Below are positions 1-41,336 of a stretch of DNA of 41,336 nucleotides, piece by piece (the stretch's first letter is position 1; the number at the start of each line of letters is the position of its first letter). Under the pieces are notes generated by a model. The model was given only the letters and a program-made list of their open reading frames with translations. It ran no database searches and had not been told where the DNA came from. The position numbers were made by a program, and so were the translations under genes. Source of the DNA: Nitrospiraceae bacterium (GTDB lineage: Bacteria; Nitrospirota; Nitrospiria; Nitrospirales; Nitrospiraceae); NCBI GenBank assembly GCA_919902505.1, contig CAKKRE010000042.1, positions 1 through 41,336 of the forward strand, read 5' to 3'.

Positions 1-74
1 GGTGGGCGATACTGGTATCGAACCAGTGGCCTCTTCCGTGTGAAGGAAGCGCTCTCCCCCTGAGCTAATCGCCC
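1..74 (-). tRNA. tRNA-Val (anticodon CAC)
   Basis: Read on the minus strand, the seven-base acceptor arm at 68-74 pairs with the arm at 4-10, and the discriminator A and first two bases of CCA lie at 3-1. The anticodon stem CTTCC/GGAAG encloses the loop TTCACAC, giving anticodon CAC for valine GUG codons. The T arm has the usual GGTTCGA loop. The final A of an encoded CCA would lie just outside the window, so the gene is essentially complete but cut at the window edge. Confidence 0.95.
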
Positions 75-84
75 ACGCGGCCAG

Positions 85-114
85 AGTCTAGCATGGTCTG
101 CCAAAAGGGAGCAA
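85..114 (-). promoter_or_regulatory. candidate sigma70-type promoter of tRNA-Val
   Basis: On the minus strand, a TTGCTC box (109-114) is followed after 18 bases by TAGACT (85-90), ending about 10 bases before the tRNA 5' end. The spacing and place fit a stable-RNA promoter, but the -35 box is only a moderate match. Confidence 0.4.
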
Positions 115-207
115 CAAACTCAGAGGGCCTTTTCCAGCCCGCCTTCAATTGATCGGCTTCAGATGGCGTCATGGAGCGAGGGCTACAGGGAATAAGCCCT
201 CCGTTTC

Positions 208-237
208 TTGACATCGAGAAAAGACGATTCCTACAAT
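208..237 (+). promoter_or_regulatory. sigma70-type promoter of the trmFO-xerC-hslVU-argB operon
   Basis: A perfect TTGACA (208-213) and a TACAAT (232-237) are separated by 18 bases. The predicted start of transcription is near 244, giving a leader of about 30 bases before the trmFO ATG at 273. The placement argues against a longer trmFO reading starting at 171, because that would put the promoter inside the gene. Confidence 0.6.
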
Positions 238-272
238 GGGCCTCCTTCCATCTTTTCAAAGGTTTCCCATTC

Positions 273-1589
273 ATGCGTGAAGACATCGTGATCATCGGGG
301 GTGGTCTGGCCGGCACAGAAGCCGCCTGGCAGGCAGCGAATCGTGGCGCCAAGGTGACGCTCTACGAAATGCGCCCCAAAGAGATGACCAAAGCACATAA
401 GACAGGCGATCTGGCAGAGCTCGTGTGTTCGAATTCCCTTGGATCCGCCGACCCGCTCAATGCGCCCGGCATTCTGAAGACGGAGCTGCGTCGCCTGAAC
501 TCGCTTGTGATTCGTGCGGCGGAGGAGGCGCGTGTGCCGGCCGGCTCGGCATTAGCGGTCGATCGCGAGCAGTTCGCACGGGTGATCACGCAGGCGCTGG
601 AGGGACATCCGAACATCCGGATCATGCGTGAGGAAGTCACGGAGATCCCGCAGGACGCCGTCTGCATCATTGCGACCGGTCCGCTCACGTCGGAAAAGTT
701 ATCGAAAGCCATCAGCGAATTGACGCACGAGCGGCATCTCTATTTCTTTGACGCGATTTCGCCCATTATCGACGCGGAGTCGATCAACATGGACATCGTC
801 TATCGTGCGTCACGGTACGGCAAGGGGGGGGCTGATTACCTCAATTGCCCGCTGGATGAAGCTGCGTACAATGCGTTGTACGACGCGATGATGACGGCCG
901 AGAAGGTTCAGCCGAAAGAGTTCGAGAAAATTGCCTATTTTGAAAGTTGTATCCCGATTGAAGTCATGGCCGAGCGTGGTCGGCAGACCATGCAGTTCGG
1001 ACCGCTCAAGCCGGTCGGGCTGGAGCATCCGAAGACCGGCCTGCGGCCCTATGCCGTGGTGCAGCTTCGTACCGAGAACGCGCATGGGACTTGTTACAAC
1101 ATGGTCGGGTTTCAGACCAAGCTCACGTATCCGGAGCAGCGACGGGTGTTTCGTCTCATTCCGGGGCTGGAGAATGCCGAATTTCTACGACTCGGCAGTC
1201 TCCATCGCAATACCTTCATCAACTCGCCGCAACTGCTGCGCGACACGCTTCAGCTCAAATCCCGCGGTACCGTATTCTTTGCCGGACAATTGGTTGGGGT
1301 CGAAGGCTATACCGAGTCTGCCGCAATGGGGGGAATTGCCGGCATCAATGCGGCGCGAGGCCTGGCGGACCAGCCGTTGGTGACTCCGCCGCCGAACAGC
1401 GCCCACGGCTGTTTAATAGCGCATATTACCACGAGCGATCCGACCCATTTTCAGCCGATGAATACGAACTTCGGGCTGTTCCCACCCGTCACCGTCAAGA
1501 CGCGCGACAAGGATCAGAAGCGGCGTCTCATCCAGCAACGAGCCGTTGAGGATTTTGACGCATGGATCGCGCAATCCGGACTTTCCTAG
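273..1589 (+). CDS. trmFO: methylenetetrahydrofolate-tRNA-(uracil-5-)-methyltransferase TrmFO
   Basis: TrmFO makes 5-methyluridine at position 54 of the tRNA T loop, using methylenetetrahydrofolate as carbon donor and FAD/NAD(P)H as reductant. The 438-residue product has the family's usual length and opens with an FAD-binding Rossmann motif, IIGGGLAGTEAAWQ, within the first 25 residues. Further typical stretches are VCSNSLGS and, near residue 350-370, FAGQLVGVEGYTESAAMGG. An in-frame reading begins upstream at 171, but the FAD motif always sits at the extreme N-terminus in this family, and a promoter lies between the two starts, so ATG 273 is chosen. It heads the operon and its 3' end overlaps xerC by 28 bases. 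Confidence 0.95.
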   Translation: MREDIVIIGGGLAGTEAAWQAANRGAKVTLYEMRPKEMTKAHKTGDLAELVCSNSLGSADPLNAPGILKTELRRLNSLVIRAAEEARVPAGSALAVDREQFARVITQALEGHPNIRIMREEVTEIPQDAVCIIATGPLTSEKLSKAISELTHERHLYFFDAISPIIDAESINMDIVYRASRYGKGGADYLNCPLDEAAYNALYDAMMTAEKVQPKEFEKIAYFESCIPIEVMAERGRQTMQFGPLKPVGLEHPKTGLRPYAVVQLRTENAHGTCYNMVGFQTKLTYPEQRRVFRLIPGLENAEFLRLGSLHRNTFINSPQLLRDTLQLKSRGTVFFAGQLVGVEGYTESAAMGGIAGINAARGLADQPLVTPPPNSAHGCLIAHITTSDPTHFQPMNTNFGLFPPVTVKTRDKDQKRRLIQQRAVEDFDAWIAQSGLS

Positions 1590-2518
1590 ACGTCCTTTCT
1601 GTCCAGCAGAGCGCGTCCCCCCAAACTATTCGTGCGTATGCGTCCGACCTGGCTCAGTTCCATGCCTTCGCGCTGGGGGTGCTGAAGCCGGGCGGGCCGC
1701 TGGCTCCTCACGCGGTGGCACCGGCTCTGATTCGCGAATTTCTCGCCGCACGTGATCGCAAGGGGGAAAAGAAGACCTCGTTGGCGAGAAAGCTGGCCTG
1801 TCTGCGCAGTTTCTTCCGGTATCTGGTGCGCATCGGGCAGTTGGAAGTGAACCCCGCAGAGGATGTGCGCGCCCCCAAACTTCCCAAGCACCTTCCCCAG
1901 GTCCTCACGAAAGACGATGCCGGTGCGTTGATGGAGTTCCCCGGTGGAACGGAGCGGGAAGGGGTACGGGATCGTGCGATCCTCGAGACCTTGTATTCCA
2001 CGGGGGCTCGCGTCAGCGAGTTGGTCGGCATGAATTGCGTCGATATCAGCCGGAGCGAAGGATTGGTGCGCGTGCGCGGGAAGGGGCGGAAAGAGCGCGT
2101 GATTCCGATGGGGAACATTGCGCTGGAGGCGATCGATGCCTACCACGCGCAGATCTCGATGGTGGCGGGACCGTCCTCAGTGCGATCGTCGGACACCGTG
2201 GCTGTCTTTCGAAACCGCCGCGGAGGACGATTGACCACGAGGACCATTGCGCGCATTGTGGCCAAATATTCGCGGCAGCTGACCGGAGGCGCGGTTCATC
2301 CTCACACCTTGCGCCATTCGTTTGCCACGCATTTGCTGGATGAAGGCGCCGATCTGCGTGCCATTCAGGAAATGCTGGGGCATGCCTCGCTCAGTACGAC
2401 ACAAAAATATACCCATCTTGCGACGGACCAATTACTCGCGTTATACGATCGCACGCACCCTCGTGCCGTGAGTGCCACGGAGGCGAACGAGGCCACCAAG
2501 CGGAAGGGGTCTCGATGA
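1562..2518 (+). CDS. xerC: tyrosine recombinase XerC
   Basis: This is a site-specific recombinase of the Xer group, which resolves chromosome dimers at dif. The 318-residue protein has an N-terminal SAM-like DNA-binding domain (about 1-100) and a C-terminal catalytic domain with the full set of active residues: Arg150 (in TGARVSEL), Lys174 (in GKGRKERV), His248 and Arg251 (in HPHTLRHSF), His274 (in LGHASLSTT) and nucleophile Tyr283. It overlaps the end of trmFO by 28 bases and its own stop overlaps the hslV start as ATGA, so the genes are probably translationally coupled. The neighbourhood trmFO-xerC-hslVU separates it from integrases of mobile elements. XerC versus XerD naming is by context. 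Confidence 0.92.
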
Positions 2519-3051
2519 TTATTCGATCCACCACGGTGTTGTGTGTGAGACGAGGCAGCCAGGTGACGATGGGCTGTGATGGACAGGTCACGGTCGGCAC
2601 CACGGTCATGAAGCACAATGCCAGGAAAATGCGCCGTATGCACGGGGATACGGTGCTGGCGGGGTTCGCCGGCGCCACGGCCGATGCCTTCACTCTGTTT
2701 GAAAAGTTTGAGGCCAAGTTAGCCGAGTATCGTGGAAATCTCACTAGAGCCGCCGTGGAACTGGCGAAGGACTGGCGGACCGATCGCGTATTGCGGCGCT
2801 TGGAGGCCCTGCTGGCCGTTGCCGATCTCGATCATTCCTTCATTATTTCCGGAACCGGAGATGTGGTCGAGCCGGAGGACGGCATCCTGGCAATCGGATC
2901 GGGTGGACCCTATGCACTGGCCGCCGCCCGCGCATTACTGGGGCATTCCGAACTGGTCGCCGAGCAGGTGGTGCGGGAATCCCTGATGATTGCCGGCGGG
3001 ATCGACATTTATACCAACCAGCAGATTGTGATCGAATCGCTCTCGCGTTAG
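2515..3051 (+). CDS. hslV: ATP-dependent protease proteolytic subunit HslV (ClpQ)
   Basis: HslV is the peptidase dodecamer of the HslUV (ClpYQ) protease, an N-terminal threonine hydrolase in the cytoplasm. The 178-residue product contains TTVLCVRRG followed by a DGQVT motif, [23 protein letters not shown] and AIGSGGPYA, all typical of the family. The first catalytic Thr is residue 6, so five residues (MIIRS) precede it. In the E. coli type the Thr directly follows Met1, whereas a short leader like this is seen in Bacillus-type proteins and would need removal for activity. A GGAAGGGG ribosome site at the end of xerC supports this start. hslU follows after 12 bases. Confidence 0.95.
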
Positions 3052-3063
3052 GATCTGCCTGCC

Positions 3064-4467
3064 ATGACGACCGAATCGACGCCCCGTCCTGTCAATGTGA
3101 ATAGTCTGACGCCCCGGCAGATCGTCGAAGCGCTGGACCGCTATGTGATCGGTCAGCACGATGCCAAACGCATGGTCGCGATTGCGCTCCGTAACCGCTG
3201 GCGCCGTCAGCAGCTGGCTCCTGAGCTGCGTGATGAGGTCATGCCGAAAAACATCATTATGATCGGGCCGACCGGCGTGGGGAAAACCGAAATTGCCAGG
3301 CGTCTGGCGAAACTTGCCGAAGCGCCCTTCATCAAGGTGGAGGCCTCGAAGTTTACGGAAGTCGGGTATGTCGGCCGGGATGTCGAATCCATCATTCGTG
3401 ATCTTACCGAGCTGGCCATCAGTTTGGTGAAGACCAAACACTTGGAAGAGGTGCAGGGAAAGGCGTCGCGCCTCGGAGAAGAGCGGCTGCTGGACCTCTT
3501 GTTGCCCGGGGCGCCGTCACGCCCCACCTCACCTGGATTTGAGCCCTCCGGGCCACGCACCGACGTTTCGGAGCCCATTGAATCGCCGGATGCCACGCGA
3601 TCCAAGCTTCGCCTGCAACTGCGCGAGGGCAAACTCGATCAGCGATCTGTGGAAGTAGAGGTCAAGGAACGGGCGTTGCCGCTGGGGGTGATGTCCAATG
3701 CAGGCGGCATGGAGGATTTTGAAGGGAACTTGCGCGACATGCTGGGCGGCATGTTCCAGGGGAAGAAAAAGAAACGGATGATGAAAGTGCCCGATGCACT
3801 GAAGCATCTCACCCAGGAAGAAGCGCAAAAGCTGATCGACATGGATGAAGTGGTCCGGGAGGCCATCACGAAGGTCGAGCAGACCGGCATTGTCTTTTTA
3901 GATGAGATCGACAAGATCGCCGGTCGTGAACGCGCGATGGGGCCGGATGTGTCCCGTGAGGGGGTGCAGCGAGACCTGCTGCCGATTGTGGAAGGTTCCA
4001 CAGTCAGCACGAAACATGGCGCCGTGCAGACCGACCATATTCTGTTCATCGCCGCAGGCGCCTTTCATGTCGCGAAGCCGTCTGATTTGATCCCCGAACT
4101 GCAGGGCCGGTTCCCTATCCGTGTCGAGTTGGCGCCGCTCACCAAAGAAGACTTCGTGCGTATCCTGACCGAACCGCGGGGTGCGTTGGTGCGTCAGTAT
4201 CAGGCGTTGATGGCGACAGAAGGGCTCACCGTCGAGTTTACGGAAGACGGATTGGCGGAGGTTGCGGCGACGGCGGTACAGGTCAATGAGCGGACGGAAA
4301 ACATCGGTGCCCGGCGGCTGTTTACGATCATGGAGCGGTTGCTGGAACAGGTGTCGTTCGAAGGGTCCGAGATGAAAGAAAAGACCATCGTCGTGGACGC
4401 CGGGTATGTGCGGGAGCGCTTGCAGAATATTGTGAAGGATCAAGACTTGAGCCGCTATATTCTGTAA
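3064..4467 (+). CDS. hslU: ATP-dependent protease ATPase subunit HslU (ClpY)
   Basis: HslU is the AAA+ unfoldase ring that feeds substrates to HslV. The 467-residue protein begins with the conserved region [17 protein letters not shown], has a Walker A motif GPTGVGKT at about residues 68-75, the I domain (about 110-245), a Walker [13 protein letters not shown] at about 275-286 and sensor residues near the arginine-rich NIGARRL. The C-terminus DLSRYIL matches the tail that docks into HslV to activate it. It follows hslV directly, as expected for a complex made from one operon. Confidence 0.96.
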
Positions 4468-4492
4468 GCGGCAGGCTGGACGGGGGGGGCGC

Positions 4493-5389
4493 ATGAACAA
4501 ATTGATTAAGAAAGCGGACGTGCTGATCGAGGCCCTGCCCTACATTCGCACCTTCAAGGGCAAGACGGTCGTGATCAAGTACGGGGGGCATGCGATGACC
4601 GATGCGCCCCTGAAAGAGCGATTTGCCCAGAATGTGGTGTTGCTGAAGTATGTCGGGCTCAACCCCGTGATCGTGCATGGCGGGGGGCCGCAGATCGATC
4701 AGATGCTGGATCGGCTGGGAATGGTCGCGAAGTTTCGGCACGGGGTGCGAGTGACCGACGCGGCCACGATGGAAATTGTGGAGATGGTACTGGCCGGCCG
4801 GATCAATATGGAAATCGTCGACCTGTTGAATCGACACGGCGGGCAAGCGGTCGGACTTAGCGGCAAGGACGGCGGGTTGATGTTGACCAAGCCCCTGACG
4901 GCCAAGGCCTGGGCGGAAAGCATTGAGAAAGATCTCGACTCGGATGATTCGGATGCCGATTTCGGGTTTGTGGGCGATGTGAAATCGATCGATCCCACAT
5001 TGCTCTTGAAGCTCCAGGAAGACAATTACATTCCCGTTATCGCGCCGATCGGAACGGATCGGGAAGGCAATACGTACAACATCAACGCCGACCTCGTGGC
5101 GGGCGCGATTGCCGCAGCGTTGAAGGCGGAGAAACTCGTGATGTTGACCGATGTGAAAGGCATCCGCGATGCCAATGGCCGCCACCTGCCGACGGTTTCC
5201 CGCAAGGATGTGCAGCGGATGGTCAAGCGCGGCACGATCAGCGAGGGCATGTTACCCAAAGTTCACGCCTGCCTGGATGCATTGGCCGGCGGTGTGGGGA
5301 AGGCGCACATTATCGATGGCCGCACACCCCATGCCATTCTGTTGGAAATCTTTACCCACAAGGGTATCGGCACAGAGATCGTCGCGTAG
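4493..5389 (+). CDS. argB: acetylglutamate kinase
   Basis: ArgB phosphorylates N-acetyl-L-glutamate, the second step of arginine biosynthesis. The 298-residue protein is full length for the family and shows VIKYGGHAM (ATP phosphate binding), VHGGGPQID (substrate loop), VGLSGKDGG, and a C-terminal GTISEGMLPK followed by GGVGKAHIIDGR. It is last in the operon, 25 bases after hslU. The N-terminal stretch before the core (about 20 residues) resembles the arginine-sensitive type, so feedback inhibition by arginine is possible but not proven by sequence alone. Confidence 0.95.
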   Translation: MNKLIKKADVLIEALPYIRTFKGKTVVIKYGGHAMTDAPLKERFAQNVVLLKYVGLNPVIVHGGGPQIDQMLDRLGMVAKFRHGVRVTDAATMEIVEMVLAGRINMEIVDLLNRHGGQAVGLSGKDGGLMLTKPLTAKAWAESIEKDLDSDDSDADFGFVGDVKSIDPTLLLKLQEDNYIPVIAPIGTDREGNTYNINADLVAGAIAAALKAEKLVMLTDVKGIRDANGRHLPTVSRKDVQRMVKRGTISEGMLPKVHACLDALAGGVGKAHIIDGRTPHAILLEIFTHKGIGTEIVA

Positions 5390-5553
5390 TCAGTGATGGC
5401 GCGGCTTCTCAAACATCTACAGGTGCTACCCTCGGCGCTCGGACCCTATCCCCATCAAGCAGGCGAACTCAGGATAGTTTGAATATCAATTGTATGGACC
5501 GGCTCGTCGCTGCGCTAGCATCGCGGCGGTGAGTGTGGCCGGTGTGGAGCATC

Positions 5554-6252
5554 ATGGCGCGCAAATTAAGAACCGTGGGGACGGCCGCTCGGCGGGCGAC
5601 GAAGGAGATCTTCGCGCGGCTCGACTATGCGCGATTGGGTTCCATCTATTGTGACGAAGGCGGAGATGAGTTTTGGGCGGCGAAGCGCGGACTTTGTCAG
5701 CGGCTTGGGCTGAAACTGGCGAAGGCGCTCCTGCCGCGACTTCAGGCGGGTGCTAGGAGTTTGTATGTGGGAGCCGGGGTGGCGGAGATTCCGCTTCTGG
5801 CTATGGAAACCCTGGAGTTGGGGCGACGGGTGACGGCCTGCAATTTGCGCAAGCAGGAAGTGCTGGTTCTCAATCGAGGCTGCGTCGGCTTTCCGGTACG
5901 ATTTGAGCATCAAGATGCCGGGGATGTGAAAGGCCGGGTGGATCATCTCTGGCTGGTCAGCGTACTCAACGATCCGGAGCGGTTTCCGGAACTGTCCGCA
6001 TTGTCCTACGGTCGTGCGAATCCGGTGACGTTTGATGCCCAAAAATTTGTGCCTCAACAACGCACGGTCGCCACATTGGTGGACCGGTGCCTCAAACGAT
6101 TGACCATCCCGGGATTGGTGACGACGACGGTGGAGGAGGCGGTGTGGGTTGCTGAGTGGTGCCATCGGCGGGGAGTCCGCTATCGGATCGACCAGCGCAC
6201 GTATGCCTCGCCGACGGTTGGTGACCCCATCTGTTTTATGCAGATCGGGTAA
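5554..6252 (+). CDS. possible SAM-dependent methyltransferase-like protein
   Basis: The family is not firmly recognised. The 232-residue product has a region LYVGAGVAEIPLLAMETLELG (split: LYVGAGVAEIPL then AMETLELG, about residues 73-93) that looks like the glycine-rich first strand-loop of a class I SAM-binding Rossmann fold, followed by a second strand VTACNLRKQE and an aspartate-rich third region. No clear catalytic motif for a given substrate is visible. The ATG at 5554 is chosen over an in-frame GTG at 5533 because GGAG sits five bases upstream. It stands alone after argB behind a 164-base gap. A C-terminal CHRRGVRYRIDQRTY stretch is distinctive. Function is unknown. Confidence 0.7.
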   Translation: MARKLRTVGTAARRATKEIFARLDYARLGSIYCDEGGDEFWAAKRGLCQRLGLKLAKALLPRLQAGARSLYVGAGVAEIPLLAMETLELGRRVTACNLRKQEVLVLNRGCVGFPVRFEHQDAGDVKGRVDHLWLVSVLNDPERFPELSALSYGRANPVTFDAQKFVPQQRTVATLVDRCLKRLTIPGLVTTTVEEAVWVAEWCHRRGVRYRIDQRTYASPTVGDPICFMQIG

Positions 6253-6291
6253 GAATCGAGTTGTCGAAGGCGGGTCTGTGCGTGGATGGTA

Positions 6292-6831
6292 CTAGACCCA
6301 GAATCCGGGGCGAGGCTTATCCGGGCCCGAGAGGTATTGGCGTGAATAGCGGATATAGTTTTGGGCCGACTCGCGGATCCAGGCGAGTTCCTGCTCGGTG
6401 ACGGGGCGTTTCACTTTGGCCGGTGAGCCCAGGATGAGACTCTTGGGCGGAACGACAGTGCCTTCGGTGATCAATGCTCCGGCACCGACTACCGAGTCTT
6501 CCCCGATGACCGCTCCGTCCATGATAATGGCGCCCATTCCGACCAGCACGCGGTTGTGAATGGTGCAGCCATGCAGGACCACGTTGTGCCCGATGGTGAC
6601 GTCGTCGCCGATGATGAGCGGATGCGTGTCGTGTGTGACATGCAACATGCAGAGGTCCTGCACGTTCGTTCGGTGCCCGATACGAATGTAGTTCACATCG
6701 CCGCGAATGACGGCATGAAACCAGGCGCTGCACTCTTCGCCCATGACGACGTCGCCGATGACCACGGCGGTCTCTTCAATAAAGCAGGATTGCGGGACGG
6801 TCGGTGTGATGCCCTGAAATGTCCGGATCAT
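6292..6831 (-). CDS. gamma-carbonic anhydrase family protein
   Basis: This is a left-handed beta-helix (hexapeptide repeat) protein of the YrdA/CaiE/PaaY-like group. Repeated I-G-x-x-x units run through residues 20-140. The three expected metal-ligand histidines are present: His67 in HVTHD, and His82 and His87 in IGHNVVLHGC. The WFHAVIRGDV motif near residue 40 is also typical. The family is trimeric and binds zinc or iron; some members hydrate CO2, others have no measured activity, so the enzymatic role is not certain. The 179-residue length is normal. It is transcribed divergently from rimO, and its start is only 84 bases from that of rimO. Confidence 0.9.
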   Translation of the reverse strand: MIRTFQGITPTVPQSCFIEETAVVIGDVVMGEECSAWFHAVIRGDVNYIRIGHRTNVQDLCMLHVTHDTHPLIIGDDVTIGHNVVLHGCTIHNRVLVGMGAIIMDGAVIGEDSVVGAGALITEGTVVPPKSLILGSPAKVKRPVTEQELAWIRESAQNYIRYSRQYLSGPDKPRPGFWV

Positions 6832-6877
6832 GCGCTCAATTTAGGATAGCTGCAGACGGAATAGCAAGAGCGCTCGT

Positions 6878-6907
6878 TTGACAGAGTTTTCCGGCGTCTC
6901 GTAGACT
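6878..6907 (+). promoter_or_regulatory. sigma70-type promoter of rimO
   Basis: TTGACA (6878-6883) and TAGACT (6902-6907) are 18 bases apart. Transcription would start near 6914, one or two bases from the rimO ATG at 6916, leaving no room for a leader or ribosome site. Confidence 0.55.
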
Positions 6908-6915
6908 GCCAAATT

Positions 6916-8370
6916 ATGGCCTCCTCATTGATTACCCCATCACGCGCGAAACGCAACAAACCCACAATCGGTTTTGTGAACCTCGGTTGTTCAAAAAACC
7001 AGGTGGATTCAGAAGTCATGCTCGGCACATTGGTCGCCGGAGGCTTTCAACTCACGGGCGACGCGCGCGCCGCGGAAGTCGTGATTATCAATACCTGTGG
7101 CTTCATCGAGGAGGCGAAGCAGGAGTCGATCAACAGCATCATCGAACATGGGCGATTGAAGAAGTCCGGCTCCTGCCGCGTGTTGATCGCAGCTGGCTGT
7201 CTTGCTCAGCGGTACCAGGGCGAACTCTTGAAAGAATTGCCTGAGCTGGACGGCGTCGTGGGAACGGGCGAGTTCGGGCGCATCGCGGAAATCTGCCGCA
7301 GTCTGTTGGCGCCGAAAGCTCGTCAGCAGCGTTTGTGGCTAGGGCAACCGCCCTATCTGTACGATGCCGAGACCCCGCGCATCCGGCTTGGGACTCCCCA
7401 CAGCGCCTATCTGAAAATCGCCGAAGGCTGTAACCGGAACTGCGCGTTTTGCGCGATTCCCATCATGCGGGGCAAGCAGCGCAGCCGCCCGATCGAATCG
7501 ATTGTGGCTGAGGCTGGACGGTTGGTTCAGGAAGGGGTGAAGGAGCTCAACCTGATTTCCCAGGACACGATCAATTACGGAGTGGATCTCGGACTCAAAC
7601 AGGGGCTCACGGCGCTGCTTCGCGAACTGGTGACGGTGCAGGATGTGCGCTGGATCCGGCCCTTCTATCTGTACCCGCAACAGGTGACGGATGAGTTGCT
7701 GGATCTCTATGCCGGAGAGGCGCGTATCACCAAGTACCTGGACATGCCGTTGCAACATATCAGCGACGGCATGCTGAAGCGGATGCACCGGTTGGGGGAC
7801 CGCAAACACGTCATCAAGCTAGTCGAACGTATTCGAGCCAAGATTCCCGGCGTCTTTTTCAGGACGGCGTTTATCGTCGGATTTCCCGGTGAGACCGACG
7901 CCATGTTCGAGGAGCTCAAGCAATTCATCCTCGATATGGAATTCGATCGCGTGGCGGTGTTTCTCTATTCCGATGAAGAGGGTACGTCGGCCGTCGATCT
8001 CGACCGGAAAGTCGATCAGGCGGTGATGGAAGAACGGCGCAATGAGCTGCTGGCTCTGCAGGAGTCGATTTCAGAAGCCAAGAATCGTGACTACCTGGGT
8101 CGCACGATGGAGGTCCTTGTGGATGGGATCTCTGAAGAATCTGACCGTCTGCTTGAATGCAGACACGAAGGGTTGGCGCCTGAGATTGACGGGGTGGTCT
8201 TCTGTGATCGCAGCGCGGCGAAGCCGGGTGAGTTTATTTCGGTTACCATCACCGATGTGGCCGGATATGATGTAATTGCGCAGCCGGTTGACCGGGCCGA
8301 CGCGCCGACCCCTGTTCCGACCGCTCCCACTCTCCTCATGCCCAAGAAAGCCGGGGCAGGCTACCGATAA
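6916..8370 (+). CDS. rimO: ribosomal protein S12 methylthiotransferase RimO
   Basis: RimO is a radical-SAM enzyme that adds a methylthio group to the conserved aspartate of ribosomal protein S12. The 484-residue protein has the N-terminal UPF0004 domain with cluster cysteines Cys25 (LGCSKN), Cys61 (NTCGF) and Cys95 (AGCLAQR), the radical-SAM triad Cys172/Cys176/Cys179 (GCNRNCAFC), and a C-terminal TRAM region (about 390-450) for RNA or ribosome binding. LGCSKNQVDSE is a signature that separates RimO from MiaB. A tail of about 30 residues rich in proline and alanine follows the TRAM domain. No Shine-Dalgarno is seen before the ATG, and the promoter abuts the start. Confidence 0.95.
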   Translation: MASSLITPSRAKRNKPTIGFVNLGCSKNQVDSEVMLGTLVAGGFQLTGDARAAEVVIINTCGFIEEAKQESINSIIEHGRLKKSGSCRVLIAAGCLAQRYQGELLKELPELDGVVGTGEFGRIAEICRSLLAPKARQQRLWLGQPPYLYDAETPRIRLGTPHSAYLKIAEGCNRNCAFCAIPIMRGKQRSRPIESIVAEAGRLVQEGVKELNLISQDTINYGVDLGLKQGLTALLRELVTVQDVRWIRPFYLYPQQVTDELLDLYAGEARITKYLDMPLQHISDGMLKRMHRLGDRKHVIKLVERIRAKIPGVFFRTAFIVGFPGETDAMFEELKQFILDMEFDRVAVFLYSDEEGTSAVDLDRKVDQAVMEERRNELLALQESISEAKNRDYLGRTMEVLVDGISEESDRLLECRHEGLAPEIDGVVFCDRSAAKPGEFISVTITDVAGYDVIAQPVDRADAPTPVPTAPTLLMPKKAGAGYR

Positions 8371-8397
8371 GCCTGCGCTCACCAGTAGCCTACCCCG
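8352..8397. terminator. candidate bidirectional hairpin between rimO and htrA
   Basis: A 12-bp stem with one C-A mismatch (8352-8363 with 8386-8397) overlaps the rimO stop and lies in the 43-base gap between the two convergent genes. An alternative 6-bp hairpin (8357-8362 with 8370-8375) competes for the same left arm. There is no clear T tract, so terminator function is only inferred from the place. Confidence 0.35.
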
Positions 8398-8413
8398 ATA
8401 CTCCGAACCTCTC

Positions 8414-9892
8414 TTAGATCTTGGCGCTGAGGTACAGGGACGCGCCTCTCCGATTGACCAGCACCAGCACCGTTTGCCCCTTCTTGAGGTCCGATGCGGC
8501 CCGATCGAAATCCTTCATTGAGGTGACCGGTTTGCGGTTGATCTCCCGGATCACGTCGCCCGGCATCAATCCGGCACGCTCCGCGTCGCTCTCTGGATCG
8601 ACGGTCGTGACGACGACGCCTTGAATTTTTCCTTTGATCCCGAGTTCCTGGGCGGTTTCCCGGTCCAACTCCTGCACGGCGAGTCCGGCCAGCGGCTGTT
8701 CCGAAGGACCGGCCTCCGCCTTGGCGACCTGCGGGTTGTCCGGCAGTTCAGCGATAGTCACGGTGAGGTCCTTTTCGCGACCATCCCGCATTACCTGTAC
8801 CGTCGCCTTGCTGCCGACCGAGCTTCGTGTGACCGCGCGCTGAAGGGTGACAGCGTCCTCGATCGGGGTTCCCTGGAAGGACAGGATCACGTCTCCCTGC
8901 TTCAGTCCGGCCTTGTCTGCAGGCCCCTCTTCCTTCACATCGGTGACGATGGCGCCATTACTTCCTTTGACGTTGAACGACTTGGCCAACTCCTGATTCA
9001 GATCCTGTATTCCGACACCCAGATACCCACGTACGACCTTTCCGGTCTTGACCAGGCTCTCGTAGATGGGTTTGCTCATGCCCGTGGGGACAGCGAAGCC
9101 GACGCCTTGGTAGCCGCCGGTTTGAGAGAAGACCGCCGTGTTGATGCCGATCAACTCACCCCTGGTGTTCACGAGTGCGCCGCCGCTGTTGCCTGGATTG
9201 ATCGCGGCATCCGTCTGGATGAAATCTTCATACTGCGTAATTCCCATGTGTCCTCGGCCGAGGGCACTGACAATGCCCAAGGTGACGGTGGAGTTCAGCC
9301 CAAATGGGTTCCCGACGGCCAGGACATATTCACCGACCTGGAGGCGGCTGGAGTCGCCCCACGTGACTGTCGGAAGCTGGGTGCCGTCGATCTTGACCAC
9401 GGCAATATCGCTCTTGGGGTCACTGCCGACGATGCGCCCCTTGAACTCCCGCTTGTCCGGAAGTGTGACGGTGACGGTTTTGGCTCCTGCGATCACGTGG
9501 TTGTTGGTTAGGACATAACCATCCGGGGTGACGATCACGCCCGATCCCTGCCCTCCGCCACGACGTTCCCGGGGATCCATCGGCGGCCCGAATCGGCGGG
9601 GACCGAACGGCGATCCGAAAAAGTCCTCCATCCGGCCGCGTGGGCGGGACGAATCAGAGACTTCTTCTGCGCCGCTCGTAGTGATGTTGACGACTGCCGG
9701 CGTGACGGTCTTGGCCACATCCGCAAATCCGGCTGCAGGCAGGGCTCCGGCCATCGTGGCCGGGCGCTCTTCTGCGGTTGGTGAGGGATTCGAGGCGTGT
9801 GAGGTGGTAAGTGGGAGATAACTCCATAGCAAGGCAGCGCCCAGGGCGGCGATGCCGGCAATGGCACTGACGGACTGCGTGGGTCGTTTCAT
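8414..9892 (-). CDS. HtrA/DegP-family (Do) periplasmic serine protease
   Basis: A trypsin-like protease/chaperone of the envelope. The 492-residue product starts with an N-terminal hydrophobic segment (about 8-30: signal peptide or anchor), then a protease domain with His132 (TNNHVIAG), Asp162 (SDIAVVK) and Ser236 (GNSGGAL), then two PDZ domains (about 270-370 and 400-490), the second containing GLMPGDVIREIN. A low-complexity loop rich in Arg, Gly and Pro (about 82-115) sits before the protease core, like the LA loop region. ATG 9892 is chosen over a longer reading to 9985 because AGGAGGAG lies just upstream and the signal segment follows at once. It lies 114 bases downstream of a two-component pair on the same strand, so envelope-stress control by that pair is plausible. 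Confidence 0.95.
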   Translation of the reverse strand: MKRPTQSVSAIAGIAALGAALLWSYLPLTTSHASNPSPTAEERPATMAGALPAAGFADVAKTVTPAVVNITTSGAEEVSDSSRPRGRMEDFFGSPFGPRRFGPPMDPRERRGGGQGSGVIVTPDGYVLTNNHVIAGAKTVTVTLPDKREFKGRIVGSDPKSDIAVVKIDGTQLPTVTWGDSSRLQVGEYVLAVGNPFGLNSTVTLGIVSALGRGHMGITQYEDFIQTDAAINPGNSGGALVNTRGELIGINTAVFSQTGGYQGVGFAVPTGMSKPIYESLVKTGKVVRGYLGVGIQDLNQELAKSFNVKGSNGAIVTDVKEEGPADKAGLKQGDVILSFQGTPIEDAVTLQRAVTRSSVGSKATVQVMRDGREKDLTVTIAELPDNPQVAKAEAGPSEQPLAGLAVQELDRETAQELGIKGKIQGVVVTTVDPESDAERAGLMPGDVIREINRKPVTSMKDFDRAASDLKKGQTVLVLVNRRGASLYLSAKI

Positions 9893-10006
9893 GGGGCTCC
9901 TCCTCCTGAAGTCGGTGATCTGTATGCGCGGGAGAAATCCCGCAGCAGACACTCTGTAAGGTAGCAACCGTGGATGAGAAACCAATTAGCGAGGGATTAG
10001 AAGTTG

Positions 10007-11410
10007 TTAAGCTGTCGACGGAGCGAGGGGCAGCACGATGGTGAAGGTCGACCCTGTGCCGACTTCACTCTGGACCTCGATGTGTCCGTGGTGCGCCTCG
10101 GCAATCCAGGCGCAGATGGCCAGGCCGAGCCCGGTCCCCTTTTTCGTGTGGGAGCGTGCGTCGTCGGTGCGGAAGAACCGGTCAAAAATTTGTTTATGCG
10201 CGTCCTGGGGGATGCCGATCCCGTGGTCCCGCACTGAAAGGCGCGCCGTGCGGCCTTCTACCAGCAAATCGATATCCACCGTGCCTTTCGGATAAGAGTA
10301 TTTCACGGCATTGTCGACGATGTTCAGAATGAGTTCCCGCAGGCGGAGTTCGTCGCCACGGACGGTTGCCGGTTGAATGGTGCCCATGATCACGTCCACC
10401 TCGCGCTCTTGACCGAGCAGACAGGCTTGACGCTGGATATCTTCCACCAGTGCCTCCAGGTGGACCGGTTCACATTCTGTTTTGACCTGGCCCAGATCGG
10501 CCCGCGAAAGGAAGAGGAGTTCCTCGACGATGCGCGACATCCGGTCGATTTCCTCCAGATTACTTTCCAGGACGGCGATATAGTCTTCGACGGGACGAGG
10601 ACGACGGAGGACCAGCTCGCTTTCGCCCTTCATGACGGTCAGCGGGGTCCGGAGTTCATGTGAGGCATCGCTGCTGAATTGCCGGATTTGCGCGAAGGAG
10701 GTTTCCAGACGCGCGATCATGTTGTTGAAGGTGTCGGTCAAGCGTCCGATTTCGTCCGTGGAACGTTCGGAAGTCAGGCGCTGTGTGAGGTCGCCTGCGG
10801 CAATGCGTTGCGCGGCGATGGTAATGGAATCGACGGGCCGGAGGGCGCGTCCGGCCAGAAACCATCCTCCGACCAACGACACGACCAGGGCGATCGGCGC
10901 CATGACCACGAGGACCAGCAAAAACCGGCGGAGGGTTTCCTCGACACCTTCCAGGGTCGTGCCGACTTGCACGATATAGAGCAGGGAGCCGCGGTAGATG
11001 ATGGGAACGGAGACCAGACGGAGGGGAGGTTCGTTGGGATACCTGGCCGACTCGAAGACGGTGCTGCCCGTAAAGGCGGCCTCCAGCGCGTGACGGCTCA
11101 ATGGCACGTCATGTTGCCGGATGTTGGGGGAGCGGATGGTGATGGTGCCGGTGGGACTGAAGATCTGGAAGAATTTGTCGATGCGGGTCAATTCGGGGAA
11201 TTGGCTCAACAACGCGTCTTCATCGATCAAGGGGAGAAATCCGCGCTTCTCCAGTGAACGCACGGCTGCCGATGCGGTTTCTTGCAGCGACTCATCGACT
11301 TGGTCACGGAGACTGCGGGCCGTGATGGTGTAGAGCACCACGGAGAATGTCAGCAGGATGAGGGCCAGGGCCGTTCCATACCAGAGTGTGAGCCGGACTC
11401 GAAGCGGCAT
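10007..11410 (-). CDS. two-component sensor histidine kinase
   Basis: A membrane sensor kinase of 467 residues. Transmembrane segments lie at about 8-30 and 163-186, bracketing a periplasmic domain of about 130 residues. A HAMP linker (about 187-239) follows, then the HisKA dimerisation helix with phospho-acceptor His251 in SSDASHELRTPL, and a HATPase_c domain with an N box (NIVDNAVKYS), G1 box (DHGIGIP) and G2 box (GTGLGLAI). The start codon overlaps the response-regulator stop by one base (TGATG), which indicates coupled translation. The protease gene downstream makes the arrangement resemble the CpxRA/DegP envelope-stress pathway, but the ligand is unknown and sensor-domain similarity to CpxA is not evident by eye. 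Confidence 0.93.
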   Translation of the reverse strand: MPLRVRLTLWYGTALALILLTFSVVLYTITARSLRDQVDESLQETASAAVRSLEKRGFLPLIDEDALLSQFPELTRIDKFFQIFSPTGTITIRSPNIRQHDVPLSRHALEAAFTGSTVFESARYPNEPPLRLVSVPIIYRGSLLYIVQVGTTLEGVEETLRRFLLVLVVMAPIALVVSLVGGWFLAGRALRPVDSITIAAQRIAAGDLTQRLTSERSTDEIGRLTDTFNNMIARLETSFAQIRQFSSDASHELRTPLTVMKGESELVLRRPRPVEDYIAVLESNLEEIDRMSRIVEELLFLSRADLGQVKTECEPVHLEALVEDIQRQACLLGQEREVDVIMGTIQPATVRGDELRLRELILNIVDNAVKYSYPKGTVDIDLLVEGRTARLSVRDHGIGIPQDAHKQIFDRFFRTDDARSHTKKGTGLGLAICAWIAEAHHGHIEVQSEVGTGSTFTIVLPLAPSTA

Positions 11411-12081
11411 CAGTCCACCTTGAGCATATACCCACTCCCTCGAATCGTATGGATCAACTTTTGCGCGCGTCCGCGATCGATCTTATTCCGCAAGTAGTTC
11501 ACATAGACGTCGATCACGTTGGTGAAGGTGTCGAAGTCCTGGTTCCAGACATGGTCGGAAATCATGGGACGAGTCAGCACTCGCCCGGCATGGCGCATGA
11601 AATATTCCAGCAGCGCATATTCCTTCACCGTCAGCTCGATGCGTTGTCCGCCGCGTGTGACTTCGCGAGTGGCCGGATTGAGCAGGAGATCGTCGATCTG
11701 GAGCGTGCCGGATGATTCGGCCGTGCCGCGTCGTAGCAGGGCCCGCACACGTGCGAGCAATTCATCGATGGCGAAGGGCTTCGTGAGGTAGTCGTCCGCG
11801 CCGGCGTCCAGTCCTTTGACTCGCTGATCCACTTTCGATTGCGCCGTCAGGATCAGCACGGGAGTCTGAATCTTTTCCTTGCGGAGGCGGGTGAGCACTT
11901 CCAGCCCGGGCAGACTCGGCAGCATGAGATCGATCATGATGAGGTCGTAACTGCCGCTCAAGGCCATGTCGAGGCCTTGCGCGCCGTCCTCGCAGAGGTC
12001 GACGGCGTAACTCTCCTCCTCAAGCGCTCGCTTGATGAAGGAGCCCACCTTGGTTTCATCTTCAACGACGAGGACGCGCAT
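11410..12081 (-). CDS. OmpR/PhoB-family response regulator
   Basis: The 223-residue protein has an N-terminal receiver domain with the acidic pair Glu7/Asp8 (VVEDE), phospho-acceptor Asp51 (IDLMLP) and Lys101 (LTKPF), and a C-terminal winged-helix domain (about 125-223) containing LTVKEYALLEYF and DVYVNYLRNKID, typical of OmpR-type regulators. It is the first gene of the regulator-kinase pair and overlaps the kinase by one base. It probably controls its own operon and perhaps the downstream htrA-type gene. Confidence 0.95.
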   Translation of the reverse strand: MRVLVVEDETKVGSFIKRALEEESYAVDLCEDGAQGLDMALSGSYDLIMIDLMLPSLPGLEVLTRLRKEKIQTPVLILTAQSKVDQRVKGLDAGADDYLTKPFAIDELLARVRALLRRGTAESSGTLQIDDLLLNPATREVTRGGQRIELTVKEYALLEYFMRHAGRVLTRPMISDHVWNQDFDTFTNVIDVYVNYLRNKIDRGRAQKLIHTIRGSGYMLKVD

Positions 12082-12149
12082 ACATGGGGCCCATAAGTCG
12101 GTGGATTATACCAGAGGCCGTCGGATCTGTGAGCAGCGGAATCGCGGAG

Positions 12150-13292
12150 CTAAGGCAGGTCGGGGGAGGCTGAGGCGGAGCGCCCGCCTGCCTGTAGGCG
12201 GCAGAGCGTGCGGATATCTTTCCAGTCTTCTCCGGGGAGGAGCCGTTGTGCGTTGGACGGAGGAGGACCGGCCAGCGCGATGAGCGTGGCAAGCCGCTCG
12301 CCTATGTCCGGATGGGTGGAGAGAAAATCAGGCGATCCGGTATGGTCCTGCGCCCCTCTCTCCATGGTTCCGTAGAAGGCAATCATGGCGGCGGGATCGA
12401 GGCGGGCGGCCTGCATCATACGAAGTCCTTCGAGATCGGCCTCCGTTTCATGGTTGCGGCTGTAGTGCAATGAGCCCATCGTGCGCGCGCTTTCGAGGCC
12501 CCAGGCGAGCCCGCCGGACATGTCGCCGGAGACGGCGGTCAGAAGCAACGTGGCGGCCGTCTGTTCAAGAATGGCTTTGGTCGTATGGCGTTGATAGACA
12601 TGTTGGAGTTCGTGGGCGAGCACTCCGGCCAGTTGCTCCGGGCTGGCTGTCCGTTCCAGCAGGCCGCGGAGAATCACCAGCCGGCCGCCGGGCGCGGCGA
12701 ATGCGTTGACGGTCGGGGCATCGACGACGGAAAGAGTGATCCGATAGGGGGACGCAGGATGAGTGGCGGCCAGAGTTTGCACGATGTGGTCGAGTTTGCG
12801 CAATCGCTCCGGATCGCGACACTGCTGTGTTTCCGGTGCAAGGTGTGCGACGACCTGCCGGCCCAGCGATGCTTCCCATGCCACGGGTATGTAGCGCGTC
12901 GCGGCGGAGGCGATACCGGGAATGCCCCATCGATAGAGACCCACAACCATGAGGGCGACGCCGACTGCGGCACAGAGGGTCCAACCGATGCGCGCGTGTC
13001 GTCTGGCCGGGCTGTGGAAGTGCCGTGCGAGAGCCGGCGCCGCCGCGTGAATGTCTTTCAGCAACGCGGCTGTGGAAATCACAATGGCTTCGGCCGGTTC
13101 AGGCCCGAATTCCAGGCGGACCGGTTCGCCCTGGTAAGTCCCTTGCGTCTGGCGGATCTCGTCATAGGGCCATTGTTTGGTGCTGCCGTCGGGCATCACG
13201 ATGTGCAGGGTCGTGGGGGCGATCGTGAGGGTGACACGATGGCGCGTGGCCGTGCGACCGTCGAGATAGTGGGCGCTCCGGCTGGTGGGCAT
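12150..13292 (-). CDS. M48-family metalloprotease, membrane anchored
   Basis: A zinc peptidase of the Ste24/HtpX/BepA superfamily. The 380-residue protein has the zinc motif HELQH at about 227-231 within LAGVLAHELQHVYQRH, an upstream NAFAAPGG substrate-strand motif (about 196-203) and a downstream NHETEADLEG with the third zinc ligand Glu (about 281). A cytoplasmic N-terminal domain (1-100) precedes one transmembrane helix (about 101-125), so the catalytic part is likely periplasmic. An open reading extends upstream to 13865, but that part runs antiparallel in frame to the DUF898 gene and lacks family similarity; ATG 13292 lies five bases beyond the DUF898 stop. The pairing of a DUF898/YjgN protein with an M48 peptidase is known from other bacteria, which supports a joint role in envelope protein quality control (inference). 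Confidence 0.9.
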   Translation of the reverse strand: MPTSRSAHYLDGRTATRHRVTLTIAPTTLHIVMPDGSTKQWPYDEIRQTQGTYQGEPVRLEFGPEPAEAIVISTAALLKDIHAAAPALARHFHSPARRHARIGWTLCAAVGVALMVVGLYRWGIPGIASAATRYIPVAWEASLGRQVVAHLAPETQQCRDPERLRKLDHIVQTLAATHPASPYRITLSVVDAPTVNAFAAPGGRLVILRGLLERTASPEQLAGVLAHELQHVYQRHTTKAILEQTAATLLLTAVSGDMSGGLAWGLESARTMGSLHYSRNHETEADLEGLRMMQAARLDPAAMIAFYGTMERGAQDHTGSPDFLSTHPDIGERLATLIALAGPPPSNAQRLLPGEDWKDIRTLCRLQAGGRSASASPDLP

Positions 13293-13297
13293 GCGGG

Positions 13298-14566
13298 TTA
13301 GTCCATATCGAAGCCGGTGTCGAGCAGGTTCGACAGGCCTTCGCCGGTGACGGAGGTTTCGGTGGTGTCTTGCAGGACGCGGTCGAGATCCGTGACACCC
13401 TGCAACGAAAGCATGCCGATGAAGAAGCGGGCGTTCCGGACAGTCACCCATGGCCAGGCCCACCCCAACGTGAGCAGCAAGAGGGCAAGGTTGCCGAGAT
13501 AGAGGCCGAACAGTTTTTGCCAGGTGATGCTGGATGAAAATCGTGCCTCGCCGAACGTGGTGTGATCCCAGTAATACTTCTGTTTCTGCCCGAGCAGCCA
13601 CACCCACACCGGACCGAGCACGAAGGGAATCAGGAGCAGCGTGAGTCCGGCGTTCGTCAACTGGAGGGCCAGGGCGAGGCCGCACAGGCACAGTACCGCG
13701 TAGGTGGTGAAGAGTGCGACGGCAAAGGGCATCATCAGGCCCGATCCGTGTCCGGTAAACTGGAACCGCTGATTGCCGAAATAGGTGTGGGAGTGGAGAA
13801 ATGCCTGCCGCTGCGTCTGGAAATAGGGATAGTAAGTGCCCAGGGTCAGGATGGTGAAGAGCCACCCTTTGAAATAGAGCTTCAGGAAGTCCACCGTTCG
13901 TCCTCGAAACGAGAATCGGATGCCTCGCCAGGAGGTGCGCGTGCAGCGATACCGCCGCGCATTGACGATGGCGACCGGGACATAGAGGAACAGCACCAGA
14001 GCGGCCATCGCTTGTAATAGGAAGTCGACCGATTGCGGGAGGGCCAGAAAACTATGCGCGGCGCCTAACGAAAAATAGGGCATGCCGAAGACCACCATCG
14101 CTTTCAGGAACCCCTGATACAGTTCTTTTCCGGTGCCGTGATGGGCAAACCGGTCTCCCGCGAATGCGGTTTGACTGAACAGGTACCGGCGGATTTTCGC
14201 TTTGGCCCAAAAGTGGTAGGCGCCAAGGGTGACGATGGTCAGGCAGACGTTGACGATCTGCATGCCCAGCAAGGTGCCGCCGGCTCCGTGAAAGGACCCG
14301 CGTTGTATTGAGAGGGTGGATTCAGGGGTGTCGGTTGGCAGAGGCTGGAGGAGCACCGGCGAAGGGACCTGTTCCTCAACGTGCCGTTGATTTATCGCAG
14401 GCGCGGCGACCACGACGGCGAATCGTGCACCGCAAGTCGGGCAGGTGCTTCGGGATCTGTCCGTCAATCGGCGTGCGTCGCGAATCCGATAGCGGCCGAG
14501 GCAGCGGTGACAGGTTATGCTGAGGGTGCGGTCGCCGGTCACGGTATACGCGTCGGTGGTGGTCAT
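13298..14566 (-). CDS. DUF898 (YjgN-like) multi-pass membrane protein with zinc-ribbon N-terminus
   Basis: The 422-residue product begins with a CxxC...CxxC pair (Cys19/Cys22 and Cys42/Cys45) that should form a small zinc ribbon. After a linker come two halves each resembling the DUF898 unit: WAKAKIRRYLFSQTAF with the neighbouring GDRFAHHGTG, then later the aromatic FGNQRFQFTGHG and GLYLGNLALLLLTLGWAWPW. Several hydrophobic helices (for example about 95-120, 155-200, 235-260, 285-335 and 355-380) indicate an inner-membrane protein. The function of the family is unknown. It lies three bases after the ankyrin/TPR gene and five before the M48 protease gene, so the three are probably one operon. 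Confidence 0.85.
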   Translation of the reverse strand: MTTTDAYTVTGDRTLSITCHRCLGRYRIRDARRLTDRSRSTCPTCGARFAVVVAAPAINQRHVEEQVPSPVLLQPLPTDTPESTLSIQRGSFHGAGGTLLGMQIVNVCLTIVTLGAYHFWAKAKIRRYLFSQTAFAGDRFAHHGTGKELYQGFLKAMVVFGMPYFSLGAAHSFLALPQSVDFLLQAMAALVLFLYVPVAIVNARRYRCTRTSWRGIRFSFRGRTVDFLKLYFKGWLFTILTLGTYYPYFQTQRQAFLHSHTYFGNQRFQFTGHGSGLMMPFAVALFTTYAVLCLCGLALALQLTNAGLTLLLIPFVLGPVWVWLLGQKQKYYWDHTTFGEARFSSSITWQKLFGLYLGNLALLLLTLGWAWPWVTVRNARFFIGMLSLQGVTDLDRVLQDTTETSVTGEGLSNLLDTGFDMD

Positions 14567-14569
14567 GGT

Positions 14570-15883
14570 TCAGCAGGCCGCCCGATGTCCGAAGGTGCAG
14601 GCCTGTTGTAGTTCCTGCAGGAAACCCTTGCTGTCTCCCTTCGCTCGCCTGACGATCGCTCGTTCAAAATGGGCGCGGCCGTCCTGTGGCCGTAGTGCCA
14701 GGAATCGGTTCCACAAGGCTAAGGCCTGGTCCCACTGTCGGCGCGCGATGTGCACCGAGGCCGCCGCGCTATAGGCCTCAATGAAGGTGGAATTGAGGCG
14801 GATCGCGGCTTGAAAAGCGATGAGTGCTTCATCGGGGGAGTCCTTTTCGAGCAGTGCGGTGCCGCGGTCGAAATAGGCTTCCGAATCATCCGGGTCCAGG
14901 TTGAGGGCCTCGGCGTACGCGAAGAGCGCCTTATCGACCTGTCCCTTCTTCTGGAAGGCCACGCCTTGGGCACGATGGGCCTTAGCCTGGGAGAATTCTC
15001 TGCCTCCGTGCGCGCGCAGCAGCTCGATCAATTCCCGATCCTCGTCATGCTGCGCGATCTCAAGGGCGGTCTCCCCATGGCTCTTGTGGTTTGCGGCGAT
15101 GCCCTGCTCCAGCAGGACTTGAGTGGCAGCCAGATGACCGCTCCGTACGGCCCGGTGTAGCGCCGAATCGCCACAGGTGCACAGCGCATTGATCTCGGCG
15201 CCGTTGGACAGGAGCACGGCCATGGTGTCCGCATGTCCGTGCTCAGCCGCCGTCAGCAGCGCGGTCATGTTTTGCTTCATCTTCGCGTTGGGATTGGCTC
15301 CATTTTGCAGCAGCACCGTGACCACCGGTGTCTGACCGCGCTTGGCTGCTTCGAACAAGGCCGTTCGTCCATTGTTATTGTGCCGGTCGACCGGGCTGCC
15401 GTCCTCCAGCAGCGATGTCACCTCGGATACATCTCCTCGTGCCGCTGCGAGGTGAAGCGCTGTCCAACCGTTGGCGTTCAAGATGAGCGGGGAGAGCGTC
15501 AATTCATCGATGTCATAGGGGTCATGGGTCGATTTGATCTGATTGAACATCCAGGACGCCATGCCGGCCAGCAGCGCATAGTTCAAGACACAGGCCAGCA
15601 GAGCCACAGCGAGACCTACGAGACGCCGTGACATGTCGGTGGCATCAGACCCGCCGGCTGACGATGGGGCGACCATGTCCTCATCGGCTGGTTGCCCGTC
15701 CGGGTTGAGAATCAGGAGATTTTCGCTGCAGGAGGGACAGGGACATTGATGCAGGGGGGCACCGGCAACAGGCGCGCAAGGGGTGAGGGTGTGGCAGAAG
15801 GGGCAGACGACCGCCTGCGTCGAATCCAGCGGCGAAGAGATGGCGGACGCAGATGGTGCTGTGCCTGGGTGAACGGTTGCCAT
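14570..15883 (-). CDS. ankyrin-repeat and TPR membrane protein with zinc-ribbon N-terminus
   Basis: The 437-residue protein starts with a cysteine cluster (Cys27/Cys30 in VCPFC and Cys47/Cys49/Cys52 in CPCPSC) that looks like a zinc finger, followed by one transmembrane helix (about 87-110). Residues 130-285 hold about five ankyrin repeats (TALHLAAARGD, TALFEAAKRGQ, TALLTAAEHGH, SALHRAVRSGH, TALEIAQHDED). Residues 290-430 hold three or four tetratricopeptide repeats (ALFAYAEALNLDPDD, EAYFDRGTALLEK, ALALWNRFLALRP). Both repeat types bind other proteins, so this may be a scaffold for the membrane protein and protease encoded next to it. It is the first gene of a three-gene unit. No family name is known to me for this domain order. 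Confidence 0.85.
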   Translation of the reverse strand: MATVHPGTAPSASAISSPLDSTQAVVCPFCHTLTPCAPVAGAPLHQCPCPSCSENLLILNPDGQPADEDMVAPSSAGGSDATDMSRRLVGLAVALLACVLNYALLAGMASWMFNQIKSTHDPYDIDELTLSPLILNANGWTALHLAAARGDVSEVTSLLEDGSPVDRHNNNGRTALFEAAKRGQTPVVTVLLQNGANPNAKMKQNMTALLTAAEHGHADTMAVLLSNGAEINALCTCGDSALHRAVRSGHLAATQVLLEQGIAANHKSHGETALEIAQHDEDRELIELLRAHGGREFSQAKAHRAQGVAFQKKGQVDKALFAYAEALNLDPDDSEAYFDRGTALLEKDSPDEALIAFQAAIRLNSTFIEAYSAAASVHIARRQWDQALALWNRFLALRPQDGRAHFERAIVRRAKGDSKGFLQELQQACTFGHRAAC

Positions 15884-15981
15884 GGTGCCTAACGACCCTT
15901 CGCCCGGGCTTGTTGTGGACGGTTCCGTGAGTGGAGCGATCGGTGATTACTGAAAAGGATAGCGCAAAACGGTAGGAGCGC

Positions 15982-15997
15982 AACCGGCCGGCCGGTT
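15982..15997. repeat. perfect 16-bp GC-rich palindrome
   Basis: AACCGGCC followed by GGCCGGTT forms a perfect palindrome in the 162-base gap between the flavoprotein gene (ending 16046) and the ankyrin gene (starting 15883). It could form a stem for transcription ending after the flavoprotein gene, or bind a dimeric regulator. No T tract follows on the minus strand. Confidence 0.5.
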
Positions 15998-16045
15998 CAG
16001 CGGCTACTCATCGAACAGGGGACGGCTGGGACGGGAATCGAGGCG

Positions 16046-17701
16046 TTATGCGGGAGGGAATCGTGTAATGGTGACGGGAGCATAGCTCAACCGGGGCCCG
16101 TCCGCCTGATGGTGGCTTACGGTGTGGCGGAGCCAGGCGTGGTCGTTTCGAGTGGGGAAATCGGCCCGGTAGTGGGCCCCGCGGCTTTCTTCCCGTCCGA
16201 GGGCGCTCACGACGATGGTGTCCGCGATGTCGAGCAGGCACTGGAGTTCAAGCGCCTGGATCAGGTCGGTGTTGAAGATCTGTCCCTTGTCCTGCACGCA
16301 CATCCGTTGTGCACGGACCTTGAGGGCTTGAATGGCCCCCAGGGCCTCTTGCATGGACTGCTTGGTGCGGAAGATGCCTAGATTGAGGCTCATGGTCTTA
16401 CCAAGGTCATCCCGTATCTGCCAGGCCCGCTCTGGGCCGGGATTGGTCAGCAGGGTCTTCAGTCGCTGTTCTTCACCCTTGAGGACTCCTTCGGGAACGA
16501 GCGCCAAGTCATAGTCGCGGATCGCCTCGGCGGCTCTCGTGCCGGCACGGCGCCCGAAGACAATGGTTTCGAGGAGGGAATTCCCTCCCAGGCGATTGGC
16601 TCCATGCACACTCACGCAAGCGCATTCGCCTGCGGCGAAGAGTCCCGGTAGGTCGGTCTCTCCCCAAGCGTTGGTTTTCACGCCGCCCATTTGGTAATGG
16701 GCGCCGGGTCGAATGGGAATGGGTGTTTCGATCGGATCGAGTCCGGCGAATTCCAGCGCCAGCTCTCGAATCTGCGGGAGCCGCTCCAGAATACGGGCGC
16801 GGCCGAGGTGTCGAAGATCGAGCAGGACGCAGCCGTCGACGCCTCGTCCTTCTTGAATTTCCTGGCCGATGGCCAGCGACACCGTGGAGCGGGTCGCCAG
16901 TTCCATCTGCTCCGGCGCATATCGTTTCATGAATCGCTCGCCGAGCGTGTTCAGCAAATAGCCGCCTTCCCCGCGCGCGCCCTCGGTGATCAGAATGCCC
17001 GTGTCTTTCAAGGTGGTCGGATGGAACTGGACAAACTCCATGTCTTCCAGCGGGAGGCCCGCGCGATAGGCCAGGGCCATGCCGTCCCCGGTGTTAATGA
17101 CGGCATTCGTGCTGGTCGAAAAGACGCGGCCGCTTCCGCCGGTGGCAAGAATGACGGCCTTGGCGCGCAAGACCTGCAATCCTCCATGGACCAGATCCCA
17201 GGCCGCCACTCCGCAACAACGGCCCTGTTCGACCAGCAACGCCGTGACGTACCATTCTTCATACACTCGGCATCGTCGCTTCATCAGCTGCTCGTACATG
17301 GCGTGTAACAGCGCGTGTCCGGTGCGGTCGGCGGCGTAGCAGGTGCGTGGAAATCCGGCTCCCCCGAACGGCCGTTGGGCGATTCGCCCTTCCGGGGTGC
17401 GGCTGAAGATCACACCCATGCGTTCAAGCTCTAGAATGTCTTGCGGGGCTTCCTGGCACATGGCCTCGATCGCATCCTGATCGCCCAGGTAGAGTCCCCC
17501 CTTGGCTGTGTCATAAGCATGGGCTTCCCAGGAGTCCTGCTCCCCGATGGCCGCGTTAATCCCGCCTTGGGCGGCCACGGAGTGGCTGCGGACCGGATGA
17601 ACCTTGGAGAGGAGTGCCACATTGAGGTCAGGCGGTGCGGCAATAGCCGCCCGCATTCCGGCGAGTCCTGCCCCGACAATTAAGATGTCATGCGTGATCA
17701 T
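16046..17701 (-). CDS. succinate dehydrogenase / fumarate reductase flavoprotein subunit
   Basis: This FAD subunit interconverts succinate and fumarate in the TCA or reverse TCA cycle. The 551-residue protein has [13 protein letters not shown] at the N-terminus, the FAD-attachment region [12 protein letters not shown], the substrate motif [15 protein letters not shown], and [18 protein letters not shown], then a C-terminal domain ending with [12 protein letters not shown]. All catalytic landmarks are visible. ATG 17701 is chosen because [12 protein letters not shown] puts the FAD motif at the start. The iron-sulphur and membrane subunits are not next to it: both flanking genes are unrelated. 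In Nitrospira-type metabolism the enzyme could act in either direction, so sdhA versus frdA cannot be decided here. Confidence 0.93.
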
Positions 17702-17905
17702 GGGTCTTCCTGTACTGATGACTGTTCTGGGGCACAATCGGTGTCCCGCAACGGAGATCCGTCGTCACTATTACGCTATGGAATTTCGGAAAACAAGCGA
17801 TGGGAGTGGACGTTGAACGCTTGGAAAACTCGGTCCTGCATGATAGGTTAGGCCACGCCGCTTCGAATGGACGAGAGCGCCAACTTTTAGCAGGATTTCA
17901 CCCCC

Positions 17906-20791
17906 ATGCCACAACCGAATTTTCTTGAGCCGAACGATACCTTTGTGCCCCGCCATATCGGCCCGACGGATTCCGACATCCAGGAGATGCTGGCCACATT
18001 GAGCCTGCCGTCGCTGGAGGCCCTCGTCGAGGCGACCGTCCCGTCCGATATTCGCTTGCAGACCTCCTTGGCGGTGCCGTCCCCGCGGGGCGAGCAGCAG
18101 GTGCTGGCGGAATTGCGCGATTTGGCCGGACAGAACCAGGTGTGGCGGTCTCTGATCGGCATGGGCTACTACGATTGCATCACGCCGTTGGTGATCCAGC
18201 GGAACATTCTGGAGGCTCCCGGATGGTATACGCAGTACACCCCATATCAAGCCGAGATTGCGCAGGGGCGTCTCGAAGCCCTGGTCAATTTTCAGACCAT
18301 GGTCGCCGATCTGACCGGCTTGCCGCTCGCCAATGCGTCGCTCCTCGACGAGGCGACTGCCGCGGCCGAGGCGATGACGATGTGTGCGGCCATGTCTCGA
18401 GCGGCCGGGCATGAGCGCAAGAAGTTCTTCGTCTCTGAAAATTGCCACCCGCAAACGATTGCGGTGGTGCAGACCCGTGCGGAACCGCTGGGCATCGTCC
18501 TGCAGATCGGTGCGATTCAGTCGTTGGATCTTTCCCGGGACGAGTTCTTCGGGCTGTTGCTCCAATACCCCTCGACGGACGGGTACGTCGGTGACTACAG
18601 CGAGTTCATCACGCGCGCGCATGCCTCCGGGGCTTACGTCGTGGTGGCGACCGACTTGCTGGCGCTCACGTTGCTGCGCTCACCGGGAGAATTCGGTGCG
18701 GACGTGGCGGTCGGATCCAGCCAACGGTTCGGTGTCCCGCTTGGATTCGGTGGACCGCATGCGGCGTTTCTTGCCACCAAGGAGGAGTTTCGCCGACAGA
18801 TGCCGGGCCGGATCATCGGCGTGTCGAAAGATGTGACGGGCCGCGTGGCCTATCGCTTGTCGCTGCAGACCCGGGAACAACATATCCGGCGCGAGAAGGC
18901 CACCAGCAATATCTGCACGGCGCAAGTGCTGTTGGCGGTCATGGCGGGGATGTTTGCCGTCTACCACGGCCCGGCGGGATTGCGGCGAATTGCGGCACGC
19001 ATCCATGGCTTGACGATGATGCTGGCAGAGGGACTGCGTCGGCATGGCTGCGCCGTCGGCCTGGAGCCGGTGTTCGACACGTTGCGTGTGCCACTGTCGC
19101 TGGCACAATCGGACACCATTCTGAACCGGGCGCGACAGCAAAAGATCAATCTCCGTCAGTATGACGATCATAGCCTGGGGCTTTCGTTGGATGAATGGAG
19201 TACGGTTGAGGAAGTCCAGCAGGTGCTGGCGCTCTTCGTCGGTCATGAGATCCCCGCCGAAGAATTCCAGGCCATTCTCGCCTCGGTCGATGTGCGTTAT
19301 CCCGCACCGCTCGCGCGCACGAGCCCCTATCTCACGCATCCGGTGTTTCACCGGTACCATGCCGAACATGAACTCTTACGCTACATCCACCGGCTTCAGT
19401 CCCGCGACTTGTCGCTCGTGCATTCCATGATTCCCCTGGGCTCCTGCACGATGAAGCTGAACGCGACGGCGGAAATGTTGCCGGTGACCTGGCCGGAGTT
19501 CGGGCGCCTCCATCCGTTTGCTCCTTCCGAGCAGGCGCAGGGATACCAGGCGCTGTTCCAACAGCTCGAAGCCTGGCTGGCTGAACTGACCGGGTTTGCC
19601 GCCATGTCGCTGCAACCCAATGCCGGTTCGCAGGGGGAGTATGCAGGGCTGATGGTGATCCGTGCGCATCATCGGCATCGCGGCGAGACTCAGCGCGATG
19701 TCTGCTTGATTCCAGTGTCGGCGCACGGGACGAATCCGGCGAGCGCGTCGATGTGCGGAATGACAGTCGTTCCGGTGGCCTGTGATGAGCATGGCAATGT
19801 GGATCTGAACGATCTGGAGGCCAAAGCCACTCAGCATCGCAATCGCCTCGCGGCGTTGATGATCACCTATCCCTCGACCCACGGTGTGTTTGAGGAAGGG
19901 ATTCGCCGCATGTGCCAGCTCGTGCATACGCATGGCGGGCAGGTCTATATGGACGGGGCCAACATGAACGCTCAGGTCGGGCTCTGTCGGCCGGCTGACC
20001 TGGGGGCGGACGTTTGTCACCTGAATCTTCACAAGACGTTCTGCATCCCTCACGGCGGTGGCGGGCCCGGGATGGGACCGATCGGTGTGGCCCGTCATTT
20101 GGTGCCGTTCCTGCCCGGACACCCGGTCACCAAACTGGGTGGACCGGAGTCGATCGGCCCGCTTGCCGCCGCGCCATACGGGAGCCCGAGCATCCTCACG
20201 ATTTCCTGGGTCTATATCGCTCTGATGGGACGAGAGGGCCTGACCAAAGCCACGCAGGTGGCCATTCTGAACGCCAACTATATGGCCAAACGATTAGAGA
20301 AATATTACCCCGTGTTATATAGCGGCACCCGCGGTTTCGTCGCACATGAGTTCATTTTGGATCTGCGCCCGCTCAAGGAGAGCAGCGGTGTGGAAGCGAT
20401 GGACGTGGCCAAGCGTCTCATGGATTACGGGTTCCACGCTCCCACGGTCTCGTTTCCCGTGGCCGGCACCTTGATGATCGAGCCGACGGAGAGCGAAGTG
20501 AAGGCGGAGTTGGATCGGTTGTGCGAGGCCTTGATTGCGATTCGGGGCGAGATTCAATCGATTGCCGAAGGCCGGCAACCGCGTGTCGGTAATGTTCTCA
20601 AGAATGCTCCTCACACGGCATTGGCTGTGACTGCGGCTGAGTGGACGAAGCCCTACTCCCGTGAGCAGGCGGCGTTTCCTGCTCCATGGGTACGTGACAA
20701 CAAATTTTGGCCGAGCGTGGGTCGTATCGATGAAGCCTATGGCGACCGCCACCTCTTTTGCACCTGTCCTCCGATGGATCCTGCTTCCTAA
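17906..20791 (+). CDS. gcvP: glycine dehydrogenase (aminomethyl-transferring), P protein
   Basis: GcvP decarboxylates glycine with pyridoxal phosphate and passes the aminomethyl group to the H protein lipoate. The 961-residue product is the full-length single-chain (alpha plus beta fused) type. The N-terminal half starts with [19 protein letters not shown]; the C-terminal half carries [13 protein letters not shown] and the PLP lysine at about residue 710 in [18 protein letters not shown]. It is on the opposite strand from the flavoprotein gene, with 204 bases between the two. No glycine-riboswitch-like pattern was evident upstream. GcvT is encoded 5 kb away on the other strand; GcvH and Lpd are not in the window. 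Confidence 0.97.
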
Positions 20792-20798
20792 TCGGTTT

Positions 20799-21437
20799 GT
20801 GGGCGGTGGCTCCTCGACTGGAACGGCGACAGCTCGCCTGTCCCAGGGGCATGCCGTACTGTCGCTCATCGCAGGTTGTCTTCTGCTGCCCCTGTTCTTG
20901 TCGTCACCGGCTTGGGCTGATTTAGAATCGGGCGCGACTGCGGAGACGCAACAGAGCAGTCCTATGCTCGATGTCGAGCCCGGCGTGACGTACCGCGCCG
21001 GCGCCAGGATCAGAATTCCCGGAACCGATTGGTCGTTCCTGGTGCCGACCGGTTGGCAAAGTACTCGCCCCGAAGATTCGGAAATGCCCTTTCTGATGGC
21101 GGAGGAAGGGAAGGGCCTGGGGATGATCTTCCCCCTCACCGATGTGACCCGTGAGACGGTCCGTGATCACCTCAGTCAACCCCTGTCGCTGTTACACGGG
21201 TTGTCGTTTATTCCTGCCGGTGCTGAAGCTGACACCGATCTCTCGATCGCCCGCTCGTATCAGGGTGAAGACCTGGCCGGTCGTGCCTTGGCAGTCCTCG
21301 GGCCCGGCAATACGTCGGTTATATATTTCCTCATGGGACCTCCCGATGAGGCGTCCGGGTATCAGTCCGTTCTGGAAGGACTTGGGCAATCTACCCGATT
21401 TGCCGCGTCGGTATCCGGGCGTGGCGCCGGCTTGTAA
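20799..21437 (+). CDS. secreted protein of unknown function
   Basis: No family recognised. In this reading (212 residues) a short basic N-region is followed by a strong hydrophobic stretch AVLSLIAGCLLLPLFLSS and a cleavage site after PAWA, which is a classical signal peptide. The mature part contains IPGTDWSFLVPTGW, a pattern seen in proteins that carry a small soluble alpha-beta domain, and DVTRETVRDHL. GTG 20799 is preferred because it puts the signal peptide close to the N-terminus and lies just after the gcvP stop; in-frame ATGs at 20730 and further upstream inside gcvP would give an overlong N-region. No good ribosome site is seen for any of them, so the start is uncertain. Confidence 0.65.
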   Translation: MGGGSSTGTATARLSQGHAVLSLIAGCLLLPLFLSSPAWADLESGATAETQQSSPMLDVEPGVTYRAGARIRIPGTDWSFLVPTGWQSTRPEDSEMPFLMAEEGKGLGMIFPLTDVTRETVRDHLSQPLSLLHGLSFIPAGAEADTDLSIARSYQGEDLAGRALAVLGPGNTSVIYFLMGPPDEASGYQSVLEGLGQSTRFAASVSGRGAGL

Positions 21438-21469
21438 TAGGGGTCGCTTTCCTATCAAATCGTCTAGGC

Positions 21470-22456
21470 ATGCAGAGATCATCTCCTACGAAAGTGATTC
21501 TCGATACCGATCCCGGAGTCGATGACGCGTTGGCGATTCTGCTGGCGCTCGCCTCGCCGGAATTGGACGTCGTCGGGGTAACCACGGTATGCGGGAATGT
21601 GCCTGTGGGACAGGCAACGAAGAATTTGTTCCGCCTGTTGAATCTTGTGAAGCCACCGCCCGGGCTGCTGGTCGGACAGGGGGCGGCCAGACCCCTGGAG
21701 GAAGACCTCGTGACGGCGGCCCAGGTTCATGGCAGTGATGGACTGGGCGAGCTTGACTCTGTTCTAACTGCGGAGGGGACGCCGCGATACCCTCAGGTCC
21801 GGTTGCCTTCTGTGCTCTCAACTGCCCAGGATGTGTGGAATGAATGTGTCCGCCGGTATCCCGATGATGTCACGTTGATCACGTTAGGACCACTGACGAA
21901 TGTGGCCGTGGCATTGAAGGTGAATCCCCTGACGGTTCATAAGTTCCGCTCGGTGATCGTGATGGGGGGCGCGGTCGGCGTGCCCGGCAATGTTGCGCCC
22001 GCAGCCGAATTCAATATGTATGTAGATCCGCACGCGGCCCATCGAGTCTTTCAGGCCTCGCTCCCGCTCATGCTCGTTCCGCTCGATGTGACGACCCGCG
22101 TCGGAGTGACAAGGGAAAGTTTGATGACTTGGGCCGCAGCGTCGCGGGACCCGCTCGGCCGGATCGCGACTGATATGACGCGGAAGGCGTTCGAGTTCGC
22201 TGAAAAGGTTGAAGGGCATGGGCTCTTCTATTTTCACGATCCGGTGGCCGTTCTGGCCGCCGTCGATTCCTCGTTGTTGAAGGTGGAGCCATTGCATGTG
22301 GCAGTTGAAATGGCCGGGCGAGTGTCTCGCGGGATCACCATCGCCGATCGTCGCCTGCGCACGCCGGAGGAGAAGGCACGTCCGAACATGCGTGTCGCCG
22401 TTGATGTCGATGTCGACCGGACCCTGAGTCTCTTACGCAACCGGCTGTGCCCATGA
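21470..22456 (+). CDS. inosine-uridine preferring nucleoside hydrolase family protein
   Basis: This enzyme splits the N-glycosidic bond of ribonucleosides to base plus ribose. The 328-residue protein begins with the calcium-binding signature DTDPGVDDALAI (about residues 11-22), has the conserved EFNMYVDPHAA (about 180-190) and an expected C-terminal HDPVAVLAA with the catalytic His region. Length is normal for the family. Its stop codon overlaps the ATG of the ribokinase gene (ATGA), so both proteins are made together and the ribose released can be phosphorylated at once. Substrate preference cannot be read from the sequence. Confidence 0.92.
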   Translation: MQRSSPTKVILDTDPGVDDALAILLALASPELDVVGVTTVCGNVPVGQATKNLFRLLNLVKPPPGLLVGQGAARPLEEDLVTAAQVHGSDGLGELDSVLTAEGTPRYPQVRLPSVLSTAQDVWNECVRRYPDDVTLITLGPLTNVAVALKVNPLTVHKFRSVIVMGGAVGVPGNVAPAAEFNMYVDPHAAHRVFQASLPLMLVPLDVTTRVGVTRESLMTWAAASRDPLGRIATDMTRKAFEFAEKVEGHGLFYFHDPVAVLAAVDSSLLKVEPLHVAVEMAGRVSRGITIADRRLRTPEEKARPNMRVAVDVDVDRTLSLLRNRLCP

Positions 22457-23370
22457 TCCTAGTGGTCGGGTCCAGCAATATCGATTTGGTGGCGTCGGTC
22501 GATCGCCTGCCGAGTCGAGGAGAAACCGTCCTCGGGTACCGTTTTGCCCAGTCATTCGGCGGCAAGGGCGCAAATCAGGCCGTCGCGGCAGCCCGCGCCG
22601 GAGCGGAGGTCACATTTCTCAGCAAGCTGGGGGCGGATGCCAATGGACGGTTGATCGAACAGCACTTGGCCGCGCAGGGGCTGTCGCGCCCGATCCTTCT
22701 TCGCGATGCCGAACTCCCTACCGGAGTCGCGATGATTCTCGTCGACCACTCCGGAGAGAATCAGATCGCGGTCGTGCCGGGGAGTAACGGGCGTCTGACG
22801 CCAGCAGATCTGCGGCAGCATCGTGAGTTGATAAGCGGAGCGCGGGTGCTGCTGGTTCAGATGGAAATTCCGGGGGAGACTGTCTTGGAAGCGTTGAGGC
22901 TTGGCCGCGAATGTGGTCTCACCACGATTCTTAATCCGGCTCCGGCTGCTCCTTTGCCGTCGGACCTCTTGCGATTGGTCGATATCCTCACTCCCAACGA
23001 AAGCGAAGCGCATGCGTTGACCGGTTCGGCGAATCCGGCAGAGGCGGCACGAATTCTCACTGATCGTGGAGTCGGCACCGTGGTCGTGACCTGTGGCGCA
23101 GAAGGGGCGCTGATGATCGCTGCTAACGATGTGACCCATATCCCCGGCTTTCTTGTCGAGACGATTGATTCGACGGGCGCCGGAGATGCGTTTAACGGGG
23201 CATTGGCCTGTGCTGTGGCTGAAGGGGTGCCGATCAGGAGCGCGATAGAGCGGGCCAATGCGGCCGGTGCGTTGGCCACCACCGGCCGTGGGGCACAGGA
23301 GTCGATGCCGACCAAAGATGACATCGAGCGGTTATGTCGATCCGGGGCACGGAGAATGGGCCGGGCCTAA
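22453..23370 (+). CDS. rbsK: ribokinase (PfkB family)
   Basis: Ribokinase phosphorylates ribose at O5. The 305-residue product has the first PfkB signature region FGGKGANQAVAAARAGAEVT (about residues 36-55) and the second, DSTGAGDAFNGALA (about 238-251), with the catalytic Asp in GAGDAF. NPAPA and TPNESEA motifs are also typical of ribokinases rather than fructokinases. ATG 22453 overlaps the nucleoside-hydrolase stop as ATGA; an in-frame GTG two codons earlier is possible. Context argues for nucleoside-derived ribose as the substrate, since no ribose transporter is nearby. Confidence 0.92.
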   Translation: MILVVGSSNIDLVASVDRLPSRGETVLGYRFAQSFGGKGANQAVAAARAGAEVTFLSKLGADANGRLIEQHLAAQGLSRPILLRDAELPTGVAMILVDHSGENQIAVVPGSNGRLTPADLRQHRELISGARVLLVQMEIPGETVLEALRLGRECGLTTILNPAPAAPLPSDLLRLVDILTPNESEAHALTGSANPAEAARILTDRGVGTVVVTCGAEGALMIAANDVTHIPGFLVETIDSTGAGDAFNGALACAVAEGVPIRSAIERANAAGALATTGRGAQESMPTKDDIERLCRSGARRMGRA

Positions 23371-23421
23371 CGCTCGCAAGTCTGAAGGCCTGATTTCAGG
23401 AGAGTGGGAGAAGCGGCCTGA

Positions 23422-24063
23422 TCAATTTCCCTTGGCTGCTTGTGCTCGTAGTTGCGACAGCACTTGCCGGGCTTCGGGAATGAAGTCCGCGCGCTGAAGG
23501 CTTTGCGCGAGATCCAACGCCGTTGTCGCGATAGCGACCGCTTCTTCATGTCGCCCATTGGCGCAATAGCTCTTTGCCAGGCTCAATCGGGCATTGACGG
23601 CAGCCGGTTCCCTGGCAATGACCTGACGCAGCAGCATCTCCCCCTTTTCTTTATCCCCACCCATGAATGCCGGAATGCGCACCAGAACGGTCCCCTTGGC
23701 TGAGAGGGCATCCAAATGGTCCGGAGCCAGTTCGAGGGTGCGGTTCAACTCCTTCATCATGCGTCGGAAGCCGAAGAGCGAGGTCAGGCTTTCCCCGTCG
23801 ATCCGCAGTTGCTCACCGAGGTTACAAAACAGCGAGAAGTGGGCATCGGGCGATGAGTCGTCCTTTTCAACCGCCTGTTCTCCGAACGTCTGTCCCTGTG
23901 CGAAATGTTGAACGCGCTCCGCACGAGTCTGAGCGTGACGGCCCAGCGCACATTCGTGCAGCGCATCGGCCGTGAGTTGTTGAACCGAGGTGCCTGCGGA
24001 AGTCGGTTCGGCAACAAAGAGAAGAGCGATCGCAAGGCTCATCGTGATGGGAAAACATTTCAT
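23422..24063 (-). CDS. secreted TPR-repeat protein
   Basis: The 213-residue product has a signal peptide (hydrophobic ITMSLAIALLFVAEP, likely cut after TSA near residue 23). The mature part contains TPR-like helices, clearest in LNRTLELAPDHLDALSAKG, LRQVIAREPAAVNARLSLAK and HEEAVAIATTALDLAQ. Tetratricopeptide repeats mediate protein contacts; the partner is unknown. An open reading extends to 24510 but runs through the glycosylase gene, so ATG 24063, directly before the signal peptide, is chosen. It converges with rbsK, 51 bases apart. Confidence 0.8.
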   Translation of the reverse strand: MKCFPITMSLAIALLFVAEPTSAGTSVQQLTADALHECALGRHAQTRAERVQHFAQGQTFGEQAVEKDDSSPDAHFSLFCNLGEQLRIDGESLTSLFGFRRMMKELNRTLELAPDHLDALSAKGTVLVRIPAFMGGDKEKGEMLLRQVIAREPAAVNARLSLAKSYCANGRHEEAVAIATTALDLAQSLQRADFIPEARQVLSQLRAQAAKGN

Positions 24064-24161
24064 GGAGTGTCCGTTTCGGTGTGCCTGAAGGAAATCAGCC
24101 GCAGATTTTACAGCAGGTCCCCGACGGAATTCCAGCGGAGCGCATGGCGTGAATAGGATAG

Positions 24162-24707
24162 TCAGGGAGGACTCTCGAGGCCGCTCTTGGCCCACGGTGT
24201 CAGCGTACGAAAAGCCTCCAGCATGGAATGGTAGGGATAGGATGCGTTTCGCCCACTCGGGTTCGGGAGTAACACGATATTGGAGTCGTACAGTGTCGCT
24301 GGTTGCAGACCTGGTGTTCGTCCTGTCCGTTTTGGTTCGAGTGGAAAGAGGATGGGGTAGAGCGTCATGCCGAGCAGGGCGACAACACGCGTACGATACC
24401 GGAGAAGTTTCTGCATGAGCACAAGTCGGCCGGCCGCATAATCCTGCGGCGTGAGACTCTCCATGCTCGCGGTCGATCGGCTGACCAGATTGGTGAGTCC
24501 CAATCCCCATTCCGGTAGTCGCCCGTCATCTCGGTAGCTGAGTGGTTCCGGCACAAGGTTCGCGTCGTAAATCAGTTTCCAGAAACGATTCGAAGTTCCC
24601 GCATAGTGATGACCCAGCGCGGCTGAGCGTAGCCCGGGATTGATGCCCACAAATACGATGCTGAGTTCCGGGCGGAGATGATCTGGCAGCGGAGGGTGTT
24701 TTGGCAT
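24162..24707 (-). CDS. mug: mismatch-specific uracil/thymine DNA glycosylase (Mug/TDG family)
   Basis: This base-excision repair enzyme removes uracil, thymine or etheno bases opposite guanine. The 181-residue protein has the catalytic-loop motif GINPGLRSA (about 21-29), the AGTSNRFWKL pocket (about 36-45) and the intercalation-loop motif LPNPSGRNA (about 146-154). In this family the catalytic Asn is the one in GINPG. Length is typical of bacterial Mug. It lies 98 bases upstream of the TPR gene on the same strand. Confidence 0.88.
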   Translation of the reverse strand: MPKHPPLPDHLRPELSIVFVGINPGLRSAALGHHYAGTSNRFWKLIYDANLVPEPLSYRDDGRLPEWGLGLTNLVSRSTASMESLTPQDYAAGRLVLMQKLLRYRTRVVALLGMTLYPILFPLEPKRTGRTPGLQPATLYDSNIVLLPNPSGRNASYPYHSMLEAFRTLTPWAKSGLESPP

Positions 24708-24874
24708 TATGGTCGTGAGAGCGTACCTTGTCGCGCCTGCTGAATCGACTGATGAGGCGGTTTAGTATCGTCCAGGCTATTCTGCCACAGAATCGAGCGG
24801 TGCTTTTTGTAGCATTACGAAGTGCGATGAATGACATGTCCGGAAAAACAACAGTTTAGACCTGTGGGTGTATG

Positions 24875-24890
24875 AGGCAAGGACTTTGCT
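24875..24890 (+). promoter_or_regulatory. candidate sigma54 (-24/-12) promoter
   Basis: AGGCAAG, four bases, then TTGCT matches the sigma54 pattern TGGCACG-N4-TTGCW with two mismatches and correct GG-N10-GC spacing (GG 24876-24877, GC 24888-24889). It lies about 57 bases before the ATG of the small repeat-protein gene. No clear sigma70 boxes were found in the 239-base upstream gap. An activator site was not identified. Confidence 0.35.
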
Positions 24891-24946
24891 TTATCGAACA
24901 TCCGTCGGTCGTTGGTAATTTCAAACCTAACAGGAGGTGAGTCAGA

Positions 24947-25171
24947 ATGAAGAAGATGATGTTGACGGTGATGGCGGCTGCATTGTTGGTGGCGTTCAGC
25001 GCTCCTTCGTTCGCCGGTGACGACAAGAAGAAGGACGAGAAGAAGGGCGGACATTTCTCTCAGACCCTCTTCGGTGAAGAGAAGAAGAAGGACGAGAAGA
25101 AGGGTGGCAAGCTCACCCAGATGGTGTACGGCGAAGAGAAGAAGAAGGACGAGAAAAAGGGCGGCAAGTAA
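24947..25171 (+). CDS. small secreted lysine-rich triple-repeat protein
   Basis: No family recognised. The 74-residue product has a textbook signal peptide (MKKMM, then AAALLVAF, cleavage after SFA at residue 23) and a mature chain of about 51 residues made almost entirely of three copies of KKKDEKKGG (residues 27-35, 46-54 and 65-73), exactly 19 residues apart, joined by linkers of the form Q-x-hydrophobic-aromatic-G-E-E. The chain is extremely charged and likely disordered. A near-perfect AGGAGGTGA ribosome site lies upstream, so strong expression is likely. The DNA of the repeats is also conserved, which suggests recent internal duplication. It could bind metal phosphates, nucleic acids or cell-surface polymers, but nothing proves a role. 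Confidence 0.8.
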   Translation: MKKMMLTVMAAALLVAFSAPSFAGDDKKKDEKKGGHFSQTLFGEEKKKDEKKGGKLTQMVYGEEKKKDEKKGGK

Positions 25172-25206
25172 TTATTGGAAGTCTCTTGGCGAGGCTAGCT
25201 GGCTTG

Positions 25207-25239
25207 AGAGGTCTCCCATCCTCGTGGCGGGAGGCCTCT
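25207..25239. terminator. hairpin between convergent genes
   Basis: An 11-bp stem (25207-25217 with 25229-25239, one G-T pair) closes an 11-base loop in the gap between the small repeat gene (ends 25171) and the convergent Nudix gene (ends 25248). A T-rich stretch follows 13 bases later on the plus strand. It may end transcription from both sides. Confidence 0.5.
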
Positions 25240-25247
25240 TGAGTCGC

Positions 25248-25766
25248 TCACTTCTTTTGTTCCTGCCGAATATAGACCGCCTGCAACCCCACAATTGTTT
25301 TCCCGTCTCGGATGGTTCCGTCCTGAATCTTTGAGATCGCATCGCGCAAAGGCATTTCCACCACTTCCAGGACTTCATCCTGATCCAGATTTTGCGTGCC
25401 GATCGTCAGGCTGGTCGCGAGATAGATGTGGATGACTTCATCGGTAAAGCCCGGTGCCGTAAAGATGCTGGAGAGTAACTCGAAGCGCCCGGCCTTGTAG
25501 CCGATCTCCTCTTCAAGTTCGCGGGCCGCACAGTCTAGCGGGTCTTCTTTCGGATGGAGTTTCCCGGCGGGTATTTCGTAAATAAAACCGTTCGCCGCAT
25601 GCCGGAACTGACGAATCAGTACGACCGTCCCATCTTCCTTTAATGGAACTACGGCGGAGGCGCCGGGATGGCGGATGACTTCCAGATCAATCGTGTGGCC
25701 GTTCGGCAGGCGCACCGTATCGACGTTGAGCGTGACCACCGTGCCCTTGTAGATCGGTTTCACCAT
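25248..25766 (-). CDS. Nudix hydrolase, ADP-ribose pyrophosphatase type
   Basis: Nudix enzymes cleave nucleoside diphosphates linked to another moiety. The 172-residue protein contains a complete Nudix box, G-x5-E-x7-REL-x-EEIGY, at about residues 68-90 (GKLHPKE and then RELEEEIGY), with the preceding IPAGK typical of the ADP-sugar pyrophosphatase (NudF-like) subgroup, and a downstream FTAPGFTDEV. ADP-ribose is the likely substrate but is not certain. It begins three bases after the gcvT stop, so it is co-transcribed with gcvT. Confidence 0.92.
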   Translation of the reverse strand: MVKPIYKGTVVTLNVDTVRLPNGHTIDLEVIRHPGASAVVPLKEDGTVVLIRQFRHAANGFIYEIPAGKLHPKEDPLDCAARELEEEIGYKAGRFELLSSIFTAPGFTDEVIHIYLATSLTIGTQNLDQDEVLEVVEMPLRDAISKIQDGTIRDGKTIVGLQAVYIRQEQKK

Positions 25767-25769
25767 GAC

Positions 25770-26879
25770 TTACGGCGTGCCCGCGGGTTTCTTGTAAAAC
25801 GGTGGTTTCACGACGACGGCGGGGCAAGCCTTGCCTCGAATATCGATCAGAATGGACGATCCTGGTTGGGCTGCAGCGGGCGCGACATACCCCATACCGA
25901 TACCTTTTTGCAGCAAGGGCGACAAGTTTCCGCTGGTGACTTCGCCGATTTCGGCATGAGGTGCCTGCGCGCTCAGAATTTTGAATCCGTGACGCGGCAC
26001 AGCCTTTTCGACGAGCTCGAACGCCACGAGCCGTCGTGCCGCTCCACGTGATTGTTGGGCAAGCAAGTCAGTCCGACCGATGAAGTCTCCCTTATCGAAC
26101 TTCACCACCCATTCCGCTCCGGCCTCGATGGGGGTTGTCTCCTCGTTCATGTCATTGCCATAGAGCAGATAGGCCATTTCGAGCCGGAGCAAATCACGTG
26201 CGCCTAACCCTGCCGGTTTGATGCCCAATGGCTGTCCCGCTTCGAGGAGTTGTTCCCAGACCTTCGGCGCCCCTTCTGCCGGAAGATACAACTCATATCC
26301 CAACTCGCCGGTATACCCGGTCCGTGTCACCAACGTCGCGTGACCACAGAGCGTGGCGTCCAGGCAGTGACGAATTTTCAGCGTCGCGAGGTCTGCAAGG
26401 CCGGCGGCTGCCAGGATGTCACGTGAAGCCGGACCTTGGATCGCGATTTGCGCGAGGGACGCTGACTGGTCCTGGACTTTGCAGCCCTGGGCCTGCTGAA
26501 CCTTCTCGTGCAGCCATGCCACAATCTTTTCCCGGTTCGAGGCGTTCACGCAAACCAAAAACTCATACGGCTTTACGTGGTAGACGAAAATGTCGTCTTT
26601 GATGCCGCCGTTCGGGGCGCAGATCATGGAGTAGTGCGAGTGACGCACAGACAGTGTCGACACATCGTTCGTGGTGACGCGCTGTAAAAATGCCAAGGAG
26701 CCAGGCCCGGTGACGCTGATGCGGCCCATATGGCTCACATCGAACAGGCCTGCGTGACGGCGGACGGTCTGGTATTCGTCTACGACGCCGGAATATTGGA
26801 TGGGCATCTCCCATCCTGCAAAGTCGACAAGCTTGCCCTGGGCTTTGCGGTGAGCGTCGATGAGGGGTGTCTGTTTCAT
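25770..26879 (-). CDS. gcvT: aminomethyltransferase (glycine cleavage T protein)
   Basis: GcvT transfers the one-carbon unit from the aminomethyl-lipoyl H protein to tetrahydrofolate, releasing ammonia. The 369-residue product starts with MKQTPLIDAHRKAQGKLVDF and has the family motifs WEMPIQYSG, FDVSHMGRI, GPGSLAFLQ, RTGYTGELGYEL and, near residue 230, ARDLLRLEM. Length and motifs match true GcvT rather than the YgfZ paralogue. It sits downstream of an FKBP gene (56-base gap) and is followed directly by the Nudix gene. GcvP is encoded separately at 17906-20791. Confidence 0.95.
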   Translation of the reverse strand: MKQTPLIDAHRKAQGKLVDFAGWEMPIQYSGVVDEYQTVRRHAGLFDVSHMGRISVTGPGSLAFLQRVTTNDVSTLSVRHSHYSMICAPNGGIKDDIFVYHVKPYEFLVCVNASNREKIVAWLHEKVQQAQGCKVQDQSASLAQIAIQGPASRDILAAAGLADLATLKIRHCLDATLCGHATLVTRTGYTGELGYELYLPAEGAPKVWEQLLEAGQPLGIKPAGLGARDLLRLEMAYLLYGNDMNEETTPIEAGAEWVVKFDKGDFIGRTDLLAQQSRGAARRLVAFELVEKAVPRHGFKILSAQAPHAEIGEVTSGNLSPLLQKGIGMGYVAPAAAQPGSSILIDIRGKACPAVVVKPPFYKKPAGTP

Positions 26880-26935
26880 CTGGTGCGTCTACAATCCTAA
26901 GGTGGTGAGTGAATGCCTGCGCGTGTGAATTGGTC

Positions 26936-27379
26936 CTACCGGACTTCCAGCAGTTCCACGTCGAAGACAAGGGTCGCATTAGCTGGGATCACGCCGCCGG
27001 CCCCGCGTGCTCCGTATCCAAGTTGCGAGGGAATGGTCAGCTTCCGTTTTCCGCCGACTTTCATTCCCGCGACGCCTTCATCCCATCCCTTGATGACCCT
27101 GCCGGCACCGAGTGGAAAGGCGAACGGCTCGCTGCGGTCGACGGAGCTATCGAACTTTTTTCCGTTGGTCAGCCAGCCGGTATAGTGGACGGTCACCAGG
27201 TTTCCCGCGGCGGCCTCACGGCCTGTGCCTACCACGAGGTCTGCGTATGTAAGGCCGGAACCGGTCGTAATGTCAGGCGTTGAGGCGGTTTGTTCACTCT
27301 GTGCCATGATTGGTCTCCCTATGGTCAGAAATAAGAATCCCACGATACCGCAAGTCGTCAGCCAGAAGCGAGTGTTCAT
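26936..27379 (-). CDS. FKBP-type peptidyl-prolyl isomerase, exported
   Basis: The enzyme isomerises X-Pro bonds in secreted proteins. The 147-residue product has a signal peptide (hydrophobic about 7-22, cut after IMA) and then one FKBP domain with the ordered motifs VTVHYTGWL, GKKFDSS, FPLGAGRVIKGWDEGV, MKVGGKRKL and IPSQLGYG, ending FDVELLEV. These include the aromatic residues of the active pocket (Tyr, Phe, Trp). ATG 27379 is chosen because it starts the signal peptide; an in-frame start at 27442 would add about 21 basic residues. Confidence 0.93.
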   Translation of the reverse strand: MNTRFWLTTCGIVGFLFLTIGRPIMAQSEQTASTPDITTGSGLTYADLVVGTGREAAAGNLVTVHYTGWLTNGKKFDSSVDRSEPFAFPLGAGRVIKGWDEGVAGMKVGGKRKLTIPSQLGYGARGAGGVIPANATLVFDVELLEVR

Positions 27380-27438
27380 AGAGGTGTCCTTGTCCAGTCT
27401 GCAGGTCCGGTGGCGTGACCTGCATGCGCTGACGGTAG

Positions 27439-28722
27439 TCAATGATTCGAGCCTTGTGTGTCTGATCGGTCCGGTTCAGAAAAGATAGCGATGCTCGCCG
27501 TATAACCGTGGAGAAAATTACGTCCGCCGACCGGTCCCAACTCGCCCTGCGCAAAAAATCCTGCAAGAGGAATGGCACCCAGTTGCTCCCCCAGGACAGA
27601 GGCGTCGTGGTTGGGAACTCCGAAGAGCCCTTTCCCGCGTCCGCAACAACTGAACAGCAGCGCCCCCAGTGGCCGTTGTGATTCCTGGAGACGGGAAGCG
27701 GCGAGGAGCGCGTGGAGATCCTCGTCTGCGGACTGTGCGTCCCGGACTTGGAATTGAACGGTTTGTCCTTCCTGGATAACGTCACCGACGACGATGGCCC
27801 CCGTCTGCTGGTCTGCTCCAAGTAGATTGCGGATCAGAAAATCCCCGCGGGTAAATTGCGCGCGTTGCTCATCCATGGCGATGCCGATGTGGAGGGCCCG
27901 TTGGGCCTGCGCGCGTTCATCCATGGAGAGTTGTCCGAAGACGGTCTGCAAACAATGCAAGGCCGGGATTCCGCCGAGTTCTTGAATGACGTTATGCTCC
28001 GCCTTTGTGACGATGAACCGGTCTCCGATCGGACGACAGCCTTGCGAAATAACAGTGCGAACCGAGATGTTCCCGGAGAGCGCGACACCGACCAGGCCGT
28101 CACTGTATACCTCGTCATCCAGAAAAAGGCGATTCTCGGCAAGGTCCTGCCCACCGCCTGCCAGCCCGCCGAGTGCACGAGCGTGCGGGTAACGCTCCTC
28201 AATGACACCCAGCACGTCTTGCAGTGGGGTGGAGAAGGGATCTGCGAAGAGGAGCATGATGGGGGCCGACTTGCCTCCATAGTCCAGTTCAGGCCAGTCA
28301 TGCAGTGAAAACTGATCGTGGACGCTTGAGAATGACAAGCGCAAAGGATGCGCGATGACCCCGGGCAAGTGGGCCGCCCAGAGGGTGGCGGCCGGTCCCG
28401 TTTCGACTTCTCGTCCGGTGGCAATGACTCCCTCTCCTGTACAGCCGACCAAGGTATCGGGGCCGAGTGCCGTGCGGAGTGCGTGCGAGAGCGTATCGGC
28501 CTGATCGGCATGTTGGGCGGAGATGAACAGGAAGGCGACGTCGATGCGTGAGGAGCCCAATTGCAGGCGAATGGCTCGGATCAATTCATCCGCCGCAGCC
28601 TGCGCGTCAGCCTGACGGGTGAGGGCGGAGGCGAACCGCAGTGTTGATGGAGGTGTGAGAATCACGGGTCTGTCTTTGCCAATAGGATCAGGGCCGTGAG
28701 CTGTCCGGTGCGGTTTAGACAC
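27439..28722 (-). CDS. FIST (N and C) domain protein
   Basis: FIST domains are predicted small-ligand sensors, often amino-acid binding, found in signalling proteins. The 427-residue protein shows a FIST_N region (about 50-240: VAFLFISAQHADQ, LVGCTGEGVIATGREVE, GGLAGGGQD) and a FIST_C region (about 250-410: GALLFSCCGRGKGLFG, PLAGFFAQGELGPVGGRNFL, HGYTASIAIF). No output domain is attached, so it may work with another protein or as a stand-alone sensor. GTG 28722 overlaps the end of the upstream small gene. The downstream gene is the FKBP isomerase, 59 bases away. Confidence 0.88.
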   Translation of the reverse strand: MSKPHRTAHGPDPIGKDRPVILTPPSTLRFASALTRQADAQAAADELIRAIRLQLGSSRIDVAFLFISAQHADQADTLSHALRTALGPDTLVGCTGEGVIATGREVETGPAATLWAAHLPGVIAHPLRLSFSSVHDQFSLHDWPELDYGGKSAPIMLLFADPFSTPLQDVLGVIEERYPHARALGGLAGGGQDLAENRLFLDDEVYSDGLVGVALSGNISVRTVISQGCRPIGDRFIVTKAEHNVIQELGGIPALHCLQTVFGQLSMDERAQAQRALHIGIAMDEQRAQFTRGDFLIRNLLGADQQTGAIVVGDVIQEGQTVQFQVRDAQSADEDLHALLAASRLQESQRPLGALLFSCCGRGKGLFGVPNHDASVLGEQLGAIPLAGFFAQGELGPVGGRNFLHGYTASIAIFSEPDRSDTQGSNH

Positions 28723-28942
28723 CCGGATTCATGCGCTCAGGTCGGTCCGACGCGAGTTTCTTGTAATAGCGCCACATATACGAATGGTAGTCATCGAGCT
28801 GGGCGAGCAAGTAGTGGAGTTCGGTCGGGTCCTGGGTTTCCAGTGCTTGCGTCATCCGTGTTTGCAAAAAATCTGCGAACTTGCCGTTCTTTTCGAGCGC
28901 GGTCAGAAGTGTGAGGCCACCTCCGATAGGATAATCAGCCAT
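28715..28942 (-). CDS. small hypothetical protein
   Basis: No family recognised. The 75-residue product starts at ATG 28942, four bases after a GGAGGG ribosome site; an earlier in-frame start at 29002 is less well supported. It is mostly helical with aromatic residues near the end (DDYHSYMWRYYKKL). Its 3' end overlaps the FIST gene GTG start by eight bases, so the two are likely coupled and may act together. Confidence 0.65.
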   Translation of the reverse strand: MADYPIGGGLTLLTALEKNGKFADFLQTRMTQALETQDPTELHYLLAQLDDYHSYMWRYYKKLASDRPERMNPGV

Positions 28943-29037
28943 AGCCCTCCGGATGACGTACTGATAAGCCAGGAGAATAGCCGTGGGGCCTTGCAAAAGC
29001 AAGGTATCGAAGGCTCAGCCGGGGAGATGGCGGGCTG

Positions 29038-30303
29038 TTAGGGCCCGGGCGTGGCACCGGGGGATAGGAGCTCACGCAGACGAGGGATGGAGATGGCTTC
29101 GGCCCGAAACCCGTCGCGCCCGGTGACGGTGGTGGCTCCGGTGAGCGCGTTCAGAATCGCTTCTTCTGTGGCCTCAACCGTGGCGGTGATCACCGGATTG
29201 AGGTGGGTGTCGGCTAGGTGTGTGAGTGAAAAGGTGGGGTCGGACGGGTAATGGGGGATGACGTTGCCGGTGGAGAAGGCCAGCATGAAATCCCCGCTCC
29301 CGTGGCGGGCGGTTGAGCCGGTGCGGGCGAGTCCTAGTGCGGCTCGTTTTCCGAGGCGGGTGAGTTGCCGACTATCCAACGGCGCATCGGTGGCAATGAC
29401 GACAATGATCGACCCTTCGGCGTTGCCGCTGGTTCCTTCGCGGGAGGCGTGAAGGGAGCTCGAATTCTGATCCGGTGACAGGCTGGATTGGGTTGGAGCG
29501 GCACCGTACCGTTGCCCGACCGGTACCCCGCCTATGCTGAGCTCTGGTCTGCGGCCATGGTTGGCGTTCACCAACACCCCGATCGTAAATCCGCCATCAG
29601 CCTCAGGGAGCCTCCGCGAGGCCGTGCCGATGCCGCCTTTGAATCCATAGGAGATCATGCCGGTTCCGGCTCCCACGCTGCCTTCCGCCACAGGGCCTGA
29701 GGAGGCTTCATCCAAGGCCCGCATGACATCGGTTTCCGAGACGTGACGCCCTTGAATGTCATTCAAGCGTCCATCGTCACATTCCGCCACGACGGGGGTC
29801 AGGGTGTCGTCGGTAATGCCGATGCCGGGATATTGCTTGAGCATCCAGCTGATCACGCCATTGGCCACCCGGGGCACGTTGAGGGTGTTGGTCAGCGCGA
29901 TGGGGTATTCGAGAAAGCCCGATTCTGCGACCCAGGAGAGCCCCGTCATTTCTCCGGTGCCGTTCAGGACAAAGGCTCCGGCCGGGACTTTCTTGTGCCA
30001 CACATCATCCCGTGGCACGATCACCGTGACGCCGGTTCTAACCGGTCCCTGTCCGGGCTGCAGGGGGCCGTCCCCTTGCATCAGCGTCACCTGGCCGACC
30101 TTGACCCCCGGCACATCGGTGATGGCATTCAAGGGACCGGGATGAAATTGTCCGGGGTGCAGCCCCAATGCGCGCGCGCGGACTCGGCCCTGGTCCACCG
30201 AATCGGGCGATCCATCCAGGCACCAGGCCGGAGACGCACAGGCGGTCAAAAAGATCACGGCGCAAGCCCGGACCGCATTGAAAGTCGTTCTTGACGGGTT
30301 CAT
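29038..30303 (-). CDS. P1/S58-family aminopeptidase (DmpA-like)
   Basis: DmpA-type peptidases are N-terminal nucleophile hydrolases that mature by self-cleavage. The 421-residue protein has a signal peptide (hydrophobic about 11-26) and the autocleavage site Gly208-Ser209 in AEGSVGAGTGM, preceded by NDIQGRHV and followed by KGGIGTASR. The segment ITDVPGVKVG at about 61-70 is also typical. A linker rich in Ser and Gln (about 265-295) sits in the second half. AGGAG is found nine bases before the ATG. As it carries an export signal it probably acts in the periplasm on peptides or D-amino-acid amides; substrate is unknown. Confidence 0.9.
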   Translation of the reverse strand: MNPSRTTFNAVRACAVIFLTACASPAWCLDGSPDSVDQGRVRARALGLHPGQFHPGPLNAITDVPGVKVGQVTLMQGDGPLQPGQGPVRTGVTVIVPRDDVWHKKVPAGAFVLNGTGEMTGLSWVAESGFLEYPIALTNTLNVPRVANGVISWMLKQYPGIGITDDTLTPVVAECDDGRLNDIQGRHVSETDVMRALDEASSGPVAEGSVGAGTGMISYGFKGGIGTASRRLPEADGGFTIGVLVNANHGRRPELSIGGVPVGQRYGAAPTQSSLSPDQNSSSLHASREGTSGNAEGSIIVVIATDAPLDSRQLTRLGKRAALGLARTGSTARHGSGDFMLAFSTGNVIPHYPSDPTFSLTHLADTHLNPVITATVEATEEAILNALTGATTVTGRDGFRAEAISIPRLRELLSPGATPGP

Positions 30304-30351
30304 GACTGCCGATCTCCTTCGTGAGTAGGTGTGCCCGAGCAGCGGGGCTAG

Positions 30352-30474
30352 CAGGATGCGGAAAAAGTCCGCCAGCGGCGTTCTCGCCTGGCGCCGAGGC
30401 TCACCGTACGGCCCGAGTACGATTCGCCTCGTCGCTTGCTGCGGCCTTGCTGGACGGCCTTTTTGCGCATCCTG
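30352..30474. repeat. hairpin-ended intergenic repeat (MITE-like)
   Basis: A 123-bp unit in the gap between the P1 peptidase and the beta-CASP gene is bounded by inverted ends: CAGGATGCGGAAAAAG at the left and CTTTTTGCGCATCCTG at the right are near-complements. Internal GGCG/CGCC stretches allow further folding. From memory, similar units recur in Nitrospira intergenic regions. Only one copy is present in this window and no transposase is encoded. It could also serve as a strong transcription barrier between the two genes. Confidence 0.6.
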
Positions 30475-30551
30475 TCTCCTATTGCAATGGTGACACCCTA
30501 CAGACGCTGATCGCAGGGTATGGCACCAGCATTGAGTTTTTCCGCGGCCTG

Positions 30552-31949
30552 CTAGATCTCGTACATGCTGTCTTTGGCCGGGACCACGACAGCCATGTTG
30601 GGATGTTCAGTCTGAATGGCGGCGCCCAGCGACAAGGCTTGTTTTTCTTCTCCATGGACCACGAACACTTGCTGAGGGGCGGGAGAGATCGCCCGCACGT
30701 ACGCAAGCAGATCGTTCCGGTCCGCATGGGCCGACAATCCGTTAAAGACGACCACTTGAGCACGCCGCGGCGTCGGGATCCCGAAGATCGGCACGACATC
30801 CCATCCTTCAACCAGTCTGCGCCCCAGCGTATGCTCGGCCTGAAACCCCACGATGGCGATGATGTTGGCTTCGTCCTGGATGCCATGTTTGAGATGGTGT
30901 ACGACGCGCCCTCCTTCGCACATGCCGGAAGAGGCGATGATCACGCAGGGGCCTTTCATCTCATTCAGTCGTTTGCTTTCTTCCGGTGAGGAAACATAAC
31001 GAATATATCGGGCCGCAAAGGGATCCCCTTCCGATGTGAACGTGCGGAACGTTTCCTCGTCGTAGCACTCGGGGTGTTTTCGGAAGACGTCAGTCACTTT
31101 CGAGGCCAGCGGCGAATCGATATAAATCGGGAGCGGGTCGATTCGCCCCTCCGCCACCAATCGTTTGATCCGCATGACCAGGTCTTGCGTGCGCCCGAGT
31201 GCGAACGCGGGCACGATGATCTTGCTCTTATGTTCCTTGGCATGGGCGACCAGTTGCTGAGCTTTTTGGGTCAGTGCCTCCCCGGCTTCTTCGTGCAGGC
31301 GGTCGCCGTAGGTCGATTCGATGATCAGCACATCGCAGCTTGGCGGTGGAGTCGGATCGCGGAGGATCGGCATCTGGGACCGTCCCAAGTCGCCTGAGAA
31401 GAGCACGGTCGTACTGTTGCCGCGCGCGGAATATTTGAGGCGAATGGCGGCGGATCCCAGAATGTGACCGACGTCGTGAAAGGAGGCGGTGACGCGAGGG
31501 GTGACCTTGATCGTGTCTCCGTATCGCGCGCCCACGAAGCGACGGATGATGGCGCGGGCATCGCGGCTCTCATAGAAGGGTTGCAGGCAGCGCTTGCCCC
31601 GACGGTTTTCTTTCTTGTTCAGATAGGCGCAATCGTTCTCCTGCAGGCGGGCCGAGTCCTCCAGCATCACCGCGGCCAGATCGACGGTCGCGCGGGTCAT
31701 GTGCACATTCCCGCGGAACTGATGTTTGCCCAGCACGGGAAGAGCCCCGGAATGGTCGATATGGGCATGGGACAACAACACGGCTTGGATCGAGCGCGGG
31801 TCGAATCCCAGAAGCCGGTTTTGACGATCCGCTTCCTGGCGCTGCCCCTGAAAGAGGCCGCAATCCAGGAGAATTCTATTGCCGGGCATTTCGAGCAGAT
31901 GGCGGCTTCCCGTCACGGATCGCGCGGCTCCGTGGAATGAGAGTTTCAT
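30552..31949 (-). CDS. beta-CASP metallo-beta-lactamase-fold RNase-like protein
   Basis: The 465-residue protein has the metal-binding motif SHAHIDHSG at about residues 59-67 and further motifs of the MBL fold (SFHDVGHILGSAAI, LFSGDLG), then the beta-CASP cap domain (about 205-330) and a C-terminal RNA-specificity region with GLSAHADRNDLL and VHGEEKQ. This is the YSH1/CPSF-like RNA-processing exonuclease group, which cleaves RNA with zinc. It begins with an ATGA overlap to the LOG-family gene, so the two are translationally coupled. Substrate RNAs are not known. Confidence 0.92.
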   Translation of the reverse strand: MKLSFHGAARSVTGSRHLLEMPGNRILLDCGLFQGQRQEADRQNRLLGFDPRSIQAVLLSHAHIDHSGALPVLGKHQFRGNVHMTRATVDLAAVMLEDSARLQENDCAYLNKKENRRGKRCLQPFYESRDARAIIRRFVGARYGDTIKVTPRVTASFHDVGHILGSAAIRLKYSARGNSTTVLFSGDLGRSQMPILRDPTPPPSCDVLIIESTYGDRLHEEAGEALTQKAQQLVAHAKEHKSKIIVPAFALGRTQDLVMRIKRLVAEGRIDPLPIYIDSPLASKVTDVFRKHPECYDEETFRTFTSEGDPFAARYIRYVSSPEESKRLNEMKGPCVIIASSGMCEGGRVVHHLKHGIQDEANIIAIVGFQAEHTLGRRLVEGWDVVPIFGIPTPRRAQVVVFNGLSAHADRNDLLAYVRAISPAPQQVFVVHGEEKQALSLGAAIQTEHPNMAVVVPAKDSMYEI

Positions 31950-32812
31950 CGGGCGGACGGGCCTCCATGGTTTCGGCTGATGAGATCCCAGGCCTGCTGA
32001 GCCGTTTCTGCAAAGTGGAAGAGCGAGAGGTCCTCGGGGCCCACCAGGCCTTCTTCAATCAACAGCGGCCAATTGATGAGGTGCTCCCAAAAGGCCTGCC
32101 CCATCAGGATGATCGTGATGTTGCGCGTTTTGCCGGTCTGGAGAAGGGTCAGTGTCTCAAAGAGTTCGTCGAGTGTACCGAACCCGCCGGGGAACACGAC
32201 CAGCGCCCGGGCTCGGAGGAGAAAATGCATCTTGCGCAGCGCGAAATACCGAAATTGAAAACAGAGGTCCGGGGTGATGTAAGGATTAGGTCGCTGTTCG
32301 TGAGGGAGCGTGATGTTGAGCCCCATCGACTTGGCGCCTGCGTCTGCGGCTCCACGATTGGCCGCTTCCATAATGCCCGGGCCTCCACCCGTGACGATGA
32401 CGTAGTCGCATTGCCCGTCGATCTGGCAGGTTGAGGACACAAGCCGGCCGAATTCCCGGGCGACATCATAGTATCGCGAGAGGGCCAGCCGGCGTTCGGC
32501 TACGGCGACACGTTGCTGACAGGTTCGATCGTCGGGGGCGGCCTGCCATGCTGCCGAGGCTTGTTCCAGGGCTTGGCGTGCGCGCGATGGCTCCAGCAGC
32601 CGTGCGCTCCCGAAGACCACGATCGTCGAGCGGATACCTTGCTCTGTCTGGATCAATTCCGGCTTGAGCAACTCCAGCCCGAGGCGCAGGGGGCGCAGTT
32701 CGTCGCGTTGGAGAAAGTCGATGTCGTGATCAGCCGGGATATAGGAGGATGATGTGCCGGGGGCCTGTTGGCTCGATGACTCGTCGGAAGAACCTGCACC
32801 CATGAGCGGCAT
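31946..32812 (-). CDS. LOG-family (TIGR00730) Rossmann-fold protein
   Basis: LOG proteins release cytokinin-type bases from nucleotide 5'-monophosphates; many bacterial members have pyrimidine- or purine-nucleotide nucleosidase-like activity. The 288-residue product shows TGGGPGIMEAANRGA, FRYFALRKM and the signature PGGFGTLDELFE. An N-terminal extension rich in Ser, Gln and Asp (about 1-45) precedes the core. ATG 32812 is chosen; an ATG three codons downstream is equally possible, and a longer reading to 32962 overlaps the next gene. Coupling to the beta-CASP gene hints at a shared role in RNA or nucleotide turnover (inference). Confidence 0.88.
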   Translation of the reverse strand: MPLMGAGSSDESSSQQAPGTSSSYIPADHDIDFLQRDELRPLRLGLELLKPELIQTEQGIRSTIVVFGSARLLEPSRARQALEQASAAWQAAPDDRTCQQRVAVAERRLALSRYYDVAREFGRLVSSTCQIDGQCDYVIVTGGGPGIMEAANRGAADAGAKSMGLNITLPHEQRPNPYITPDLCFQFRYFALRKMHFLLRARALVVFPGGFGTLDELFETLTLLQTGKTRNITIILMGQAFWEHLINWPLLIEEGLVGPEDLSLFHFAETAQQAWDLISRNHGGPSAR

Positions 32813-32870
32813 TATAACGAGATGTGCCGGGGGCGGCAATTCACCGATGCGAGGCCGATGTGCAGAGGGT

Positions 32871-33293
32871 TCAGAACGGATAGGGTGTGAACGGCGGTGC
32901 CGGGCGGTGACGCACGAAGGCATGGTGGGTGACGACCCAGTTGTTGTCGCAGAGCAGATCAAAGGCGTCTGTCCCCAGGCCTGAGCGCGAGAAGACGAGG
33001 TCGGGATCCACCGGCGACCAAGGCTTCAGCAGCCATCCGAAATTCACCCGCGAATATTTGGCGTCGAGGAACCGGTAGGTCACGAGGGTTCCGGCTTCCG
33101 CATCGGTCATGGAGTCTGGGGCCCCTAGCGTGTCGATGACATCCGCCAATGTGGTGCGGCCTTCCGTAATGAAGGCCACCGATTGAGGCGTTAAGGGGGT
33201 GTTGATCGTGAGGCGAACCACGTTGCAGCCGGACAAAGCCAGGGCAATGACTGCGGAGAACAGCAGCGTGACAGCGCGGTTCCGGCCTGCCAT
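32871..33293 (-). CDS. BamE/SmpA-like lipoprotein
   Basis: The 140-residue product has a lipoprotein signal: hydrophobic region LLFSAVIALALSGC with the lipid-attachment Cys at 23. The mature part contains ITEGRTTLADVIDTLGAPDS, which matches the pattern of the small alpha-beta BamE/SmpA-type domain (turn then G-x-P). It ends with a proline- and aromatic-rich tail. It follows a similar lipoprotein gene after four bases, so the two are probably an ancient tandem pair. Location is likely the outer-membrane inner leaflet. Confidence 0.75.
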   Translation of the reverse strand: MAGRNRAVTLLFSAVIALALSGCNVVRLTINTPLTPQSVAFITEGRTTLADVIDTLGAPDSMTDAEAGTLVTYRFLDAKYSRVNFGWLLKPWSPVDPDLVFSRSGLGTDAFDLLCDNNWVVTHHAFVRHRPAPPFTPYPF

Positions 33294-33297
33294 GACC

Positions 33298-33678
33298 TTA
33301 GTCTCCGAATGGCCAGAATCGGAACTCCAGCCCTTCTGTTCGTTTTGACGCGATCACTTCCTCGACCGTTCCTTCGCGGTTGATGATCACGAAAAGATCA
33401 TCGCTCTTGACCGAGACGCGCGAAAAATTGAGCACGATCAACAGCAGGCTACCGACCTTGGCATCGTACCGGTAGTATTGAAAGAGATCGCGTCCGTTCA
33501 GTTGAAGGAGTCGGTCCGGAGCGCCGAGTAGAGCCAGGACTTCCGACCTGGTGGTCACGCCCTTCTTGATCGAGTTGACGGTGTCGGTCTTGATCTCGTC
33601 GCCGAGGGTGCCCCGGCTGAACGCGCAGGCGTTCAGTGTCAGGAGCATCAGAACCAAAAGCGCACTCACTCGTCGCAT
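33298..33678 (-). CDS. BamE/SmpA-like lipoprotein
   Basis: The 126-residue product starts with a lipobox signal peptide (LLTLNAC, Cys18) and then KKGVTTRSEVLALLGAPDRLLQ (split: KKGVTTRSEVLAL and LGAPDRLLQ), the typical BamE/OmlA-like helix-turn followed by LGxPD. A strong AGGAGG ribosome site precedes ATG 33678. The domain mates with beta-barrel assembly or other envelope machinery in other bacteria; here the partner is unknown. The second copy follows directly downstream. Confidence 0.78.
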   Translation of the reverse strand: MRRVSALLVLMLLTLNACAFSRGTLGDEIKTDTVNSIKKGVTTRSEVLALLGAPDRLLQLNGRDLFQYYRYDAKVGSLLLIVLNFSRVSVKSDDLFVIINREGTVEEVIASKRTEGLEFRFWPFGD

Positions 33679-33713
33679 GCGATCCTCCTTATGCGGACGT
33701 CAATCGGACTGAC

Positions 33714-34232
33714 TTACGATTTTGTGTCGGCACTGTGGGTTTTCGGTAGGACAAAATCGGATTCGTATACCTGATAGCTGGATGGTGAGAGCCCGACTCG
33801 TTCATAGACGCATTTGGCAATGTGATTGTCGCCCTCGACGTACAGCCGGACACCGCACACGCCTGATCGTGATTGAGCCAGCTTGAGAATAGCGCCATGC
33901 ATCGACCGGTAGACGCCTTTGCGTCGCCAGTCAGGGTGCACGAATACGCTCTGGATCCACCAGAATTGGGCGTTTCGCCAATCGCTCCATTCGTAGGTGA
34001 TCAGCAGCTGGCCTACGGTTACTCTATCGGCAGACAGATCTGGCTGCAAGTCTGCCACGTAAAACCGACCTCGTTCAGGCCGTTCGAAAACGGCTCGGGT
34101 TCCCAGGCGAAGGCGTGTGTGATCCAGTGCGCGTTGCTCGGTCTCCATCGCCATGGCGGCGCTGAATGTTGTGAGCGTGTCGAGGTCGTCCAGTGTGGCG
34201 GGCCGTATGGTCAGGCTATTGCCTAGACTCAT
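33714..34232 (-). CDS. GNAT-family N-acetyltransferase
   Basis: The 172-residue protein shows the GNAT layout: N-terminal IRPATLDDLDTL, central beta strand with WIQSVFVHPDWRRKGV (the acetyl-CoA-binding motif A, R-x-x-G/K-x) at about 92-107, and C-terminal GVRLYVEGDNHIAKCVYERVGL, typical of motif B. The substrate is unknown. It overlaps the DUF502 stop codon by ATGA, so the two are translationally coupled. Confidence 0.9.
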   Translation of the reverse strand: MSLGNSLTIRPATLDDLDTLTTFSAAMAMETEQRALDHTRLRLGTRAVFERPERGRFYVADLQPDLSADRVTVGQLLITYEWSDWRNAQFWWIQSVFVHPDWRRKGVYRSMHGAILKLAQSRSGVCGVRLYVEGDNHIAKCVYERVGLSPSSYQVYESDFVLPKTHSADTKS

Positions 34233-34855
34233 GATGGGTTACGTGCCGGAGACGTCAGCCAGCCTGGTAAGGGGCGATATAATCCCGCTGAAAACTCTAA
34301 CTTTAATGCCTCTTCCGGCAACAGGTTGAGCGGATGCAGTTGTGTTTTTGGAATCATGGCCAAGTATCCCGTAAAGGGATGGATGGCGGTCGGGACAAAG
34401 ACCATCACGAGTTCCACCATCGGCGCGATTTGAAGTGCCACCGGCGGAGGGCCCATGACGAAACCCAGCGCCCAGAGCCCGTCGCGTGGAAAGGGGAAGG
34501 CCACCACGGTGCTTTGTCCGAAGCGTGCCCGGTAGTTCAGTAAATCTGTCATGCCCTTGAGTGTCATATAGATGCTGCGAATCAAGGGAATCCGCTCCAG
34601 GACGGCCTCGGTCCAGCGTACAATTCGTTGTCCGATGACCTGGGTCGCAATGGCCCCGAACGTGAGTACCATTCCAATGAGCAGCAGGAGGCCGAGGCCC
34701 GGGGCATAGGGCTGGATCTGCCGGCCGATGAGATTGAGCAAGAGGGAATCCAGTGTTTCAAACAGCGCGGCCAAGATGAGAAATGTCGTCCATGCCGGAA
34801 GGAGCACGAGGAGTCCGGTGAGGAAAATGCGTCCGAGCCGATGCGAAGCAGTCAC
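34229..34855 (-). CDS. DUF502-family membrane protein
   Basis: A 208-residue protein with two N-terminal transmembrane helices (about 10-33 and 50-72) and a soluble C-terminal part containing IPLIRSIYMTLKG, a signature of DUF502 proteins, then VAFPFPRDGLWALGFVMG and VFVPTAIHPFTGYLAMIP. Function in bacteria is unknown. It starts with GTG at 34855. It is the first gene of a probable two-gene unit with the acetyltransferase. Confidence 0.85.
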   Translation of the reverse strand: MTASHRLGRIFLTGLLVLLPAWTTFLILAALFETLDSLLLNLIGRQIQPYAPGLGLLLLIGMVLTFGAIATQVIGQRIVRWTEAVLERIPLIRSIYMTLKGMTDLLNYRARFGQSTVVAFPFPRDGLWALGFVMGPPPVALQIAPMVELVMVFVPTAIHPFTGYLAMIPKTQLHPLNLLPEEALKLEFSAGLYRPLPGWLTSPARNPS

Positions 34856-35033
34856 GTCACGTCCCGATGTTGGCGAGTGAAGGGGAATAGTTCAATGACG
34901 ATATCAGAAAGGGGGGCGATTTGGTATCTTCTTGATCTGTCGATTCATTTGGACTATCTTTCCGGTAACCGTTCAGTCACCCCTATCGGGTGGGATTGTG
35001 AGACATATTGTGAGCGATGCCGCAGGAAAAAAG

Positions 35034-35294
35034 GTGAATCTCGACAAGGATTTGTTAGCCATTCTTTGTTGCCCCGAAACAAAGCAGGCCGTGGCTCTTG
35101 CCGACGAGCCGTTGATTCAAAAGGTGAACAGTGCGATTGAGCGCGGGGCGCTCAAAAATAAAGCCCAAAAGCCGGTTACGGAGAAGCTCGATGGAGGATT
35201 GATCCGATCCGACAACAAGATTCTCTACCCCGTACGAGAAGACATTCCTGTCATGTTGATCGACGAAGGGATCCCTCTCGATCAGGTTTCCTGA
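35034..35294 (+). CDS. Trm112-like small protein
   Basis: The 86-residue product has the Trm112/UPF0434 pattern: an N-terminal LDKDLLAILCCPETKQ and a C-terminal SDNKILYPVREDIPVMLIDEG. The usual zinc pair is reduced: the CPxC of the family appears as CCPETK, and no second cysteine pair is seen, so it probably does not bind zinc. Trm112 proteins activate methyltransferases. GTG 35034 is preferred because AGGA lies seven bases upstream and family members begin at this point; longer in-frame starts exist at 34932 and 35010. Confidence 0.72.
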   Translation: MNLDKDLLAILCCPETKQAVALADEPLIQKVNSAIERGALKNKAQKPVTEKLDGGLIRSDNKILYPVREDIPVMLIDEGIPLDQVS

Positions 35295-35453
35295 TTACCC
35301 TCCCTCGGTCCTCTCTTCCTTAATGCGAGTTTTCCCTTGGCAGGCGTTCGCGCTTCGCCATGGGCATTGATGATCCCGGCCTATAGCCCGGCGTGTCATG
35401 CGTGAGCGCACGTGCCGAAGTGACCGTTTGGCAGTGGATTGCGGCACGAATGG

Positions 35454-35690
35454 TTACGGGGCGAGCAGTCCACCTTCGGCCGAAGCACTTTCCGTCTTCG
35501 AGCCGGTCGAGGCTCCGCATTGAGCGCAGAGGTATTCGTAGAGATTGCCTGTCGGCAGGACGAGCAGGAGCCGTTGGCGTGTAGGCGTTGCCTGGCGGCA
35601 TTGTCCGCAGTACAGCAGGGAGGCGTTAAACGAGTCATATTGATCTGTCTGGCGTTGGCCAGGCTGTGACGGAGCGGGGCGTGGTCGCAT
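35454..35690 (-). CDS. small putative zinc-ribbon protein
   Basis: The 78-residue reading ends with YCGQCRQATPTRQRLL, then LVLPTGNLYEYLCAQCG, which is a zinc-ribbon-like C-x2-C ... C-x2-C arrangement. The N-terminal part is basic and proline rich. A longer open reading up to 35957 overlaps a small membrane-protein gene and is not protein-like before residue 90, so ATG 35690 is used; ATG 35741 is an alternative. No ribosome site is clear. Function unknown. I think small proteins of this type are common in Nitrospira, but this is from memory. Confidence 0.5.
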   Translation of the reverse strand: MRPRPAPSQPGQRQTDQYDSFNASLLYCGQCRQATPTRQRLLLVLPTGNLYEYLCAQCGASTGSKTESASAEGGLLAP

Positions 35691-35803
35691 GGCGCTTGGA
35701 GGCCAATTGGGCGGCGAGGGTCTGTTCGAACGTGGCTGCATGAGCGGTATTCTACTGAGGGAGATGGATGCGGTGCAACAGGACGATGCCTGCCTGATTG
35801 GAA

Positions 35804-36043
35804 TCAAGAATGGCCGATACGTTGATCCTCGGGTGTTTCCGGCTCCTCGGCGTTCCTGCCGCGAAAAATCCACCAGAGTGAACGGATGACCTGAACCATG
35901 ACGTAGAGCGCGACGCCTGAGAGCAATCCATAGAGCCAGGCTTTGCTCCATGGCCACAGGTCAGGCGCGTGCAACACCACGGCAAGGGCAATATGGCCTC
36001 CCAAGCCGAGACAAACGGCGAAGATGATCCACTCACGGGCCAT
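35804..36043 (-). CDS. small two-helix membrane protein
   Basis: The 79-residue product has two clear membrane helices (about 5-26 and 36-58) separated by a Pro/Trp-rich loop (HAPDLWPWSK), and a charged C-terminal tail with several Glu residues. A GAGG ribosome site precedes the ATG. No family recognised and no functional motif seen. Confidence 0.65.
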   Translation of the reverse strand: MAREWIIFAVCLGLGGHIALAVVLHAPDLWPWSKAWLYGLLSGVALYVMVQVIRSLWWIFRGRNAEEPETPEDQRIGHS

Positions 36044-36100
36044 AGTCGCCCTCGGAGGAGGCCATGACGAAGGATAAGCCTGGAGACAATCGACAGGCGG

Positions 36101-36469
36101 TTACACGGAGGTTTTCGCGGATTCGATCTCAGTTGCCGTGATCAGGCTGGACAAGTAGTCCGCCACGAAGGTCAGGGCTTCCTCGCGTCCGTCGGCCCGT
36201 CGGCCTTTTTCGCGTCGCTGTACGGAGAGCTCATGATCCAAGTCCGATTTCACTTCCGTCAGGACACGTTGCAGTGTCGTGGGAGTGATATTGGCATCCA
36301 TGTCCTCAAGCTCCTGACAGCGATCCAGGACCCAGTTCAGTCCCTCGATCCGTCCGGCATAGTGTTCCTGCTCGGCGGTGTCGATCCGGGACATGGTGGT
36401 CGCGAAGGTCTGGGCTTCGTATACCAGATTATAAAAACTCGTAACAGCGCGCTGTAACGTGGGATTCAT
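36101..36469 (-). CDS. hypothetical helical protein
   Basis: No family recognised. The 122-residue product is predicted to be mostly alpha-helical with heptad-like patterns (QRAVTSFYNLVYEAQTFATT in the first third and charged Arg/Glu clusters in the middle), and has no signal or membrane segment. A clear AAGGAG lies five bases before ATG 36469. It stands between two other small genes of unknown function on the same strand. Confidence 0.65.
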   Translation of the reverse strand: MNPTLQRAVTSFYNLVYEAQTFATTMSRIDTAEQEHYAGRIEGLNWVLDRCQELEDMDANITPTTLQRVLTEVKSDLDHELSVQRREKGRRADGREEALTFVADYLSSLITATEIESAKTSV

Positions 36470-36553
36470 AGTGCTCCTTGGCTCATTAAGAGGTTCTCGT
36501 GATTATACCTGAGAATGGGGGGGCGACAAGGTATTTTTTTACTGGGCAGTGGC

Positions 36554-36883
36554 TTACGTAAATAGGAGGGAATGAAACTCGTTCATGAATCCATAATACA
36601 GCGGGGCAAAATCTTTCAGACTATCCGGACTATTTTCTTTCAGTCGCTTGAAGAAGAAGACCTGGGCGCGTGGATCCAGCTCCTCGAGAAGACGGCTGAG
36701 TTGTGCCATCGTGTAGCTCCCGGCAGGAACGCTCAGAACGTAGTGAACCAATCGCTCAACAAACTGTTGCCCGACGTATTCGCTCGTGAGAAGCCCCTCG
36801 GGGATCTTGCCCGCTGCGAGATACTCGTCGAAGGGAATGGCTTGTGCTGCAAAAGGAGCGGACTGCTGAGGACGTGAGGTCAC
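36554..36883 (-). CDS. hypothetical protein
   Basis: The 109-residue protein is soluble, with an acidic central helix (AQLSRLLEELDPRAQVFFFKRLKEN, here written in parts: AQLSRLLEELDPR and VFFFKRLKEN). No family recognised. It starts with GTG 36883, ten bases after GAGG. Just upstream on the same strand a reading ends in a GTGA overlap, but that reading is antisense to the tRNA-Gly gene in its first part and is not accepted as a gene. Confidence 0.6.
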   Translation of the reverse strand: MTSRPQQSAPFAAQAIPFDEYLAAGKIPEGLLTSEYVGQQFVERLVHYVLSVPAGSYTMAQLSRLLEELDPRAQVFFFKRLKENSPDSLKDFAPLYYGFMNEFHSLLFT

Positions 36884-37114
36884 GCTACGGGTACCTCGCT
36901 GATGAGGATGGAGTGGGCCGACATTGGAATCACTCTACTCAAGCCTCGCAGGTCCGTCAAGTGGACAGAAGAAGCACGCAGGTCTGAGGCGAAAGGCTGT
37001 ATGTTTGCGAGAAAAGGGGCCACCCGCGCTTCGTACAGATGGTCGGTTTTGACGGTGGCCCCGCGTCGGCAGCTACGTAGAGTCGCTGTAATGACGATAT
37101 TTCTGCTGCCCGGC
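36884..37114. other. gap with no accepted gene
   Basis: About 230 bases between the hypothetical gene and the tRNA-Gly promoter. The minus strand has a reading with coding-like codon use in its last 60 codons but no normal start codon other than an internal GTG at 37023; the upstream half is the tRNA antisense. I see no promoter or hairpin here besides the tRNA promoter at its right edge. Confidence 0.5.
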
Positions 37115-37144
37115 TTGACAGTCTTTACGCATGGCCGGTAGAAT
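37115..37144 (+). promoter_or_regulatory. promoter of tRNA-Gly
   Basis: TTGACA (37115-37120), 18 bases, then TAGAAT (37139-37144), ending 22 bases before the tRNA. This shows that the left-hand tRNA copy is the functional, transcribed gene. Confidence 0.6.
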
Positions 37145-37166
37145 CCCGCTTCTTCTGTCGGTGGAA

Positions 37167-37241
37167 GCGGGAATAGCTCAGTGGTAGAGCATCGCCTTGC
37201 CAAGGCGAGGGTCGCGGGTTCAAATCCCGTTTCCCGCTCCA
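37167..37241 (+). tRNA. tRNA-Gly (anticodon GCC)
   Basis: The acceptor arm GCGGGAA (37167-37173) pairs with TTCCCGC (37231-37237), discriminator T at 37238 and encoded CCA at 37239-37241. The anticodon stem TCGCC/GGCGA encloses TTGCCAA, so the anticodon is GCC. The 3' part from 37197 onward is repeated at 41285-41332, so this tRNA gene is the integration target of the element to its right and its own 3' end was rebuilt by the element. Confidence 0.97.
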
Positions 37242-37244
37242 ATT
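37197..37244 (+). repeat. attachment site, left end of element (within tRNA-Gly)
   Basis: The first copy of the 48-bp direct repeat covers the anticodon loop to just past the CCA end. The int gene stop (37248) lies three bases beyond it, which is the usual position of a tRNA-targeting integrase. Confidence 0.9.
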
Positions 37245-37247
37245 TTC

Positions 37248-38321
37248 TCAAGCACTTGCACAACACTCTCCGACGGCTCCACCCTCATTGTGATAGTTTT
37301 GTGATATCTGAGGGTGAACGCGCTCCAGAATCAACACTCCCTCTCTTAAACTCTCCGGCGAATGATGCGCGTAGCGCTGCGTCATAGCTGCTGTTTTGTG
37401 CCCCAACAGACGTTGCACCTTGTACAAATCGACACCAGCTTGTGCGAGCCGAGTGGCAAAGGTGTGTCTCAAATCGTGAAAGCGGAAATCGTTCAACGCT
37501 GCCTTCGTTGCCGCGAGTCTGAATGATCGCGTGAGGTTTCGAGCGTCGAATAGCGTCTCAGCTGAACTCGCAAACACGAACGAGCCTGCTGCCCTCTTTG
37601 ACGCTTTTCTCTTCAGCAAGTCCGTTAACCGACCGTTGAGCGGGACAGTCCGCTTCTCGCCATTCTTGCTTCGCATCACCACCAGGACCTGCCGATTGAG
37701 GTCTATGGCTTGCCATTGCAAGTTGAGAATCTCGCCTCGCCGCATGCCGGTGTTTAAGGCAAAGACAATGATGTCCTGCAGCCACGGTGCCGAATGAGCC
37801 AGTAATCGGCCCTCTTCATCCGAGGACAGCCACCGGTCGCGCTCGTTGCGCACTTTCTCCATGCAGACTCTCTGCATGGGATTGTCTCGACACCATTCCC
37901 ACTCTCGGATAGCCACGTTGAAGCTATGCCGAACCAAGCCGAGTTCTTTATTGACCGTGGCTGGCTTGGCCGTCTCACGCCTCTTCGCCTTGTAGGCGGC
38001 AAGAAGTTTCGGTGTGACTTCTGCAAGATTCAAGGAGCCAAACGCACTTCGTAAATGCGTGAGGCACTGCTCGTCCCGCCGTCGGCTTGCCGGGGCTTTG
38101 GTGATTGATCGCTCTTTCAGGTATCGATCCATCATGTCGTTGAACGTATGGTCTTTGGCTTCCAACGTGTCAAAGAATCGGCCCTCAACAATCTTGACCC
38201 GTACTTTCCCGAGAATCGCTTCTGCGAGGCGCTTGTCCGTTGTCCCTGTGGACCGTCGTACTTGCTGGCCCTGATGAATGAACGTCATCCACCATACTTT
38301 ATTGCGTCTAAACAGCCCCAT
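37248..38321 (-). CDS. tyrosine-type site-specific integrase
   Basis: The integrase recombines the element into tRNA-Gly. In this 357-residue reading an N-terminal arm-binding region (about 1-55) precedes a SAM-like core-binding domain (60-145) and the catalytic domain with Arg194 (GMRRGEIL), Lys219, His282 and Arg285 (FHDLRHTF), His308 (LLGHKT) and nucleophile Tyr317 (RYAHH). ATG 38321 is chosen because GGAGG lies six bases before it; ATG 38327 abuts the ribosome site, and the longer start at 38471 overlaps the HTH gene heavily. Its 5' end overlaps the HTH gene 3' end by 14 bases. The gene points towards the att site it acts on. Confidence 0.93.
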   Translation of the reverse strand: MGLFRRNKVWWMTFIHQGQQVRRSTGTTDKRLAEAILGKVRVKIVEGRFFDTLEAKDHTFNDMMDRYLKERSITKAPASRRRDEQCLTHLRSAFGSLNLAEVTPKLLAAYKAKRRETAKPATVNKELGLVRHSFNVAIREWEWCRDNPMQRVCMEKVRNERDRWLSSDEEGRLLAHSAPWLQDIIVFALNTGMRRGEILNLQWQAIDLNRQVLVVMRSKNGEKRTVPLNGRLTDLLKRKASKRAAGSFVFASSAETLFDARNLTRSFRLAATKAALNDFRFHDLRHTFATRLAQAGVDLYKVQRLLGHKTAAMTQRYAHHSPESLREGVLILERVHPQISQNYHNEGGAVGECCASA

Positions 38322-38619
38322 CTGCATCCTCCTTCTGGATGAGGCTTGACTGAATGGTTTCCCCGTGACGGGAAGTATAGACTTCGCGTTTTGAGGCTTC
38401 AATGAGCTGGTCAAGGTCACGGGTGTAGTGGCGAGTCGGCAGAGAGAACGGCTTGACGGAATTGGTCTCAAAGCCCTTCAGCCAGGCCTGAATCGCCTCA
38501 GGTTCAAAGCGGACGAGACCGTGAATGCGCCGGCAGGGAATCTTGTTCTCTGAGGCCCAGAGATAGAGTGTGGATGGCTTGATATTGAGCCAAGCCGAGA
38601 GCTCTTTGACGTTGAGCAT
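38308..38619 (-). CDS. AlpA-type helix-turn-helix protein (excisionase-like)
   Basis: The 103-residue product has an N-terminal HTH of the AlpA/MerR-like kind: LNVKELSAWLNIKPSTLYLWASEN, here in parts LNVKELSAWLNIK and STLYLWASEN, then PCRRIHGLVRFEPEAIQAWL. Proteins like this either direct excision by bending att DNA or activate int expression. ATG 38619 is chosen; a GTG four codons upstream (38631) is also possible. It overlaps int by 14 bases. The rest of the chain is basic. Confidence 0.8.
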   Translation of the reverse strand: MLNVKELSAWLNIKPSTLYLWASENKIPCRRIHGLVRFEPEAIQAWLKGFETNSVKPFSLPTRHYTRDLDQLIEASKREVYTSRHGETIQSSLIQKEDADGAV

Positions 38620-38661
38620 GTGCAGATACACCGGGGGAGTCTCTCGACACCCCCAGTCCCC

Positions 38662-39663
38662 CTAACATGGGCTGCCCGCGTGACCGCCGGCAGACCGGTG
38701 AAACCGAGCGGGCTGTTTGAGCAAGTTCCGGTGTCGGTCCTTCCACCTGGAGATGCCCCTGACAATTTCTTCCAGTAGCCATTCTTCCCCTCCAGGGGTG
38801 GCACAAATGACCGCCAACATCGGCGTCAGGGTGTCACTCACCCATCGTTTCACATTTTGCAGGGTCTGCACCTGCTGCTCCTGGGCCAATCGCCCCTTTT
38901 GAAATCCCTCCGTCAGGAGGGCGTACCACTCCAGCATCGGAGCCCGGTATCGTTCTTCATCGGCATGGTTTGAAGTCTGCCGGAAATCCACATAGGACCG
39001 GAGCAACCCAATGACTAACTCCTTCCAGTCGGTTTCGTCTAACGTTGCCAGTGCCCTTGCGCACTGTTCGGCGCGATCCTTTTTGAGCTCTAATTCCCAC
39101 CGAGTCCCGTACTCCGGCCAGTTCTCTTGTCCTTTGCTCTGCAGTTCCAGCCGTTTGTCGTAAATGCGCAATAAGGTCTGACTCTGAGGACTCCCGAAAT
39201 ACATCGTCTCACCCGTCGTCGCTCCGGTCCCATGCGTCAGGTTTGAGACGATATGCCGGACTTGAGCCGCCCTCGTGACGCACTGGCCTGCAGCAACCGC
39301 CTCTCGAATCGTCCTGACCGGGACCGTTCCCGCCCGGTCATCCAGGGCGCAATCAATGCGCGTGACGTGTCCTTGCTGCTTATGCACCCACTGGAGGAGG
39401 GTTCGGATTTGATCCAGTGTCAGGGCGGACGCCAGGCCGCCCGACAGATCCACATGGATTTCATTCGGACGACGAGGGGCATTGGTGCCCAATTTGCCGA
39501 CCCCACGCAGACCGTCGCTTCTCATCCAGGACAAGGGATAGCCTCGGAACCCGCCCTTAGCCTTGCTCCAGTCTCCACCGAGGACCCGCATCGTCTCTTG
39601 CGGGTTACTGGCTAAGACCGTGAAGGCCAGCCAATCAATCGTGAGGGTGAAGCTCGACTCCAT
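38662..39663 (-). CDS. Rep_trans-family rolling-circle replication initiator
   Basis: The 333-residue product resembles the pT181-type replication initiators (Rep_trans), which nick the origin with an active-site tyrosine. Visible family motifs: an N-terminal IDWLAFTV, a central TRIDCALDD (about 101-109, metal-binding acidic cluster) and YFGSPQSQTLLRIYDK (about 155-170) with candidate catalytic Tyr168. The ATG at 39663 is 40 bases from two strong hairpins. The presence of such a protein in an element with an integrase is also seen in ICEBs1-type and other integrative elements, where the protein serves both replication and transfer. Confidence 0.8.
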   Translation of the reverse strand: MESSFTLTIDWLAFTVLASNPQETMRVLGGDWSKAKGGFRGYPLSWMRSDGLRGVGKLGTNAPRRPNEIHVDLSGGLASALTLDQIRTLLQWVHKQQGHVTRIDCALDDRAGTVPVRTIREAVAAGQCVTRAAQVRHIVSNLTHGTGATTGETMYFGSPQSQTLLRIYDKRLELQSKGQENWPEYGTRWELELKKDRAEQCARALATLDETDWKELVIGLLRSYVDFRQTSNHADEERYRAPMLEWYALLTEGFQKGRLAQEQQVQTLQNVKRWVSDTLTPMLAVICATPGGEEWLLEEIVRGISRWKDRHRNLLKQPARFHRSAGGHAGSPC

Positions 39664-39702
39664 GGAATCTATCGAACTCCTGTACGGAGCGCTGTGGGTA
39701 GC

Positions 39703-39772
39703 GCCCCCGTGTTACCAAGACGGGGGCCATTCCGGTCCGCCCCGCAGCCTCTCGGCATGCGGCGCGGACCGG
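39703..39772. repeat. two tandem hairpins upstream of rep: candidate origin
   Basis: The first hairpin has perfect 8-bp arms GCCCCCGT/ACGGGGGC (39703-39710 and 39720-39727) with a 9-base loop. The second has 9-bp arms (39732-39740 and 39764-39772), one C-C mismatch and four more pairs inside, with a 13-base loop. Both lie between rep and the ribbon-helix-helix gene. Rolling-circle plasmids use hairpins at the nick site, so this is a good candidate origin, but the nick site is not proven. It could also be a terminator after the regulator gene. Confidence 0.55.
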
Positions 39773-39808
39773 CTTTGCCTGCTGATGGTGAGGCGGATAG
39801 CACTGTAC

Positions 39809-40057
39809 TCAGCGTCCTTCCTGTGTCGGTCTGACCAGCTTCTGTCGGACCACGCCAAAGGCCTTTTCTCCGACCTCTCTTGCCACGATCTTAATTGCCT
39901 CGGCCTTGCCGTCCATCACCAGGCTCATGAGGACTGCCCCGCGGACGTACTTGGAGACGGTCGTCCCCTCATCTGATGCACACTTCTCAATGAGCTTGCG
40001 TTCTTGTTCGGTGACTTTGAATTGCAGCGTTTCGGTCTTAGTATCCTCACCCTTCAT
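39809..40057 (-). CDS. ribbon-helix-helix / MobC-like DNA-binding protein
   Basis: The 82-residue product has TLQFKVTEQERKLIEKCASD (about 8-27) and TTVSKYVRGAVLMSLVM, which is the pattern of a ribbon-helix-helix protein with an N-terminal beta strand, like the MobC or plasmid copy-control family. ATG 40057 is chosen because GGAGG lies five bases before it; ATG 40069 overlaps the ribosome site. The gene directly precedes rep and has its own promoter with an operator-like palindrome, so it may repress itself and rep, or help at the origin. Confidence 0.75.
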   Translation of the reverse strand: MKGEDTKTETLQFKVTEQERKLIEKCASDEGTTVSKYVRGAVLMSLVMDGKAEAIKIVAREVGEKAFGVVRQKLVRPTQEGR

Positions 40058-40070
40058 AACGTCCTCCATG

Positions 40071-40111
40071 ATATGTATGCATTACATAATATAGTACATA
40101 TAAATTGTCAA
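40071..40111 (-). promoter_or_regulatory. AT-rich promoter with operator-like inverted repeats
   Basis: On the minus strand TTGACA lies at 40106-40111; candidate -10 boxes are TATTAT (40086-40091, 14-base spacer) or TATGTA (40083-40088, 17). The inverted repeat ATATGTA...TACATAT (40071-40077 and 40095-40101) and a smaller one, ATGTA-N5-TACAT, cover the -10 region. Such short inverted or direct repeats are what ribbon-helix-helix repressors bind in other elements. The start of the regulator gene is 14 bases away. Confidence 0.5.
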
Positions 40112-40334
40112 TGGCCGTGCTAGGTTTATGAGAGAGCTTCCATTTCAAGTGGCCAAACGCCCAACCCGGTTACCGAAAATAAATTCCTTCCGTACTCCTC
40201 TAATCAGCTTGTTTTGTAACCCCCCCCCAGTCAGGTGGGGTTCTGATCCCACTGAGGACTACTCACTTGCCGACGCCAACGATTAGACTTAGCCTCGTTC
40301 ATCCTGCGACCGATTTTCCCGGGGATACTAATCG

Positions 40335-41108
40335 ATGCCGACTCGCAAGCACATATCCTTGGTTGTCTTTTTCTTGACCGCCCTGCTTATCGGCTGTGCA
40401 AGTGACCAAGTCACTCCTATTAAGGTTGTCACCCTTAGAAGTGGCGCTGGACAAGCGATATCTCATATCCCTCCCTGTAGACCGACTGCCCCTGAGTCGA
40501 ATGTGGAAGATCATCTACCAGTGGACCATCCCAAGGTGATAGGGGCATACCTTTGGCAGCAGATTCCACAACCGACCTATCCTACTAAGGCTCAACAACG
40601 TGGCTGGCAGGGAGTTGTACTCATTTGCGTAGTTTTCTTGAAGGACGGTACGATAACGGAAGCTAAAGTGCACCAAAGCTCTGGCATTCCATTGCTCGAC
40701 AATAATGCTCTAGACGCTATCCAATCAATGAAGCGGCTTAATCTTGATCTGGATCTCCATCGCCCGGAATATTCCGCTGTAATTCCTTTTCGATACCACC
40801 TGCAGCCTATGACTGAACATCAACGTAAGATTGCTGCTAATGTATGGGCTTGCCTTACTGCCCAAGCAGCTAAACCATCTCAGTTGATAGGGCTTGCGTC
40901 CGCTCAAAGCGGCACTGTCATTATGCGGGTAACGTTGAGGACGAACGGTGAAGTCGAAGAAATAAAGTTAGACGAAAGTTCAGGATCGGACGTGCTCGAT
41001 CAGACCGCTACAAAATTGGTCATGGATTGCTCCCCATATCCACTAAACAGTACTGATGCTCATAAGCCAACAGTCTTTGTAGTCCCGTTTTCCTACAACA
41101 TCAGATAG
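40335..41108 (+). CDS. lipoprotein with two TonB-C-like domains (element cargo)
   Basis: The 257-residue product has a lipoprotein signal (hydrophobic SLVVFFLTALLIGC, lipid Cys at residue 21). The mature chain has two copies of a TonB C-terminal-like fold: first copy about 85-155 (PTYPTKAQQRGWQGVVLI, then KDGTITEAKVHQSSGIPLLD, then VIPFRYHL), second copy about 180-257 (QSGTVIMRVTLRTNGEVEEI, ESSGSDVLDQTA, FVVPFSYNI). Typical TonB proteins have one such domain and an N-terminal membrane helix with a proline-rich linker; here there is neither the linker nor the helix, so energy transduction is doubtful. It is divergent from the replication genes. Codon use and base composition are more A+T-rich than in the housekeeping genes, as expected for transferred DNA. 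Confidence 0.8.
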   Translation: MPTRKHISLVVFFLTALLIGCASDQVTPIKVVTLRSGAGQAISHIPPCRPTAPESNVEDHLPVDHPKVIGAYLWQQIPQPTYPTKAQQRGWQGVVLICVVFLKDGTITEAKVHQSSGIPLLDNNALDAIQSMKRLNLDLDLHRPEYSAVIPFRYHLQPMTEHQRKIAANVWACLTAQAAKPSQLIGLASAQSGTVIMRVTLRTNGEVEEIKLDESSGSDVLDQTATKLVMDCSPYPLNSTDAHKPTVFVVPFSYNIR

Positions 41109-41134
41109 TAAGAGACAATCAGTTCAAACGGACG

Positions 41135-41190
41135 TGTGCTAGATTTGTGCTAGAAGTCGTCAGAAAGTATCAACCTCGTCAGAACCTATC
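41135..41190. repeat. short direct repeats near the right attachment site
   Basis: TGTGCTAGA occurs at 41135-41143 and 41146-41154 (11 bp apart), and CGTCAGAA followed by two variable bases and TATC occurs at 41158-41171 and 41177-41190 (19 bp apart). They lie between the lipoprotein stop and the right 48-bp repeat. Integrase arm sites and excisionase sites have this kind of layout. Confidence 0.5.
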
Positions 41191-41284
41191 GACCCAATCG
41201 ACAGTGCCCAAACTGAGCCACTATCAGGAAAAATCGGGGAAACCACGGCTCAATCAAGCCCCTACGAAATTACTCTTTTCAGAA

Positions 41285-41332
41285 TTGCCAAGGCGAGGGT
41301 CGCGGGTTCAAATCCCGTTTCCCGCTCCAATT
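41285..41332 (+). repeat. attachment site, right end of element
   Basis: The second exact copy of the 48-bp repeat. It contains the 3' part of tRNA-Gly from the anticodon loop to four bases past the discriminator-CCA, but not the 5' half, so it is a remnant of the original target and not a functional tRNA. Confidence 0.9.
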
Positions 41333-41336
41333 CACA

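Follow-up and report, generated by a model that had tools for sequence, protein, structure and literature searches.

A two-hairpin origin module in a probable integrative satellite of filamentous phages in Nitrospira

Results

The window, that is, the whole stretch of 41,336 nucleotides analysed here, carries an integrated element of approximately 4.1 kb (positions 37197-41332) with the genes int, xis and rep, one att repeat of which lies in the 3' part of a tRNA-Gly gene (Table 1). The order rep-xis-int, with nothing in between, characterises elements of this type, and xis follows directly after rep in the compact clade of relatives. No morphogenesis genes were found among the ORFs of the element, which comprise int, xis, rep, a NikA-like gene and a TonB gene, and a search for Zot in the window's own genome gave no match. 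Between att and the hairpin H1, the lineage carries variable cargo: PIN and MazF-like toxin families, a TIR protein, an NYN protein and lipoproteins. At one locus (L091), a TIR_2-domain protein matching Thoeris and short-Argonaute TIR models lies beside a large uncharacterised ORF; this region is possibly defence cargo of a satellite.

Table 1. Features of the integrated element and its putative origin
Feature	Position	Strand	Remarks
att repeat inside tRNA-Gly (37167-37241)	37197-37244		48-bp identical repeat; ARAGORN
Tyrosine integrase (int)	37248-38471	-	PF00589, E 8e-39; adjoins the att repeat in tRNA-Gly
xis/AlpA-like HTH_17 protein	38308-38631	-	PF12728, E 1.7e-9; excise domain weak
rep, Rep_trans initiator (PF02486)	38662-39663	-	333 aa; catalytic Tyr168; Pfam E 2.4e-33
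H2, predicted nick-site hairpin of a rolling-circle (double-strand / plus) origin	39703-39727	-	Loop CTTGGTAAC; invariant alignment columns, family-wide conservation
H1, 17-bp interrupted hairpin	39732-39772	-	GNNA tetraloop (GAGA here); 4 nt 5' of H2
NikA-like ribbon-helix-helix protein, variable upstream gene	39809-40069	-	PF21983, E 7.5e-8
TonB_C-domain lipoprotein-like cargo	40335-41108	+	PF03544, E 7e-28; variable region between att and H1
Second att repeat	41285-41332		Spacing 4,088 bp

On the rep strand (minus), the gap between the stop of the neighbouring gene at 39809 and the rep ATG at 39663 (39808-39664) reads ...CCGGTCCGCgCCGCAtGCCGAGAGGCTGCGGgGCGGACCGG AATG GCCCCCGTCTTGGTAACACGGGGGC, followed by 39 nt and the ATG. 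The preliminary description of this region, which reported perfect tandem stems of 8 and 9 bp about 40 bases before rep in an intergenic area of 145 bases, was accurate: the gap measures 145 nt, H2 ends 39 nt before the ATG, and both stems lie where they were placed. H2 consists of a perfect 8-bp stem, GCCCCCGT/ACGGGGGC, and a 9-nt loop, while the perfect 9-bp outer stem of H1, CCGGTCCGC/GCGGACCGG, continues inward with a mismatch, 5 bp, 3 bp and the GAGA loop. As single-stranded DNA the gap folds with -39 kcal/mol (z -4.4; none of 200 shuffles was equally good). However, when the whole 41-kb window was shuffled 20 times, 4 of the shuffled sequences contained, at some position, paired perfect stems of at least 8 bp and at most 30 nt apart, so that the hairpin pair by itself is only mildly unusual and the case for the hairpins rests on their conservation.

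The conservation of H2 extends across the family. Of 70 family loci, with Rep identities as low as 40%, 67 have the pattern GCCCCCG..GGTAA.ACGGGGGC before rep; in the form GCC[C/G]CCG-loop-CGGGGGC it sits 12-47 nt before the gene. In an alignment of 37 sequences (A1), the arms with ACGGGGGC are nearly invariant, and almost every loop has the core GGTAA, AGTAA or AGTCA. Approximately 150 exact sites of the GGTAA type were found in 61 of the 175 family genomes, compared with none for reversed-pattern controls. The idea that H2 is a motif of Nitrospira only was rejected, because similar hairpins lie beside rep in pSTK1, pLCAKO.1, a Paenibacillus larvae plasmid and Inoviridae of INPHARED; of 80 IMG/VR contigs retrieved by the H2 motif alone, 49 encode Rep_trans, with rep on the GTAA strand in all 49.

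H1 is conserved in another manner: its sequence varies among relatives and clades, while its fold, GNNA loop and spacing are constant. Across satellites and inoviruses, its folding reaches a mean z of -3.6, compared with -0.19 in control windows 100-150 nt upstream, and the centre of its apical loop lies 24.6 +/- 1.9 nt from H2. Read on the rep strand, most of these loops are GNNA tetraloops with GCC/GGC as closing pairs. Elements with Reps more than 90% identical are near-identical up to the outermost base pair of H1 and divergent immediately beyond it, and homology was lost inside H1-H2 in 0 of 253 pairs. Covariation analysis by RNAalifold on a MAFFT alignment was uninformative because H2 hardly varies and the bulges of H1 shift; per-sequence folding statistics were used instead. 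The preliminary description had proposed to look for the stems in homologues that keep rep, and nearly all of these retain H1 in structure, in addition to the 67 with H2. Judged by these comparisons, the conservation of both hairpins far exceeds chance.

Given that the gap also folds strongly as RNA (z -5.2), the hairpins might act as a terminator of the upstream gene, a role that the preliminary description had weighed against its own proposal, or as an attenuator of rep. We rejected this reading as highly improbable: no U-tract or terminator pattern was matched at H1 or H2, no Rfam family reached threshold for the region, and the nearly invariant H2 loop occurs with unrelated upstream and downstream genes, including in elements that have no rep. 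In several relatives, the upstream HTH frame runs into or through the hairpins; at L114, L111 and L133 an HTH_17 frame passes through both, so that the origin overlaps the C-terminus of the protein.

Rep matches PF02486 with 115.9 bits (cut-off 29.6), and its best match among solved structures is RepSTK1 (4CIJ; sequence match, E 8.6e-19). The residues D10, R102, D104, D108, Y155, G157, R166, Y168, K170, R188 and E190 are invariant from Rep through RepSTK1 to the inovirus Reps. The catalytic Y168, R166/K170 and the metal-binding D10, D104 and E190 align with RepSTK1, and all RepSTK1 active-site residues named by others (PMC4797284) that lie within the conserved core are present. By domain, active site and the hairpin on the rep strand, Rep and H2 appear to belong to the Rep_trans class of initiators and origins. 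Published nick sites fit the H2 loop by analogy: MOBT and Rep_trans enzymes nick at CT'AA in a hairpin loop (PMC9371924), and RstA nicks the second hairpin of the CTXphi ori(+) in its loop, between G and T (PMC4439123). In the window, the nick is predicted on the minus strand at G39715/T39714 or T39714/A39713. H2 is thus almost certainly the nick hairpin of a Rep_trans rolling-circle origin, the nicking itself being predicted, and the origin proposed earlier for this site is supported. H2 is the only one of the two hairpins with a nick-type loop (GGTAA), and H1 seems to be a different device. In most of the Gram-positive plasmids tested, H2 has no hairpin on its 5' side, which argues that H1 is dispensable for nicking as such.

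At two loci (L023 and L038), all sequence 5' of the origin is gone, with the break at or no more than 2 nt from the predicted nick (GT'AA); at L038, which is near a contig end, the joined sequence resembles by eye part of a transposase gene. These breaks could be due to Rep-mediated strand transfer or to MAG misassembly.

An enzyme of this class next to a NikA-like gene might also belong to an integrative mobilizable element, in which Rep would be a MOBT-like relaxase acting at H2 (oriT = dso), with the ribbon-helix-helix protein as helper and a conjugative pore as exit. Streptococcal elements of this kind are driven by Rep_trans relaxases (PMC7563843), and the oriT of ICESt3, Tn916 and ICEBs1 shares with H2 the GC-rich hairpin, a TAA-type nick loop and a PF02486 enzyme (PMC9371924). 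However, the match of Rep to the NCBIfam MobT equivalog is weak (E 7.6e-15; 54.6 bits against a cut-off of 600), and the H2 loop reads GTAA as in inoviruses and not CTAA as in MOBT. While RelSt3 of ICESt3 binds IR2, 68 bp downstream, through its HTH domain, a search of Rep for an N-terminal HTH domain gave no match, the catalytic domain beginning at residue 8-10. Moreover, the NikA-like gene is found in some relatives only and is missing from many, and Rep is nested among Zot-bearing inoviruses. We therefore regard mobilisation by conjugation as unlikely.

The named relatives of the element are Nitrospira, including Ca. Nitrospira defluvii. Sister elements of 4.4-7.5 kb occupy tRNA-Gly, Arg, Val, Glu and Thr genes between repeats of 47-53 bp. 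Reps approximately 51% and 43% identical to that of the window have Zot 3.0-4.1 kb downstream, and a full inovirus gene order was found near related reps (rep, pIII-like, Ace/pVI-like, Zot, coat-like and integration genes). The Rep tree, whose inner forks are weaker and whose outgroup branches are long, unites 44 elements that lack Zot in a single clade (96/87); 41 of them display the compact order, and the flank of the other 3 is too short. The sister of this clade is Zot-bearing (100/99), and both lie within the Nitrospira inoviruses. Therefore, a lineage without morphogenesis genes, which it dropped or never had, persists and spreads. Zot was found in 16 of the 29 genomes of the genus; most of the other 13 carry the element. 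MAG data of this kind may include chimeras. At L108 (G021:C33) and L109 (G034:C6), approximately 6 kb or less separates a satellite from an inovirus close to one and the same tRNA-Arg gene, an arrangement that recalls RS1-CTXphi arrays. Searches by protein patterns found no close relatives in IMG/VR, and in the literature searched, namely open PMC papers, Nitrospira elements of this kind were not found described; this does not prove that they are new.

A self-replicating, integrative plasmid-like element or a decayed inovirus, using H1 and H2 for intracellular amplification only and spreading passively, would be in keeping with the lack of a helper in the window's genome and with some degenerate copies (stop codons, fragments). 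Against this stand approximately 45 close copies in 27 genomes, whose mostly open rep frames, several tRNA targets and exact att repeats point to active horizontal spread, and we consider passive spread improbable. The copy in one genome (G040) was rejected as evidence of movement because its identical site and approximately 96% identity through the flanks indicate shared inheritance and not transfer. We favour the reading as a filamentous-phage satellite over that as a plasmid-like element.

A further class of elements (L128-L141) was recovered by pattern matches with no rep nearby. They have H1 and H2 at normal spacing, and HMM searches found no Rep in them, a few loci being cut by contig ends. 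In nearly all, H2 is followed by a zinc-ribbon ORF of 138-150 aa and an integrase; the element at L133, for example, measures 2,968 bp between 55-bp repeats at tRNA-Glu. The ORF is present in 30 of the 175 genomes. H2 lies 20-96 nt upstream of it at each of the 25 ORF-encoding loci that were examined, counting L167, where a variant hairpin arm was read by eye. The conserved protein (L128-L167) combines C-x2-C...C-x2-C with a C-terminal helical region; it gave only sub-threshold zinc-ribbon matches and no assigned Pfam or PHROG, and its AlphaFold model (mean pLDDT 66.6) had no significant fold match in the PDB. At L141 (2795-2818), H1-H2 occurs with neither rep nor the zinc-ribbon ORF, adjoined by an XRE-like regulator and an integrase by tRNA-Leu.

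The loop variant GTCA, found at 20 sites, is confined to one genus. Twelve of these sites have rep and fall in the inovirus clade, nine of them with Zot within approximately 4.1 kb, and eight are rep-less; among rep-less elements, variant and genus are associated (Fisher p 1.6e-4). This distribution is as expected if an inovirus Rep acts in trans, although common descent of the origins would also produce it. Under either account, the origins retained by the rep-less elements are of the type seen in the local inoviruses.

Discussion

We propose, with a probability of approximately 70%, that the window element integrates into Nitrospira genomes as a satellite of filamentous phages (inoviruses), since its Rep lineage branches within those of Zot-bearing Nitrospira inoviruses and has no morphogenesis genes. 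As would be expected of an inovirus satellite, the replication and integration genes are inovirus-related and structural genes are absent. H1 and H2 would together form the cis-acting origin module of the element. Int and Xis would excise it at the tRNA-Gly att sites, whereupon Rep would nick the rep-coding strand through Tyr168 in the GGTAA loop of the extruded H2 and remain on the 5' end, while the 3' end would prime rolling-circle synthesis and yield circular single-stranded DNA. A helper inovirus would provide what the element itself lacks, namely coat and export proteins. Several observations count against this proposal: the absence of a Zot-bearing helper from the window's genome and from the 13 Zot-less genomes of the genus, most of which carry the element; the search of IMG/VR, which yielded no close relatives; the NikA-like gene by the origin and the weak MobT match, both of which also fit conjugative mobilisation; and an H1 sequence different from that of inoviruses in the same genomes, in which its fold, GNNA loop and spacing recur, so that a packaging signal common to both is putative.

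H1 would fold on the single-stranded DNA just 5' of the nick. In Ff phages, the packaging signal and the minus origin precede the plus origin and gene II. By analogy with this order, the most likely phage function of H1 would be that of packaging signal, minus-strand origin or both, a tentative assignment to which we give slightly less than even odds.

The origin resembles several known systems. In common with the double-strand origins of Rep_trans plasmids (pT181 family, pSTK1), it has a GC-rich hairpin next to a Rep_trans gene, with the nick (predicted in the window) placed in the loop, and the pSTK1 hairpin tctacccccgtTGTGTAACacgggggtaga is a close match to H2. However, pT181 has a Rep-binding repeat 3' of the nick (PMC4797284), whereas the second hairpin lies 5' of it here, and the window element, unlike these plasmids, is integrative. 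With the ori(+) of CTXphi it would share a filamentous phage origin and a G/T nick in a hairpin loop (PMC4439123), which is predicted in the window; the CTXphi origin spans 167 bp and needs HU, and the phage integrates by host Xer, in contrast to the element's own integrase acting in tRNA genes. The satellites RS1 and plasmid pDolos likewise have no structural genes of their own and depend on a helper inovirus (PMC11389934), a dependence that we infer for the window element. Unlike them, elements of the window type encode a tyrosine integrase of their own, occupy tRNA genes and carry variable cargo, and a further class of them lacks rep.

It is about an even call whether Nitrospira harbours three tiers, namely inoviruses, rep-bearing satellites such as that of the window, and satellites of approximately 3 kb, with little beyond the H1-H2 origin, the zinc-ribbon gene and an integrase, which would be replicated and packaged wholly in trans. 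H1-H2 would then be the smallest complete signal that an element needs in order to hijack a filamentous phage. These natural rep-less elements make the minimal cis signal for replication and packaging, as well as the trans action of Rep, directly testable. The largest inovirus survey used the pI/Zot gene as the sole conserved marker (PMC6813254), which would not detect elements of the present kind since they lack Zot, and the origin motif offers a gene-independent means of finding them. Furthermore, the cargo, including a TIR-domain protein, toxin-antitoxin-type genes and lipoproteins, suggests that nitrite oxidisers exchange genes through these elements, including some genes with defence-like domains.
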